Below are positions 1 to 47,648 of a stretch of 47,648 bases of DNA, piece by piece. Each line of letters starts with the position of its first letter. Position 1 is the first letter of the stretch. Source of the stretch: Opitutales bacterium. Its GTDB lineage: Bacteria; Verrucomicrobiota; Verrucomicrobiia; Opitutales; T3Sed10-336. Position numbers and translations under genes: made by a program. Where the stretch lies: contig SLTG01000107.1 in assembly GCA_007130045.1 (NCBI GenBank), positions 1 through 47,648 on the forward strand. The letters are read 5' to 3'. The notes beneath the pieces were generated by a model. The model saw nothing but the letters and a program-made list of their open reading frames with translations. It had not been told where the DNA came from and did no database searches.

Positions 1-96
1 CCTCCACGAAGCGACGGACCGAAGCCTCGAACCACCTTGACGTGCCGTTCACTTATCGAAACACTCACTCATCCACAGGAAATCCACCTGAAGATT

Positions 97-318
97 TTAA
101 CAGGATTTGGGACACCCCCTGAAGTCATGGTAAACATAGTGACACTTATGGTGCGTCCCATTCGGGTCGTAGAAGTATTGGCTACCGGTAATCGTGGTGG
201 GTTTCCCGGTCCGGATATTGCGTGCGTAGTCGTCGCAGGCATGGATGATGTTCGGTACAAGCGGTTCACCGTCATTGATACGGGCGGCTGTTGTACTTTC
301 CGTCACCAGGTTTTCGGG
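97..318 (-). pseudogene. Decayed protein-coding fragment (unrecognised)
   Basis: Read on the minus strand, this stretch gives protein-like text of about 70 residues (for example GEPLVPNIIHACDDYARN and TITGSQYFYDPNGTHHK) ending in a stop at 97. Upstream, the same open frame runs through the hairpin repeats at 341-484, where it becomes low-complexity and is clearly not a natural protein. I do not recognise the family. The simplest reading is the C-terminal remnant of a gene whose upstream part was replaced by the repeat element. It could also be a chance open frame in GC-rich DNA. No start codon or ribosome site can be assigned. Confidence 0.22.
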
Positions 319-570
319 AAACACACCCCACCATGCCGGCGCGTGGTCCGCCCCTCTTGGTAGAGGGGCTTGAGTATATGTGAGGCTGGCGCGTGGTCCC
401 TCCCTCGTGGAGGAGGGGAATTGAGATGATGTGAGGTTTGTGCGTGGCCCCTCCGTTTTGGAAGAGGGGAATTGAGATGTGAGGTTTGCGTGTTCCCGGC
501 TCGCCGGGACTCTCAAGAGGGGATTGATTGAGCTTTTGAAAGGGCGTGGAATCCGAAAACCTGGTGACGG
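300..570. repeat. Repeat element bounded by an 18-bp inverted repeat
   Basis: An exact 18-bp inverted repeat is present: CCGTCACCAGGTTTTCGG at 300-317 and its reverse complement at 553-570. The matching region extends imperfectly a few bases beyond on each side. The arms enclose the tandem hairpin units at 341-484. The arrangement resembles a small non-autonomous mobile or palindromic intergenic element. No transposase is encoded inside, and I could not see a clear target-site duplication. Confidence 0.5.
341..484. repeat. Three degenerate tandem hairpin repeats, about 50 bp each
   Basis: Three successive units of about 47-53 bp each begin with GCGTGGTCC or GCGTGGCCC. Each contains a C-rich/G-rich hairpin: CCCCTC at 351-356 with GAGGGG at 363-368, CCCTCC at 398-403 with GGAGGG at 412-417, and CCCCTC at 448-453 with GAGGGG at 464-469. 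Each unit then ends in a TTGAG...ATGTGAGG tail. The stems stay paired although their sequences differ between units. This suggests that structure, not sequence, is retained, or that an unstable palindromic unit has been copied repeatedly. It is not a CRISPR array, because the units are contiguous and each one contains its own hairpin. Confidence 0.6.
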
Positions 571-899
571 GGAGTATATTACGTTCGATTTCACCGCAGC
601 GCAATTTTCGAGGGCTACGTCAGTCGATGTGTCAGGAATTGGCGTAAACATGGGGCGGGATGAGACCGTTTTATGAAATCCGGAGGGGTGGAGACGTGAG
701 GATTCAGGAAAGCGGGGGTTTTTTGAAGGACTTTTCATCGGGATGGGAAGAGGTCAGTGGCGAAATCGTGGCCCATCGAGTCGGGGATGTCAATTCGAAT
801 GGTTCGGATGTTCACCGGTCTTGGGGCGTGTTCCTTGAGGGTGGATTCTTTCCGGGGGAGCTTGAAAAACATCCTGGAGCGGCTCAAGGCGATCCGCCG

Positions 900-1129
900 C
901 TAGTGTAGCCCACCGGAAATAATGAAACTTAACGGAAGTTTCTGACACGCCGCGTTCCGCCCTTGTGGCGTGCTTGCTTGCAAGCGCTCGGCCCGAGCAA
1001 TCCGGAAAGCGTCTGCGATCCCCGGCATGCCGGGACAGGCAGAATACGCCACAGGGAGTCCGACGTCGCGAAGACAATCTCGCTTCACTCTGTGACATAA
1101 GTTACAGTCGGCTTGGCGGGCTACACTAG
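900..1129. mobile_element. MITE-like element with nested inverted repeats
   Basis: The outer termini form a 15-bp inverted repeat with one mismatch: CTAGTGTAGCCCACC at 900-914 and GGCGGGCTACACTAG at 1115-1129. Inside are an 8-bp pair (TGTGGCGT at 964-971, ACGCCACA at 1046-1053), a 10-bp palindrome at 976-985 and a 14-bp palindrome (CCCGGCATGCCGGG at 1021-1034). The element is therefore predicted to fold extensively. It encodes no recognisable protein; open frames across it are probably incidental. A short non-autonomous transposable element or a structured intergenic repeat is the best description. No target duplication was identified. Confidence 0.5.
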
Positions 1130-1314
1130 CGAATTCGTTTGATTGGGATCGAATTTGAAAAGAACAGCAAACCCGGCCAGGACCAAAAACGCATACTTGA
1201 TCTTTTGGGGGTAAAGCCGTAGCCGTATTAGTGAAACGAAATTATTGAAACAAGTGACTACGATCAGGATTTTAGACGCATCCGGTGGACCGGAACTTGC
1301 GTCCAGGCAGTAAA

Positions 1315-1632
1315 ATGGACGAGGACCACGACAACCCAATGGGAGATGAGCCCGTCGAGATCCCGATTACCGACGAATTGGACCTGCACACGTTTCGGCC
1401 CCGGGAAGTGAAGGATCTTGTTCCGTACTACCTGGAGGAGTGCCGGGACCGGGGGATTCATACGGTCCGCGTAATCCATGGCAAGGGCAGCGGCACGCTG
1501 CGGGAGATGGTACACGCCCTCCTGCGAAAGCTCGATTTCGTGCGCGGGTTTCACCTGGCCGATGAAGCCTCCGGCGGGTGGGGCGCCACCCGTGTGGAGC
1601 TGGCGCCCAAGAAGAGCAAGCCTCCGACCTGA
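1315..1632 (+). CDS. Smr-domain protein (MutS2 C-terminal-like)
   Basis: This short protein of about 105 residues consists almost entirely of an Smr domain. LDLH, the typical opening motif, lies at about residues 22-25, and the VIHGKGSGTLRE segment carries the HGxGxG motif. The end, with GGWGATRVEL, is also typical. Smr domains bind branched or structured nucleic acid, and some are endonucleases; several act in mRNA quality control at stalled ribosomes. The exact role of stand-alone bacterial versions is not fixed. The start is uncertain: ATG at 1315 is used here, with GTG at 1285 and ATG at 1339 as alternatives. The ATG at 1339 has a purine-rich GAGGA upstream. The gene stands alone, tail to tail with the oxidoreductase gene that follows. 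Confidence 0.85.
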   Translation: MDEDHDNPMGDEPVEIPITDELDLHTFRPREVKDLVPYYLEECRDRGIHTVRVIHGKGSGTLREMVHALLRKLDFVRGFHLADEASGGWGATRVELAPKKSKPPT

Positions 1633-1799
1633 TCCGGTTCGAGTGGATCCCGGCAATGATCGCAGCCGGAGAAAGTCGGTGCCGGGAATCGGACTCTACC
1701 CCAAGAAGGGGCCGTGTTTCAGCAGGCAAAAGGACCGGCCGTCGCCTGGCATGATTCGGATCAGAGTGGTCTCGGTCGAGGCGCAATGGCCGCACCCGG

Positions 1800-2987
1800 C
1801 TAATCGGAAAGGTTCGGAACCTCAACTTCGGCGCCGTTTTTTTCCGCGGACAGGTAACCGGCGTAGATCGCGGCGATGCAATCGGCGGCCAGACGCGAGT
1901 CGCTCTGGATCGGTGTTCCATAGGCGGCGTTCCGATAGAACGCCTCCATCTCGTGCTGGTAACCCGTGAACCAGTCTTCGTCCGGGGAGGTCGGAGCCCA
2001 TCCCTGTTTTGTCCCGATCTTTTCCACCACGTAAACGTCATCAAACTGGGACTCGACCGGATTGTAGGTCTGCATCGACGTATTCGGACTAATGTTACAA
2101 ATCGTCCTGTGGTTGTTCGCGTTGACCTCCAGCCAGTTATGCACGCCTCCAAGAACAAGTTCGCTTGCGACGATATCGGCGATCGTTCCGTCTTCGAATA
2201 CCACGTGAATCATCGCGAAGTCTTCGGTATCGGTGTAATTCGCCCGTATGTGACCGGCGTCGCGGAAGTCCGGCATTCGCGTAATGGCGTGGGTTCGGGC
2301 GCTGACAGTGGCCGGGCGGATCGGACGTCCGTCGCGTGCTTTGCCTTCGACGTGTTTCAGGTACAGCGCGGCCGTCAATGGATGGCAGGCTTTGCCCACC
2401 AATGAGCCGCCCCCGGAAAGCCTCCACTTTCCGTAGTCGGGGGAGTGGGAACCGGAGTGCGACTCCTCTCCGTGCATCCAGAGAATCTGGCCGCCGGTTT
2501 TCTCCAGGACTTCGCGTTCTTTCTGGATTGCCGGAGCGTAAACCCAGTTTTCAGCATAAAGGATTCCGCCCTTGCTCGATCGTTCGGCCTCGAGGATGCG
2601 CCGGATGCTCTCGGCGGCTCCGTCGAGCGCCTGCTGCCGGGGAAAGTCGTCCCCGTTGAATTTCCCGCTTCCATCGCCGAAGTAGCCTGTAAAAGGTTTT
2701 TCGACAATGACCCACTTGTCCCTCTTCAGGGCGCTGATGGCGACTGATTCGTGCGTCACGGGGGGCGAACAGACGTGAACGACATCGGACGCCTCGATGA
2801 GTGTTTCCAGGCCGTCAAAGGCGCGGAGCCCCCTTTCTTCGGCGAAGGCGACCCGGTTCTTCTCTATCGGTGAAAAAACCCCGGCTGTCTCGACCACGGT
2901 TCCATGTACCCGGCTGAGTGCGTCAAAATGAAACTTCGCGGCAAAACCCGAGCCGACAATCCCTGCACGTAATGTCTTCTTATTCAT
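1800..2987 (-). CDS. Gfo/Idh/MocA family oxidoreductase
   Basis: This is a predicted cytoplasmic NAD(P)-dependent sugar or cyclitol dehydrogenase of 395 residues. The N-terminal Rossmann fold opens with GIVGSGFAAKFH at residues 9-20, and the family's EKP motif is at 96-98 with the lysine expected to act in catalysis. The C-terminal alpha/beta substrate domain includes a KACHPLTAALY segment. There is no signal peptide or Tat motif, unlike the second family member at 41670-42938. The substrate cannot be told from sequence, because the family covers inositols, glucose, aminosugars and others. The gene is transcribed alone and its end faces the Smr gene. Confidence 0.88.
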   Translation of the reverse strand: MNKKTLRAGIVGSGFAAKFHFDALSRVHGTVVETAGVFSPIEKNRVAFAEERGLRAFDGLETLIEASDVVHVCSPPVTHESVAISALKRDKWVIVEKPFTGYFGDGSGKFNGDDFPRQQALDGAAESIRRILEAERSSKGGILYAENWVYAPAIQKEREVLEKTGGQILWMHGEESHSGSHSPDYGKWRLSGGGSLVGKACHPLTAALYLKHVEGKARDGRPIRPATVSARTHAITRMPDFRDAGHIRANYTDTEDFAMIHVVFEDGTIADIVASELVLGGVHNWLEVNANNHRTICNISPNTSMQTYNPVESQFDDVYVVEKIGTKQGWAPTSPDEDWFTGYQHEMEAFYRNAAYGTPIQSDSRLAADCIAAIYAGYLSAEKNGAEVEVPNLSD

Positions 2988-3167
2988 GAGGATTCTTGAA
3001 TCTGACGGAAACGGGATCGTCGGAAAATTGCATCGTCCCGTAAAGGGAAAACCGAGTATCCCGCGCTGAATGGTCGGGATTCCCTGCCGGGAATCGTTTC
3101 GAAGGAGATTGTGCCGAACCCTTGGCGGAAACGGCCGGGCAGGTCGGCTCGAGGTTATGTTCGTGGC

Positions 3168-3845
3168 TCAGCGTGGTGTTGCGAACAGCACGCCAAACCC
3201 CTTGGAGGCGCCGTAAAGTGTCGAGAAAAAGAGGAGGAGACAAGCGTTGATTTCCAGGATCTCTTCACCGAACTCCAAAGTTGCGGCATTCACGGCGAAC
3301 ACGTCGTGCTCGAAGGGAAGCGAAAGGAGAAGGAACGATCCCGCCAGCAGGGCCAGGACGCCGGCCGGATGTCGAAGCCACTCCAGGAGCATTAATGTGA
3401 GGGTGCGCCAATGACCGAGGAAAAACACGATACCTGTGGCCCACATCGCCGACAACAAAAGGTTCCGCCCAAACCCGCTCCCGATCCAGATCAGCGCGGG
3501 ATGAAGATTGTAGGTTTCAATATCCATTTCCCTGAGAAGAAACGAAAGGCACAACAAAAACCAACCTCCGAAGAAGATCTTCTCTCTCGGGTCGTAGCGT
3601 CCGAGGGCTCCGGCCAGAAAGATCAGCCCGCTGACGCCGATCAGGCCGGCCTGGCAATTTTCGATCAGTCCGTTTTCCTTCGTGGTAACCATCCCATCGA
3701 AATAGAGGGCTCCCCAGAAAATCGTATTGAGAACGAGGAAAAGTCCGATTGCGGCACCGCTTATGAAAGGCGTGATGTTCCGAGGGCGTGTTCCCGAATC
3801 GGCCGTGCCTCCATGATCCCAATTGTTATCACTCATCCTGTTCAC
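3168..3845 (-). CDS. Hypothetical polytopic membrane protein
   Basis: The product is 225 residues with about six hydrophobic segments, at roughly residues 27-50, 62-83, 90-106, 128-150, 160-182 and 195-213, and so is an integral inner-membrane protein. Conserved-looking acidic residues sit between or inside helices (LREMDIE, LEFGEEILEINA), a pattern seen in uncharacterised bacterial membrane families. I cannot assign a function. Two in-frame ATGs lie at the start (codons 1 and 4). The gene lies downstream of hpt on the same strand, separated by about 200 bp, so it is probably transcribed separately. The reading frame has strong codon bias and no competing frame. Confidence 0.72.
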   Translation of the reverse strand: MNRMSDNNWDHGGTADSGTRPRNITPFISGAAIGLFLVLNTIFWGALYFDGMVTTKENGLIENCQAGLIGVSGLIFLAGALGRYDPREKIFFGGWFLLCLSFLLREMDIETYNLHPALIWIGSGFGRNLLLSAMWATGIVFFLGHWRTLTLMLLEWLRHPAGVLALLAGSFLLLSLPFEHDVFAVNAATLEFGEEILEINACLLLFFSTLYGASKGFGVLFATPR

Positions 3846-4027
3846 ACATCAGTGCAGGCAAGGGTACCGCATGTCAAGCGCGTGGAAGAGGCAGGATCGC
3901 GTTTACGTCCGGTTCGGGTCGGTAGAGAGGGTCGCCGTCAATCCGGTCGCGATATGATTGCGGTTTTGTCCTTTTCCCGGTTGTAGGCAAGCATGGAAAG
4001 CGCTGTTACCCGGGGAAACGGAGGTCG

Positions 4028-4042
4028 TCCGGCAAGGCCGGA
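4028..4042 (-). terminator. Hairpin just after hpt (possible terminator)
   Basis: TCCGGC and GCCGGA flank a three-base loop, forming a perfect 6-bp GC-rich stem 2 bases beyond the hpt stop codon on the minus strand. There is no T-run after it, so a classical intrinsic terminator is not proven. Its position right after the last gene of the two-gene unit supports a role in transcript termination or 3' end stability. Confidence 0.35.
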
Positions 4043-4044
4043 TG

Positions 4045-4596
4045 CTATGTCCATTCAGGCGGGTTCTGCAGTTCGGGCTTCAGGGTTCCGATGCAGGGAA
4101 GGTTGCGGTAGCGACCGGCGAAGTCGAGGCCGTATCCGACGACGAACCTGTCGGGTATGTCAAATCCGACGAAGTCCGCTTCGAAGGGGATCTCACGGCG
4201 GTCTTTTTTGTCCAGAAGCACGCAGGTGTGCAGCGACTTCGGATTCATGTGCTGGAAGATCCGGGTGATCGTGAAGAGGGTGCGACCGGTGTCGAGAATG
4301 TCGTCGATCAGCAGTACGTGTTGGTTTTCAATTTCCATCTCCACGCTGTAAATCATGTCGGGGCGTTCGGCGGGCCGGGTGTCTTCGCGGTAGCTCGCGA
4401 CCCGAATGCAGTCCATCCGGATGGGTAGTTCGATGCGCCTGATCAGGTCCGCCGCGAAAAGGAGCGCTCCGTTGATGATCGGGATGACGGTGACATCCTG
4501 ATTGTGGTAAAACCCTGTGATTTCGCGTCCGAGCTCCCTCGTTCTTCGGGCGATTCGTTTCTCGCTTATCAGGACTCTCTGGAGGTCTTCGAGCAT
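4045..4596 (-). CDS. hpt: Hypoxanthine phosphoribosyltransferase
   Basis: The enzyme salvages hypoxanthine and/or guanine with PRPP to give IMP or GMP, in the cytoplasm. The 183-residue length is normal for bacterial Hpt. The PRPP-binding motif [14 protein letters not shown] is at residues 94-107. The C-terminal segment [18 protein letters not shown], which contacts the base, and the early [13 protein letters not shown] segment are both as in the family. The gene begins 14 bp after the end of the secreted helical-repeat gene upstream, so the two are probably cotranscribed. Hpt is often next to tilS and ftsH in other bacteria, but here it lies about 24 kb away from them. Confidence 0.95.
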
Positions 4597-4610
4597 GAAG
4601 GATCGGTGTT

Positions 4611-5264
4611 TCAGGAGTTTTCAATGCGGCTTCGCGCGGCGCGGAGCATTGTTTCGATCGGATGAGCGAGGCCGTTTTCACTTTCGAAATCCCCGGCCTT
4701 TTCCAGGAGAACGACGGCCCGCTTGAAGTCGGCTTCCTTGATGGCGAAGGCGCCGGCATGGAAATAAACTTCCTGGGCGAACGCCGCATCGAATTCATCG
4801 GGGCTTTCGTCGAGGGCTTCGAGAAGAACGGTGAAATCTCCGGCCGCCAGATCGTAGCGGCCGGCCATGCGGGGGAGGTTGTAAGCGTTTATCGCGCGAA
4901 TCAGTCTGACGCGAGGATTCCCGGGCGCTCGATCCACGGCGGCATCCATTGTTTCGATACCCCGGTTCAGCCATCCGCGCTTCCTCCAAGGGGCGGCGTC
5001 GCGAGCTTTGAGCGTGTACGTGTTTCCCAGGTAGGCGCGGGCCAATTCGTTTTCCGGGTCCTCCTTCAAGAGATCCTCAAGGGCGGAGATCGCACGGTCG
5101 ACTGAATCTCCCGCGCCCTCGATTGCGCGGTCGTGAAGTTCGATGACGCGCTCCGGAACCGTCGATACGGGTTCGCGGGTGTCGCCCGTTTCGGCAATTG
5201 TCGCGAACGGACCGCCGAGCAGGAGGAGACAAAAAACGAAGGAATAACCGGAGTTTCCGCGCAT
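4611..5264 (-). CDS. Exported TPR-like helical-repeat protein
   Basis: The 217-residue product begins with a clear Sec-type signal peptide (hydrophobic core [10 protein letters not shown], cleavage likely around residues 24-28). The rest is alpha-helical with TPR-like spacing: [20 protein letters not shown] followed by AYLGNTY, then a [16 protein letters not shown] unit and a final [15 protein letters not shown] unit. It is probably a periplasmic scaffold or assembly factor, but no specific partner can be named. It is the first gene of a short operon with hpt and diverges from tolC, so the 140 bp between 5265 and 5406 must hold promoters for both directions. I could not pick clear -35/-10 boxes there. 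Confidence 0.7.
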
Positions 5265-5406
5265 GTGACCCCAAGCTTAGACCGGAAACGACCGCGGAAT
5301 CTATAAAAAACGCGGGAGATTGATACAGATCCGGGTTTACATTTCGGCGGGTCTGATTTCAACTTTTCTGATCCCTCGATTGAAATCAATGAGACCGGAA
5401 CAGCTT

Positions 5407-6732
5407 ATGAATGGATTCTTTTCTTTCAAAACCGTTGCCTTTGCTCTTGCAGGGGTAATTGCGGGAGGGTTGATGGCGGAGGAGCCTCCGGTTCGGCTGA
5501 CCCTTGGCGAGGCGTTGAACAGGGTCGAATCCGAGAATCTACGGGTTCTGCTCAACCGGCAGTTTATTGAACAGGCCGTGCAACAGGCGGACCGCGAACG
5601 CTCGTTTCTTTTTCCGCAGGTGAATGTGGAGGCGTCGCAGACGCGGTCGAAGTTTTCCACGGTGGGTCAGGCATTCGGACCGTTGCCACAGAGCACGCGG
5701 AACCGGTTTCAGGCGGTCATCCGGGGCGAGGCGTCGCTGATCGATCCCGCTCTGATCGCGTCCTTCCAGGCTGCGCGGAAGGGCGTTGAGATTTCGGAGG
5801 AGGAGCACAGAGCGCTCGTGCAGGAGGTCCTTCAGACGACCGCGGGGGTTTACCTCGCGCACCAGCGGAATTTGAGGCGTTTCGACGTTATTGAATCCAA
5901 TATCGAGCGGGCGGAGGTTCTGCTTGAACTTGCCCGCACGCAGCTTGATGCGGGTGTCGCGACTGAGATCGACGTCACGCGCGCCCTGGTGACGTTATCG
6001 GAGGAGCGGCAGTCGCGCCTGCAACAGGAAACGGTCGTATTCGAAAGCGCGCTCAACCTCAAACGCCTGCTCGATCTCGATTTGAGAAGGGATATCGAAC
6101 TCGAGCACTTCAGGGCGCACCGGGAAGCGGATTCGGAGGAACCGGATGTCGAGGAGCGGGCGGTTCTTCGCGATCGGCCCGACTACCTGACCGCCGAGCG
6201 GCGTCTCGAGCAGAATAAACTCGAACAACGTGCGGCGGCCTGGGAGCGTTTTCCGACTCTGGTGGCTTTCGGTGATTACGGACGGGCGGCCGAAGTGGCG
6301 TTCGACGACGAAGATCAGGAAATTTGGAGCGCCGGAATCGCGGTCAGTGTTCCGATTTTCGAAGGGTTCAGGATTCGCTCGAACCGAATGCTGGCGAATT
6401 CGCGTCGCCGGGCGACGGAAATCGAGATTCGCGATCTCGAGCGGGAAATTTCGTCCGAGTTGCTATTCGCCTGGCAGGATTTGCGTTCGCGGCTGGCTCA
6501 GATCGAGGTCGCCGAGGAGAACGTGGCGCTTGCGGAAGACGAACTGCGTCTGGCACGGATTCGTTTCGAACAGGGAGTCGCCGACAATCGTGAAGTGATC
6601 GACGCATTGAATCGAGTATCCCAGGCTTCCGACAACCTGGTGGAGGCGTTTTTCGAATACAATCTCACCCGGCTCGAATACGCACGGGTCAGGGGCGACG
6701 TGCGGTTGTTGCTGGGCGACCAGGTGATGTAG
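5407..6732 (+). CDS. TolC-family outer membrane efflux protein
   Basis: The product is about 441 residues from the ATG at 5407, which gives a good signal peptide (MNGFFSFKTVAFALAGVIAG then GLMAEE). An in-frame ATG at 5389 and an earlier start at 5320 would add residues that spoil the leader. The mature protein has two outer-membrane-efflux repeats of long coiled helices (LTLGEALNRVESENLRVLL near the start, and LAEDELRLARIRFEQGV in the second half). TolC-type trimers span the outer membrane and periplasm and work with an inner-membrane pump and adaptor. No adaptor or pump gene is next to it, so it is an orphan channel here. Its end faces the pseudouridine synthase gene. Confidence 0.9.
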   Translation: MNGFFSFKTVAFALAGVIAGGLMAEEPPVRLTLGEALNRVESENLRVLLNRQFIEQAVQQADRERSFLFPQVNVEASQTRSKFSTVGQAFGPLPQSTRNRFQAVIRGEASLIDPALIASFQAARKGVEISEEEHRALVQEVLQTTAGVYLAHQRNLRRFDVIESNIERAEVLLELARTQLDAGVATEIDVTRALVTLSEERQSRLQQETVVFESALNLKRLLDLDLRRDIELEHFRAHREADSEEPDVEERAVLRDRPDYLTAERRLEQNKLEQRAAAWERFPTLVAFGDYGRAAEVAFDDEDQEIWSAGIAVSVPIFEGFRIRSNRMLANSRRRATEIEIRDLEREISSELLFAWQDLRSRLAQIEVAEENVALAEDELRLARIRFEQGVADNREVIDALNRVSQASDNLVEAFFEYNLTRLEYARVRGDVRLLLGDQVM

Positions 6733-6754
6733 GACCGGGCCTTCCTCCTCCTCC

Positions 6755-7546
6755 TCAAAACGGGCGCTCGAACGCTTCGGGCAGCAACGAAACGGCTCGA
6801 AAATCGACGGTTTGTCCGCGAACGTGAACCTTCAGCGAGGTTTCGGCACAATGGAGGAAAAGGCGTTTATGTCCTGTTCGGCGCGCAAACTCGCGGTTGG
6901 CGCGAAACCTGCCGTAGGTCTTGTCGCCGACAACCGGGAGTTTGCGTCGTGCGCATTGGACCCGGAGCTGATGGGTGCGCCCGGTTCCGGGAACGAGTTC
7001 GATGAGGCTGACTTCAGGGGCTCCATGGAAAATCCTTTTCAGGACGGCTTTGGCGGTCGCTTTTTTCCCGCCGCCGCTTCGGGTGCGCAGTTGCCCGTCT
7101 TTGCGGTCGATCGCAAGAGAATCCGTCCATTGCTGTCTTGGTGGTTGGAGGGCGCCGAAGACCAGGGCGAAGTAGGATTTTCGCACGTTCCCGCCGGCAA
7201 ACGCGTCCTTGACCGCCGCGGCCACATCGGGATCCGTGGCGCAGAGAATGACGCCGGATGTCGCCGAATCCAGACGGTTCAGCAGCCAGACGCGGCGGGG
7301 TTCCTCGCGGCCCTCGTCGACCCACCGGTAGCATTCGTCATTCGTGTCGTAAAATGCGCGGAAAAGGGCTTTTCCGTGATCTCGCGACGAATTCGGATGC
7401 GAGAGAGTGTTCACCGGTTTCTCGAAGGCGAGAAGTCCGGACGGATCGGCCGCGAGCAGGCGAACTCCTTTGCCAAGCGGGAGGGAATCGATGCGCGGAG
7501 GCGTTGCGGGACGGGCGGTTTCGGTGGATATGGGCGATTTTTTCAA
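6755..7546 (-). CDS. RluA-family pseudouridine synthase
   Basis: This protein of 263 residues isomerises uridine to pseudouridine in rRNA or tRNA. The catalytic motif is LNRLDSATSG at residues 89-98, with D93 as the nucleophilic aspartate. The usual histidine before RLD is replaced by asparagine. Later family segments are present: RKSYFALVFG, ELVPGTGRTHQLRVQ and VVGDKTYG. There is no S4 RNA-binding domain at the N-terminus, which favours the RluA/TruC side of the family over RluC/RluD. The target site cannot be determined. It is the third gene of a run with maf and a TonB-like gene, 66 bp after the latter. Confidence 0.87.
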   Translation of the reverse strand: MKKSPISTETARPATPPRIDSLPLGKGVRLLAADPSGLLAFEKPVNTLSHPNSSRDHGKALFRAFYDTNDECYRWVDEGREEPRRVWLLNRLDSATSGVILCATDPDVAAAVKDAFAGGNVRKSYFALVFGALQPPRQQWTDSLAIDRKDGQLRTRSGGGKKATAKAVLKRIFHGAPEVSLIELVPGTGRTHQLRVQCARRKLPVVGDKTYGRFRANREFARRTGHKRLFLHCAETSLKVHVRGQTVDFRAVSLLPEAFERPF

Positions 7547-7612
7547 TGTCCCTGTGGCGTGTTTCTTTGCTGGGTCGGCGCCGATTTGCGGCGTTGGATG
7601 CCGATCCGGATT

Positions 7613-8719
7613 TTACCGGTAGTGAAACGTAATGGTCATCGTCTGATCATCGCCCAGCACTTCGATCATTTCGTCGCTCCAATTACCGAATGGCGCCCGG
7701 GATTCAATTGCGTCCATGCAGATCAGCGTACCGGTGTCGCCGGCCGAGCTATCGATGTCAAGGATGGACACATTCCCGGCGGAGTCGAGCTCGAAACGTA
7801 TTCGGACACGGCTGCCGGTATCCGAAATGCTGTAATGCGTCCGCGCCAGGCTGTGCCATTGGCGCTCGACCGCTTCCATCATTCGTTCGATGTAGGTACC
7901 GAATTCGCTCCGCCTTGCATCGATTGAGATTGTCCCCACGCGCGATGTGTTGCCCTCCCGTTCGGCGACCGGAGCCGAGTGCGTTCGCGGCAGAGTCGGC
8001 CGCGGTTCGGGAACGGGACGCTCGACCGATGCGTAGGCGCCGGAGTCGGCGCCTTCTTGCCGTTGTTCCTCGGGAACGTCGATGCCGACGATCCGCTCTG
8101 CATCGTCTCCCGGATCGTCTTCCGTTTCGTTTGACGCGATATGAACACCCGATTCGTCGGGGTCGGGCTCGTCGGTCTCGAATCCGGGAACGGGTCTGCG
8201 CTCGGGAATAGCCGGGAATCCGTCCGCGAAGACCTGCTCGTCCCGCTGCTCGAAAATGCCGGACGGCAACGCCGGGTCGGGATGACCCTCCACGATATTC
8301 TGTGATCGCAACTCTTCGCCTTCGACGCGCGGAGTGTCTTCAGGAGCTTCGTCTTCGGGCGCTTCTTCCTGGGCGGCCTGTTGGTCGCGCGATGCGAAAT
8401 GCCGCGTGTCGTCGGGCGTATTGGACGGAACGTCCGGGTTTGTCGCCACGTACTCTTCGGGCGGGGGGTCGGGCGCGTCATCTTCGGGCGCGGCGAGCGT
8501 GACGTTGAGCCGATGGTTTGTTCGATCCTCGGCCTGTCCCGGAGGCGAAATCCGCTCCGGTAGAACCGCCAGGAGAAACCCGTGCACCGCGATCGCTCCG
8601 GCGAATCCGACGGCGAGTGACTTCCATTGGGAACCGGTCAGGAAAAACGGAGCGGCTCCCCGAAGAGGCGATGGTCGCGGCCCGACCCGTGCGGGTTTCG
8701 TCTGTATGCGTTTCCTCAT
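7613..8719 (-). CDS. TonB-like energy-transducer protein
   Basis: This 368-residue single-span envelope protein has a basic cytoplasmic N-terminus, one transmembrane helix at about residues 32-52 (AVGFAGAIAVHGFLLAVLP), and a long acidic, proline-rich linker (PDPPPEEY, EEAPEDEAPEDTPR). It ends in a TonB-type C-terminal domain of about 100 residues (WHSLARTHYSI, then VRIRFELDSAGNVSILD). Its role is probably to couple inner-membrane energy to outer-membrane receptors, or to bridge the envelope as TolA does. No exbB/exbD or receptor genes are adjacent. The acidic linker is unusual, since TonB linkers are often rich in Lys-Pro. It overlaps the end of maf by 4 bp, which suggests coupled translation. 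Confidence 0.75.
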   Translation of the reverse strand: MRKRIQTKPARVGPRPSPLRGAAPFFLTGSQWKSLAVGFAGAIAVHGFLLAVLPERISPPGQAEDRTNHRLNVTLAAPEDDAPDPPPEEYVATNPDVPSNTPDDTRHFASRDQQAAQEEAPEDEAPEDTPRVEGEELRSQNIVEGHPDPALPSGIFEQRDEQVFADGFPAIPERRPVPGFETDEPDPDESGVHIASNETEDDPGDDAERIVGIDVPEEQRQEGADSGAYASVERPVPEPRPTLPRTHSAPVAEREGNTSRVGTISIDARRSEFGTYIERMMEAVERQWHSLARTHYSISDTGSRVRIRFELDSAGNVSILDIDSSAGDTGTLICMDAIESRAPFGNWSDEMIEVLGDDQTMTITFHYR

Positions 8720-9309
8720 TTCCCGCTTTGCACCGATGCCGGAACACCAAACGGCTCCAACGCCGCGGCCGTTTCCTCCATCGGCAACCCCATTATATTT
8801 GTGTAGGAACCGGTGTATGAAGCGATCAACCGTTCTCCCTCCTCCTGGATTCCGTAGGCGCCGGCCTTGTCCAGGGGATCGACTTTCTCGAAATAGGCGC
8901 GGACATCCTCCCAGGTCAGGGATCTAAACACGACTTCGCTTCGCACCGAACCACACCATTTGCGCGCCCGCTCTTTCCATGTAATGCAAAGGCCGGTAAG
9001 CACCGCGTGTTTGTTTCCGGACAGTTGTCCCAGCATAAATGAAGCTTCCTCGAGTGTTTTCGGTTTGTTGAAGACCCGGCGGTCGAGAAAAACCGAAGTG
9101 TCCGCTCCCAATACGACATTACCGGGGAATATAGCCGCAACCGCTTCGCTTTTCAAACGGGCGTTCTCAATCACCATATCCTCCGGCGACGAATCAAGGG
9201 AAGCAATCTCCTCGACTTCGGCGGGATGCACGCGGAAAGGCAGGCCGAGCCGTTCGAGAATTTCCCTGCGGCGTGGAGAAGCGGACGCGAGAATGATCTC
9301 AGGTGTCAT
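8716..9309 (-). CDS. Maf-family nucleotide pyrophosphatase
   Basis: Maf proteins hydrolyse non-canonical or excess nucleoside triphosphates (dTTP/UTP or modified pyrimidines) to monophosphates in the cytoplasm. The 197-residue length is typical. The opening SASPRRREIL, the central GADTSVFLDRRVFNKP with the conserved aspartate, and AGAYGIQEEGERLIA followed by GSYTNIMGLP are the diagnostic blocks in the right order. It heads the maf / TonB-like / pseudouridine synthase unit and its stop overlaps the next start by 4 bp. The 215 bp between 9310 and 9524 separate it from the divergent gene at 9525. Confidence 0.93.
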   Translation of the reverse strand: MTPEIILASASPRRREILERLGLPFRVHPAEVEEIASLDSSPEDMVIENARLKSEAVAAIFPGNVVLGADTSVFLDRRVFNKPKTLEEASFMLGQLSGNKHAVLTGLCITWKERARKWCGSVRSEVVFRSLTWEDVRAYFEKVDPLDKAGAYGIQEEGERLIASYTGSYTNIMGLPMEETAAALEPFGVPASVQSGK

Positions 9310-9524
9310 AAGAGTGGGACTGGAAGTCGGTGCGGATGTTGCACGTGATGTTTAGCGGAGTTCGGGTGAATGTGTCGAGTTTCAAGGGGACCGGAAACCG
9401 ACCGCGGGGTAAAGCCGTCGCTCGATCCATTGTTCGGGAAGGGAATGCCCGGTGACGCCTCGAAGGATCGGGGTTTGGGAAACCGGATTTGACATCTCGG
9501 GCGCCAATCGGTAAGCATAAGTTT

Positions 9525-9815
9525 ATGGCATTCGAAGACTTTCAGAAATCCGTCGAAAACGACGAAGCTCCGGACGAGAATCTCGACCTTCCGCTGCAGG
9601 CGCTCTGGTGGGACGCCAAGGGTGGATGGGAGAAAGCCCATGAACTCTGCCAGCGGGCCGGAAGCAGGGAGGGCGACTGGGTTCACGCCTACCTTCACCG
9701 CAAGGAAGGCGATGAAGGCAATGCGTCGTACTGGTATTCGCGCGCCGGCAAGACCATGCCCGGCAGTTCGTTCGAAAGCGAGTGGCGAGCGATTGTCGAG
9801 GAGTTGTTGCGGTGA
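9525..9815 (+). CDS. Small hypothetical protein
   Basis: From the ATG at 9525 the product is about 96 residues, soluble, acidic and tryptophan-rich. It has segments LQALWWDAKGGWEKAHELCQ and NASYWYSRAGKTMP. The spacing of helices resembles a short Sel1/TPR-like repeat (two helices, then a YWYxRAG turn), but no family is recognised with certainty. An upstream in-frame ATG at 9489 would add 12 residues with no obvious purpose. The gene lies about 130 bp upstream of the DAHP synthase gene on the same strand. Real coding is supported by codon bias and by a frame that stays protein-like from end to end. Confidence 0.65.
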   Translation: MAFEDFQKSVENDEAPDENLDLPLQALWWDAKGGWEKAHELCQRAGSREGDWVHAYLHRKEGDEGNASYWYSRAGKTMPGSSFESEWRAIVEELLR

Positions 9816-9948
9816 AGCCGGACGTCACCGGGGATCGGGCACGGCGTGTCGGGCCGATCGGATCCCGCCGTGAATCCGCGCTTCCGAAACACGCGGTTGG
9901 ACCGCCGCACCAGGCCACTTTTCGCCCGCAAAAAAGAATTCCAAAGCC

Positions 9949-11019
9949 ATGATCATTCCGAAAGCAGACCGCCTGAGTGAAGAACAGGTTCGTGAAGTGA
10001 CCTCGATCGTCGAGGAATTCGGTTGCAGGGTTCAAACGATCGTCGGCACGCACCGATCGGTGTATGCGATTCTCGGGGATGAGCGCAGCGAGTTGCTTAT
10101 CAGTCGCATCGAGGGACTTCCGTATATCGACCGTGTGGATACGATTCAGTCTCCGCACAAACTGATGGATGTTCGCTCCGATCTTTCCTCGCATCGGATT
10201 CGTATTGGCGGAGTCACGCTCGGAGAGGAGCTGCTTGTCATAGCCGGGCAGTGCACGATTGATCCGAAAGAACCGAATCTGTTTTACGAGACGGCCCACG
10301 CCGTAAAGGAGGCGGGGGCGCACGTCCTTCGCGGCGGCGTCTGGAAGCCGCGAACCACCCCGCACTCGTTCCAGGGGGATATTCATTCCCTGGACATCCT
10401 GCTCGAAGCCTCGAGCCGAACCGGCCTGCCGGTCAATACCGAGGTGATGGAGGAAGTCCACGTCAGGGCGGTCCTGGAAGCGGAGGTCGCAATGCTGCAG
10501 ATCGGCACACGCAACGCCCTTAACTATTCGCTGTTGCGCAAGGTGGGTGAGTTGTCCGGCCCGAAGGAACGCCTGATTCTCCTGAAGCGCGGTCGCCACA
10601 TGGCTCCGCCCGATGAGTTCATCGCCGCGGCCGAGTATTTGGCTGCGGCGGGGAATCCCAATGTCGTGCTTTGCCCGCGCGGGACAATGCCGGAGATGGA
10701 AGGGTTTCGGAGCCATCCGGACGAATCGATCACGCAGCTCCTCAAGGAGAAAACCTGGGCGCCGGTGGTCGTGGATCCGTCGCATTCGGTCGGAAAGTCG
10801 ATTTACGTTCCCGCCTGCGCCCTGGCGGCGATCGTTTACGGGGCCGACGGCCTCTGTATTGAAGCGCACGTCGATCCGCTCAGGGGGATAGGGGACGATC
10901 CGAAACAAGCCGTTACGCCGGAAACCCTCAAGAAGATCATCGAAGACGCCCGTCGATTGTGGAGCATCCGGGAACGTTACGAGAGGGCGCCGGAAGCGAC
11001 AGCACGGGAATCCGCGTGA
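9949..11019 (+). CDS. aroF: 3-deoxy-7-phosphoheptulonate synthase (DAHP synthase)
   Basis: The enzyme condenses phosphoenolpyruvate and erythrose 4-phosphate, the first step of the shikimate pathway. At 356 residues with an N-terminal ferredoxin-like/ACT-like region of about 70 residues (IVEEFGCRVQTIVGTHRSVY), it fits the type I-beta form. The barrel begins at LVIAGQCTID (about 97-106), where C102 is the expected metal ligand. GGVWKPRTTPHSFQG at 129-143 and VDPSHSVGKSIYV are family signatures. The usual GPC before the metal cysteine is GQC here. The N-terminal region may give feedback control. The gene ends within 25 bp of the lytic transglycosylase start. Confidence 0.95.
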   Translation: MIIPKADRLSEEQVREVTSIVEEFGCRVQTIVGTHRSVYAILGDERSELLISRIEGLPYIDRVDTIQSPHKLMDVRSDLSSHRIRIGGVTLGEELLVIAGQCTIDPKEPNLFYETAHAVKEAGAHVLRGGVWKPRTTPHSFQGDIHSLDILLEASSRTGLPVNTEVMEEVHVRAVLEAEVAMLQIGTRNALNYSLLRKVGELSGPKERLILLKRGRHMAPPDEFIAAAEYLAAAGNPNVVLCPRGTMPEMEGFRSHPDESITQLLKEKTWAPVVVDPSHSVGKSIYVPACALAAIVYGADGLCIEAHVDPLRGIGDDPKQAVTPETLKKIIEDARRLWSIRERYERAPEATARESA

Positions 11020-11042
11020 ACACTTATACGACGATTGAAAGG

Positions 11043-11585
11043 ATGGAGGATGACATCCTTCGCTCGATGCGGATCCACCCGGAGCGATGGGTGATCGGGG
11101 GAGCGGCGGCGCTGATGGCGCTGTCCTTTGCCTGGAACTGGATCTCGCGGCCGGCGGATTACATTCCTCGCGACAGGGTGTGGACGTACGTGGAACGCCG
11201 GGCGCCGGAGTACGGACTCGATCCGCGGTTTGTTTTCGCGATCATCAAGGCGGAGAGCACGTTTAACGCGAACGCGCATAGCCAGGGTGCCCGCGGGATG
11301 ATGCAGCTCCGGCGGCCCGCGTGGGAAACGGTGACGGACCGTCCCTTCCGCCATGCGTGGCGATGGAAGGTCAACGTTGATCAGGGCATGGCTTACCTGT
11401 CGTTCATCAGGACGTTTCTCGAAGAGCGCGACGCGTTCAGCTATCCACGTCTCGCGGCAGGCTACCGCTACGGCCCGTACGGCCTGGAACGAGAGGAATT
11501 TGATCTCTCCCGCATGCCAACGCCCCGAAACGAGGTTTACCAAGCAATCTTCGCGGGAGATCCGGCCCCGGTGAAGATCCCGTGA
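11043..11585 (+). CDS. Membrane-anchored lytic transglycosylase (Slt-type)
   Basis: This short protein of about 180 residues has one N-terminal membrane helix (residues 17-33, VIGGAAALMALSFAWNW) and a lysozyme-like SLT domain. The catalytic glutamate is E71 in IIKAESTFNANAHS, followed by the SQGARGMMQL motif at 80-89. The usual AYNAGPG near the end is degenerate (AAGYRYGPYG). It should cut peptidoglycan glycan strands on the periplasmic side. The start is uncertain: ATG 11043 is used, while a GTG at 11016 overlapping the aroF stop would imply translational coupling. It runs tail to tail with the LOG-domain gene, leaving only 7 bp between stops. Confidence 0.85.
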   Translation: MEDDILRSMRIHPERWVIGGAAALMALSFAWNWISRPADYIPRDRVWTYVERRAPEYGLDPRFVFAIIKAESTFNANAHSQGARGMMQLRRPAWETVTDRPFRHAWRWKVNVDQGMAYLSFIRTFLEERDAFSYPRLAAGYRYGPYGLEREEFDLSRMPTPRNEVYQAIFAGDPAPVKIP

Positions 11586-11592
11586 AACCGGG

Positions 11593-13542
11593 CTACAGCA
11601 GTTCGAGCTTGTTCTGGTAAAAGCGGACGACGTCGGTCGGGCTGCCGGTGAAGAGGAGGTAGTCGAGCATCCATTCGGGGGTGCGACCGCTTTCAACCAT
11701 CTTCTCCACCTGCTCTCGAAGGGATTGCCAGTGGTCCTGACTGTAAAAAACCATCGGAGCGCGCGGACGGATTCCGAGTTTCAGGTTGCAGAGTTCGATT
11801 CCAATCTCCTCGAGCGTGCCGACGCCTCCGATATTGAAGATACAGAAATCGGCGACCTCGAACCACTTCTGACGATTGTGCCGGGAGGTTTCCTGAAAAC
11901 TGTTGAAGAAATCGACGTTCAGCAGCTCTTCTTCGGCTTCGAGTTCCAGAAAGCAGGCTCCGCTCAGGCAGTCATGACGTCTGCCGACTTCCGTGGCGAA
12001 CGCCATCGCTCCGCCCCCGCCCCCGGTCAGAATCGCCACCCTGTGCCCGAAGAATCGCACAAGGCTTGCGACGAGATCATCGATACGATTCTGGTCCTCC
12101 TGTCTCAGCGTTTCCCCCGAACCGTAGAACGCAAGGATGGTTGACGCTTGAAAATCGCGAATCGTTTCCTCGCAGACAAAGAATCCGCGGTTCTTCTTGT
12201 AGGTGTGGCGGAAAAGGTTGTCCAGCGGACGGCTGTACCAATAAACCTCAAGGCCCATTTCATGATAGGTCTCCAACTGTGCCTGCGCGCTCTCAGGGAG
12301 GTAGAAACCGTGCGTGCGGGAGGCGCTTTTGAAAATAAGGCGTTTCAGACTGAGGTTCTTGCTTCGAGCGAGAATTTCAATGTGTTCGGAAAGATTGGGA
12401 AACGTATTCATCACCAGGCTGTCCGCGCCTTCCCGGGAATTGCTGAGCGCCTGGGAAAGGGTCTGGAATCCCTGAAGTTTCGACTTCAGCGCCTGCCTGC
12501 GCGCGGTTTTGTTAGCGAGCGGGAGAACGATGCTTTCATTTGTTTCCCAGGGGCTTTGTCCGCGCAGGGTAATATTCGCCCGGGGGCGAACCGGCTTCGC
12601 GCTCTCCGTCGGGGAAGCCGCAAGCTTTTCGTAAACGACCGCGAGGTCGCGGTGCATCGCCTGGCGTCGGGCCTTGAGGGATTCGATCTCGGCATCTCCG
12701 GGTTTGGGCGCATGATAAATGTCGAGCGAAACCACGGGATTGACCACCGTCTGTTCGCTGGAATTGTAGATCTCCAGCATAACGTTGGTGCCGAAGGTTT
12801 TGACGGGGTCGAGCAGGACGGCGCCGGTGTGAACTCCGAAATGGTCGTCGCCGCGATGAAGCACCGCGTAGTGTTCGGGCAAATACATCGAGCAGCTCGT
12901 GAGCACGCCGGAGTAGGGCGGAATCGAAAGGTTTTCGACCGGCTCGCGCATCTGGATCTTGTCGAGGTACGAGCGGGGGCGGTCGCCCGAAATCAACGCG
13001 GCGAGCTCGCGTTCGGCGATTCGGGACGGGATCGAATAGGTCGCGCGATGGGGGGTGAAGTACACCTTGCCGAAACGGTCGATCGACACTGTATTCGGAA
13101 GTTTGATTCGATTGCGGTTCACGGCGTCCCAGATCTCGTTGGAGGTCAGTTTGTCTCCTTCCGGAGCGTAGAACAGGCGTCCCACCCGAACGCCCGGATT
13201 CAGGAGCCTCATGAAGCAGTCGTTTGTCGGAAAGCGCGGATCGATGACGAATGCTTCGCACGTTGCGTAGATCGACTTGCCGTGAATTTCGGGTTGGGAA
13301 AGCAGGACAACCTCCGTGCCGACCCGCGCGAGACGGCTGCGTTCGCTGAACCGGAGGCTCGGAAGGCGTTCGTTAAGGAAGAGTCTTTCCTGGCGGTTGG
13401 CGACAGAAAAGGAAACCACCAGCTCCAGGGTTTTGCGGTCCTTCCGTTTCTGGGAAACAATGACGCCGTCGCGGCTGATCCAGAAATGTTCCTGAGTTCT
13501 GGCGCCTTTGGATACCGTTGTCTTTCGTCGAGCGACGGTCAT
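11593..13542 (-). CDS. Large protein with C-terminal LOG-like Rossmann domain
   Basis: The product is about 649 residues from the ATG at 13542; upstream in-frame sequence is Arg-rich and unlike protein. Residues about 467-640 form a LOG/lysine-decarboxylase-like (SLOG superfamily) nucleotide domain. It carries GGGGGAM at about 506-512, an RHNRQKWFEVADFCIF segment parallel to the MHERKxxM helix, and NIGGVGTLEEI at about 570-580, which matches PGGxGTxxE with Asn-Ile in place of Pro. LOG enzymes cut nucleoside 5'-monophosphates, as in cytokinin activation; other SLOG members sense nucleotides. The first 460 residues match no family I recognise. They include an aldehyde-like or glycosidic-ligand-neutral mix of strands (VENLSIPPYSGVLTSCSMY). 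The gene stands alone between the transglycosylase and ispG. Confidence 0.75.
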   Translation of the reverse strand: MTVARRKTTVSKGARTQEHFWISRDGVIVSQKRKDRKTLELVVSFSVANRQERLFLNERLPSLRFSERSRLARVGTEVVLLSQPEIHGKSIYATCEAFVIDPRFPTNDCFMRLLNPGVRVGRLFYAPEGDKLTSNEIWDAVNRNRIKLPNTVSIDRFGKVYFTPHRATYSIPSRIAERELAALISGDRPRSYLDKIQMREPVENLSIPPYSGVLTSCSMYLPEHYAVLHRGDDHFGVHTGAVLLDPVKTFGTNVMLEIYNSSEQTVVNPVVSLDIYHAPKPGDAEIESLKARRQAMHRDLAVVYEKLAASPTESAKPVRPRANITLRGQSPWETNESIVLPLANKTARRQALKSKLQGFQTLSQALSNSREGADSLVMNTFPNLSEHIEILARSKNLSLKRLIFKSASRTHGFYLPESAQAQLETYHEMGLEVYWYSRPLDNLFRHTYKKNRGFFVCEETIRDFQASTILAFYGSGETLRQEDQNRIDDLVASLVRFFGHRVAILTGGGGGAMAFATEVGRRHDCLSGACFLELEAEEELLNVDFFNSFQETSRHNRQKWFEVADFCIFNIGGVGTLEEIGIELCNLKLGIRPRAPMVFYSQDHWQSLREQVEKMVESGRTPEWMLDYLLFTGSPTDVVRFYQNKLELL

Positions 13543-13752
13543 GAATAGTCGGCGGTCACCACAATTTACTGCGCGAAGAGCCGGGGCGCGCGGTCTCCGG
13601 CGTTGGGTGCCGGAGTGCCGCCGCCTTTCCGAGGAATTCAATCGTTGCGAGGGATTGCATGAAAACAGGACACGCAGCAACGGTCGGACTGTCAAGGAAA
13701 GGCGTGTCGCGGACAGGCGGACGGCATTTTTCGGGAGGATTGATTTGTCGGT

Positions 13753-15813
13753 TCAGGCAGGCGGGTCGTTCCACTTGCCGCGTTCTTTGATGAGGTCAAT
13801 AAGGCGCTGGTCGGCTACTTCCTCGGGGACGTGGTACTGGACGCATTCCTTGCCGACGTAGAGATTGACCTTGCCGGGCGCGCCGCCGACGTAGCCGAAG
13901 TCGGCGTCCGCCATCTCGCCCGGGCCGTTGACGATGCAGCCCATGACGGCGATCTTGAGGCCTTTGAGGTGCCCGGTTTTGTTGCGTATCCTCTGAGTGG
14001 TTTCCTGGAGGTTGAAGAGCGTCCGTCCGCAACTCGGGCAGGCGACGAATTCGGTTTTTGTGATCCGGACGCCCGCGCCCTGGAGAATGTTGTAGGCGAG
14101 CCGGGTGCCGCGCACCAGGTCGTCTTCGGTTTCGAGACTGACGAGATCGCCGATACCGTCGCACAGAAGGCTGCCGGTCAGGATGCTGGCGTCGATCAGA
14201 CGGTCGAGAAACGTTTCGCTGGCGCCGATGCGCATCGCGCGGGTGTTCTGTATCCAGATCGGCGAACGGAGCGACCAGGCGCGGAGGGTTTCCGCGAGGT
14301 AGCGATAGCTGCCCGGGCCGTGACAACCCGCGAGGGGCTTCGAGAGCGTGAAAATAAGCCGGTCCGAAGGCGCTTCCTGAAGCAGGCCGGCGAACGACGA
14401 GAACTCCGAAGGATCGATCTCCGCCGCAAGAAGGGTTCGGTTCCGTTCGCAGAGGTCGAGGAAGGACCGAAGCTCTTCCGGCTCGCTGCCCCGGAACTCC
14501 CGGTGAAGAATAACGGCGAGGTCGTCGGCGGCGGCGATCGATTCGAAAACGCCCGGAACCACGTTCGCCGGCACCGGAATAACCAGCGCGGCCACTTTTC
14601 CGCGAATCCACGCGATCATTGAATTGAGCGCCGGCACGGCGACATCGTCCACAGGCGGGCATTCGACGCCCTCGACGGGCGTCTCTTTCAGCTCGCCGCG
14701 GGCGTCTTCGATGTCGCTCAGAAAAGCGTCCGCGGCGCCCGGCGATCGCGGGAGGCGGGCGATGACCCGCGGCGGCCGGTCGGTTGCGACGGGGCATTGA
14801 ACGCCGAGGGAAACCGGCGCGATGTCGCGGCGTTCGAAAGCGAACGGGTCGAGCGAGTCGGTCGCGCGGTTTTCAGGTGGAGGCGGAGCATCGCGCCACA
14901 ACGCCATCGCCTTGGCGGCGATGGCGCGGGCGACCGGGATTTCATAGACGGAATCCTCGGTCAGGGAGACGCGGATCGTGTCTCCGAGCCCGTCGGCCAG
15001 CAAACTGCCGATTCCGATCGCGCTCTTGATCCGCCCGTCCTCTCCGTCGCCGGCCTCGGTCACGCCGAGGTGCAGGGGATAGTGCATGTCCTCTTGTTCC
15101 ATTCGGTTGACCAGCAGCCGGTAGGCCTGGATCATGACCTTGGGGTTGCTGGCTTTCATGGAGAGGATGATGTCGTGGAAGCCGTGGGATTCGGCGATGC
15201 GGATGAACTCGAGGGCGGACTCGACCATGCCGAGGGGGGTGTCGCCGTAGCGGTTCATGATGCGGTCGGAAAGCGATCCGTGATTCGTGCCGATCCGCAT
15301 CGAACGCCCGAGTTCCCCGCAGCGTTTGACGATCGGTGAAAACGCTTCGTAGAGGCGTTCGAGTTCCTCATTGTATTGAGAATCAGAATACTCACGAACC
15401 GCGAACTTTTTGCGGTCCGCGTAATTGCCGGGATTGATCCGGACTTTTTCGACGTATTTCGCCGCTTCCATGGCGGCGGCGGGAAGAAAGTGGATGTCCG
15501 CCACGAGGGGATTGGAGATCCCGCGAGCACGGAGGCGCTTGCTGATTTCCTCGAGGCATTTTGCGGCGGTGACGTTGGGGGCGGTCAGGCGGATGATCTC
15601 GCAGCCCGCCTCGGCCAGCGCCGCGGCCTCTTCGACGGAGGCATCGATGTCCTTCGTATCGCTGGTGGTCATCGACTGGATACGAATGGGATTCCCGCCT
15701 CCGACACCGACATTGCCGACCATCACTTCCCGTGCCGTACGCCGGTGGCTTCGGAAGCGGGACTCGCAGTAGGCGGGCGCGCCTTCGACGCGGATTGGAG
15801 GGTTAGTGTTCAA
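13753..15813 (-). CDS. ispG: 4-hydroxy-3-methylbut-2-enyl-diphosphate synthase, long form
   Basis: This Fe-S enzyme of the MEP pathway converts MEcPP to HMBPP. At about 686 residues it is the long three-domain type known from plants, Chlamydia and Bacteroidetes, with an extra central domain between the TIM barrel and the C-terminal Fe-S domain. Conserved blocks are YCESRFRSHRRTAREVMVGN, then GGNPIRIQSMTTSDT at the N-terminus, and ACPSCGRT with GCIVNGPGE at the C-terminus. The cluster cysteines are C592, C595 and C626, and E633 is the expected catalytic glutamate. No ATG lies upstream of the conserved YCESRF block, so TTG at 15813 is proposed as start. It is last in the uppS-cdsA-dxr-rseP-ispG run. 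Confidence 0.93.
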   Translation of the reverse strand: MNTNPPIRVEGAPAYCESRFRSHRRTAREVMVGNVGVGGGNPIRIQSMTTSDTKDIDASVEEAAALAEAGCEIIRLTAPNVTAAKCLEEISKRLRARGISNPLVADIHFLPAAAMEAAKYVEKVRINPGNYADRKKFAVREYSDSQYNEELERLYEAFSPIVKRCGELGRSMRIGTNHGSLSDRIMNRYGDTPLGMVESALEFIRIAESHGFHDIILSMKASNPKVMIQAYRLLVNRMEQEDMHYPLHLGVTEAGDGEDGRIKSAIGIGSLLADGLGDTIRVSLTEDSVYEIPVARAIAAKAMALWRDAPPPPENRATDSLDPFAFERRDIAPVSLGVQCPVATDRPPRVIARLPRSPGAADAFLSDIEDARGELKETPVEGVECPPVDDVAVPALNSMIAWIRGKVAALVIPVPANVVPGVFESIAAADDLAVILHREFRGSEPEELRSFLDLCERNRTLLAAEIDPSEFSSFAGLLQEAPSDRLIFTLSKPLAGCHGPGSYRYLAETLRAWSLRSPIWIQNTRAMRIGASETFLDRLIDASILTGSLLCDGIGDLVSLETEDDLVRGTRLAYNILQGAGVRITKTEFVACPSCGRTLFNLQETTQRIRNKTGHLKGLKIAVMGCIVNGPGEMADADFGYVGGAPGKVNLYVGKECVQYHVPEEVADQRLIDLIKERGKWNDPPA

Positions 15814-15902
15814 AGTCTCGGTTTTCAGGTTCGAGGGACGGAGGGCGCACGATTGGCGAAAAGGGCTCCATAACTGCTTGACGGCGGCGGATCGGGGCGA
15901 CG

Positions 15903-17351
15903 CTAATTCTCTGCGTTGGTTGGAAACGGGTCGATGTAGTGCTCCCGGAATTCCCGTTCCTGTTGGCTGTCGTGCCACCATCGGTCGATATCGAAGAATG
16001 TGACGTAGAGCATTAGAAAGAGCAGCAACATCATGAAGACGCCCTGCGTCGCGGCGATAAAGTTCGGGGGGAGGTTCTTTCCGCGGATTTTGGCGACCGT
16101 CGCAAAGACGATGTGTCCTCCGTCGAGGACGGGGATCGGCAGGAGGTTGAGAATGGCAAGATTGACGTTGATCAGGACCATGACAAACAGCACGAGTCGA
16201 AAATCGGCCTGAGCCGCCCAATGGATGATCCTTGCGATCCCGGCCGGGCCGGACATGTGGCGCAGCCCGACGTCGGTTTGCGGGTTCACCAGGCTGCCCA
16301 GCATCTGGAAGACACGTTTGCGGGCGTGATCCACCTGTTCGATGGGATTGCGATAAACCAGGGTGCGCACTTCCTGGCGCTGGAATCCTATCATGAACCG
16401 GGTGTCGCCGTCGCGGGTGACGACCGCTTCCTGCGGCGTGAACCGCAAGGGCAGGATCTCGTCGTCCCGTTCAACGGTCAGGGTGACTTCGCGTCCGCCT
16501 TGTTCCTGGAGATACGTTTGAATCTGGCCCAGGGAATACACGGTGCGGCCGTCGATCTCGAGAATCCGGTCGCCGGGCCTCAGACCTGCTTCACCGGCGT
16601 GAAATCCATCGGTCAGGCTTTCGACGATGACCGGGTGGGCGCCCTGGATGCCGATAGTTCGCAGCCTGTCCCTTCCCTGGAGTATGGGATACACGTTGAA
16701 ATCAAGCAACTCCCCGTCCCGTTCCGCCTGCACGAGCACCATGGGGTTGCCTTCCTCGTCGCGTCCCGAGCCCATGAGCACCGCGTGCTGGATGTCGGTA
16801 AAGGTTTCGACATCCCGTCCGTCCACGGCCCGGATGACGTCTCCGGGCTGGAGTCCCGCGCGTGCGGCGGGCGATTGGAATTCCTCGCCCGTGGGCACGC
16901 GCAACGTGGGGGAGACGTGGCCGACGGTGGTGGTTTGCTGTTCGACGGCGGCGGGGTAGCCGACACCCCAGAGGATGAGGGAGAGAAACAGGGCGAACAA
17001 GACGTTGAAGACGGCCCCCATGACCGAAACGATCACCTTGGACGAGTAGCTGATGGGAGGCAGCTTCTCCGCGTCGCTTTCGCCCTCGATGCCCTGCATG
17101 TCGGCGAGTTGGGGCAGGGCGACGTAGCCGCCGAGCGGCAGCCAGGAGACGCGGTATTCGATGCCGTCGCGGGTCCATGAGAAGATTTTCGGGCCGAAGC
17201 CGATCGAGAATCTCTCAACATGGAGTCCCCGCCGTCGGGCGGCAAGGAAGTGACCGAGTTCGTGGACAAAGATCGATGCCCCGAAAAAGACGATAATCAG
17301 AAATATCGACCAGAAACTCGAAAGGATAAGGGTTATGAAGTTTTCTTCCAT
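15903..17351 (-). CDS. rseP: Site-2 intramembrane metalloprotease RseP
   Basis: This zinc protease of the inner membrane cleaves anti-sigma factors and signal-peptide remnants within the bilayer. The HExxH site is H30-E-L-G-H34 in the first transmembrane helix, and the third ligand lies in NLLPIPVLDGGH with D410. Two PDZ-like domains occupy the periplasmic middle: ARAGLQPGDVIRAVDGRDVE, and AGLRPGDRILEIDGRTVY. The 482-residue length is slightly above E. coli RseP. The start overlaps the end of dxr by 19 bp. Placement between dxr and ispG matches the common uppS-cdsA-dxr-rseP order, with ispG added at the end here. Confidence 0.95.
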   Translation of the reverse strand: MEENFITLILSSFWSIFLIIVFFGASIFVHELGHFLAARRRGLHVERFSIGFGPKIFSWTRDGIEYRVSWLPLGGYVALPQLADMQGIEGESDAEKLPPISYSSKVIVSVMGAVFNVLFALFLSLILWGVGYPAAVEQQTTTVGHVSPTLRVPTGEEFQSPAARAGLQPGDVIRAVDGRDVETFTDIQHAVLMGSGRDEEGNPMVLVQAERDGELLDFNVYPILQGRDRLRTIGIQGAHPVIVESLTDGFHAGEAGLRPGDRILEIDGRTVYSLGQIQTYLQEQGGREVTLTVERDDEILPLRFTPQEAVVTRDGDTRFMIGFQRQEVRTLVYRNPIEQVDHARKRVFQMLGSLVNPQTDVGLRHMSGPAGIARIIHWAAQADFRLVLFVMVLINVNLAILNLLPIPVLDGGHIVFATVAKIRGKNLPPNFIAATQGVFMMLLLFLMLYVTFFDIDRWWHDSQQEREFREHYIDPFPTNAEN

Positions 17352-18526
17352 GCTTTGTTTTCAATCAGTTCCGAGGCGGTTCGGCGAACGGCCTCCTCCA
17401 AACACAAGACATCGTCCAGAGTTTGGGGTTCGAAATTTTCAAGCCGTTCCAGTGCCCGGTCAATAACCTTGGGAATTTCGAGAAACGCAAGGGAGTTTGC
17501 CAGAAAGGCGTTAACGGCGATTTCGTTGGCCGTATTGAAAATCGCCGGGGCGATTCCTCCGGCTTCGAGCGCCTGGCGGGCGAGCGAGAGGCAGGGGTAG
17601 CGTTCTCCGGAGACCGGTTCGATGTCGAGGCGTTGGATTCGAGTGAAATCCAGGGATCGCTGAATACCCGGCACGCGCTTCGGGTACATCAGGGCGTATT
17701 GAATGGGAAAGGTCATCGACGGGGGAGAAAGCTGGGCGAGGATGGAGCCGTCGATCAGTTGGACCAGCGAGTGAATGATGCTTTGGCGGTGGAGCACGAC
17801 ATCGATCTGTCGGGGTTCGACGTCGAAAAGCCAGTACGCTTCGATCATTTCGAGCCCCTTGTTTGCCATGGTGGCGCTGTCCACCGTGATTTTCGGACCC
17901 ATCGACCAGTTCGGGTGAGCGAGCGCATCCCGCGGGGTCACGCGGTTCAGGTCCTCCGGCGGCCAGTCGATAAAAGCGCCTCCGGAGGCGGTAAGAATGA
18001 GGCGTTCGACCTCTTCGGGTTGACGCCCTTCGAGACACTGGAAAAGGGCGTTGTGTTCGCTGTCGACCGGAAGGAGGCGGACGTGATGGCGCCGGGCCGC
18101 CTCGGTAACGAATTTCCCGGCCAGGACCAGGATCTCTTTGTTGGCCAGGGCGATTTGGCGGCCGGCATTGATCGCGGCCAGGGCCGGGCGAAGTGCGGCT
18201 GTCCCGGAGGTCGCGATCAGGACGATGTCCGCGTCGGGCAATGTGGCGAGTTCGGTGAGACCTTCCTCTCCGCAGGCCAGGCGGCATCCCGGAGGAAAGA
18301 TTCCCCCGTTGCGGCTTTCGCGATAGGCGGACTCGTCCGCGAGAGCCGCGTGCGGGACGTTGAACTCCCGTGCAATGCCGGCGAGTTCTTCGCTCCGGGA
18401 GTTTCCCGCGATGCCGATCAGTTCGAGATCGTCCGAAGCGTGGCGGATCACATTGAGGGTGTTTTCTCCGATCGACCCGGTGGCGCCCAGCAATACGACT
18501 CTTTTCTTCGCGGACATACGGCTCAC
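17333..18526 (-). CDS. dxr: 1-deoxy-D-xylulose 5-phosphate reductoisomerase
   Basis: The enzyme makes MEP from DXP with NADPH, the first committed step of non-mevalonate isoprenoid synthesis. The NADPH-binding motif LLGATGSIGENTLNVI is at the N-terminus. LPVDSEHNALFQCLEG is the conserved metal and substrate block, and TASGGAFIDWPPEDLNRVTP plus SMGPKITVDSATMANKGLE follow in order. The 397-residue length is normal. The start used is a GTG whose last two bases overlap the cdsA stop (GTGA); an ATG three codons later is the alternative. With ispG in the same run, the locus carries two of the seven MEP steps, next to uppS, which uses the products. Confidence 0.96.
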   Translation of the reverse strand: MSRMSAKKRVVLLGATGSIGENTLNVIRHASDDLELIGIAGNSRSEELAGIAREFNVPHAALADESAYRESRNGGIFPPGCRLACGEEGLTELATLPDADIVLIATSGTAALRPALAAINAGRQIALANKEILVLAGKFVTEAARRHHVRLLPVDSEHNALFQCLEGRQPEEVERLILTASGGAFIDWPPEDLNRVTPRDALAHPNWSMGPKITVDSATMANKGLEMIEAYWLFDVEPRQIDVVLHRQSIIHSLVQLIDGSILAQLSPPSMTFPIQYALMYPKRVPGIQRSLDFTRIQRLDIEPVSGERYPCLSLARQALEAGGIAPAIFNTANEIAVNAFLANSLAFLEIPKVIDRALERLENFEPQTLDDVLCLEEAVRRTASELIENKAWKKTS

Positions 18527-19365
18527 GAATAAATAAAGAGGATCAGCAGAACATAAGCAACCGGGGCGCTCAAGATCAAGCTGTCCGAAAGGTCGTAGGC
18601 GCCGCCGATGCCGGGAATCGACGTCCCTGAATCCTTCACCCCCGCGTGCCGTTTGAAAACGGATTCAAGCAGGTCGGAGGGAACCGAAACCGCGGCGATC
18701 GGAAGGATGAAGGCCGCGGCGGTGACCGGTGTCAGGGCGGCGGGAAGGGATTCGCTGAAGAGGGCGACGAACGCGGCGCCCAGGAGCATAGAGGACGCCA
18801 TGCCACCGGCGACGCCTTCCCAGGTTTTTCCGGGGCTGAGTTCGGGGGCGAGCTTGTGTTTTCCAAACAGTGACCCGAACACGTAGGCGCCGATATCCGC
18901 GACCTTGACGACGACGATGACCCAGAGGGCGAGAAGGAGCCCCTTCTCCGGCGTTGCCGCCATGAGAAGAACCTGCACAAAGAAATGAAGGGGAAACGCC
19001 ACCAGGGAAAGCCCCAACGCCGTTGTGGCAAGCGCCTGGACGCGCCGGGGCTGGGGGCGCGCCAGCGCGCAAAGGGCGACGAGGACGAGTCCGATCGCCA
19101 GGATGGACGCGCCCGCGGTGAGCGGGGCAATCCGGTCCGTTGACATCGAGAGAACGTAGGGTCCGAGAATAAGCGCCCCGCCGGCCGCCAGCCCGGGAAT
19201 CCGCAGGGTCGGCGTGCCATCCCGATCAAGGAGCTTGTAGAGTTCGTACTGGCTGAACAATGCGAGCAGCAGGATCAGCAACACGCCCGCGTGCGCGCCG
19301 AACAGAAAGAGGATTCCTCCGAGTGCCGTCCAGAGGATGACGGTGCTGAATGTGCGGCGGATCAC
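18523..19365 (-). CDS. cdsA: Phosphatidate cytidylyltransferase
   Basis: This inner-membrane enzyme makes CDP-diacylglycerol from phosphatidate and CTP, feeding all phospholipids. It has 280 residues with about seven to eight transmembrane helices. The family signature is present as SVPSDLLESVFKRHAGVKD followed by SIPGIGGAYDLSDSLI. The usual P-G-H-G-G-x-x-D-R-x-D-S reads P-G-I-G-G-A-Y-D-L-S-D-S, so the histidine and arginine are replaced while the metal-binding aspartates remain. SPGKTWEGVAGG is also conserved. The start overlaps the end of uppS by 4 bp and the stop overlaps the dxr start, so translation along this operon is probably coupled. Confidence 0.93.
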   Translation of the reverse strand: MIRRTFSTVILWTALGGILFLFGAHAGVLLILLLALFSQYELYKLLDRDGTPTLRIPGLAAGGALILGPYVLSMSTDRIAPLTAGASILAIGLVLVALCALARPQPRRVQALATTALGLSLVAFPLHFFVQVLLMAATPEKGLLLALWVIVVVKVADIGAYVFGSLFGKHKLAPELSPGKTWEGVAGGMASSMLLGAAFVALFSESLPAALTPVTAAAFILPIAAVSVPSDLLESVFKRHAGVKDSGTSIPGIGGAYDLSDSLILSAPVAYVLLILFIYS

Positions 19366-20126
19366 AATTGATTGGCGGTTTCCGGAACCTTCGTATGCAC
19401 CTGTTCTCCCGTCCTGCCGAATCGCCGCTCTCGTTTCTTGAAGGTATCGATTGCTCTAAGAAACTCTTCGCGACTGAACTCGGGCCAAAGGACGGATGAA
19501 AAATAGATCTCCGAATACGCCGATTGAAGCAGCAGAAAATTGCTCAAACGGCTTTCTCCCGAGGTTCGAATGATCAAGTCGGGATCGGGAATGCCGTCCC
19601 CCGTGTAAAGGTGGCGGGCGAAGCTCTCCCATGTGCAGCTTTCGGGATTTTCCTTACCGTCGGCAACGGCCCTGCAGTAGCTCCGAACCGCGTCGAGCAC
19701 TTCGGTGCGGGATCCGTAATTCAGGGCGATGACCAGAGTTCGGTCGGTGAAGGAGGCGGTCTCCTCCATAATGCCTTTGACCTGATCGGAGACGCGCTTC
19801 GGCAATTCGTCGATTCGGCCGATGCACCGGAGACGAAGTTTCTTCTCGATCAGGTAATGGCGTTCCTCTTGAAGGAAGTGGTAAAGCATCTCCATGAGGG
19901 CATCGACTTCGTCCTTTGGGCGCTGCCAGTTTTCCACGGAAAACGCGAAAAGCGTGAGGTAGCGAAGTTCGGTTTCGCCGGCGGCGCGGACGACCGCCCG
20001 GGCCGATTCGATACCCTGCCGGTGGCCCTCAATCCGGGGAAGCCCCTTCCGCCGCGCCCATCGCCCGTTTCCGTCCATAATAATGGCGATGTGTTCGGGC
20101 TGATTGCCTGCTGACGTGATTCTCAT
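19362..20126 (-). CDS. uppS: Isoprenyl (undecaprenyl) diphosphate synthase
   Basis: This cis-prenyltransferase builds the C55 lipid carrier for peptidoglycan and other envelope polymers. HIAIIMDGNGRWARRKGLPR carries the catalytic aspartate and the phosphate-binding GNGRWA. Later blocks are LTLFAFSVENWQRPKDEV, IALNYGSRTEV, and PDPDLIIRTSGESRLSNFLL, with WPEFSREEF near the end. The ATG at 20126 is preferred because the conserved region begins shortly after it; an ATG 30 bp upstream would add an atypical leader. The protein is about 254 residues, normal for UppS. It is the first gene of the minus-strand operon and diverges from the pterin dehydratase gene. Confidence 0.95.
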   Translation of the reverse strand: MRITSAGNQPEHIAIIMDGNGRWARRKGLPRIEGHRQGIESARAVVRAAGETELRYLTLFAFSVENWQRPKDEVDALMEMLYHFLQEERHYLIEKKLRLRCIGRIDELPKRVSDQVKGIMEETASFTDRTLVIALNYGSRTEVLDAVRSYCRAVADGKENPESCTWESFARHLYTGDGIPDPDLIIRTSGESRLSNFLLLQSAYSEIYFSSVLWPEFSREEFLRAIDTFKKRERRFGRTGEQVHTKVPETANQL

Positions 20127-20257
20127 GGTTGAAAATGCGATTCTTAGTGAACGCATCTATCCGGGTCAATTGCTAAGAATCCGGTCCAGGTGCCTGCCAC
20201 GGTCCACGGTGTCTATCCAGTTGACGGGGTGCCACTGTGGGTGCTAAGGTGGACGAA

Positions 20258-20542
20258 ATGGCCAAGGTGCTGGAAAAAGGGCAAATCGAGGCGGCGCTGA
20301 AAGACCTGCCCGGATGGCGCCACGAGGAGGACGCTCTGGTTAAGACTTTCAAGCTCAAGGGCTTTTCCGGTGCGGTCGCGTTTATCGTGCGGGTGGGTTT
20401 TGAATGCCAAAAGGCGAATCATCATCCGGAATTGAGCAATATTTACAATAAAGTCACACTCAGATTTACGACCCACTCGGAAGGCGGGGTCGTCACCGAA
20501 AACGATGTGGCGATCGCCCGGACTATCGAGCGCATCCTTTAG
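20258..20542 (+). CDS. Pterin-4a-carbinolamine dehydratase
   Basis: This small soluble enzyme of about 94 residues dehydrates 4a-hydroxytetrahydrobiopterin during pterin cofactor recycling; homologues also occur in bacteria without phenylalanine hydroxylase. The family motif is clear: ECQKANHHPELSNIYNKVTL followed by RFTTHSEGGVTENDVAIA-like text (in the window, THSEGGVVTENDVAIAR). The paired histidines of NHHPE and the TH further on are the active-site residues. ATG 20258 has GGTGGA about 5-10 bp upstream and is preferred to the GTG at 20237. No phenylalanine hydroxylase gene is in view. The nucleoside phosphorylase gene follows after 9 bp. Confidence 0.92.
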   Translation: MAKVLEKGQIEAALKDLPGWRHEEDALVKTFKLKGFSGAVAFIVRVGFECQKANHHPELSNIYNKVTLRFTTHSEGGVVTENDVAIARTIERIL

Positions 20543-20551
20543 GACCGGCCA

Positions 20552-21238
20552 ATGAGAATCGGGTTGATAGGCGGCACGAGCGTAAACCGTTCCAGGTTGT
20601 TCGCGTCATGGGACGCCTGTCTCGAAACGACGGATTACGGCGAGGTGGCTTACCGGAAGAAAGGCTGCCTCGTCGCGCTGAACCGGCATGGACCCGAAGG
20701 CGGGACGCCGCCACACGCAATCAACTTTCGCGCGAACATACGTTTTTTCGAAAAGGCGGGGGTGGCGGAAATCATCTCGCTGAATTCAGTGGGCTCGCTC
20801 GATCTTGATTTGCCGCCGGGAACCCTGGTGTCCTGCAGCGACTACGTATCGTTTCGGCCGGCGACGTTCCGGGACAGGGAGGTTCGGCCGGTGGTGCCGG
20901 GAATATCCAACACCCTTCTTCCGGCGATCGCGAAGGCGTGTTCACACTCGATCGAGGGGGACAAGGTCTATGTGCAAACGTCCGGCCCCCGCTTTGAAAC
21001 GCGGGCCGAAATCCGGATTATTCGAGGCTGGGGCGATGTTGTGGGTATGACTCTGGGAAGCGAGGCGGATCTTTGCGCGGAGACGGGAATCGGCGTGAAT
21101 TCCGTGGCGATGGTGGACAATTTCGCAAACGGGCTGGCCGCCGAGTCGCTTTCCGTGGAGCTATTCGAGCGCCGGGTGCGGGAGAATCAAAACAAGGTCG
21201 ATCAGCTCCTTGGCGTGATCGCGGAGCTCTACGGTTGA
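20552..21238 (+). CDS. MTAP/PNP-type purine nucleoside phosphorylase
   Basis: This is a 228-residue enzyme of the trimeric nucleoside phosphorylase family 2, which splits methylthioadenosine or purine nucleosides with phosphate. MRIGLIGGTSV at the N-terminus gives the phosphate loop. LNRHGPEGGTPPHAINFRAN carries the conserved RHG and PH..N blocks. EIISLNSVGSLD, YVQTSGPRFETRAEIRII and GMTLGSEADLCAE (usually GMT..PE) follow in family order. The shorter-than-usual length, compared with about 270-290 for typical members, fits a compact bacterial subgroup. The substrate, MTA versus guanosine or inosine, is not settled by sequence alone. It is cotranscribed with the pterin dehydratase gene. Confidence 0.88.
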   Translation: MRIGLIGGTSVNRSRLFASWDACLETTDYGEVAYRKKGCLVALNRHGPEGGTPPHAINFRANIRFFEKAGVAEIISLNSVGSLDLDLPPGTLVSCSDYVSFRPATFRDREVRPVVPGISNTLLPAIAKACSHSIEGDKVYVQTSGPRFETRAEIRIIRGWGDVVGMTLGSEADLCAETGIGVNSVAMVDNFANGLAAESLSVELFERRVRENQNKVDQLLGVIAELYG

Positions 21239-21262
21239 GCGTGCCGTGGACTTGATCGCCGG

Positions 21263-21281
21263 GGCGCCGCGTTGCGGCGCC
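21263..21281 (+). terminator. GC-rich hairpin after the phosphorylase gene
   Basis: GGCGCCGC at 21263-21270 and GCGGCGCC at 21274-21281 form a perfect 8-bp stem with a GTT loop, about 24 bp after the stop codon at 21238. No T-tract follows, so Rho-independent termination is only possible. The hairpin separates the pterin/phosphorylase pair from the moxR operon and could also serve as a transcript 3'-end stabiliser. Confidence 0.4.
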
Positions 21282-21360
21282 AACAGGGGTTGCGCCGGGG
21301 CGTATGTACGGGAAGTCCGGTCGGCAAGGATCCCGAACGGCTCCGACTCGTTCCATTGGC

Positions 21361-21389
21361 TTGCAATTCCGGGCCGTGTAATCCATACT
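21361..21389 (+). promoter_or_regulatory. Possible sigma-70 promoter of the moxR operon
   Basis: TTGCAA at 21361-21366 and CATACT at 21384-21389 are separated by 17 bp, each matching 4 of 6 consensus positions. The predicted transcript start near 21396 would lie only a few bases before the moxR ATG at 21400, giving a nearly leaderless mRNA. No good ribosome-binding site precedes that ATG, which is consistent. This is a by-eye match and could be chance. Confidence 0.28.
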
Positions 21390-21399
21390 TTTTGGACAA

Positions 21400-22371
21400 A
21401 TGAGCGATGCCATTCGAACCACGCCGGTAGGCGAATCCAGAGAAACCCTTTTGCGGCTGCGATCCAATATCAACCGATACATCAAGGGAAAGGATGACGT
21501 AATCGACCGGGTGATTGTCTGCATGCTGGCGTCCGGGCACCTATTGATCGAGGATTTGCCGGGTTTGGGAAAGACCACGCTGGCTTACTGCCTGGCGAAA
21601 TCGATCGACGCGTCGTTTTCGCGAATTCAGTTCACCAGCGACCTGCTTCCCGCCGATGTGATCGGCGTTTCGGTTTACGAGGAGGCGACGCGCTCATTCA
21701 GCTTCAAAAAGGGGCCGGTGTTCGCGAATATCGTCCTGGCTGACGAAATCAACCGGACGACGCCGAAAACCCAGTCGAGCCTCCTGGAGGTGATGGACCG
21801 GGGAAAGGTTTCGGTCGACGGGGCCACGCATCCGGTCGGGAGTCCGTTCATGGTGTTCGCCACCCAGAATCCTGTCGATTACGGGGGCACTTTTCCTCTT
21901 CCTGAAAGCCAGTTGGACCGCTTCTTAATGAGAATCCAGATGGGGTATCCGGGCGAGGAGGAGGAGTTTGAGATCCTGAGAAATTCTTTATTGCGGTACG
22001 ATGACATCGAAATGGATACGGTGGTGACGCACGAGCAAATCATCGATTTGCAGGCGTCGGTACAGGATATTTACGTGGAGGACAGCGTGCTGGAGTACAT
22101 AATCAAGATCGTGACGGCCACGCGGACGGAAAGTGAGTTCAAAGCGGGCGCCAGCACCCGGGGTTGTTTGTCGTTGAAGGTCGCCGCGCAGGCGAGAGCG
22201 CTCTTTTGCGGCCGGGACTTTGTTCTGCCGGAGGACGTGCAGGAGATGGTTGAACCGGTATTGTGTCACCGCTTGCACCTGAGACGCCAGACGGTCGACC
22301 CAATGGAGGAGAGAAGGATTTCGCGGACGATCCTCAATTCGATTATCAATTCGATTCCCATACCGGTCTAG
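21400..22371 (+). CDS. MoxR-family AAA+ ATPase
   Basis: This 323-residue chaperone-like AAA+ protein belongs to the MoxR/RavA group, which act with von Willebrand-type and DUF58 proteins in maturation of enzyme complexes or envelope stress. Walker A is [12 protein letters not shown] at residues 51-62, Walker B VLADEINR at 112-119, sensor 1 ATQNP at 154-158, and the [13 protein letters not shown] arginine-finger region follows. The lid domain fills the last 100 residues. It is the first gene of a three-gene operon with a DUF58 protein and a transglutaminase-like membrane protein, a widely conserved combination. Confidence 0.95.
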
Positions 22372-22417
22372 TTCGGGTCGATCACCGGTAGGGATTGTAA
22401 GTATTACGAGCAAGCAA

Positions 22418-23551
22418 ATGGCCGATCGAACCAGCAGCATCTCCGCTTGGCGGGGACCGGGCGCGCCGGCGCCAGGCAGGCAGCGATTGATTGCCCGTGT
22501 TTTGGCGCTTATTATTCCCCCGCGCGGACAGAGTTTTCTTCCCACCGCGACCGGCTACGTGCTGATCGTCACCACCGTGGGGATCTGTATTGCCGCCTAC
22601 AGTACCGGAAGCAACATCCTCTTTATTTCGGTTTCGCTAATCCTCTCCGGACTGCTCCTGAGCGGAGCGCTCTCGTGGGTGAATTTCAGCCGGGTTTGCT
22701 GGCGCATTCAGGCTGAGCCCCCATTCCGGGAGGGTGAAAAGGGCGCGGTCCTGATCGATCTCCGCAACGGGAAGAAAATTATTCCGACGTATTCGCTCTG
22801 GTTCAGGATTTCGGCGAGGAAAAGCCGGCAGCCGGGGCGGGTGTTCCTGGAGCACCGACTGGATCCGGGGAGTTCGGCGGTTTTGGAATGGATCTTCGAG
22901 CCTGCCGGAAGGGGTGTCGAGACGATCACCTTGAGTTCGGGGATCTCGGAGTATCCTTTCGGTTTTCTCCGAAAATCCGTTGGCCGGGCGGTTTCGCATC
23001 AGGTTGTAGTCTGGCCGCGGCGCATTGGATACGAAATGCAAGCATCCGGTCAGGCCGAGCAGTTTTCCCTGCTCGGAGATTCGTCGCGGCGCATCGGGCA
23101 GGGCGATGACCTGATCAACCTCAGGGACTACCGGCGGGGCGATTCGCAACGACTGATTCATTGGAAAGCGAGCGCGAAGGCGCAGCGGCTTCAGGTCCGG
23201 CAGTTCGCTGCCGAAAATCTTTCAACCTATTTCTTCTTTCTCCAGACATCACAGAGGATCTGGCGGGATACCGAACAGTTCGAGAGAATGTGCCGGTTCG
23301 CGATGACGCTGGCCGAGGATTTCTACCAATGGAACCGGATTTTGGGCGCCGCGATCAACGATCTGCCCGTGATTCATATCAAACGGTACGTTGACATAGC
23401 TTATTTCTTCGATCAATTGGCGATGATCGAGATGACGCCGACAGACCAGATACCGGCTACACCGTTGGAGAGTAACATTGTAACATTTGAACCATATGGC
23501 AGGAGCGGAGTCATTGCTTGCGCCGCAGGACAGAAGATTGCCACGGCTTAA
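22418..23551 (+). CDS. DUF58 membrane protein
   Basis: The 377-residue product has two adjacent membrane helices at about residues 44-61 and 66-88, then a soluble region. The DUF58 signature NLRDYRRGDSQRLIHWKASA is at about residues 234-253, followed by RLQVRQF. DUF58 proteins partner with MoxR ATPases, but the molecular role is unknown. The two helices near the N-terminus place the DUF58 domain on the cytoplasmic face if the family topology holds. It lies 46 bp after moxR, and its 3' end overlaps the start of the transglutaminase gene by about 56 bp, which supports coupled expression. Confidence 0.92.
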   Translation: MADRTSSISAWRGPGAPAPGRQRLIARVLALIIPPRGQSFLPTATGYVLIVTTVGICIAAYSTGSNILFISVSLILSGLLLSGALSWVNFSRVCWRIQAEPPFREGEKGAVLIDLRNGKKIIPTYSLWFRISARKSRQPGRVFLEHRLDPGSSAVLEWIFEPAGRGVETITLSSGISEYPFGFLRKSVGRAVSHQVVVWPRRIGYEMQASGQAEQFSLLGDSSRRIGQGDDLINLRDYRRGDSQRLIHWKASAKAQRLQVRQFAAENLSTYFFFLQTSQRIWRDTEQFERMCRFAMTLAEDFYQWNRILGAAINDLPVIHIKRYVDIAYFFDQLAMIEMTPTDQIPATPLESNIVTFEPYGRSGVIACAAGQKIATA

Positions 23552-25817
23552 TCGAATTGAACTGCACCAGACCAACTTCTTTCTGGGGTTGTTCCTGGCG
23601 TTCATTTCCTTGTTCCCTGTGGTTTATCTAAGCATTCCCGTGCTCGGCTACTACGTATTCGCGCTGCTTGTGATGCTCGTCGCGGCCATTGTCCCCGAAG
23701 TTCGTCTCAGGATGCCGGTCCAACTGTGGACCGCGATTCCCCTGCTGATCTTTTTGGCGTTTCTTGCGGATTTCGTGCTGATCGCCGGGATTGACGGTGC
23801 GATGGAGGCGCTGACTCGCCTGATCATTCTACTGGTCTGTTACTGTGCGGTGGCCTTCCGAAACAGGCGGAAGGATCTCCAGTTGATTCTGCTTTGCCTT
23901 TTCCTGGTGATTATTGTCGGGGTGAACGTCGTATCGGTCCTGTTCATACTCCAGATCGGAGTGTTCGCGGCGATTTCCATGTTCCTCATGTTCAATATCA
24001 ATCTCCTGGACAACAGCGACCGGGATGAAACGCCGGACATGATTTGGGAAGGGTTTTCCTGGCGGCATTACCTGGGGAGGTTGTGGGAATCCGCCAACAT
24101 CCGGATTTTCGGCCTCACCGCCGCTCTGTTTGTTCTGATCATGTTGCTGTCGGCCGGAATATTTCTGCTGATTCCCCGCCTGGGGCTTGAGAATCGTTTG
24201 GGTTTTCTGGGAATCCGCAACACATCAAGCATATCCGGATTCAGCGAGGATATCGGGCTGTCGGACATAACGAACATTCTCCATGACACGCGGACCGCGC
24301 TTCGCATCGATCCCCCTTCACGCGATGCGATTCCGGCGGACCCCTATTGGAGAATGCTCGTGCTCGATCGTTACAGGCGGGGGCGTTTTTCGGTGTCCGA
24401 CGGGTTGGCCTTTACAAGGGAACAGCTTTCCAATAATCGGTTTACGATCTCGGACCTGAGTTGGGTCGATGACGGCTCATCCGCGGCGACCGACGGGGAG
24501 TGGTTGTTCTACATGGAGCCCGGCGTATCCCGATGGCTTCCTCTTCCGGGGGATTTCGCTTCTTTGCGAACGAAATCCCGAAATCGCTTTTACAGTATCC
24601 CCGCGTTTCGGGTGATGGGACAACAAAACGTCAACTCGCAGTTTTTATTCTATGAAGTGACAGGTCTGGCGTTCATGGATCGGTTTCCCGACCGGTTGAT
24701 CACGCTGGAGGAGTGGGAGCCGACGGACGAACGATTTTCTTCCCTGATTCCCGAATCGTTCGGAAATGGAAACCTGTACCGGGCGCTGACACTCGATCTT
24801 CCGATGAATGAGCTCGATCTCGAGTACCTTCAGGAAGTTGTTGAAGAGATAACCGGGGGGAGAACCTTGAGCGCGGAAGAGTTTGTCGTGCGCGCCAAAG
24901 CCTACCTTGCGGAGAATCACGGCTATTCGCTGACGAGCCGGGTTCCCAGAGATGCCAGGGGTAACTGGACTGACTGGAGTGAGAGGAGTGACAGGATTGT
25001 CCGTTGGCTGCGGTCCGGAAGCGACGGGCATTGCGAATATTTTGCCGGAGCGCTGCTGGTCTTGAGCCGGGCGGCCGGCCACCCGGCTCGGATTGCGACC
25101 GGGTTTCGGGGCGGAACATGGAACAGCTACGAGAATTACCTCATGGTGCGATATTCCGACGCTCACGCGTGGTGTGAGATATACGATGGAGACGGATACT
25201 GGTTTCGTGCCGATCCGACTCCGCACTCCGGAGAAGCGGAATGGGACGAGGCGGACGACATGTATTCTCGTTTCGGAATTTCGATGGACAGCAGTTGGAA
25301 CGCTTACCTGGATAGCCTGAGGGTGCTCTGGTACCGGCGGATCGTCAGCTTTGACGATGACAGTCAGAGGGATTTGCTGTCCACCATAAGGGAGAATTTC
25401 GCCATTCTTCTCGAGGGTACGGCGGAGGGCTTCTCACAGGCGGGGGCTGCCGCGAAGAATTGGGTGCGAGGTCCCTGGGACGGAAGCCGGTTTCTCAATC
25501 TCGGTGCGGGAATCCTTATACTCGGCTTGTTTGTTTTCCTGATGCGCTGGCTGGGTTGGAGAGTATTTCCGTACCTCACCTTTTACCGGAAAGGCGTCAG
25601 GTTGGATCCGGTCCGCCGTCAGGCAGGGAAGCTCCTGCTCCGTTTGGACGTGATGGGTGGGGAGCGTGTCGAGCGATTGCCTGCGTCCATTGAAGAGGTT
25701 GGATCCGTCCGTCTTCAGCTTCAGACGCTGCGTTATGGTGCGCCCGAGACGCGGAAGTCGCCGGGGATGGCGTTTCGGCGCGCCCGGTCAGTGCTGAAGC
25801 GAATGCGCCGTGCCTGA
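23496..25817 (+). CDS. TgpA-like transmembrane transglutaminase-domain protein
   Basis: This protein of about 773 residues has a block of six or so N-terminal helices (through residue 230) followed by a large extracytoplasmic domain. The transglutaminase core has a full Cys-His-Asp triad, numbered from the TTG at 23487: C516 in DGHCEYFAGALL, H560 in YSDAHAWCEIYDG, and D576 in WFRADPTPHSG. A last membrane helix is near residues 682-702, with a basic C-terminal tail after it. TgpA in Pseudomonas is an essential inner-membrane protein of this type whose substrate is not fixed. The start (ATG 23496 or TTG 23487) lies inside the DUF58 gene. It is third in the MoxR-DUF58-TGase operon. Confidence 0.92.
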   Translation: MAGAESLLAPQDRRLPRLNRIELHQTNFFLGLFLAFISLFPVVYLSIPVLGYYVFALLVMLVAAIVPEVRLRMPVQLWTAIPLLIFLAFLADFVLIAGIDGAMEALTRLIILLVCYCAVAFRNRRKDLQLILLCLFLVIIVGVNVVSVLFILQIGVFAAISMFLMFNINLLDNSDRDETPDMIWEGFSWRHYLGRLWESANIRIFGLTAALFVLIMLLSAGIFLLIPRLGLENRLGFLGIRNTSSISGFSEDIGLSDITNILHDTRTALRIDPPSRDAIPADPYWRMLVLDRYRRGRFSVSDGLAFTREQLSNNRFTISDLSWVDDGSSAATDGEWLFYMEPGVSRWLPLPGDFASLRTKSRNRFYSIPAFRVMGQQNVNSQFLFYEVTGLAFMDRFPDRLITLEEWEPTDERFSSLIPESFGNGNLYRALTLDLPMNELDLEYLQEVVEEITGGRTLSAEEFVVRAKAYLAENHGYSLTSRVPRDARGNWTDWSERSDRIVRWLRSGSDGHCEYFAGALLVLSRAAGHPARIATGFRGGTWNSYENYLMVRYSDAHAWCEIYDGDGYWFRADPTPHSGEAEWDEADDMYSRFGISMDSSWNAYLDSLRVLWYRRIVSFDDDSQRDLLSTIRENFAILLEGTAEGFSQAGAAAKNWVRGPWDGSRFLNLGAGILILGLFVFLMRWLGWRVFPYLTFYRKGVRLDPVRRQAGKLLLRLDVMGGERVERLPASIEEVGSVRLQLQTLRYGAPETRKSPGMAFRRARSVLKRMRRA

Positions 25818-25946
25818 TGAATCGTTGCGCATTGGGCCGGGTGAAACCGATGAGGCGCCCTTGGCCCTTGACTATTACGGCGGGGCTTCGAACGGTTGGG
25901 TGTTTCATTGTTGTCGTATCAGGGCGTTTGTTGCTTTCTTGAAGAA

Positions 25947-27521
25947 ATGAACCAGGCGGATCAGAACACGGGAATCAATGTCCGCGAGGCTACGCGCGAT
26001 GACATTCCGGCGCTCATCGAGTTGAACACGCTGGCCTATCCGGAATGCTCGGAAGGGAATGTAATCTGGGGACGGAGTCATCTGCTGAGTCACCTGCGCA
26101 TTTTTCCGCAGGGTCAATTGGTGGCGGAGATCGATGGCCGTGTTGTGGGCGGCGCTTCGTCGCTGATCGTTGACATGGGGCCGGAGCCGTTGCGGATGCA
26201 CACCTGGGCCGGGGTTACGGACAGCGGGTATTTCACGACGCACAATTCGAAAGGCGACACGCTTTATGCCGCCGATATTTACGTTCACCCGGATTTCCGA
26301 AGACGCGGGGTGGCGACCGCTCTGTACGAGGCGCGACGGGAATTGTGCCGTCGTTTTAACCTGCGCCGAATTCTGGCCGGGGGACGCCTCTGGGGATACG
26401 ATGAACACGCCGGCCGGTATTCTCCGGAGGAATACGCGGAACGTGTCTCGGAAGGCGATGTTTACGATCCTGTCCTGAGTTTCCAACTGAAAGAGGGCTT
26501 CGAATTGCGCGGCCTCTTGCCGAATTACGTCCGCGATCCTCGGAGCCGGAATTTCGGAACCCTCCTCGAATGGCTTAATCCCGATTACAGCGCGATGCCG
26601 AAAGGGCGTCGCAAGGTCCGCGTGGCCTGCGTGCAATACCAGATGCGCAAGCTTGAATCGTTCGATGATTTCGCCCGTCAAGTGACGTATTTCGTCGATA
26701 TTGCGGCGGACTACAAGAGTGATTTTATCCTGTTGCCCGAGTTGTTGACCGTACAGTTGCTTTCACAGACCGGCACGCTGACGCCGCAGGAGGGGATGCG
26801 GCAATTGGCCAAGCTCACTCCCCAGTACAGGGAATTGATGCAAAGTCTGGCGACACGCTATGGCACGACGCTTATATCAGGAAGCCATCCGGTGGAGGAG
26901 GGAGGTCAGTTGCTCAATACCTGTTTTGTGTGCCTGCCCGACGGCAACGTGCTGTGTCAGCCCAAGCTTCACATCACCCCGAACGAGCGCAAATGGTGGA
27001 AGATTCACGGAGGGAAAACGCTGCAGGTGTTCAATACGCCGAAAGCGAAGATCGGAGTGTTGATCTGTTATGATATACAGTTCCCCGAAGCGGCGAGGTA
27101 CCTGGCGGACGAGGGAGCGGAGCTTATCTTCGTCCCGTTTTGCACGGACAACCGCCAGGGGTACCTGCGTGTGCGATATTGCGCTCAGGCAAGGGCGATC
27201 GAAAATCAGGTTTACGTCGCTTTGGCGGGCAACGTTGGAAATCTTCCGGACGTCACCAACATGGACGTGCAGTACGCGCAGTCGGCGGTTCTCACGCCTT
27301 CGGATTTCGCGTTTGCGCGGGATGCGATCGCTTCGGAGGCCGATTACAACGAGGAGACGATTCTGGTCTGCGATGTGGACATCGACGATCTGTACGAGGC
27401 GCGGAGCCAAGGAACGGTTACCCCGTACCAGGACCGGAGAAGGGACCTGTTTCAATATACGTGCAAGTTCGAGCGCGCCGAACTGATCCGCCGGATGCAG
27501 GAAGAGGGACCTTTGGGGTAG
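25947..27521 (+). CDS. GNAT acetyltransferase - nitrilase/amidohydrolase fusion
   Basis: This is a two-domain cytoplasmic protein of about 524 residues. The N-terminal GNAT domain (about 10-200) has the acetyl-CoA loop RRRGVATALYEARR at 118-131 after IYVHPDF. The C-terminal carbon-nitrogen hydrolase domain (about 223-500) has a complete Glu-Lys-Cys triad: E265 in ILLPELLTV, K340 in CQPKLHITPNE, and C374 in VLICYDIQFPE. Such fusions are known in many bacteria, but their substrate is unclear; an acylated amide or amino-acid-derived compound handled by both sites is a reasonable guess. ATG 25947 is preceded by GAAGAA at close spacing. It stands alone between the TGase operon and serS. Confidence 0.92.
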   Translation: MNQADQNTGINVREATRDDIPALIELNTLAYPECSEGNVIWGRSHLLSHLRIFPQGQLVAEIDGRVVGGASSLIVDMGPEPLRMHTWAGVTDSGYFTTHNSKGDTLYAADIYVHPDFRRRGVATALYEARRELCRRFNLRRILAGGRLWGYDEHAGRYSPEEYAERVSEGDVYDPVLSFQLKEGFELRGLLPNYVRDPRSRNFGTLLEWLNPDYSAMPKGRRKVRVACVQYQMRKLESFDDFARQVTYFVDIAADYKSDFILLPELLTVQLLSQTGTLTPQEGMRQLAKLTPQYRELMQSLATRYGTTLISGSHPVEEGGQLLNTCFVCLPDGNVLCQPKLHITPNERKWWKIHGGKTLQVFNTPKAKIGVLICYDIQFPEAARYLADEGAELIFVPFCTDNRQGYLRVRYCAQARAIENQVYVALAGNVGNLPDVTNMDVQYAQSAVLTPSDFAFARDAIASEADYNEETILVCDVDIDDLYEARSQGTVTPYQDRRRDLFQYTCKFERAELIRRMQEEGPLG

Positions 27522-27528
27522 GGAAGCC

Positions 27529-27545
27529 GGGATCCGAGCGATCCC
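27529..27545 (+). terminator. Hairpin between the nitrilase fusion and serS
   Basis: GGGATC at 27529-27534 and GATCCC at 27540-27545 form a perfect 6-bp stem with a 5-base loop, 7 bases after the upstream stop codon. It is followed by a pyrimidine-rich stretch (CTTTCCTGTT) rather than a clean T-run, so it is only a candidate terminator. Confidence 0.4.
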
Positions 27546-27594
27546 CTCCACTTTCCTGTTGCCCCGGTCGCGAACCGGTTTCTATATCCTTTAC

Positions 27595-28860
27595 ATGATC
27601 GATCCAAAAGTCCTTCGCGACGATCCGCAACGGGTCCGCACAGCCATTCGCGACAAAGGTTCGGATTGCGACCTGGATGCCGTTGTGGAGGCGGACCGGG
27701 TTCGCCGGGCGGGTTTGCGGGAGGTGGAACGGTTGCGATCCCGGCAAAAGGCCGCGAACGGCGAGATGGCGGCGTTGGCAAAAGGTTCGCCTGAATTCAG
27801 GGAGAAGGTTGCGGAGATGAAACGGCTCTCCTCCGAAGTGAAGGAGAAAGAGGTTGCCCTTCGTGACGCCGAAGCCGTCTGGGATGCGGCGATTCTGACG
27901 GTGCCGAACCTTCCGCACGAAAGCGTGCCTGTGGCGCCGGACCCCTCGGGCAATCACGTTTTTTCGACGTGGGGAGAAGACCGCAAGGATTGTCCGTATG
28001 CGCGCCCTCATTACGAAATCCCCTGGCTGGAGGAACGGATCGATTTTCCGAGAGGGGTCAAAGTGACCGGCGCGGGATTTCCGATCTACCGCGGGGAAGG
28101 AGCGCGCATGGTGCGGGCGCTCGTCCAGTTCTTCCTCCGGGAGGCGATCGCGAAGGGATACGAGGAAATCCATCCGCCGCTGTTCGTCAACGAGGAAAGC
28201 GCAACGGCCACGGGGCAGTTGCCGGACAAGGAGGGGCAGATGTACCAAACGGTGGAGGGTTCGCTGTACGCCATCCCGACCGCGGAAGTCCCCGTGACCA
28301 ATTTTTTCCGCGACGAGATTCTGCCGGAGGCGAGTCTTCCGCTCAAAATGGCCGCCTACACGCCTTGTTTCCGGCGGGAGGCGGGGAGCTACGGGAAGGA
28401 CGTGCGGGGTCTCAACCGCCTTCACCAGTTCGACAAGGTGGAATTGGTGAAGTGGGTGCATCCCGCCCGCGGTTACGATGAGTTGGAAAGCCTGCGCGAC
28501 GATGCGGAACAGCTGGTTCGGAAGCTGGGCCTCCCATACCGGGTGTTGTTGATGTGCACGGGCGATCTCGGCTTCGCACAGTCCAAGAAATACGACATCG
28601 AGGTGTGGGCCGCCGGACAGCGGCGTTGGCTTGAAGTCTCGAGTTGCAGCAACTTCGAAGGCTTTCAGGCGCGCCGGGCGGGAATCCGGTTTCGCGACGA
28701 AAAAGGAAATATCGAGCCGGTGCATACGTTGAACGGGTCAGGGCTGGCGGTGCCGCGGATCCTGGCGGCGATCCTGGAGAACAACCTCCGGGAGGACGGC
28801 ACGGTTCGCGTTCCCGATGTGTTGCGTCCCTGGTTCGAAAAAGACACGGTTGGCGGTTAG
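27595..28860 (+). CDS. serS: Seryl-tRNA synthetase
   Basis: This class II aminoacyl-tRNA synthetase of about 421 residues charges tRNA-Ser and tRNA-Sec. The N-terminal long coiled-coil arm (about 30-105, for example EKVAEMKRLSSEVKEKEVAL) contacts the tRNA. Motif 2 is CFRREAGSYGKDVRGLNRLH and motif 3 is NGSGLAVPRILAAILENN. ATG 27595 (MIDPKVLRDDP) is the expected family start; an upstream TTG at 27559 would add an unlikely leader. The gene precedes tilS by 46 bp on the same strand, so serS-tilS-ftsH may form one transcription unit. Confidence 0.97.
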   Translation: MIDPKVLRDDPQRVRTAIRDKGSDCDLDAVVEADRVRRAGLREVERLRSRQKAANGEMAALAKGSPEFREKVAEMKRLSSEVKEKEVALRDAEAVWDAAILTVPNLPHESVPVAPDPSGNHVFSTWGEDRKDCPYARPHYEIPWLEERIDFPRGVKVTGAGFPIYRGEGARMVRALVQFFLREAIAKGYEEIHPPLFVNEESATATGQLPDKEGQMYQTVEGSLYAIPTAEVPVTNFFRDEILPEASLPLKMAAYTPCFRREAGSYGKDVRGLNRLHQFDKVELVKWVHPARGYDELESLRDDAEQLVRKLGLPYRVLLMCTGDLGFAQSKKYDIEVWAAGQRRWLEVSSCSNFEGFQARRAGIRFRDEKGNIEPVHTLNGSGLAVPRILAAILENNLREDGTVRVPDVLRPWFEKDTVGG

Positions 28861-28906
28861 GTCGGCGGTTTACTTTTGTGCAACGGACGGTGTAAGTTGA
28901 ATTTGC

Positions 28907-30364
28907 ATGAATTCACCGCGCACAGATTGGCGGGAGAAGTCCCGTAGCGTCGCCGAGTGTTTTCCCGTGGACGCGTTTCATCCGAAGGTTCTTGGGTGGA
29001 TAAGTGATCACACCGAAAACGAGCCCTGGGCGATCGCCTGTTCGGCCGGGGCCGATTCGGTAAGTCTCGTTTTACTGCTCCATGCCCATTTTCCGACGAG
29101 GCGGAAAAATATGACCGTCCTTCATTTCAACCACCGTTTGCGTAAGGAAGCCGGCGATGACGCCGCGCTGGTCGGGGAGATCGCGGACCACCTTGGAATA
29201 GCGCTTCGGAGCGGGGAATGGTCGGATCCTCCCGCTCCGGGCGAGGTTTCGGAAGCCGGAGCGCGTGACGCCCGGTTCTCGTTCTTCGAGGCGGCACTGA
29301 AAACGGACGGATGCCGCGTTCTCTTTTTTGGTCACCAGTGCGACGATATCGCCGAAACCCTCCTCATGCGGTTGTCCCGCGGGAGCGGACGCGGACTTGC
29401 GGCGCCGCGCCCCGTCCAGCGACTTGCCGGCGGGCGGGTCAACCTGCGGCCGCTGCTGAACCTTCGCGGTGAAGCGATTCGGACTGCATTGCGGGAATTG
29501 ACGATTCCCTGGCTCGACGACGCCTCCAATCTCGAAGATTCGTTTTACCGCAACCGTATCCGGAATACTGTCCTCCCGGCCTGGCAAAATGTCGCGCCGA
29601 CCGATATTTTTCGCGGGGCGGCGGCTGCCCGCGAACGCCTGGATGAGGATGACGAGGCATTGGAAGCGGTCGTCGATCGATTGCTTCCGGAAACGTTGCA
29701 GGAAGAACCGTATCCTGTTTGGTCGCTGCGCCGGGAACCGATTGCGATCCGCAGACGGGCGCTTAATCGATGGCTGGGCGCAAATGCCTTGAGAGAGCGC
29801 TTCACCGAACGGGGATTTCGCGCGCTCCTCGACCGCTCGGAGGAAGGGAAACCGTTCCGGTGCAGTGCCGGCGACGAGGATTTTCTGATTTACGACGGAC
29901 GCACGCTTTATTGTGAGAGGAGGCAAAGGGGTGGGAGCTGTTGGACGGGGGAGGTGGCGTTGCCGGTGGGAGCCGAGCTTCACCTGCCCGGGGGGCGGAT
30001 TCTGATCGCCATGGCGGAAAAGATCGCGGCGAAAGTGCGGACGGCGGTGATAAGCGGGGAAGTGGATCCGGGAAGGCAGGTGTTCCTCGATGCAGAGGTG
30101 CGGGAATGCCGGAATCTCCGGGTCCGAACATGGAACGACGGTGATCGTTATGTTCCTATGGGAGCGCCCGGGAGCCGGAAACTTCAGGATTTATTTACAG
30201 ATCGCCGGATTGATCGAGGGGAACGCCGCACGCTTCCCGTTGTCTGCTTAAACGACAACACAATTGTTTGGTGCCCGGGGTTGCCGCCCGCCGAGGACCT
30301 GAAAATCGGCGCTTCGACCAATCACGTTGTGCGTTTGACATACGACGGCGGACAGGCAACCTAG
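28907..30364 (+). CDS. tilS: tRNA(Ile)-lysidine synthase
   Basis: TilS modifies C34 of tRNA-Ile(CAU) to lysidine, switching it from Met to Ile decoding. The PP-loop is SAGADS at residues 46-51, where the usual SGGxDS has alanine for the first glycine. Other blocks are HFNHRLR at 73-79, [20 protein letters not shown], and [17 protein letters not shown]. The central and C-terminal tRNA-binding domains follow, with [15 protein letters not shown] near the end. The 485-residue length fits the full three-domain form. ftsH begins 34 bp downstream, the tilS-ftsH adjacency seen in many bacteria. Confidence 0.94.
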
Positions 30365-30398
30365 ACAGGAAGCACACTTTTCAGTCAACGATTTATCT

Positions 30399-32432
30399 AT
30401 GTCAGAAAACGACCAACAGGGCGATAAGAAGCCCCCTCCGAATGACAGCAGGTATCAGCCAAAGGTGCTGCTGATCTGGTTTGCTATTTTCGCCGCTATT
30501 GCCAGCCTGTGGATATTCAACCCGGGTGCTCCCACCGATGAAAAGCCGCTGAAGGTCAAGCAGGTTCTCGATTTGGCCGAGGAAGGATTGATCGACGAGT
30601 TGACGATCAAGGTCAACAAGCGGGGAGGGAACGATTTTGTGGATATTACCGGCAAGTTCGCCGCTCCTGTGCCGAATCTTGGTCAAACCGGTGCCGATGT
30701 TGGAGAATCGTTCAAGGCGAGCGGTCGCCTGACCGAAGGCAACCTCGATATCCTGCGGGACGCGCTTGGGGCTGATGCCGTGACCGAGCTGGCGTCCTCG
30801 ACCGTAATGTCGGATATTCTGATCACGCTTCTTCCGTTCGTCCTGATCATCGCGCTTCTCTATTTTCTATTTATTCGTCAGCTCCGAATGGCTGGAAAAG
30901 GGGCGATGAGTTTTGGCAAGAGCAAGGCCAAGATGCTCACTCGCGATCGTCAAAAGGTTTATTTCAAGGACGTGGCCGGTTGTGACGAAGCCAAAGAGGA
31001 GATTGAGGAAGTGGTGCAGTTTCTCAAGGATCCGAAGAAGTTCCAGAACGTCGGCGGCAGGATACCGAAGGGATTTCTGATGGTCGGTCCTCCCGGTACC
31101 GGGAAAACGCTTTTGGCCAAGGCCGTTGCAGGGGAGGCCGATGTTCCATTCTTCACAATCAGCGGATCGGACTTCGTCGAAATGTTCGTCGGCGTCGGAG
31201 CGAGCCGTGTTCGCGATATGTTCGAGCAGGGACGCAAGAACGCTCCCTGCCTGATCTTCATCGACGAGATCGACGCGGTCGGCCGGCAGCGCGGCGCCGG
31301 CGTCGGGGGCGGGAATGACGAGCGCGAGCAGACGCTCAATTCGCTCCTGGTCGAGATGGATGGATTCGAAGGGCATGAAGGCGTCATTATTATCGCCGCG
31401 ACCAATCGGCCCGATGTTCTGGATAGTGCATTGCTGCGACCCGGGCGGTTCGACCGCCAGATTATGATCGATCTTCCGGACCTGGCCGGCCGCCGCCAGA
31501 TCCTCGATGTTCACGCCAGGAAGATCAAACTCGAAGATGGCACCGACCTCGACGTCGTGGCGCGCAGCACGCCGGGGCTTTCGGGCGCGGACCTGGCGAA
31601 CCTCCTCAATGAGGCGGCCCTCATTGCGGTCCGATACGGCAAGAAAAAGGTCAATCTTGGCCACATCGAGGAGGCGCGGGACAAAATCCAGTACGGCCGG
31701 GAACGCCGCCGGATCATGGATGACGAAGACAAGAAACTTATCGCGTATCATGAGGCCGGGCACGCTCTGATCCAGGCGCTGGTGGATGACGGCAGCCTTC
31801 CGCTGCACAAAGTCACGATCATTCCGCGCGGGCAGAGCCTCGGCAGCACGATGTTTCTTCCGAAGAAAGACACCTACAATTACTCGAAAAAGCGCCTGGA
31901 GAACCAGATCGCGAGTATCCTTGGCGGTCGGATAGCCGAGGAACTGGTTCTCGGCGATATTTCGAGCGGGGCCAGCGGTGATATCAAACAGGCCACGAAG
32001 ATCGCCCGGCACATGGTGTGTGATTGGGGGATGAGCACTCTCGGCCCTCTTTCATTGGGAGAGAATCAGGATACGGTCTTCCTGGGCAAGGAGATCAATC
32101 GGACGCAGAATTATTCCGAAGAGACCGCGCGGAAGATCGACGAAGAGTTGCACCGGATAATCGACGAACAGTACGAGCGGGCGACGGATATCATGAAGCA
32201 GCAGCGCGACGCGCTGGACAGGGTCGCTGAAGCCCTGATCGAGCACGAAACGATCGACGGCAAACACGTGCACGAGATCATCGAACACGGTGAAATTCAG
32301 TCGCCCGTCGAGAAGCCGTCTCTGGTGATCAAGGAGGAGAAAATCAAGGCGGATCGGGAAAAGGCCGCAGCCGCCCGTAAACGCAAGGAAGTCGACGATC
32401 CCCCCGGCGATCCGGCCGGCGCGATGGCGTGA
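30399..32432 (+). CDS. ftsH: ATP-dependent zinc metalloprotease FtsH
   Basis: This hexameric inner-membrane AAA+ protease degrades damaged membrane proteins and short-lived regulators. It has 677 residues. Transmembrane helix 1 is at about 23-41 and helix 2 at about 138-160, with a periplasmic domain of about 95 residues between them. Walker A is GPPGTGKT at 230-237, Walker B LIFIDEID at 285-292, and the second region of homology with RPGRFDRQ at 347-354. The zinc site is HEAGH at 451-455, with D528 in [11 protein letters not shown] as the probable third ligand. The C-terminal tail is long, charged and Lys/Glu-rich. It ends 18 bp from the convergent argA gene. Confidence 0.98.
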
Positions 32433-32450
32433 CGTGGTCCAGCCGCCACC

Positions 32451-33755
32451 CTACAGCTCCCTGTACAGGACCTTCGAATTTCGTTCGCTTTGGTCGTAGC
32501 TGTCGAGACGCGAAGCCGGCAGCGTGTCGCGACTGCCTTCGCGGAAGTTGCAGACCGACGTGAAAAACCGGTAACTCTGAGTGGAAAGAGCGAAAACGAT
32601 TTTGATGCCGTCCGCTTTGGCTTCGCGGCAGGCAAATTCCACCATCCGTTTGCCGATGCCGGCGCGTTGATGGAAGGGCATGACGTAAAGCGAATTCAAT
32701 TCCGCCCAACCCTCTTCGCGATGTTTCCGCAATGCCGCGCACGCCACCGGGTTTTCATCAATTTCAAAAACGAAAAAGTCATCGATGTTTCCTTCAATTC
32801 CCTGAAGCGTCCGGTGAACCAGTTCCTCCCTCTTGACCGCATTGCGGGACAGATTGTAGATCGCGCGAACGTCGTGGCGGCCCGCGCGGCGGACCTGAAG
32901 GTACTCGTTGCCGTACACGAGCGTGCCGACCCCCTCGTTGGAGAATATTTCCTTGAGAAGCCCTTCGTGGAGGCGTCCATTGAGCAGGTGAACGCGCGGG
33001 GTCCCGGATTCGATCGCCTTGATCGCGTGGAGGGCTTTGCTCCGGGTGTTTTCCTCGATGCTCGCGGGGTTGTTCTCGACCGTCTCGCGCAAGGTTTCAA
33101 CAGGAATTTGCCGCTGGAGATCGTCGCCGATCGCGATTCCCGGCATTGGAGAAAGAAAGATCAGTTTCTCCGCTTTCAGGGTGACCGTCAGTTCCGTGGC
33201 CAGGTGATCGGAATTCAGGCGATAACATGTGCCATTTCTGTCGAAGGCGACAGGTCCGATAACCGGAAGGATTTTCGCATCGATGAGCTGGCGAAGCATT
33301 AGGTGGTCGATCCGGTCGACCTTGCCGCTTAAAAGATGGTCTTTGCCGGAGACGACTCCAACCGGCCTCGAGCGGACTGCGTTGGGAACGGCGCATTTCA
33401 GGTCGATCTGGAACAAGCGGCCGAGAATGTCGTGCGCGGTTTGATGCGAGGCTTCCACCGCGAGCCGGACGGTGCTCTCGTCGGTGCTTCCGTGACCGTG
33501 TTTGTCGCTGATCGGGATTCCGCGCGCGGCGGAAAGCTCCGAAAGCTGGTGTCCGATGCCGTAAACCAGAACCACTTTGATCGATAGACTCCGGAGTACG
33601 GCGATGTCGAGAAGGAGATTGCCGAAATTTTCGTCGGCAACGATTCGTCCGTCCGCGGCGATCACGAATATCTTGTCCTGAAAGAGTGGGATGTATTTCA
33701 GGATCCCGCGAAGGCCGGTTGGATTGATGGCGGATTCTGGAACGGCGTCGTTCAT
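32451..33755 (-). CDS. argA: N-acetylglutamate synthase (ArgA type)
   Basis: The enzyme starts arginine synthesis by acetylating glutamate. It has 434 residues with two domains: an N-terminal amino-acid-kinase fold (KVVLVYGIGHQLSELSAARG early, and LIFLSPMPGI near residue 210) that binds arginine in this family rather than acting as kinase, and a C-terminal GNAT domain with HQRAGIGKRMVEFACREA as the acetyl-CoA loop. The kinase-like part of ArgA is usually the site of feedback inhibition, so allosteric control by arginine is expected. Its start overlaps the end of the upstream membrane-protein gene by 4 bp. It is convergent with ftsH. Confidence 0.92.
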   Translation of the reverse strand: MNDAVPESAINPTGLRGILKYIPLFQDKIFVIAADGRIVADENFGNLLLDIAVLRSLSIKVVLVYGIGHQLSELSAARGIPISDKHGHGSTDESTVRLAVEASHQTAHDILGRLFQIDLKCAVPNAVRSRPVGVVSGKDHLLSGKVDRIDHLMLRQLIDAKILPVIGPVAFDRNGTCYRLNSDHLATELTVTLKAEKLIFLSPMPGIAIGDDLQRQIPVETLRETVENNPASIEENTRSKALHAIKAIESGTPRVHLLNGRLHEGLLKEIFSNEGVGTLVYGNEYLQVRRAGRHDVRAIYNLSRNAVKREELVHRTLQGIEGNIDDFFVFEIDENPVACAALRKHREEGWAELNSLYVMPFHQRAGIGKRMVEFACREAKADGIKIVFALSTQSYRFFTSVCNFREGSRDTLPASRLDSYDQSERNSKVLYREL

Positions 33756-34405
33756 TCCTCTACTATCAGGTTCCAGCCCCGCAACCCCTCTTCGGTGTAA
33801 ACGTAGAGGGTGTGCTCTCCTACTGTGAATTGTTCCGGGGGAATCAGAAACCGCGTGAGGGGTTCGGAGTGCTCTGTCGGTCTGATTCGTCCGTGTGGAG
33901 GAAAAATCAGGATCTCGCCGCCGCGCACATAAAAATTGAGAATGTTGGGATAAGCTCGCTCCTCTTTCTCGCGCCAGTGGATTTCAGCCTGATATGGCTC
34001 GCCGATCGAGATGCTCTCCGGCGCCTTTATACTTTCCATGTTGAGCGGGGTGGTTGAATGTTCGCCGATTTCCAGGCCGATCGTATCCTCGGTATCAAAA
34101 GCTGTCGGCGTGAGATCGATCAATTCGAGCTCCTCACGCGGCACGCGGAATTCTCGGATTACGTAGGCTTCGGGAAGGGGTTCCCATCCGTCCGCGCGAA
34201 GCAGGTTTCCGAGGACTTCCGCCTGTGCTTCTTCGTAGGGATAGAACATCGGCGTCTCCTTGCGAAAGAAAACCATGATCAGCGTATAGCAGACCACAAA
34301 AACGGCGATAGCAAGGACGACACGCGACAAGGGCCAGGGCTTCTTTTCCGGAACCGAGGCCGCGGCACCGTTGGCCGATGGAGTTTTGTCCTCTTTCATT
34401 TCCAA
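33752..34405 (-). CDS. Single-span membrane protein of unknown function
   Basis: The 217-residue protein has a charged N-terminus, one membrane helix at about residues 26-46 (LSRVVLAIAVFVVCYTLIMV), and a mainly beta-rich extracytoplasmic domain of about 165 residues. The domain includes EIHWREKEERAYPNILNFYV and ends in LYVYTEEGLRGWNLIVEE, which suggests an immunoglobulin-like or carbohydrate-binding-like sandwich. I do not recognise the family. It is the first gene of a two-gene unit with argA, with a 4-bp stop/start overlap, although there is no evident functional link with arginine synthesis. It diverges from the ABA4-like gene. Confidence 0.68.
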   Translation of the reverse strand: MEMKEDKTPSANGAAASVPEKKPWPLSRVVLAIAVFVVCYTLIMVFFRKETPMFYPYEEAQAEVLGNLLRADGWEPLPEAYVIREFRVPREELELIDLTPTAFDTEDTIGLEIGEHSTTPLNMESIKAPESISIGEPYQAEIHWREKEERAYPNILNFYVRGGEILIFPPHGRIRPTEHSEPLTRFLIPPEQFTVGEHTLYVYTEEGLRGWNLIVEE

Positions 34406-34500
34406 CCTTTTTGATTTTCAACGGAATGATCCCACGTATAACTGAAGCGTCAAACCACGAGTGTTACAAATCAATCCAATCAAACACAACCTTCTTTCTC

Positions 34501-34980
34501 ATGCCAGTCTGGGTAGTTGAACTGTTCGGCAATCAGCAACTGAATCGCGCGTTCTGGTTGGTGAACGGCTCGGTGGCGCCGTTTTGGATACTGATGATGC
34601 TCATTCCCGATAAGAAATGGGTTCGACGGATTTGTCATCCCTTTTTTGTACCGGCCTTGTTGAGCTGCTTCTACCTTTACCTGGTTTACGTGCTTATGAC
34701 GACCACCGGGGTGCCACCCCTGGCCGGGTTGGAGGTCCGCGCAATGCGAAGGTTCATCGATCATCCGATCGTTTTTTTGGTCATCTGGGCGCATTACATG
34801 ACCGTGGACCTGTTTCTTGGAATGACGATCTACCAGCACGCAGCACGGAGACGCCTCTGGATTCCGGGCGAGCTCCTCCTCTGCTGGCTCTTCGGCCCCG
34901 CCGGTCTGGTCGCTTACATGATAAGGCTGTCGTTTCACCGCAGCACCAGAATAGCGATCCGGCGGGCGATCCTGAAATAA
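34501..34980 (+). CDS. ABA4-like (DUF4281) membrane protein
   Basis: This protein of about 159 residues from the ATG at 34501 has four hydrophobic helices. It carries the segments NGSVAPFWILMMLIPDK and VDLFLGMTIYQHAARRRL, then LLCWLFGPAGLVAYMIRL, matching the pattern of ABA4-like proteins. The plant member ABA4 is needed for neoxanthin synthesis; bacterial homologues have no established role, though some sit near carotenoid genes. No carotenoid gene is in view here, so a pigment role is not supported by context. An upstream in-frame start at 34378 overlaps the divergent gene and adds non-hydrophobic residues, so the downstream ATG is preferred. Confidence 0.75.
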   Translation: MPVWVVELFGNQQLNRAFWLVNGSVAPFWILMMLIPDKKWVRRICHPFFVPALLSCFYLYLVYVLMTTTGVPPLAGLEVRAMRRFIDHPIVFLVIWAHYMTVDLFLGMTIYQHAARRRLWIPGELLLCWLFGPAGLVAYMIRLSFHRSTRIAIRRAILK

Positions 34981-35108
34981 GTGCGTAGGCGACTCACGCA
35001 GGGGTTCTCGCCGAGACCACCGATCCTCCGCCTTCGCCAAGGCTCGGATGTAACAGGCCGTTCCCCATAGCCATGTGCTCACCGGCCCGCCGTTCCACTG
35101 GAATCCGG

Positions 35109-35180
35109 TGGGTTGGCCGGGACTCGAACCCGGAACCAATTGCTTAAAAGGCAACTGCTCTACCATTGAGCTACCAACCC
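35109..35180 (-). tRNA. tRNA-Lys (anticodon TTT)
   Basis: Read on the minus strand, the gene folds into a full cloverleaf: acceptor stem GGGTTGG/CCAACCC, D-stem GCTC/GAGC, anticodon stem GTTGC/GCAAT with loop CTTTTAA (anticodon TTT), and T-stem CCGGG/CCCGG with loop TTCGAGT. It ends in discriminator A. The genome encodes CCG rather than CCA after it, so CCA is added post-transcriptionally. The AT-rich accessory region begins immediately on its 5' side. Confidence 0.95.
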
Positions 35181-35243
35181 AAATTGTTAAAGTTAAGCGA
35201 CTTAAGACTGAATTCGTGGGAAAATTCCACAGATGGGTTCCGC

Positions 35244-35414
35244 ATGGCTGCCTTGAATCATCGCAAACAAGAAAAAAGATGGCAAAGAACCCCGGCGCAA
35301 TGCCTTTATCGCCTTGGAAAAGATGGATGCTATTATGTCGGCGTTTCGGTTGGCAAGCAGGAAATTTGGCGCTCGCTGAAGACAACACGGGATTTGCCCT
35401 TTCACATCATTTAG
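35244..35414 (+). pseudogene. Truncated integrase-like fragment
   Basis: An open frame of 56 codons encodes HRKQEKRWQRTPAQCLYRLG, then KDGCYYVGVSVGKQEIWRSL and KTT before losing the family pattern and stopping at 35414. The order WQxTPxxxLYR, YYVxVxVxxKxIxRSLKT resembles the N-terminal arm and core-binding segment of tyrosine recombinases common in Verrucomicrobia and their plasmids. A full-length integrase would be about 350-400 residues, so this is a remnant if the match is right. It lies 64 bp from tRNA-Lys, at the edge of the AT-rich region. No catalytic R-H-R-Y domain follows. A small independent gene is possible but less likely. Confidence 0.45.
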
Positions 35415-35515
35415 AGGAATTGGATTGCAAAGAAATAATTGCAAAGTTTTTGAAAAAACGGGGAAAGGAATCTTCCTGGCGGCAAACTAAAGCCACCAAA
35501 ATAAATGAAATGGTG

Positions 35516-36700
35516 TTAACGAGCATTTGCTTTGTTCAGATAATCCAATGCTATCTCTAAATATTCCGCTTCATCGAATTCCTTCCCTGTATTTCTTAAA
35601 AGATTGGCGAACCTTACTTTCGATGCTTCCAAACTTGAAATTTGCTGATGTTCCCATTCTTTGTCGGTAACAAGGTACTGAATCATAAACTCATAGGCCT
35701 TTTTTATACTGCCTCCATCAGGCGACTCGTAATTCCACAAATCGACATTCACTTTTTTACCCAGCACCGCAAGTCTTGTAAAAGCGGCTAAATTAGTTAT
35801 CGAATATGAATGTGATCTGGTACGGTGTAATTCATGAGGTTGGCTTCCGTCGGGTTCTATTTGGCTGTCGATCCTCTCTTTTGAAACGGTTTCCATCAGG
35901 GTCCGTATCTGATCGATCTCTCCCAGGTACAAAAAAATATTGTATAGCTGCACATCGTAGGTCGTACCGTGATTATTGCTTCTGGTGGATTCCAACACGC
36001 CTAACTCACTTGTCTGAAGCCAATTTGAGTATTCAGATAACCACTGTCGTACGCCTTCTTCTGTATCTTCGTCTAATGCGGTTTTATATTTCAGAATCTC
36101 CAAAGTAGAAAGAACATTTCTAATACCACCAAACTCGATTATACCAAATGGGCGTCCCTCGGTATGACCGGGAATACCCTGGCCATAGTTCAGGTGAGGA
36201 TTCATAAGAGTAGCCGAATCTATAAACCATGCCCGAATTAAAGATATCGCCTTATCCGCATACTCTTCCTCTCCGGAAAAAAAAAATGCCTTTCCGAGCA
36301 CATCAACGGCACTAAAAAATCTATTCTTCTCTCTAAAATCAGTATAATCGTCCCTGGTCTCGGGATTCACTCGACCATCTCTACGTATGTACGGCATGCC
36401 GTCCGGTGTGTCGGGGTTCGGCCAGAAAAAGGGAGCCAGAGTCATGTAATCGTGCTTGCTTCCGCTGGGTGGCACCCCGGTTTTATTGGTTACCGAAAAC
36501 GGCCCTTGCGTAAGGGCATTATCCGCGTCCCTTATAAGCCGGTTGAAAAAATTGAGCGCCCCGCTTTCTTGCTGTTCAATTTCGGATTTCAGGGCCTGCA
36601 TTCTATCAAAATCAGTAACCGTCAAACCGTATTGATCACTTTTGATAGTATTGCAACCGAGAAGAGATCCAAAAACAATGATGTATAAAATCGATTTCAT
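35516..36700 (-). CDS. Alginate-lyase-superfamily lipoprotein (paralogue 1)
   Basis: This 394-residue exported lipoprotein has lipobox LLGC with C16 as lipid anchor. The rest is the (alpha/alpha) toroid of the alginate-lyase superfamily (PF05426, PL5/PL38-like). It includes SKHDYMTLAPFFWPNPDTPD at 81-100 and the active-site segment SNNHGTTYDV at 241-250. N243 and H244 are the expected catalytic pair, and Y299 in the RTRSHSYS segment is the expected catalytic tyrosine. The full motif set argues for an active polysaccharide lyase on a uronic-acid polymer such as mannuronan or glucuronan. It is adjacent, in tandem, to a divergent paralogue at 36830-38032. The codon use is AT-rich and unlike the core genes. 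Confidence 0.85.
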   Translation of the reverse strand: MKSILYIIVFGSLLGCNTIKSDQYGLTVTDFDRMQALKSEIEQQESGALNFFNRLIRDADNALTQGPFSVTNKTGVPPSGSKHDYMTLAPFFWPNPDTPDGMPYIRRDGRVNPETRDDYTDFREKNRFFSAVDVLGKAFFFSGEEEYADKAISLIRAWFIDSATLMNPHLNYGQGIPGHTEGRPFGIIEFGGIRNVLSTLEILKYKTALDEDTEEGVRQWLSEYSNWLQTSELGVLESTRSNNHGTTYDVQLYNIFLYLGEIDQIRTLMETVSKERIDSQIEPDGSQPHELHRTRSHSYSITNLAAFTRLAVLGKKVNVDLWNYESPDGGSIKKAYEFMIQYLVTDKEWEHQQISSLEASKVRFANLLRNTGKEFDEAEYLEIALDYLNKANAR

Positions 36701-36829
36701 AATTCAAAAAACTTATCTATCCGATCAAGTAACTCGCTAATAATCGGCAAGTTATGTTTTCGGCTGGTTTAATCGGGATTTCCGTGATAGAAATACTGTC
36801 TGATCAGATTGCCGATTCTTGTCAATATC

Positions 36830-38032
36830 TCAATTCCTGTTCAGATGATTCTGAGCGATCTCAATATACTCCGGTTCATCGAATTCCTTCCCTGCGTGCA
36901 GCAATAAGTTTGCAAATCTCGTTTTCGCTGCTCCGAGGCTTGTTATTTGCTGGTATTCCCATTCTTTATCTGTAGCAATATAGGGTATAAGGAATTCGTA
37001 GGCTTTTTTTATACTTCGCCCATCAGACGACTCGAAATTCCAAAGATCAACGTCATACTTCTTTCCAAAAGAGGCCAGCCTGGTTAAATACCGAAGGTTG
37101 CCTGTTGAGTAAGTAAATGATTTTGTTCTTGCCAGTTCACGCGGCATTTTCCCATCAGGTTCAATGTGTTTTGCTATACGCTTCTCGCGGGCGTCATTCA
37201 ATATTTCTTTTACTTCATCTATTCTTTCCAAATAGATCAAAATATTGATACGTTTTACATCACACATTGTTCCAATGTTATTATGTAAATCATTTATAGC
37301 TCTTAGACCGACTTCACTGGTCTGATACCACAAGAGATAATCAGTTAACCATGTTTTAAAGCCTATTTCCGATTCATAGGGTAAGGCACCCCCTTTTTTC
37401 AAGAGCCTGACCGAGGTAATCATCGATCCTCCTATTCCGCCCATTTCAATAGTTCCGGCAGGCCGACCATTCGATAAACCGGGAATTGCTTGCGCAAAAT
37501 CGTGGTTTGGATTCATTCTCGTTTCAGGATTGATAAACCAGTTTTCAAGCAGTTGAACGGCCTTTTCTGCATATATTTTGTCGCCTGAATAGAAATAAGC
37601 TCTCGACAAATCACTTATCGCACGAAAACATTCTCTCATTTCCAAAAAATCGGTATAATCACCACGGGTTTCCGGATTCACTTGTCCGTCTTTTCGAATC
37701 CACGGTAGCCCGTCAGGGCTATCTGGGTCAGGCCACCAATACGGAGCCAGGCTCAAATAATCATGTTTATCGCCACTTGCCGCCACCCCCTTTTTGTTCA
37801 TCACGGAATACGGGCCCTCTGAAAGGGCTCGATCTGCTCTGTCAATCAATCGGTGGTATTCCGCCAGGGCACTTTCCTCCTCTTCAGCAATGCGATTCCT
37901 TAATTCCAGCATTGATGATAACCCGGCAATCGATGATTCATCGGGATTATTCTGTTTAGTTTTACAAGCTGATAACAAGGCAGCAGAGGCCATTGCTATT
38001 ATCAAGATTATTGTATTTGTTGGTTTGTGCAT
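36830..38032 (-). CDS. Alginate-lyase-superfamily lipoprotein (paralogue 2, altered site)
   Basis: This 400-residue lipoprotein has lipobox LSAC at C23 and aligns with paralogue 1 over its whole length (DKHDYLSLAPYWWPDPDSPD matches the earlier family block). The active-site segment reads HNNIGTMCDV where paralogue 1 has SNNHGTTYDV: the histidine is replaced by isoleucine (I253) and the following tyrosine by cysteine (C257). The later tyrosine Y308 in ARTKSFTYST is kept. In alginate lyase A1-III the corresponding histidine and tyrosine act in catalysis, so this copy may be inactive, may use a changed mechanism, or may bind substrate only. The tandem placement suggests duplication followed by divergence. 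Confidence 0.83.
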   Translation of the reverse strand: MHKPTNTIILIIAMASAALLSACKTKQNNPDESSIAGLSSMLELRNRIAEEEESALAEYHRLIDRADRALSEGPYSVMNKKGVAASGDKHDYLSLAPYWWPDPDSPDGLPWIRKDGQVNPETRGDYTDFLEMRECFRAISDLSRAYFYSGDKIYAEKAVQLLENWFINPETRMNPNHDFAQAIPGLSNGRPAGTIEMGGIGGSMITSVRLLKKGGALPYESEIGFKTWLTDYLLWYQTSEVGLRAINDLHNNIGTMCDVKRINILIYLERIDEVKEILNDAREKRIAKHIEPDGKMPRELARTKSFTYSTGNLRYLTRLASFGKKYDVDLWNFESSDGRSIKKAYEFLIPYIATDKEWEYQQITSLGAAKTRFANLLLHAGKEFDEPEYIEIAQNHLNRN

Positions 38033-38780
38033 ATTTCAACACTTTGTTGAATGAATTAATAATTATCTAAAAATGATTAAAATCAATTTTACTAAAATGG
38101 CATTAATTCTGATCCGATATCCTGACTGAACGGCAGCGTCATTATCTCATTAAAAAACAGGAAAATCATAAAGTTGATTGTGGTAAGTGCGGTTTTCGGA
38201 ATACAGAGAAATTATTCCTGATAAGGCATCCACATACAAGTCGAATTTTCAGTTTATTTGAACATGCTAATTACTTATCTCCGGTGTAAGATTTGAGATT
38301 TAGCTTCGCTGCCACCTCGCGGTTTCGCCATGCTCGAGATAAAGGAGCTTTCAGGAACCTCAAAGTGCCCATGGGTTGGTGGCGGCACAACCGTTACCCA
38401 CCCATCCCCGTGACAGTGCAACTGCTTGTCTAATGGCAGGAAGTCGCTTTTCGGATGGCGTGGGCTCTCGCCCGCTAAAACCTTCAAGGTTCTTGTAGTT
38501 ATTTGAATGCATATAGTGCTAAATCCCGTAATGGATGCTCCTGCCGACGATCACACGATTATCCCGGCCGAATGCGATAAGCCGCAGCGGAAACTGCGGG
38601 AAAGACTCGTCAAGCACGGCTACTGGATATATCGAATGGTGTGCAATTTGTTGACAATTGGAACCATTATTGATTTCAATCATACCAGATGGTCTGAAAT
38701 TTGCGTTGACACAGGATGAGCCTCGAGGACCAAGCCTTAGGTTTTCCGGCGACGCTGGATTCGAATACCGAACTCTCGCA
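38033..38780. other. 748-bp region without a recognised gene
   Basis: The first 240 bp are very AT-rich and probably hold the promoter of the lipoprotein gene on the minus strand and spacer sequence. From about 38275 the composition becomes GC-richer, with short open frames on both strands that match nothing I recognise. The change in composition at about 38275 looks like a junction between two acquired segments. The coding start of the HEAT-DUF1080 gene at 38781 is chosen by its signal peptide; open frame continues upstream without one. Confidence 0.4.
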
Positions 38781-41606
38781 ATGAACGTAAGAACGGAAAT
38801 TAATAAAATAACGAGAGCGGTTTGCTTATCCTTATTGGGCGTTTGGATTCTGGGTGCTTCCATAACAACGGCGAACGATATCCGGGATGAAATCGACCGC
38901 GCTGTGACGCGGACCGCGGACGATCCCGAGGCTCGTGCGGCTTTGGAGGAGGAGTGCATTGAGCTTGCTACGACGGTGGATGACATTCCCTTCGCCGATC
39001 GCTATCGCGCGTTCCGCATTCTGGAGGTTATCGGAACCGAGCGTTGTATCGAGCCGTTGGCGGCTTTGCTGGGTGATTTCGAACTCTCGCATGCAGCTCG
39101 CAATGTGCTGGAAAAGCTGCCCCATGAGGCTGTGGACCGCGCGCTGCTGGACGCGCTGACGACCACTTCCGGAAGCGCTCGATTGGGAGTCATGGGGTCA
39201 CTGGGCGCCCGCCGGACAACCCCCGCCGTCGATCCATTGATCGCATTACTGGCTCACGATGACGATGCAATTTCGGCCGGTGCTGCGGCTGCGCTGGGCC
39301 GTATTGGCACTCCGGCCGCGTTGGCATCCCTGCGCGCGCGCCTGGACGGGACGGTCGACCGCGGGCGCAAACTGGAATTGTACAAAGCCATTCTCCACGC
39401 GGCCGAAATGCTGGTGAGAGATGGACGTGGGGACACAGCCTTACCCGCCTACGAATCACTTATGGAAGCAGACCGCCCCGCTCATGTTCGTGCCGGTGCG
39501 TTCCGGGGCGCTCTTGCCGCGCAACCTTCGGCGGCGCCGGATCTGGCATATCGGGCGATTCTTGGCGAGGACCGGCTATTTCGGAGGGAGGCAATCGGTG
39601 TTTTGTCTGAGCTGGACGGCGGCGAATTGGTCCAACGGCTGGTGGGCGATTTTGAAGACTTTGCCTCCGAAATAAAGGTGGTTCTTCTGGACATCTTCGC
39701 GGAATGGGGGGATCCCGTGACCTTGCCTGTGGTCAACGAGGCTCTGCTGGATAGCGCTGGAGATGTGCGCATGGCCGCGATAGGAGCGGTCAACGTGCTT
39801 GGTGACGCTTCCTCTATCGAGCCGCTTGGACGCCTCCTGGACGAGACGGATGACAGGTCGGAGCTGCGGGGAGCTATCGAATCTCTGCGCAGAATCGAGG
39901 AGCCCGACATGAACTCGAAACTGGTTGCTTACATCGAGGTGGCGTCGATGTCCGCGCGTCCGCATATTATTACCGTGCTGGCGCAACGAGACGCGGTTGA
40001 AGCCGTGGACGCCATTATGGCTCAAGTCGAACACGAACCGATGCGGGTAGCGGCGTTCCGTGCCCTGAACCACTTGGCTCGACCCGAACATTTACCCTCG
40101 ATGCTGAAGCTGCTGACGGAGCTGGAGGGCGATACCGGGCGCAACGAGGCGATCAATGCGGTCGTTTCATTGAGCCGCCGGATGGCGGAAATCTCGAATC
40201 CTACAATAATTCGGGCGGTGTATGGAGACTTGCCCGACGGTCCAACAGTAGATGCTACAAGCGAGGTTGCGCAAATGGCCAGGGAAGGGCGTAACCGTAT
40301 TCCGGCTTCCAATCAGATCGCTGGAGATCCGGCGCCCGGAATCGGGAAGAAATTGCGGGTGGATTACAGGATCAATGATGAGGCGCGCAGCGCAACAGGT
40401 TTGGAGGGCGAGGATGTGCAGCTTTCCGCAGAAGAAAGAACGGTGGCGGTTGAACGGATCGTCGAGGCATTGGATAGCGCTTCCGACGCGGAAGCGAAGG
40501 TCTCATTGTTGGGTGTGCTGAGGGGATTGGGCGGACAAACGGCCTTTGATGCCGCGGCCCGTTATCTTTATCACGAAGATGAGCGGATACACAACGGAGC
40601 GGTGCGCGCGTTGGCGGACTGGCCCGATGCGTACGCTCTCGAAGTGTTGGTGGATCTCTCCCGTAACGCTCCCGAACCCAGGCACCGGACTGTGGCACTG
40701 CGCGGGGCCGTGCGACTATTGCGGGATATGGACCCGTCAAGCTCCGAAACGCTTTCGCGTTACGCGGCGCTGACCACGGGCGACCGAAGCTCCGGAGATC
40801 TCGTATTTATCTTCTCCGGTCTGGCAGAGGTCGCGCATCCGGCGGCTTTGCGACTGCTGCAATCGTATCTGGATGACGAGGACGTGCGCGAAGAAGCGTT
40901 GATCGCGGTCCGCCGGATCGCGGACACGCTGGATAGGGATCCGGAAACGATATTGGCCGGCGTGGACGACGAATTACCGGATGTAGCAAGGTTCAAGCCG
41001 ATCTTCGATGGTGAAAGTCTGGACGGATGGCGAGGCGACCTGGCGTTGTGGTGGGCGGAGGATGGTCATATCGTCGGGCAGACCGACGAAGATAATCCTC
41101 TGGCGCATAATTCATTCCTGATACGCGACGAGGTCGAATCGGATTTCCAGCTGAAATTCAGTTATCGCATAGACACTCCGTGGGCGAATTCCGGTGTGCA
41201 AGTCCGCTCCGAGGAATTTGAAGAATACCGCGTGCGTGGTTATCAACCCGACATCGCGACCACTGACTGGATAACCGGTATCTGTTACGAAGAAGGTGGA
41301 CGGGGCATTCTGGCTCGTCGCGGCCAGCGAGTGCATCTGGCAGGGGACGGGAGAACCGACACACGGCGATTCGCAGAAGAAAGGGCTTTGGGAGAGCACA
41401 TTCACGTTCACGATTGGAATGAATACCAGGTAATCGCTTTGGGCAACCGTCTGACCACGTATATCAACGGGCATCTCATGCATGAAGTCATCGATGACAC
41501 CCCGTCGGCCCGGGACAGGGGCATCATCGCTTTTCAACTGCACACGGGAAATCCCATGACAATTCGTTTCAAGGAAATCAAGTTGAAAAGATTGTCGGAG
41601 GAGTGA
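38781..41606 (+). CDS. Exported HEAT-repeat protein with C-terminal DUF1080 domain
   Basis: This protein of about 941 residues has a signal peptide (hydrophobic core AVCLSLLGVWILGASITTA, cleavage near residue 32). Most of the length is alpha-helical HEAT-like repeats (for example AVDPLIALLAHDDDAISAGA, then GAAAALGRIGTPAALASL), in about 15 units. Residues 738-941 form a DUF1080 / 3-keto-disaccharide hydrolase-type lectin-like fold, beginning FKPIFDGESLDGW and ending with YINGHLMHEVIDD and IAFQLHTGNPMTIRFKEIKL. DUF1080 is abundant in Planctomycetes and Verrucomicrobia and is linked to 3-keto-glycoside cleavage, with the neighbouring oxidoreductase as the expected partner for making the 3-keto sugar. 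The HEAT part probably acts as a scaffold. GC content is higher than in the flanking island genes. Confidence 0.88.
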   Translation: MNVRTEINKITRAVCLSLLGVWILGASITTANDIRDEIDRAVTRTADDPEARAALEEECIELATTVDDIPFADRYRAFRILEVIGTERCIEPLAALLGDFELSHAARNVLEKLPHEAVDRALLDALTTTSGSARLGVMGSLGARRTTPAVDPLIALLAHDDDAISAGAAAALGRIGTPAALASLRARLDGTVDRGRKLELYKAILHAAEMLVRDGRGDTALPAYESLMEADRPAHVRAGAFRGALAAQPSAAPDLAYRAILGEDRLFRREAIGVLSELDGGELVQRLVGDFEDFASEIKVVLLDIFAEWGDPVTLPVVNEALLDSAGDVRMAAIGAVNVLGDASSIEPLGRLLDETDDRSELRGAIESLRRIEEPDMNSKLVAYIEVASMSARPHIITVLAQRDAVEAVDAIMAQVEHEPMRVAAFRALNHLARPEHLPSMLKLLTELEGDTGRNEAINAVVSLSRRMAEISNPTIIRAVYGDLPDGPTVDATSEVAQMAREGRNRIPASNQIAGDPAPGIGKKLRVDYRINDEARSATGLEGEDVQLSAEERTVAVERIVEALDSASDAEAKVSLLGVLRGLGGQTAFDAAARYLYHEDERIHNGAVRALADWPDAYALEVLVDLSRNAPEPRHRTVALRGAVRLLRDMDPSSSETLSRYAALTTGDRSSGDLVFIFSGLAEVAHPAALRLLQSYLDDEDVREEALIAVRRIADTLDRDPETILAGVDDELPDVARFKPIFDGESLDGWRGDLALWWAEDGHIVGQTDEDNPLAHNSFLIRDEVESDFQLKFSYRIDTPWANSGVQVRSEEFEEYRVRGYQPDIATTDWITGICYEEGGRGILARRGQRVHLAGDGRTDTRRFAEERALGEHIHVHDWNEYQVIALGNRLTTYINGHLMHEVIDDTPSARDRGIIAFQLHTGNPMTIRFKEIKLKRLSEE

Positions 41607-41669
41607 CCGGTTCGCGGCCTTACGTCTCCATTATGTTCTGGTCAAATTTTGAAACCGGAGAGGAATTAT

Positions 41670-42938
41670 ATGACAACAAAATCGATACTGAGCAGGCGGG
41701 AATTTATACGGCGGGCGGCATTCGCAACCGGCGCCATCGGCGCGGTGCCGATGGTCATCACGCACGCGTCCGCGCGTCCGGTTCCCAGCGAGCGCGTCGC
41801 GGTGGGCGTCATCGGCATCAGGGGCCGGGGAAATTTTCTACTGAACTCATTCATGCAACACGCTGACGTGCAGGTCGTAGCGGTGTGCGATGTCTTCAAG
41901 GATCGTCGGCTCCGAGCAAAGGAGCGGGTGGACAGCCACTATGGAAACCAGGACTGCGCTGTCTATATCGACATGCGGGAAATGCTTGCCCGCCCCGACA
42001 TCGATGCGGTGGTTGTCGCTACGGGCGACAACAATCACGCGTTGTGTTCTTTGTTGGCGGCGCGGGCGGGCAAGGATATTTTCTGCGAAAAACCTATGAG
42101 CGTGACCGCCGCCGAGGGTCGTGCCGTCACCGAAACCGTCAATCGCTTCGGACGGATTTACCAGTGCGGGACACAGCGCAGGAACGTTAGCAACTTCGTG
42201 TTCGCCGTGGAATTGGCCCGCTCCGGCAGGCTGGGCCAAATTGAAACCATGTACGCGGAGAAGGCTTGGGCGGATTCCGGTTTGCATTTTGAAGTATACG
42301 AGCCGGAACCCGAGCCGGCGTATGAAGAGCTGGCCTGGGATTTATGGCTGGGCGCCGCGGCTTGGCGGCCGTTCAACAAGAGATATACCGAACGGGCGGG
42401 TTGGCGCACACACGGAGATTTTTCCGGAGGTTCGATCGCGGAATGGGGATCGCACACCGTGGATATATGCCAATGGGCGATTGGCGCCGACGACACCGCG
42501 CCGGTCCGTTATGAACCCATCAATGAGATGGGCGACGTCGAGGCGAGGTACGCCAACGGCACCAGGCTGGTCATCACCAAAGGGCTGCGTTTCGGTACGT
42601 GCCCCGTGCGAATCGAAGGCACGGAGGGTTGGGTGGAAACGGGTGATTCCGGCCAGATGGAAACGTATCCGGCTTCTCTTGCGGCCGAACGTCGTTTTCC
42701 CGGAGGCCATTCTCCTGAAGGGCACGTTCGGGAATTCCTGAACAGTGTGAAGACCCGCCGTCAACCGCGATCAATGGCCGAGAACGCGCACCACTCCATG
42801 CTCGCCTGCCACTGCGCCAACATCAGCGTGCGCCTGAATCGCGCATTGGATTTCGATCCCATCAACGAGGAATTCCCAGACAATCAAGAGGCCACTCGCC
42901 TGTTGTCGCGTGCATATCGCGATCCTTGGGTGCTGTAG
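41670..42938 (+). CDS. Tat-exported Gfo/Idh/MocA oxidoreductase
   Basis: This protein of about 422 residues begins with a twin-arginine signal (SRREFIRRAAFATGAIGAV at residues 8-26). Folding in the cytoplasm with its nicotinamide cofactor before export is therefore expected. The Rossmann motif is VGVIGIRGRGN at 45-55, and EKP is at 140-142 in FCEKPMSVTAAEG. ATG 41670 has GGAGAGG about 8 bp upstream, a strong ribosome site. It lies 63 bp after the HEAT-DUF1080 gene. The pair suggests an oxidise-then-cleave route in which the sugar is oxidised at C3 and the glycosidic bond then cut by the DUF1080 domain, as known for 3-keto-glycoside pathways. The exact substrate is not shown by sequence. Confidence 0.9.
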   Translation: MTTKSILSRREFIRRAAFATGAIGAVPMVITHASARPVPSERVAVGVIGIRGRGNFLLNSFMQHADVQVVAVCDVFKDRRLRAKERVDSHYGNQDCAVYIDMREMLARPDIDAVVVATGDNNHALCSLLAARAGKDIFCEKPMSVTAAEGRAVTETVNRFGRIYQCGTQRRNVSNFVFAVELARSGRLGQIETMYAEKAWADSGLHFEVYEPEPEPAYEELAWDLWLGAAAWRPFNKRYTERAGWRTHGDFSGGSIAEWGSHTVDICQWAIGADDTAPVRYEPINEMGDVEARYANGTRLVITKGLRFGTCPVRIEGTEGWVETGDSGQMETYPASLAAERRFPGGHSPEGHVREFLNSVKTRRQPRSMAENAHHSMLACHCANISVRLNRALDFDPINEEFPDNQEATRLLSRAYRDPWVL

Positions 42939-43120
42939 TAGTGCCTCGGCGATGCGCATCGTAAGCGTCAGATTAGCCCGCCTACCCATTCCGCTTGGTA
43001 CATCGTGGACTCGGATGCAGTATAAAAGCGGAACCTCCGAATCAAAGGCTTCCAGGGTACCAGTAATAAATCCGTGAGGACACAAATCTGGATCGCGGTA
43101 TGCGTCCAGCCGATAAGTGT

Positions 43121-45241
43121 TTAATCCTTTCTGGAAATTTCGATATCTTGTCTCACATACCCTGTTGTTTTCACCCAATCGACATTCCCTACACGATTGG
43201 TCCATAGTGGATTCTTGTTTTGCTTAAGAGCGGAATAGGTGAAAGCCTCCCAGCAGGCAAGTGCCAAAGAAAGTTCCTCAACTGCTGTAGTCTGATACTC
43301 TTTGTCTTTGGTTTCCCGGTAAAGCGCAACATAGGTTGAACCCGCAATTTTGTGGGCATAATATTTTCCAAGATGGGCCATTGTTTCAATATCATGCAAG
43401 GTGACCTTCAGCTCGCGGTTTTTACCGGCTTTCATTGTTTTCAACAACTCAAATACCGTATCGGCCCGAGCATTTAGTTGGCTTGTAACATCGAACGGAC
43501 CTGAAAGAGATGAACTTTCACCGGAAACAACCATTTCCACATATTCGGGAATGGTCATGCAGCCGGAGTAGGCATGAACCGGATAATTGATAAACGTATT
43601 GACATCATGAAATCCCGTTTCATTGCCTGCAGGCCCCGGTCGGCCTCTACACCCTTCAATGAACCAAAACACGTCGATGCGCCCCCAGTGAAATGCAGTA
43701 GTAGTGGGATAAATCATGGATGCAGTCTGCCACACCTTGAAGAGAGTTTCAGCATCCACTTCCGGATAGCGATATTGCAGCATAGCGATCAACCGTTCAT
43801 TGGAAAGTTCCGGGTTATATCCGAACCTGCCCCACATCATCCAGTGGTACCAATGTTTTACGATTTCTATTTGACGAGGGTCCTCGGCTTGTTTCGATAA
43901 AAATTCTCTGCCCCATATATAGTTGTCGGAGCCATAATAAAAACCTAGGGTTGATTCGTAAGGAACATTATCAATAAACTCACGCACAAAATCGGGGGCG
44001 CCCCAGCGAAAAAAATAGTTATCGTCGTTGCGCATGGTCCACATGGTTTTCATACCCTCTATGTCTTTCACGAAATCATCAACATGGGGCTGTTTCGTAA
44101 CGCTCATAACATGTGCCTGGGCGTATTTAAAACTGAAAACGAAATCAATATTATCTACTTCGTTCAGAGGTTGAAATCTATTCGCGATTTCCTTTGCCCC
44201 TGTTTGATGCCGCCGATGAATAAACAAAAAGTTCCTGTCAGGCATATCTCTCGCGGCATCCAGCATGCCCTGCCCGTAAGTGTCGAAAATCCATTCTTCC
44301 CGGTCCATGATTGGAATCCCATGCATGTTCTCGCCGGTAGTGATCCCAATTCCCGCCAAAAGGGGATAGGTAACAAACATCTGCTTCACGCTTTCACGGA
44401 AATAATCGCGGGTTACCGGGTTGTCGATTTGGTCGGTGATGCCATATTTGCCTTCGGTGCCATTGACAAGGATATTCCAGGTTACAATATAAAACCGAAT
44501 GTTGCGATCATTGGCATACGCCATTACCTTTTGCCAGAATTCGATTTTTTCTTCGATGGATATTTCCTGCAATACCTCGGTTTGAGCCAAAATTTCAGGT
44601 TTATCAAATTCGATTGCCCATGGGTGATAATATTCGTCCCATACCCCTGTTGATCGCAAAACATCATCCAATGCCACATCAGGATAGTGAGGAACCTTCA
44701 CCATTGAAGGGAAGGGGTGCAGGTTCCACAAAGATATGAAATTATACCTGTATCGGGCAAGGTTGTCAATGTATTCGGTCCAGAAATCAAAATTCCACAT
44801 CTCGGGCATGTTTTTCTGCGCAGCGTCACTAGCATCGGAATAACTGGGAGTTCTTACATCAAGAGGGATATTAAATTTTGTTCCACGCAATTTAGTATAA
44901 GGATTCTGGCTTGTTTTCATAACGCCATCCATCCCGAAAAGCATAATCTGTTCGGCCAGTTCCAGTCCGCCATACATCGCGCCCGCCGCATCAAAGCCGG
45001 TCACTGTAATTTGTTTGCCGATTCTTTCAATAACAAACCCCTCTGATTTCAGCACTGCTGCATCCGGGTCAATGGCAATAATCAGATCGGATTCATCACG
45101 TTCACCGAATTCTATATAAAACCCGTTTTCATCAAGCACTCTTTTCAGCTCATCCACTGCGAACTGAATTTTCGGGTTGTCATCCTGCATGTACAAGATA
45201 ATTGCATTTTGACCACTGTTGCACCCTGTTACAAGTGTCAT
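43121..45241 (-). CDS. Glycosidase-like protein (GH67/GH115 N-domain type)
   Basis: The product is about 706 residues. The N-terminal 110 residues resemble the alpha-glucuronidase N-terminal domain (FAVDELKRVLDENGF, then GFVIERIGKQITVTGFDAA). A barrel-like region follows, with segments WNLHPFPSMVKVPHYPD, LAGIGITTGENMHG and FHWGRIDVFWFIEGCRG. Alpha-glucuronidases of families 67 and 115 remove glucuronic acid side groups from xylan-type or related polymers; the match is only to the general fold, so activity is not claimed. The start is odd: residues 1-7 are MTLVTGC, a lipobox-like cysteine with almost no leader, and an in-frame stop lies 10 codons upstream of the ATG. The leader may be damaged, or a non-ATG start may be used. 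Confidence 0.6.
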   Translation of the reverse strand: MTLVTGCNSGQNAIILYMQDDNPKIQFAVDELKRVLDENGFYIEFGERDESDLIIAIDPDAAVLKSEGFVIERIGKQITVTGFDAAGAMYGGLELAEQIMLFGMDGVMKTSQNPYTKLRGTKFNIPLDVRTPSYSDASDAAQKNMPEMWNFDFWTEYIDNLARYRYNFISLWNLHPFPSMVKVPHYPDVALDDVLRSTGVWDEYYHPWAIEFDKPEILAQTEVLQEISIEEKIEFWQKVMAYANDRNIRFYIVTWNILVNGTEGKYGITDQIDNPVTRDYFRESVKQMFVTYPLLAGIGITTGENMHGIPIMDREEWIFDTYGQGMLDAARDMPDRNFLFIHRRHQTGAKEIANRFQPLNEVDNIDFVFSFKYAQAHVMSVTKQPHVDDFVKDIEGMKTMWTMRNDDNYFFRWGAPDFVREFIDNVPYESTLGFYYGSDNYIWGREFLSKQAEDPRQIEIVKHWYHWMMWGRFGYNPELSNERLIAMLQYRYPEVDAETLFKVWQTASMIYPTTTAFHWGRIDVFWFIEGCRGRPGPAGNETGFHDVNTFINYPVHAYSGCMTIPEYVEMVVSGESSSLSGPFDVTSQLNARADTVFELLKTMKAGKNRELKVTLHDIETMAHLGKYYAHKIAGSTYVALYRETKDKEYQTTAVEELSLALACWEAFTYSALKQNKNPLWTNRVGNVDWVKTTGYVRQDIEISRKD

Positions 45242-45374
45242 CCTGAATAAAAAGCTACCGGGCTGTTAAATGCCCAGTGGCCTGTTTTCTTGCATATATG
45301 CTTGATTTTTATTTATAAAGAATTCCTGTGAGATCTTGCGCAAAACGCGCGGGATTTCCGCTTAACGAATAAGA

Positions 45375-45509
45375 ATGTGGAAATTTAGTTTGTGGCTTTA
45401 TTTCACTGCTTCAAAGCAGCTTACTGATTTGCTCGAGCAAAGATTGTGTGATCGGAGTTGCTCAACCGCTCTTGACGAAATAATGGCGGAGTTATGTCCC
45501 GACGATTGA
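45375..45509 (+). CDS. Possible small open frame (44 codons)
   Basis: An ATG at 45375 opens a 44-residue frame with text MWKFSLWLYFTASKQLTDLL that then carries on to DEIMAELCPDD. It is leucine- and acid-rich and helical in look, with four cysteines, and matches no family I recognise. It has only a weak upstream purine stretch. It lies in the 409-bp gap between the two glycosidase-type genes, and the rest of that gap (45242-45374, 45510-45650) shows no other gene. It is reported as a possible small gene, not a secure one. Confidence 0.2.
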   Translation: MWKFSLWLYFTASKQLTDLLEQRLCDRSCSTALDEIMAELCPDD

Positions 45510-45650
45510 AGCCCTATTCAAAAAAACCCTCGGTTTCGCGAAGTAAAACCTTCCCAACCCGGTGCGTACAGGGAACTCGGAAAACACCGGGAACATCCCA
45601 ATTCAAAACCAGCTTTTGCTAACGGTTCCACCGGGTTGGGTTATGTTAAA

Positions 45651-47171
45651 TCATTCATTTAAAACCGTAATAGCACCGGCCCATCCATATTCAGCCTGAT
45701 GGGGAGTTTCTATGGATATGACATCGCCACCACGGATTTCTGATTCCAATACAACCTGACCCTTCCCTATATCAATCCATTGTATTTTAAAGGGTTTTTC
45801 AGAATTGCGTAAATCAAGTCCTGCCGATCCGGTACCTTTCGGGAAATACAGGCCATACATATAACCTTCCTTTGCCATAAGATAGGCTTCATCCTTATCT
45901 CTGTCTGATAGCAAATCCTGTCGGGGCGCAGATTCCCAAGGGGTAATAAGGTCCGTGAAAATCCGCATGGACTGTATGTTGGTTTTTGCCAACTCAGTCA
46001 TTGCAAGCCCCCCAATTGGCCAGCCATCGCGAGTTGTACCCTCAAGATAGGCCCGGTGGTGACTCAATGCCGCAAATCCTGCCATAAGCAGTCTCCACAA
46101 TCTTTCCTGAGCGTTATAAGTGATATTCTGTGTTCTCACTTTGACTGCGTTTACAGGTCGCCTTTCAACTTCGGCGGTATTTCTTATAAGGTCAATAGCC
46201 GCATCGTATTGAGTTTCACCAGGATCTGTCCACTGTGAACCAAGTTTGGAGCCTTCAATAAAAGTGTAGAGATCATTTCTTTCTATGACAGGCGGAAAGC
46301 CTTCAACAGGAACCCAGTTGCCATCCCTTTGTATGACATGGTCGAACATTGCAGTGGTTTCTATTTTATGTCCTTTCGTCGATGCATAAGCACGAACAAA
46401 TTGACCCCAATACATGTCCCAGTCTTTTAGGTCAAGCTGATGTTCATTCCCCATGTTGTAGATCACATTGCCGTATTCCATACTCACATCCAATATCTTC
46501 TCAACAAATCTCTCTTGAAAATGAAGCACCACAGGGAGGTCCTCCATCATTGGGGGTGTCTGGTGAAAGGGATTGATACCTGTAATCGGATGACCAACAT
46601 ACGCTGATTCAAGCCCCGATTCTTCGATAGTATAGTTTACATTGTTGACCGGGTTCCATGGGCTGTTTTTCCACAAGACTTCTCTTGTTTCATCTCTATG
46701 GCCTACCTGATCATAATGATCGAATCTGTCCCAAAACGTTAAATTCACAATCATATCACGTTCAGACGACCACTTTAGCATGTTTCTTAGTCCATCCCAG
46801 TAGTCTTCATTCCATTGGGTCAAATCATACTTGCCGTTATCCAATCTCTTAAACGCCCTGATATTTCCCGGTTCACGATCGGACATTATATTGCGAAAAT
46901 AATTTCCCCCGGATGATTCCAGTTCGTCGAGGTAGTTTATCAGCTGATGTCGTTCCATCTGAAACGGGTTAACAACCTTGTTGCCACCTAATAAGTAGAC
47001 CGGCTTTCCTTGATATTGCCAATAACTGTTATTCTCATCATATGGCTTGATTCTGTTTTTCTCAAAATCAGGATCAGATCCAAAGGATGTCGAAATCATC
47101 AGAAGCCAAACCGGGGCTAATAAGAATATGCAATGGCTTCTGATAGTTGTTTTGCCCGAATTATTATACAT
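45651..47171 (-). CDS. Secreted clan GH-A-like glycosidase (DUF4038/apiosidase-like)
   Basis: From the ATG at 47171 the product is about 506 residues with a Sec signal peptide (core CIFLLAPVWLLMISTSFG, cleavage near residue 32). The following domain resembles the DUF4038/GH140 apiosidase-like barrel: YWQYQGKPVYLLGGNKVVNP and LNYLDEL-like helices (in the window NYLDELESSGGNYFRNIMSD), then a catalytic-type NMGNEHQ with E243 and a second acidic residue E306 in LYTFIEGSKLG. A C-terminal beta-sandwich of about 90 residues (EKPFKIQWIDIGKGQVVLES) fits the putative collagen-binding domain that usually follows. GH140 removes apiose-linked side chains of rhamnogalacturonan-II, but related proteins have other targets. 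Earlier in-frame ATGs add an Arg-rich leader and are rejected. Confidence 0.72.
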   Translation of the reverse strand: MYNNSGKTTIRSHCIFLLAPVWLLMISTSFGSDPDFEKNRIKPYDENNSYWQYQGKPVYLLGGNKVVNPFQMERHQLINYLDELESSGGNYFRNIMSDREPGNIRAFKRLDNGKYDLTQWNEDYWDGLRNMLKWSSERDMIVNLTFWDRFDHYDQVGHRDETREVLWKNSPWNPVNNVNYTIEESGLESAYVGHPITGINPFHQTPPMMEDLPVVLHFQERFVEKILDVSMEYGNVIYNMGNEHQLDLKDWDMYWGQFVRAYASTKGHKIETTAMFDHVIQRDGNWVPVEGFPPVIERNDLYTFIEGSKLGSQWTDPGETQYDAAIDLIRNTAEVERRPVNAVKVRTQNITYNAQERLWRLLMAGFAALSHHRAYLEGTTRDGWPIGGLAMTELAKTNIQSMRIFTDLITPWESAPRQDLLSDRDKDEAYLMAKEGYMYGLYFPKGTGSAGLDLRNSEKPFKIQWIDIGKGQVVLESEIRGGDVISIETPHQAEYGWAGAITVLNE

Positions 47172-47350
47172 TTCTGTTCTACCTTTAATGATGGTTGGAC
47201 TATTAAGCTTCATTCCGCGACGATAGCGTGGCATGAAGCGGTTCTGGCGAAGAATGCATCTACGGACCCGGAAAGTCAAGGGTGTGTCCCGGGAACGGCT
47301 GACCTTCGAGAGCGGAGGGGCGTATCCGGCGGCGGAAACCGAGCGGAGGA

Positions 47351-47605
<255 letters not shown>

Positions 47606-47648
47606 ATAAAGTTTGACAAGTTCTCACTGTGATCGTCTCAAGTCAATC

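Follow-up and report, generated by a model that had tools for sequence, protein, structure and literature searches.

Isoleucine in place of the catalytic histidine in a PL38-like lipoprotein encoded beside a histidine-bearing paralogue

Introduction

Among the closest known relatives of the proteins described here is BoPL38 of Bacteroides ovatus CP926, a PL38 lyase of known structure (PDB 8bdq, 9fht-9fi6). Crystallography together with simulation has assigned the roles of a tyrosine and a histidine that allow two stereochemical modes in a single active site; beta-D-mannuronate undergoes syn elimination with Tyr298 as base, and alpha-L-guluronate anti elimination with His243 as base (PMC13169297). 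That paper cites, by title, a mechanistic study of a gut-microbiota lyase/epimerase of mixed function. We take this to mean BoPL38, and from the title we infer that BoPL38 is a lyase/epimerase.

The same division of labour has been proposed for the PL5 enzyme Smlt1473, in which Tyr222 is the base on ManA and His168 serves as base only when the C5-H lies on the other face. The Smlt1473 histidine also hydrogen-bonds the +1 sugar, and H168A, used with hyaluronan, is called an inactive mutant (PMC8511899). A second PL5 enzyme, A1-III, was crystallised as the H192A variant with a tetrasaccharide, according to the PDB entry title. Taken together, these two cases indicate that loss of the histidine can stop syn elimination too. 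The PL35 GAGases II, III and VII point the other way: a His or Asn beside the neutralising Asn separates alginate from GAG activity, His-less mutants still cut GAGs, and in GAGase III a change of His188 abolishes activity on alginate, whereas activity on GAGs is just partly affected (PMC12088678). Within PL38 itself, members active on glucuronan and on hyaluronan/chondroitin have been published (PMC9029943, PMC13027841).

Here we describe two neighbouring genes of an Opitutales bacterium. The window, that is the whole stretch of DNA analysed, comprises 47,648 nucleotides. One of the two encoded proteins, P2, carries isoleucine where the family has its catalytic histidine; the other, P1, keeps it.

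Results and Discussion

A tandem pair of PL38-like lipoproteins

36830..38032, minus strand: P2, PL38/PF05426 lyase-like lipoprotein of 400 aa, lacking the catalytic His
35516..36700, minus strand: P1, PL38/PF05426 lyase-like lipoprotein of 394 aa, His kept

The genes lie in tandem, P2 upstream, with a gap of 129 bases, and both open reading frames are intact. Aligned by BLASTP, the proteins are 50% identical across 377 positions, with their motifs in register. Reading of the sequences reveals a lipoprotein-like signal at the start of each protein, with LLSAC in P2 and LLGC in P1; P2 is probably secreted and lipid-anchored. Both match PF05426 over the full length (P2, 2.5e-71 and 240.8 bits; P1, 1.8e-78 and 264.2 bits; cut-off 22.2), and scores against the NCBIfam mannuronate lyase models are far below cut-off.

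AlphaFold2 models of P2 and P1 (pLDDT 93.4 and 93.5) both show the (alpha/alpha) barrel fold of BoPL38. Compared with solved structures, the P2 model best matches 3nnb (Z 45.8) and superposes on BoPL38 8bdq with Z 40.4 and rmsd 2.8 over 365 residues; the P1 model gives Z 45.6 and 40.7, respectively. BACOVA_01668 (PDB 3nfv/3nnb), which is annotated as an alginate lyase, is the closest solved relative of the pair, at 35-37% identity and a Z of about 45.5; unlike P2, it has the canonical motif NNHGLAYDV. Enzymes of PL5, PL17, PL33 and PL35 match the P2 model with Z 18-21, far under the PL38 matches. Within PL5, A1-III and Smlt1473 share the barrel at a distance (Z about 18-21) and have an Asn-His pair and a Tyr in their site; they share 11-15% identity with P2, and A1-III-type structures reach a Z of about 21 at 13-14% identity, PL38 being nearer. 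The PL35 GAGases belong to another family; they carry an additional beta domain at the C-terminus, and their second catalytic His has no counterpart in P2. By sequence and by fold, P1 and P2 are closest to PL38 lyases.

The histidine is replaced in P2

37256..37285, minus strand: P2 motif HNNIGTMCDV, residues 250-259
35951-35980, minus strand: P1 motif SNNHGTTYDV, residues 241-250
37274..37276, minus strand: P2 Ile253, codon ATT, replacing BoPL38 His243
35969..35971, minus strand: P1 His244, codon CAC, equivalent to BoPL38 H243, kept
37262..37264, minus strand: P2 Cys257, codon TGT, replacing Tyr, at i+4 in the same helix (252-267) as Ile253

The initial annotation had reported Ile for His and Cys for a nearby Tyr in P2, with the later catalytic Tyr retained. 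Each of these is confirmed, the retained tyrosine being Y299 in P1 and Y308 in P2. The interval first given for the change, 37261-37380, spans P2 residues 218-258; it contains both the Ile and the Cys and misses the last residue of the motif. The changed residue was also correctly identified as the counterpart of a catalytic His; in PL38 itself this is H243 of BoPL38, His192 of A1-III in PL5 being a more distant equivalent. A one-base sequencing error is ruled out as the source of the change, as at least two base changes separate a His codon from ATT (the P1 codon is CAC).

To place the change in the family, relatives were gathered from named genomes and from the order, phylum and class of the window, giving 119 different full-length rows. 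At the column of the catalytic His, 109 rows have His, 6 Gln, 3 Ile and 1 Leu. Near-invariant columns, defined as those in which at least 90% of rows agree, number 36, and P2 departs at two of them, His253Ile and Gln289His. Given this conservation, Ile253 is more than a chance difference. Judged from sequence and predicted fold, P2 is a member of the family, yet the BoPL38 mechanism with its two bases cannot hold for it unaltered: of the two proton-handling residues of a BoPL38-type lyase/epimerase, Tyr and His, P2 retains the Tyr alone.

The rest of the active site

37739..37741, minus strand: P2 Tyr98, equivalent to BoPL38 Y91, kept
37277..37279, minus strand: P2 Asn252, equivalent to BoPL38 N242, kept (119/119)
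37127..37129, minus strand: P2 Arg302, equivalent to BoPL38 R292, kept
37109..37111, minus strand: P2 Tyr308, equivalent to BoPL38 catalytic Y298, kept
37166..37168, minus strand: P2 His289, at a column with Gln in 110 of the 119 rows
36428..36430, minus strand: P1 Phe91, codon TTT, replacing BoPL38 Tyr91

The PDB entry titles of BoPL38 include the mutants Y91F, D108N, Q173N, N242A, H297N and Y298F, and these sites were placed on the family alignment through printed BoPL38 alignments. Their equivalents in P2 are Y98, D115, Q181, N252, T307 and Y308. P2 is wild-type at every one of them except H297, a position that varies across the family, and R302 is a further active-site residue that is kept. 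Thus, at about 28% identity, P2 resembles BoPL38 in its fold and in the equivalents of Tyr, Asn, Arg, Gln, Asp and Tyr91, and differs from it in lacking that of His243. P1 has the catalytic residues Y299 (Y298 in BoPL38), N243 (N242) and His244 (H243), yet lacks the Tyr91 hydroxyl: the Tyr91 column has Tyr in 117 of the 118 rows with a letter there, P1 with its Phe being the sole exception. On the alignment, then, P1 and P2 each bear one rare change at a site highlighted by the BoPL38 structural work. A simple active/altered pair finds no support in this comparison: with Phe91 in P1 and Ile253 in P2, both copies depart from the family norm.

The kept Tyr, Asn and Arg and the wild-type state of the remaining conserved positions covered by the BoPL38 mutants, together with Ile for His, lead us to favour the reading that P2 is a PL38 lyase working through Tyr alone, which would cut a beta-D-uronate polymer by syn elimination and lack both anti elimination and epimerisation; we give this a probability of about 0.42. 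Of the Tyr and His with which the family handles protons, P2 would have dropped the His and would act through the remaining Tyr308; the kept Asn and Arg are those that face the carboxylate in related enzymes. Beta-D-uronates (glucuronate or mannuronate) would still undergo syn elimination, and anti elimination of L-guluronate or L-iduronate would be lost along with any His-dependent C5 epimerisation. Cys in place of Tyr at 257, one helical turn on, could open room near the +1 sugar and might suit a substituted, e.g. sulfated, uronate. P1, with its His and Phe91, and P2 may then split the substrate between them rather than be one active and one dead enzyme. A point against Tyr-only catalysis is that Ile cannot hydrogen-bond the +1 sugar as His does.

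Could P2 instead be a dead pseudo-lyase kept for binding, as a cell-surface binder of polymer or oligosaccharide or as a partner of P1? This is a strong rival reading, and near-complete conservation of the site in P2 would fit binding as well; moreover, the equivalent PL5 His mutant is called inactive and A1-III H192A holds its tetrasaccharide in the crystal. Binding alone, however, needs neither the catalytic Tyr308 nor Asn252, and both are kept in every His-less relative checked. As the PL5 and PL35 reports pull apart for P2, we hold both the Tyr-only lyase and the dead binder tentatively, the lyase being somewhat the likelier.

Histidine loss recurs among relatives

The histidine is missing from ten of the 119 rows: P2, L069 (a Phycisphaerae bacterium; NNIGTWANV), L011 (NNQATMSDV), L063 (NNIDVAYHA), L053 (NNLATYFAG) and five from Mesorhizobium (SNQG). 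Across the whole alignment the Asn252 column is invariant (119/119), and all rows but one retain the Tyr of column 308 (118 of 119). Six changes on the tree are needed to account for the loss of the His, at least 4 of which are forced by strongly supported branches; the L053 and Mesorhizobium rows are near each other and the other His-less rows are separate. Where the initial annotation had proposed looking for a conserved His-to-Ile clade, we find the His-less rows scattered over about 4-6 lineages with Ile, Gln or Leu. In this alignment, loss of the His is repeated and does not define a single conserved clade. Searches in the class of the window and in the family of L011 turned up no additional row without the His at the loci that were read, and L003, L004 and L005, well-matched PF05426 proteins of the window's own genome, all keep the His.

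The neighbourhoods of two other His-less genes, L069 and L011, were read, and at neither does a second copy adjoin. The constant His-bearing partner that a dead binder might be expected to have is therefore not seen. L069 (5001-6239), with its His-to-Ile change, lies directly after a gene of GH130, the mannooligosaccharide phosphorylase family.

The nearby tyrosine position was compared between the two groups as well. Column 257 holds Tyr, Phe, Trp, Cys or His where the catalytic His is present; in three of the six lineages without it, the residue there is Ala, Ser or Cys. Counting lineages, small residues at this column accompany His loss with a raw Fisher p of 0.0026, but a tree-aware test, with only 4 independent pairs on supported branches, is too small to reach significance. 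A compensation common to the His-less lineages was considered and rejected, as P2 shares its rare residues with them no more than with several other rows.

It is conceivable, though we regard it as unlikely, that His-less PL38 proteins are a recurrent functional form, in which several lineages have independently become Tyr-only syn lyases with a +1 subsite opened for decorated glucuronates. P1 and P2 would then be a split pair that shares out the reactions of a two-mode ancestor, the Tyr91 hydroxyl having been lost in P1 and His243 in P2.

Another residue of P2 might also have taken over from the lost base, the candidates being His177, His250, His289 and Lys260. His289 stands at the Gln column noted above, His177 at a column that otherwise has Leu, Phe, Met or Ile, and Lys260 at a mostly Gln column. 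Even so, we consider such a replacement improbable, for His at column 289 or 250 is found in relatives that have the catalytic His (all 5 relatives with His at column 289 retain it), and neither His289 nor His177 is shared by the other His-less lineages. The alignment contains no conserved second His at a replacement position.

In the five Mesorhizobium rows (L113-L117, about 4900-6100), the PL38-like domain is C-terminal in an ORF of 775-800 aa, and its catalytic His is replaced by Gln (SNQG or NNQG); M. amorphae (L112) retains NNHG.

Constraint on P2 and origin of the block

35107..35180, minus strand: tRNA-Lys, bordering the AT-rich block with P1 and P2
35474..35501, minus strand: terminator-like stem-loop just downstream of P1, from a consensus scan only

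The pair occupies a block of about 43% GC flanked by regions of about 58%. In the tree the two proteins cluster with sequences from Bacteroidota and from one genome of the window's class (support 99). The GC contrast, the tRNA-Lys gene and this grouping suggest that the block was acquired from outside. Around 34.9-39.2 kb we found no direct repeats marking an integration site besides the similarity of P1 and P2 itself.

Lying in AT-rich DNA next to a tRNA gene, with a copy that keeps the His as its neighbour, P2 might be a redundant duplicate heading for loss. We find this very improbable given its intact ORF and signal sequence, and its departure at just 2 of 36 near-invariant columns. L069 and L011 likewise show one such departure each, at the His. 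Against five of the six outgroups, Tajima relative-rate tests put the rates of P1 and P2 level (p 0.49-1.0); the exception is L074, with which the P2 count is higher (p 0.016). By these sequence measures P2 is a constrained protein.

A second AT-rich block (43121-47279), on the same strand, ends beside a tRNA-Met gene (47530-47605). It contains a 706-aa ORF with a weak match to the alpha-galacturonidase model NF049878 (99.5 bits, cut-off 1300) and a 542-aa ORF that matches DUF6298 below cut-off.

Substrate

An annotation as alginate lyase based on PF05426 carries little information on substrate or activity, and alginate is without direct support here as substrate of P1 or P2. In the nearest clade, the Bacteroidota genes adjoin genes for a sulfatase, a GH88 unsaturated glucuronyl hydrolase, a heparinase-II/III-like protein and GH2, and the same-class relative G609 adjoins a sulfatase and an alpha-L-rhamnosidase. 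Given this context and the published PL38 specificities, a sulfated glucuronate polymer would be at least as likely a substrate of P2 as alginate.

Unsaturated glucuronate is usually processed next by GH88/GH105 enzymes. The window's own genome yields no match to GH88/GH105, so this step is not evident there, which speaks against a full pathway. The same genome has only one clear heparinase-II/III-like protein, and no PL7 (PF08787) match; the PL7 control was likewise empty, which makes this a weak negative.

Whichever substrate is involved, natural enzymes that lack the His and keep the rest of the site are ready-made tests of the Tyr/His assignment made in BoPL38, and the P1/P2 pair is a good test of lyase function without the catalytic His. 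Two other loci, L041 (286-2658) and L127 (346-2685), are single ORFs with two tandem PF05426-type domains each; the two domains of L041 come from different major branches of the tree, and the protein resembles a fused two-enzyme pair.
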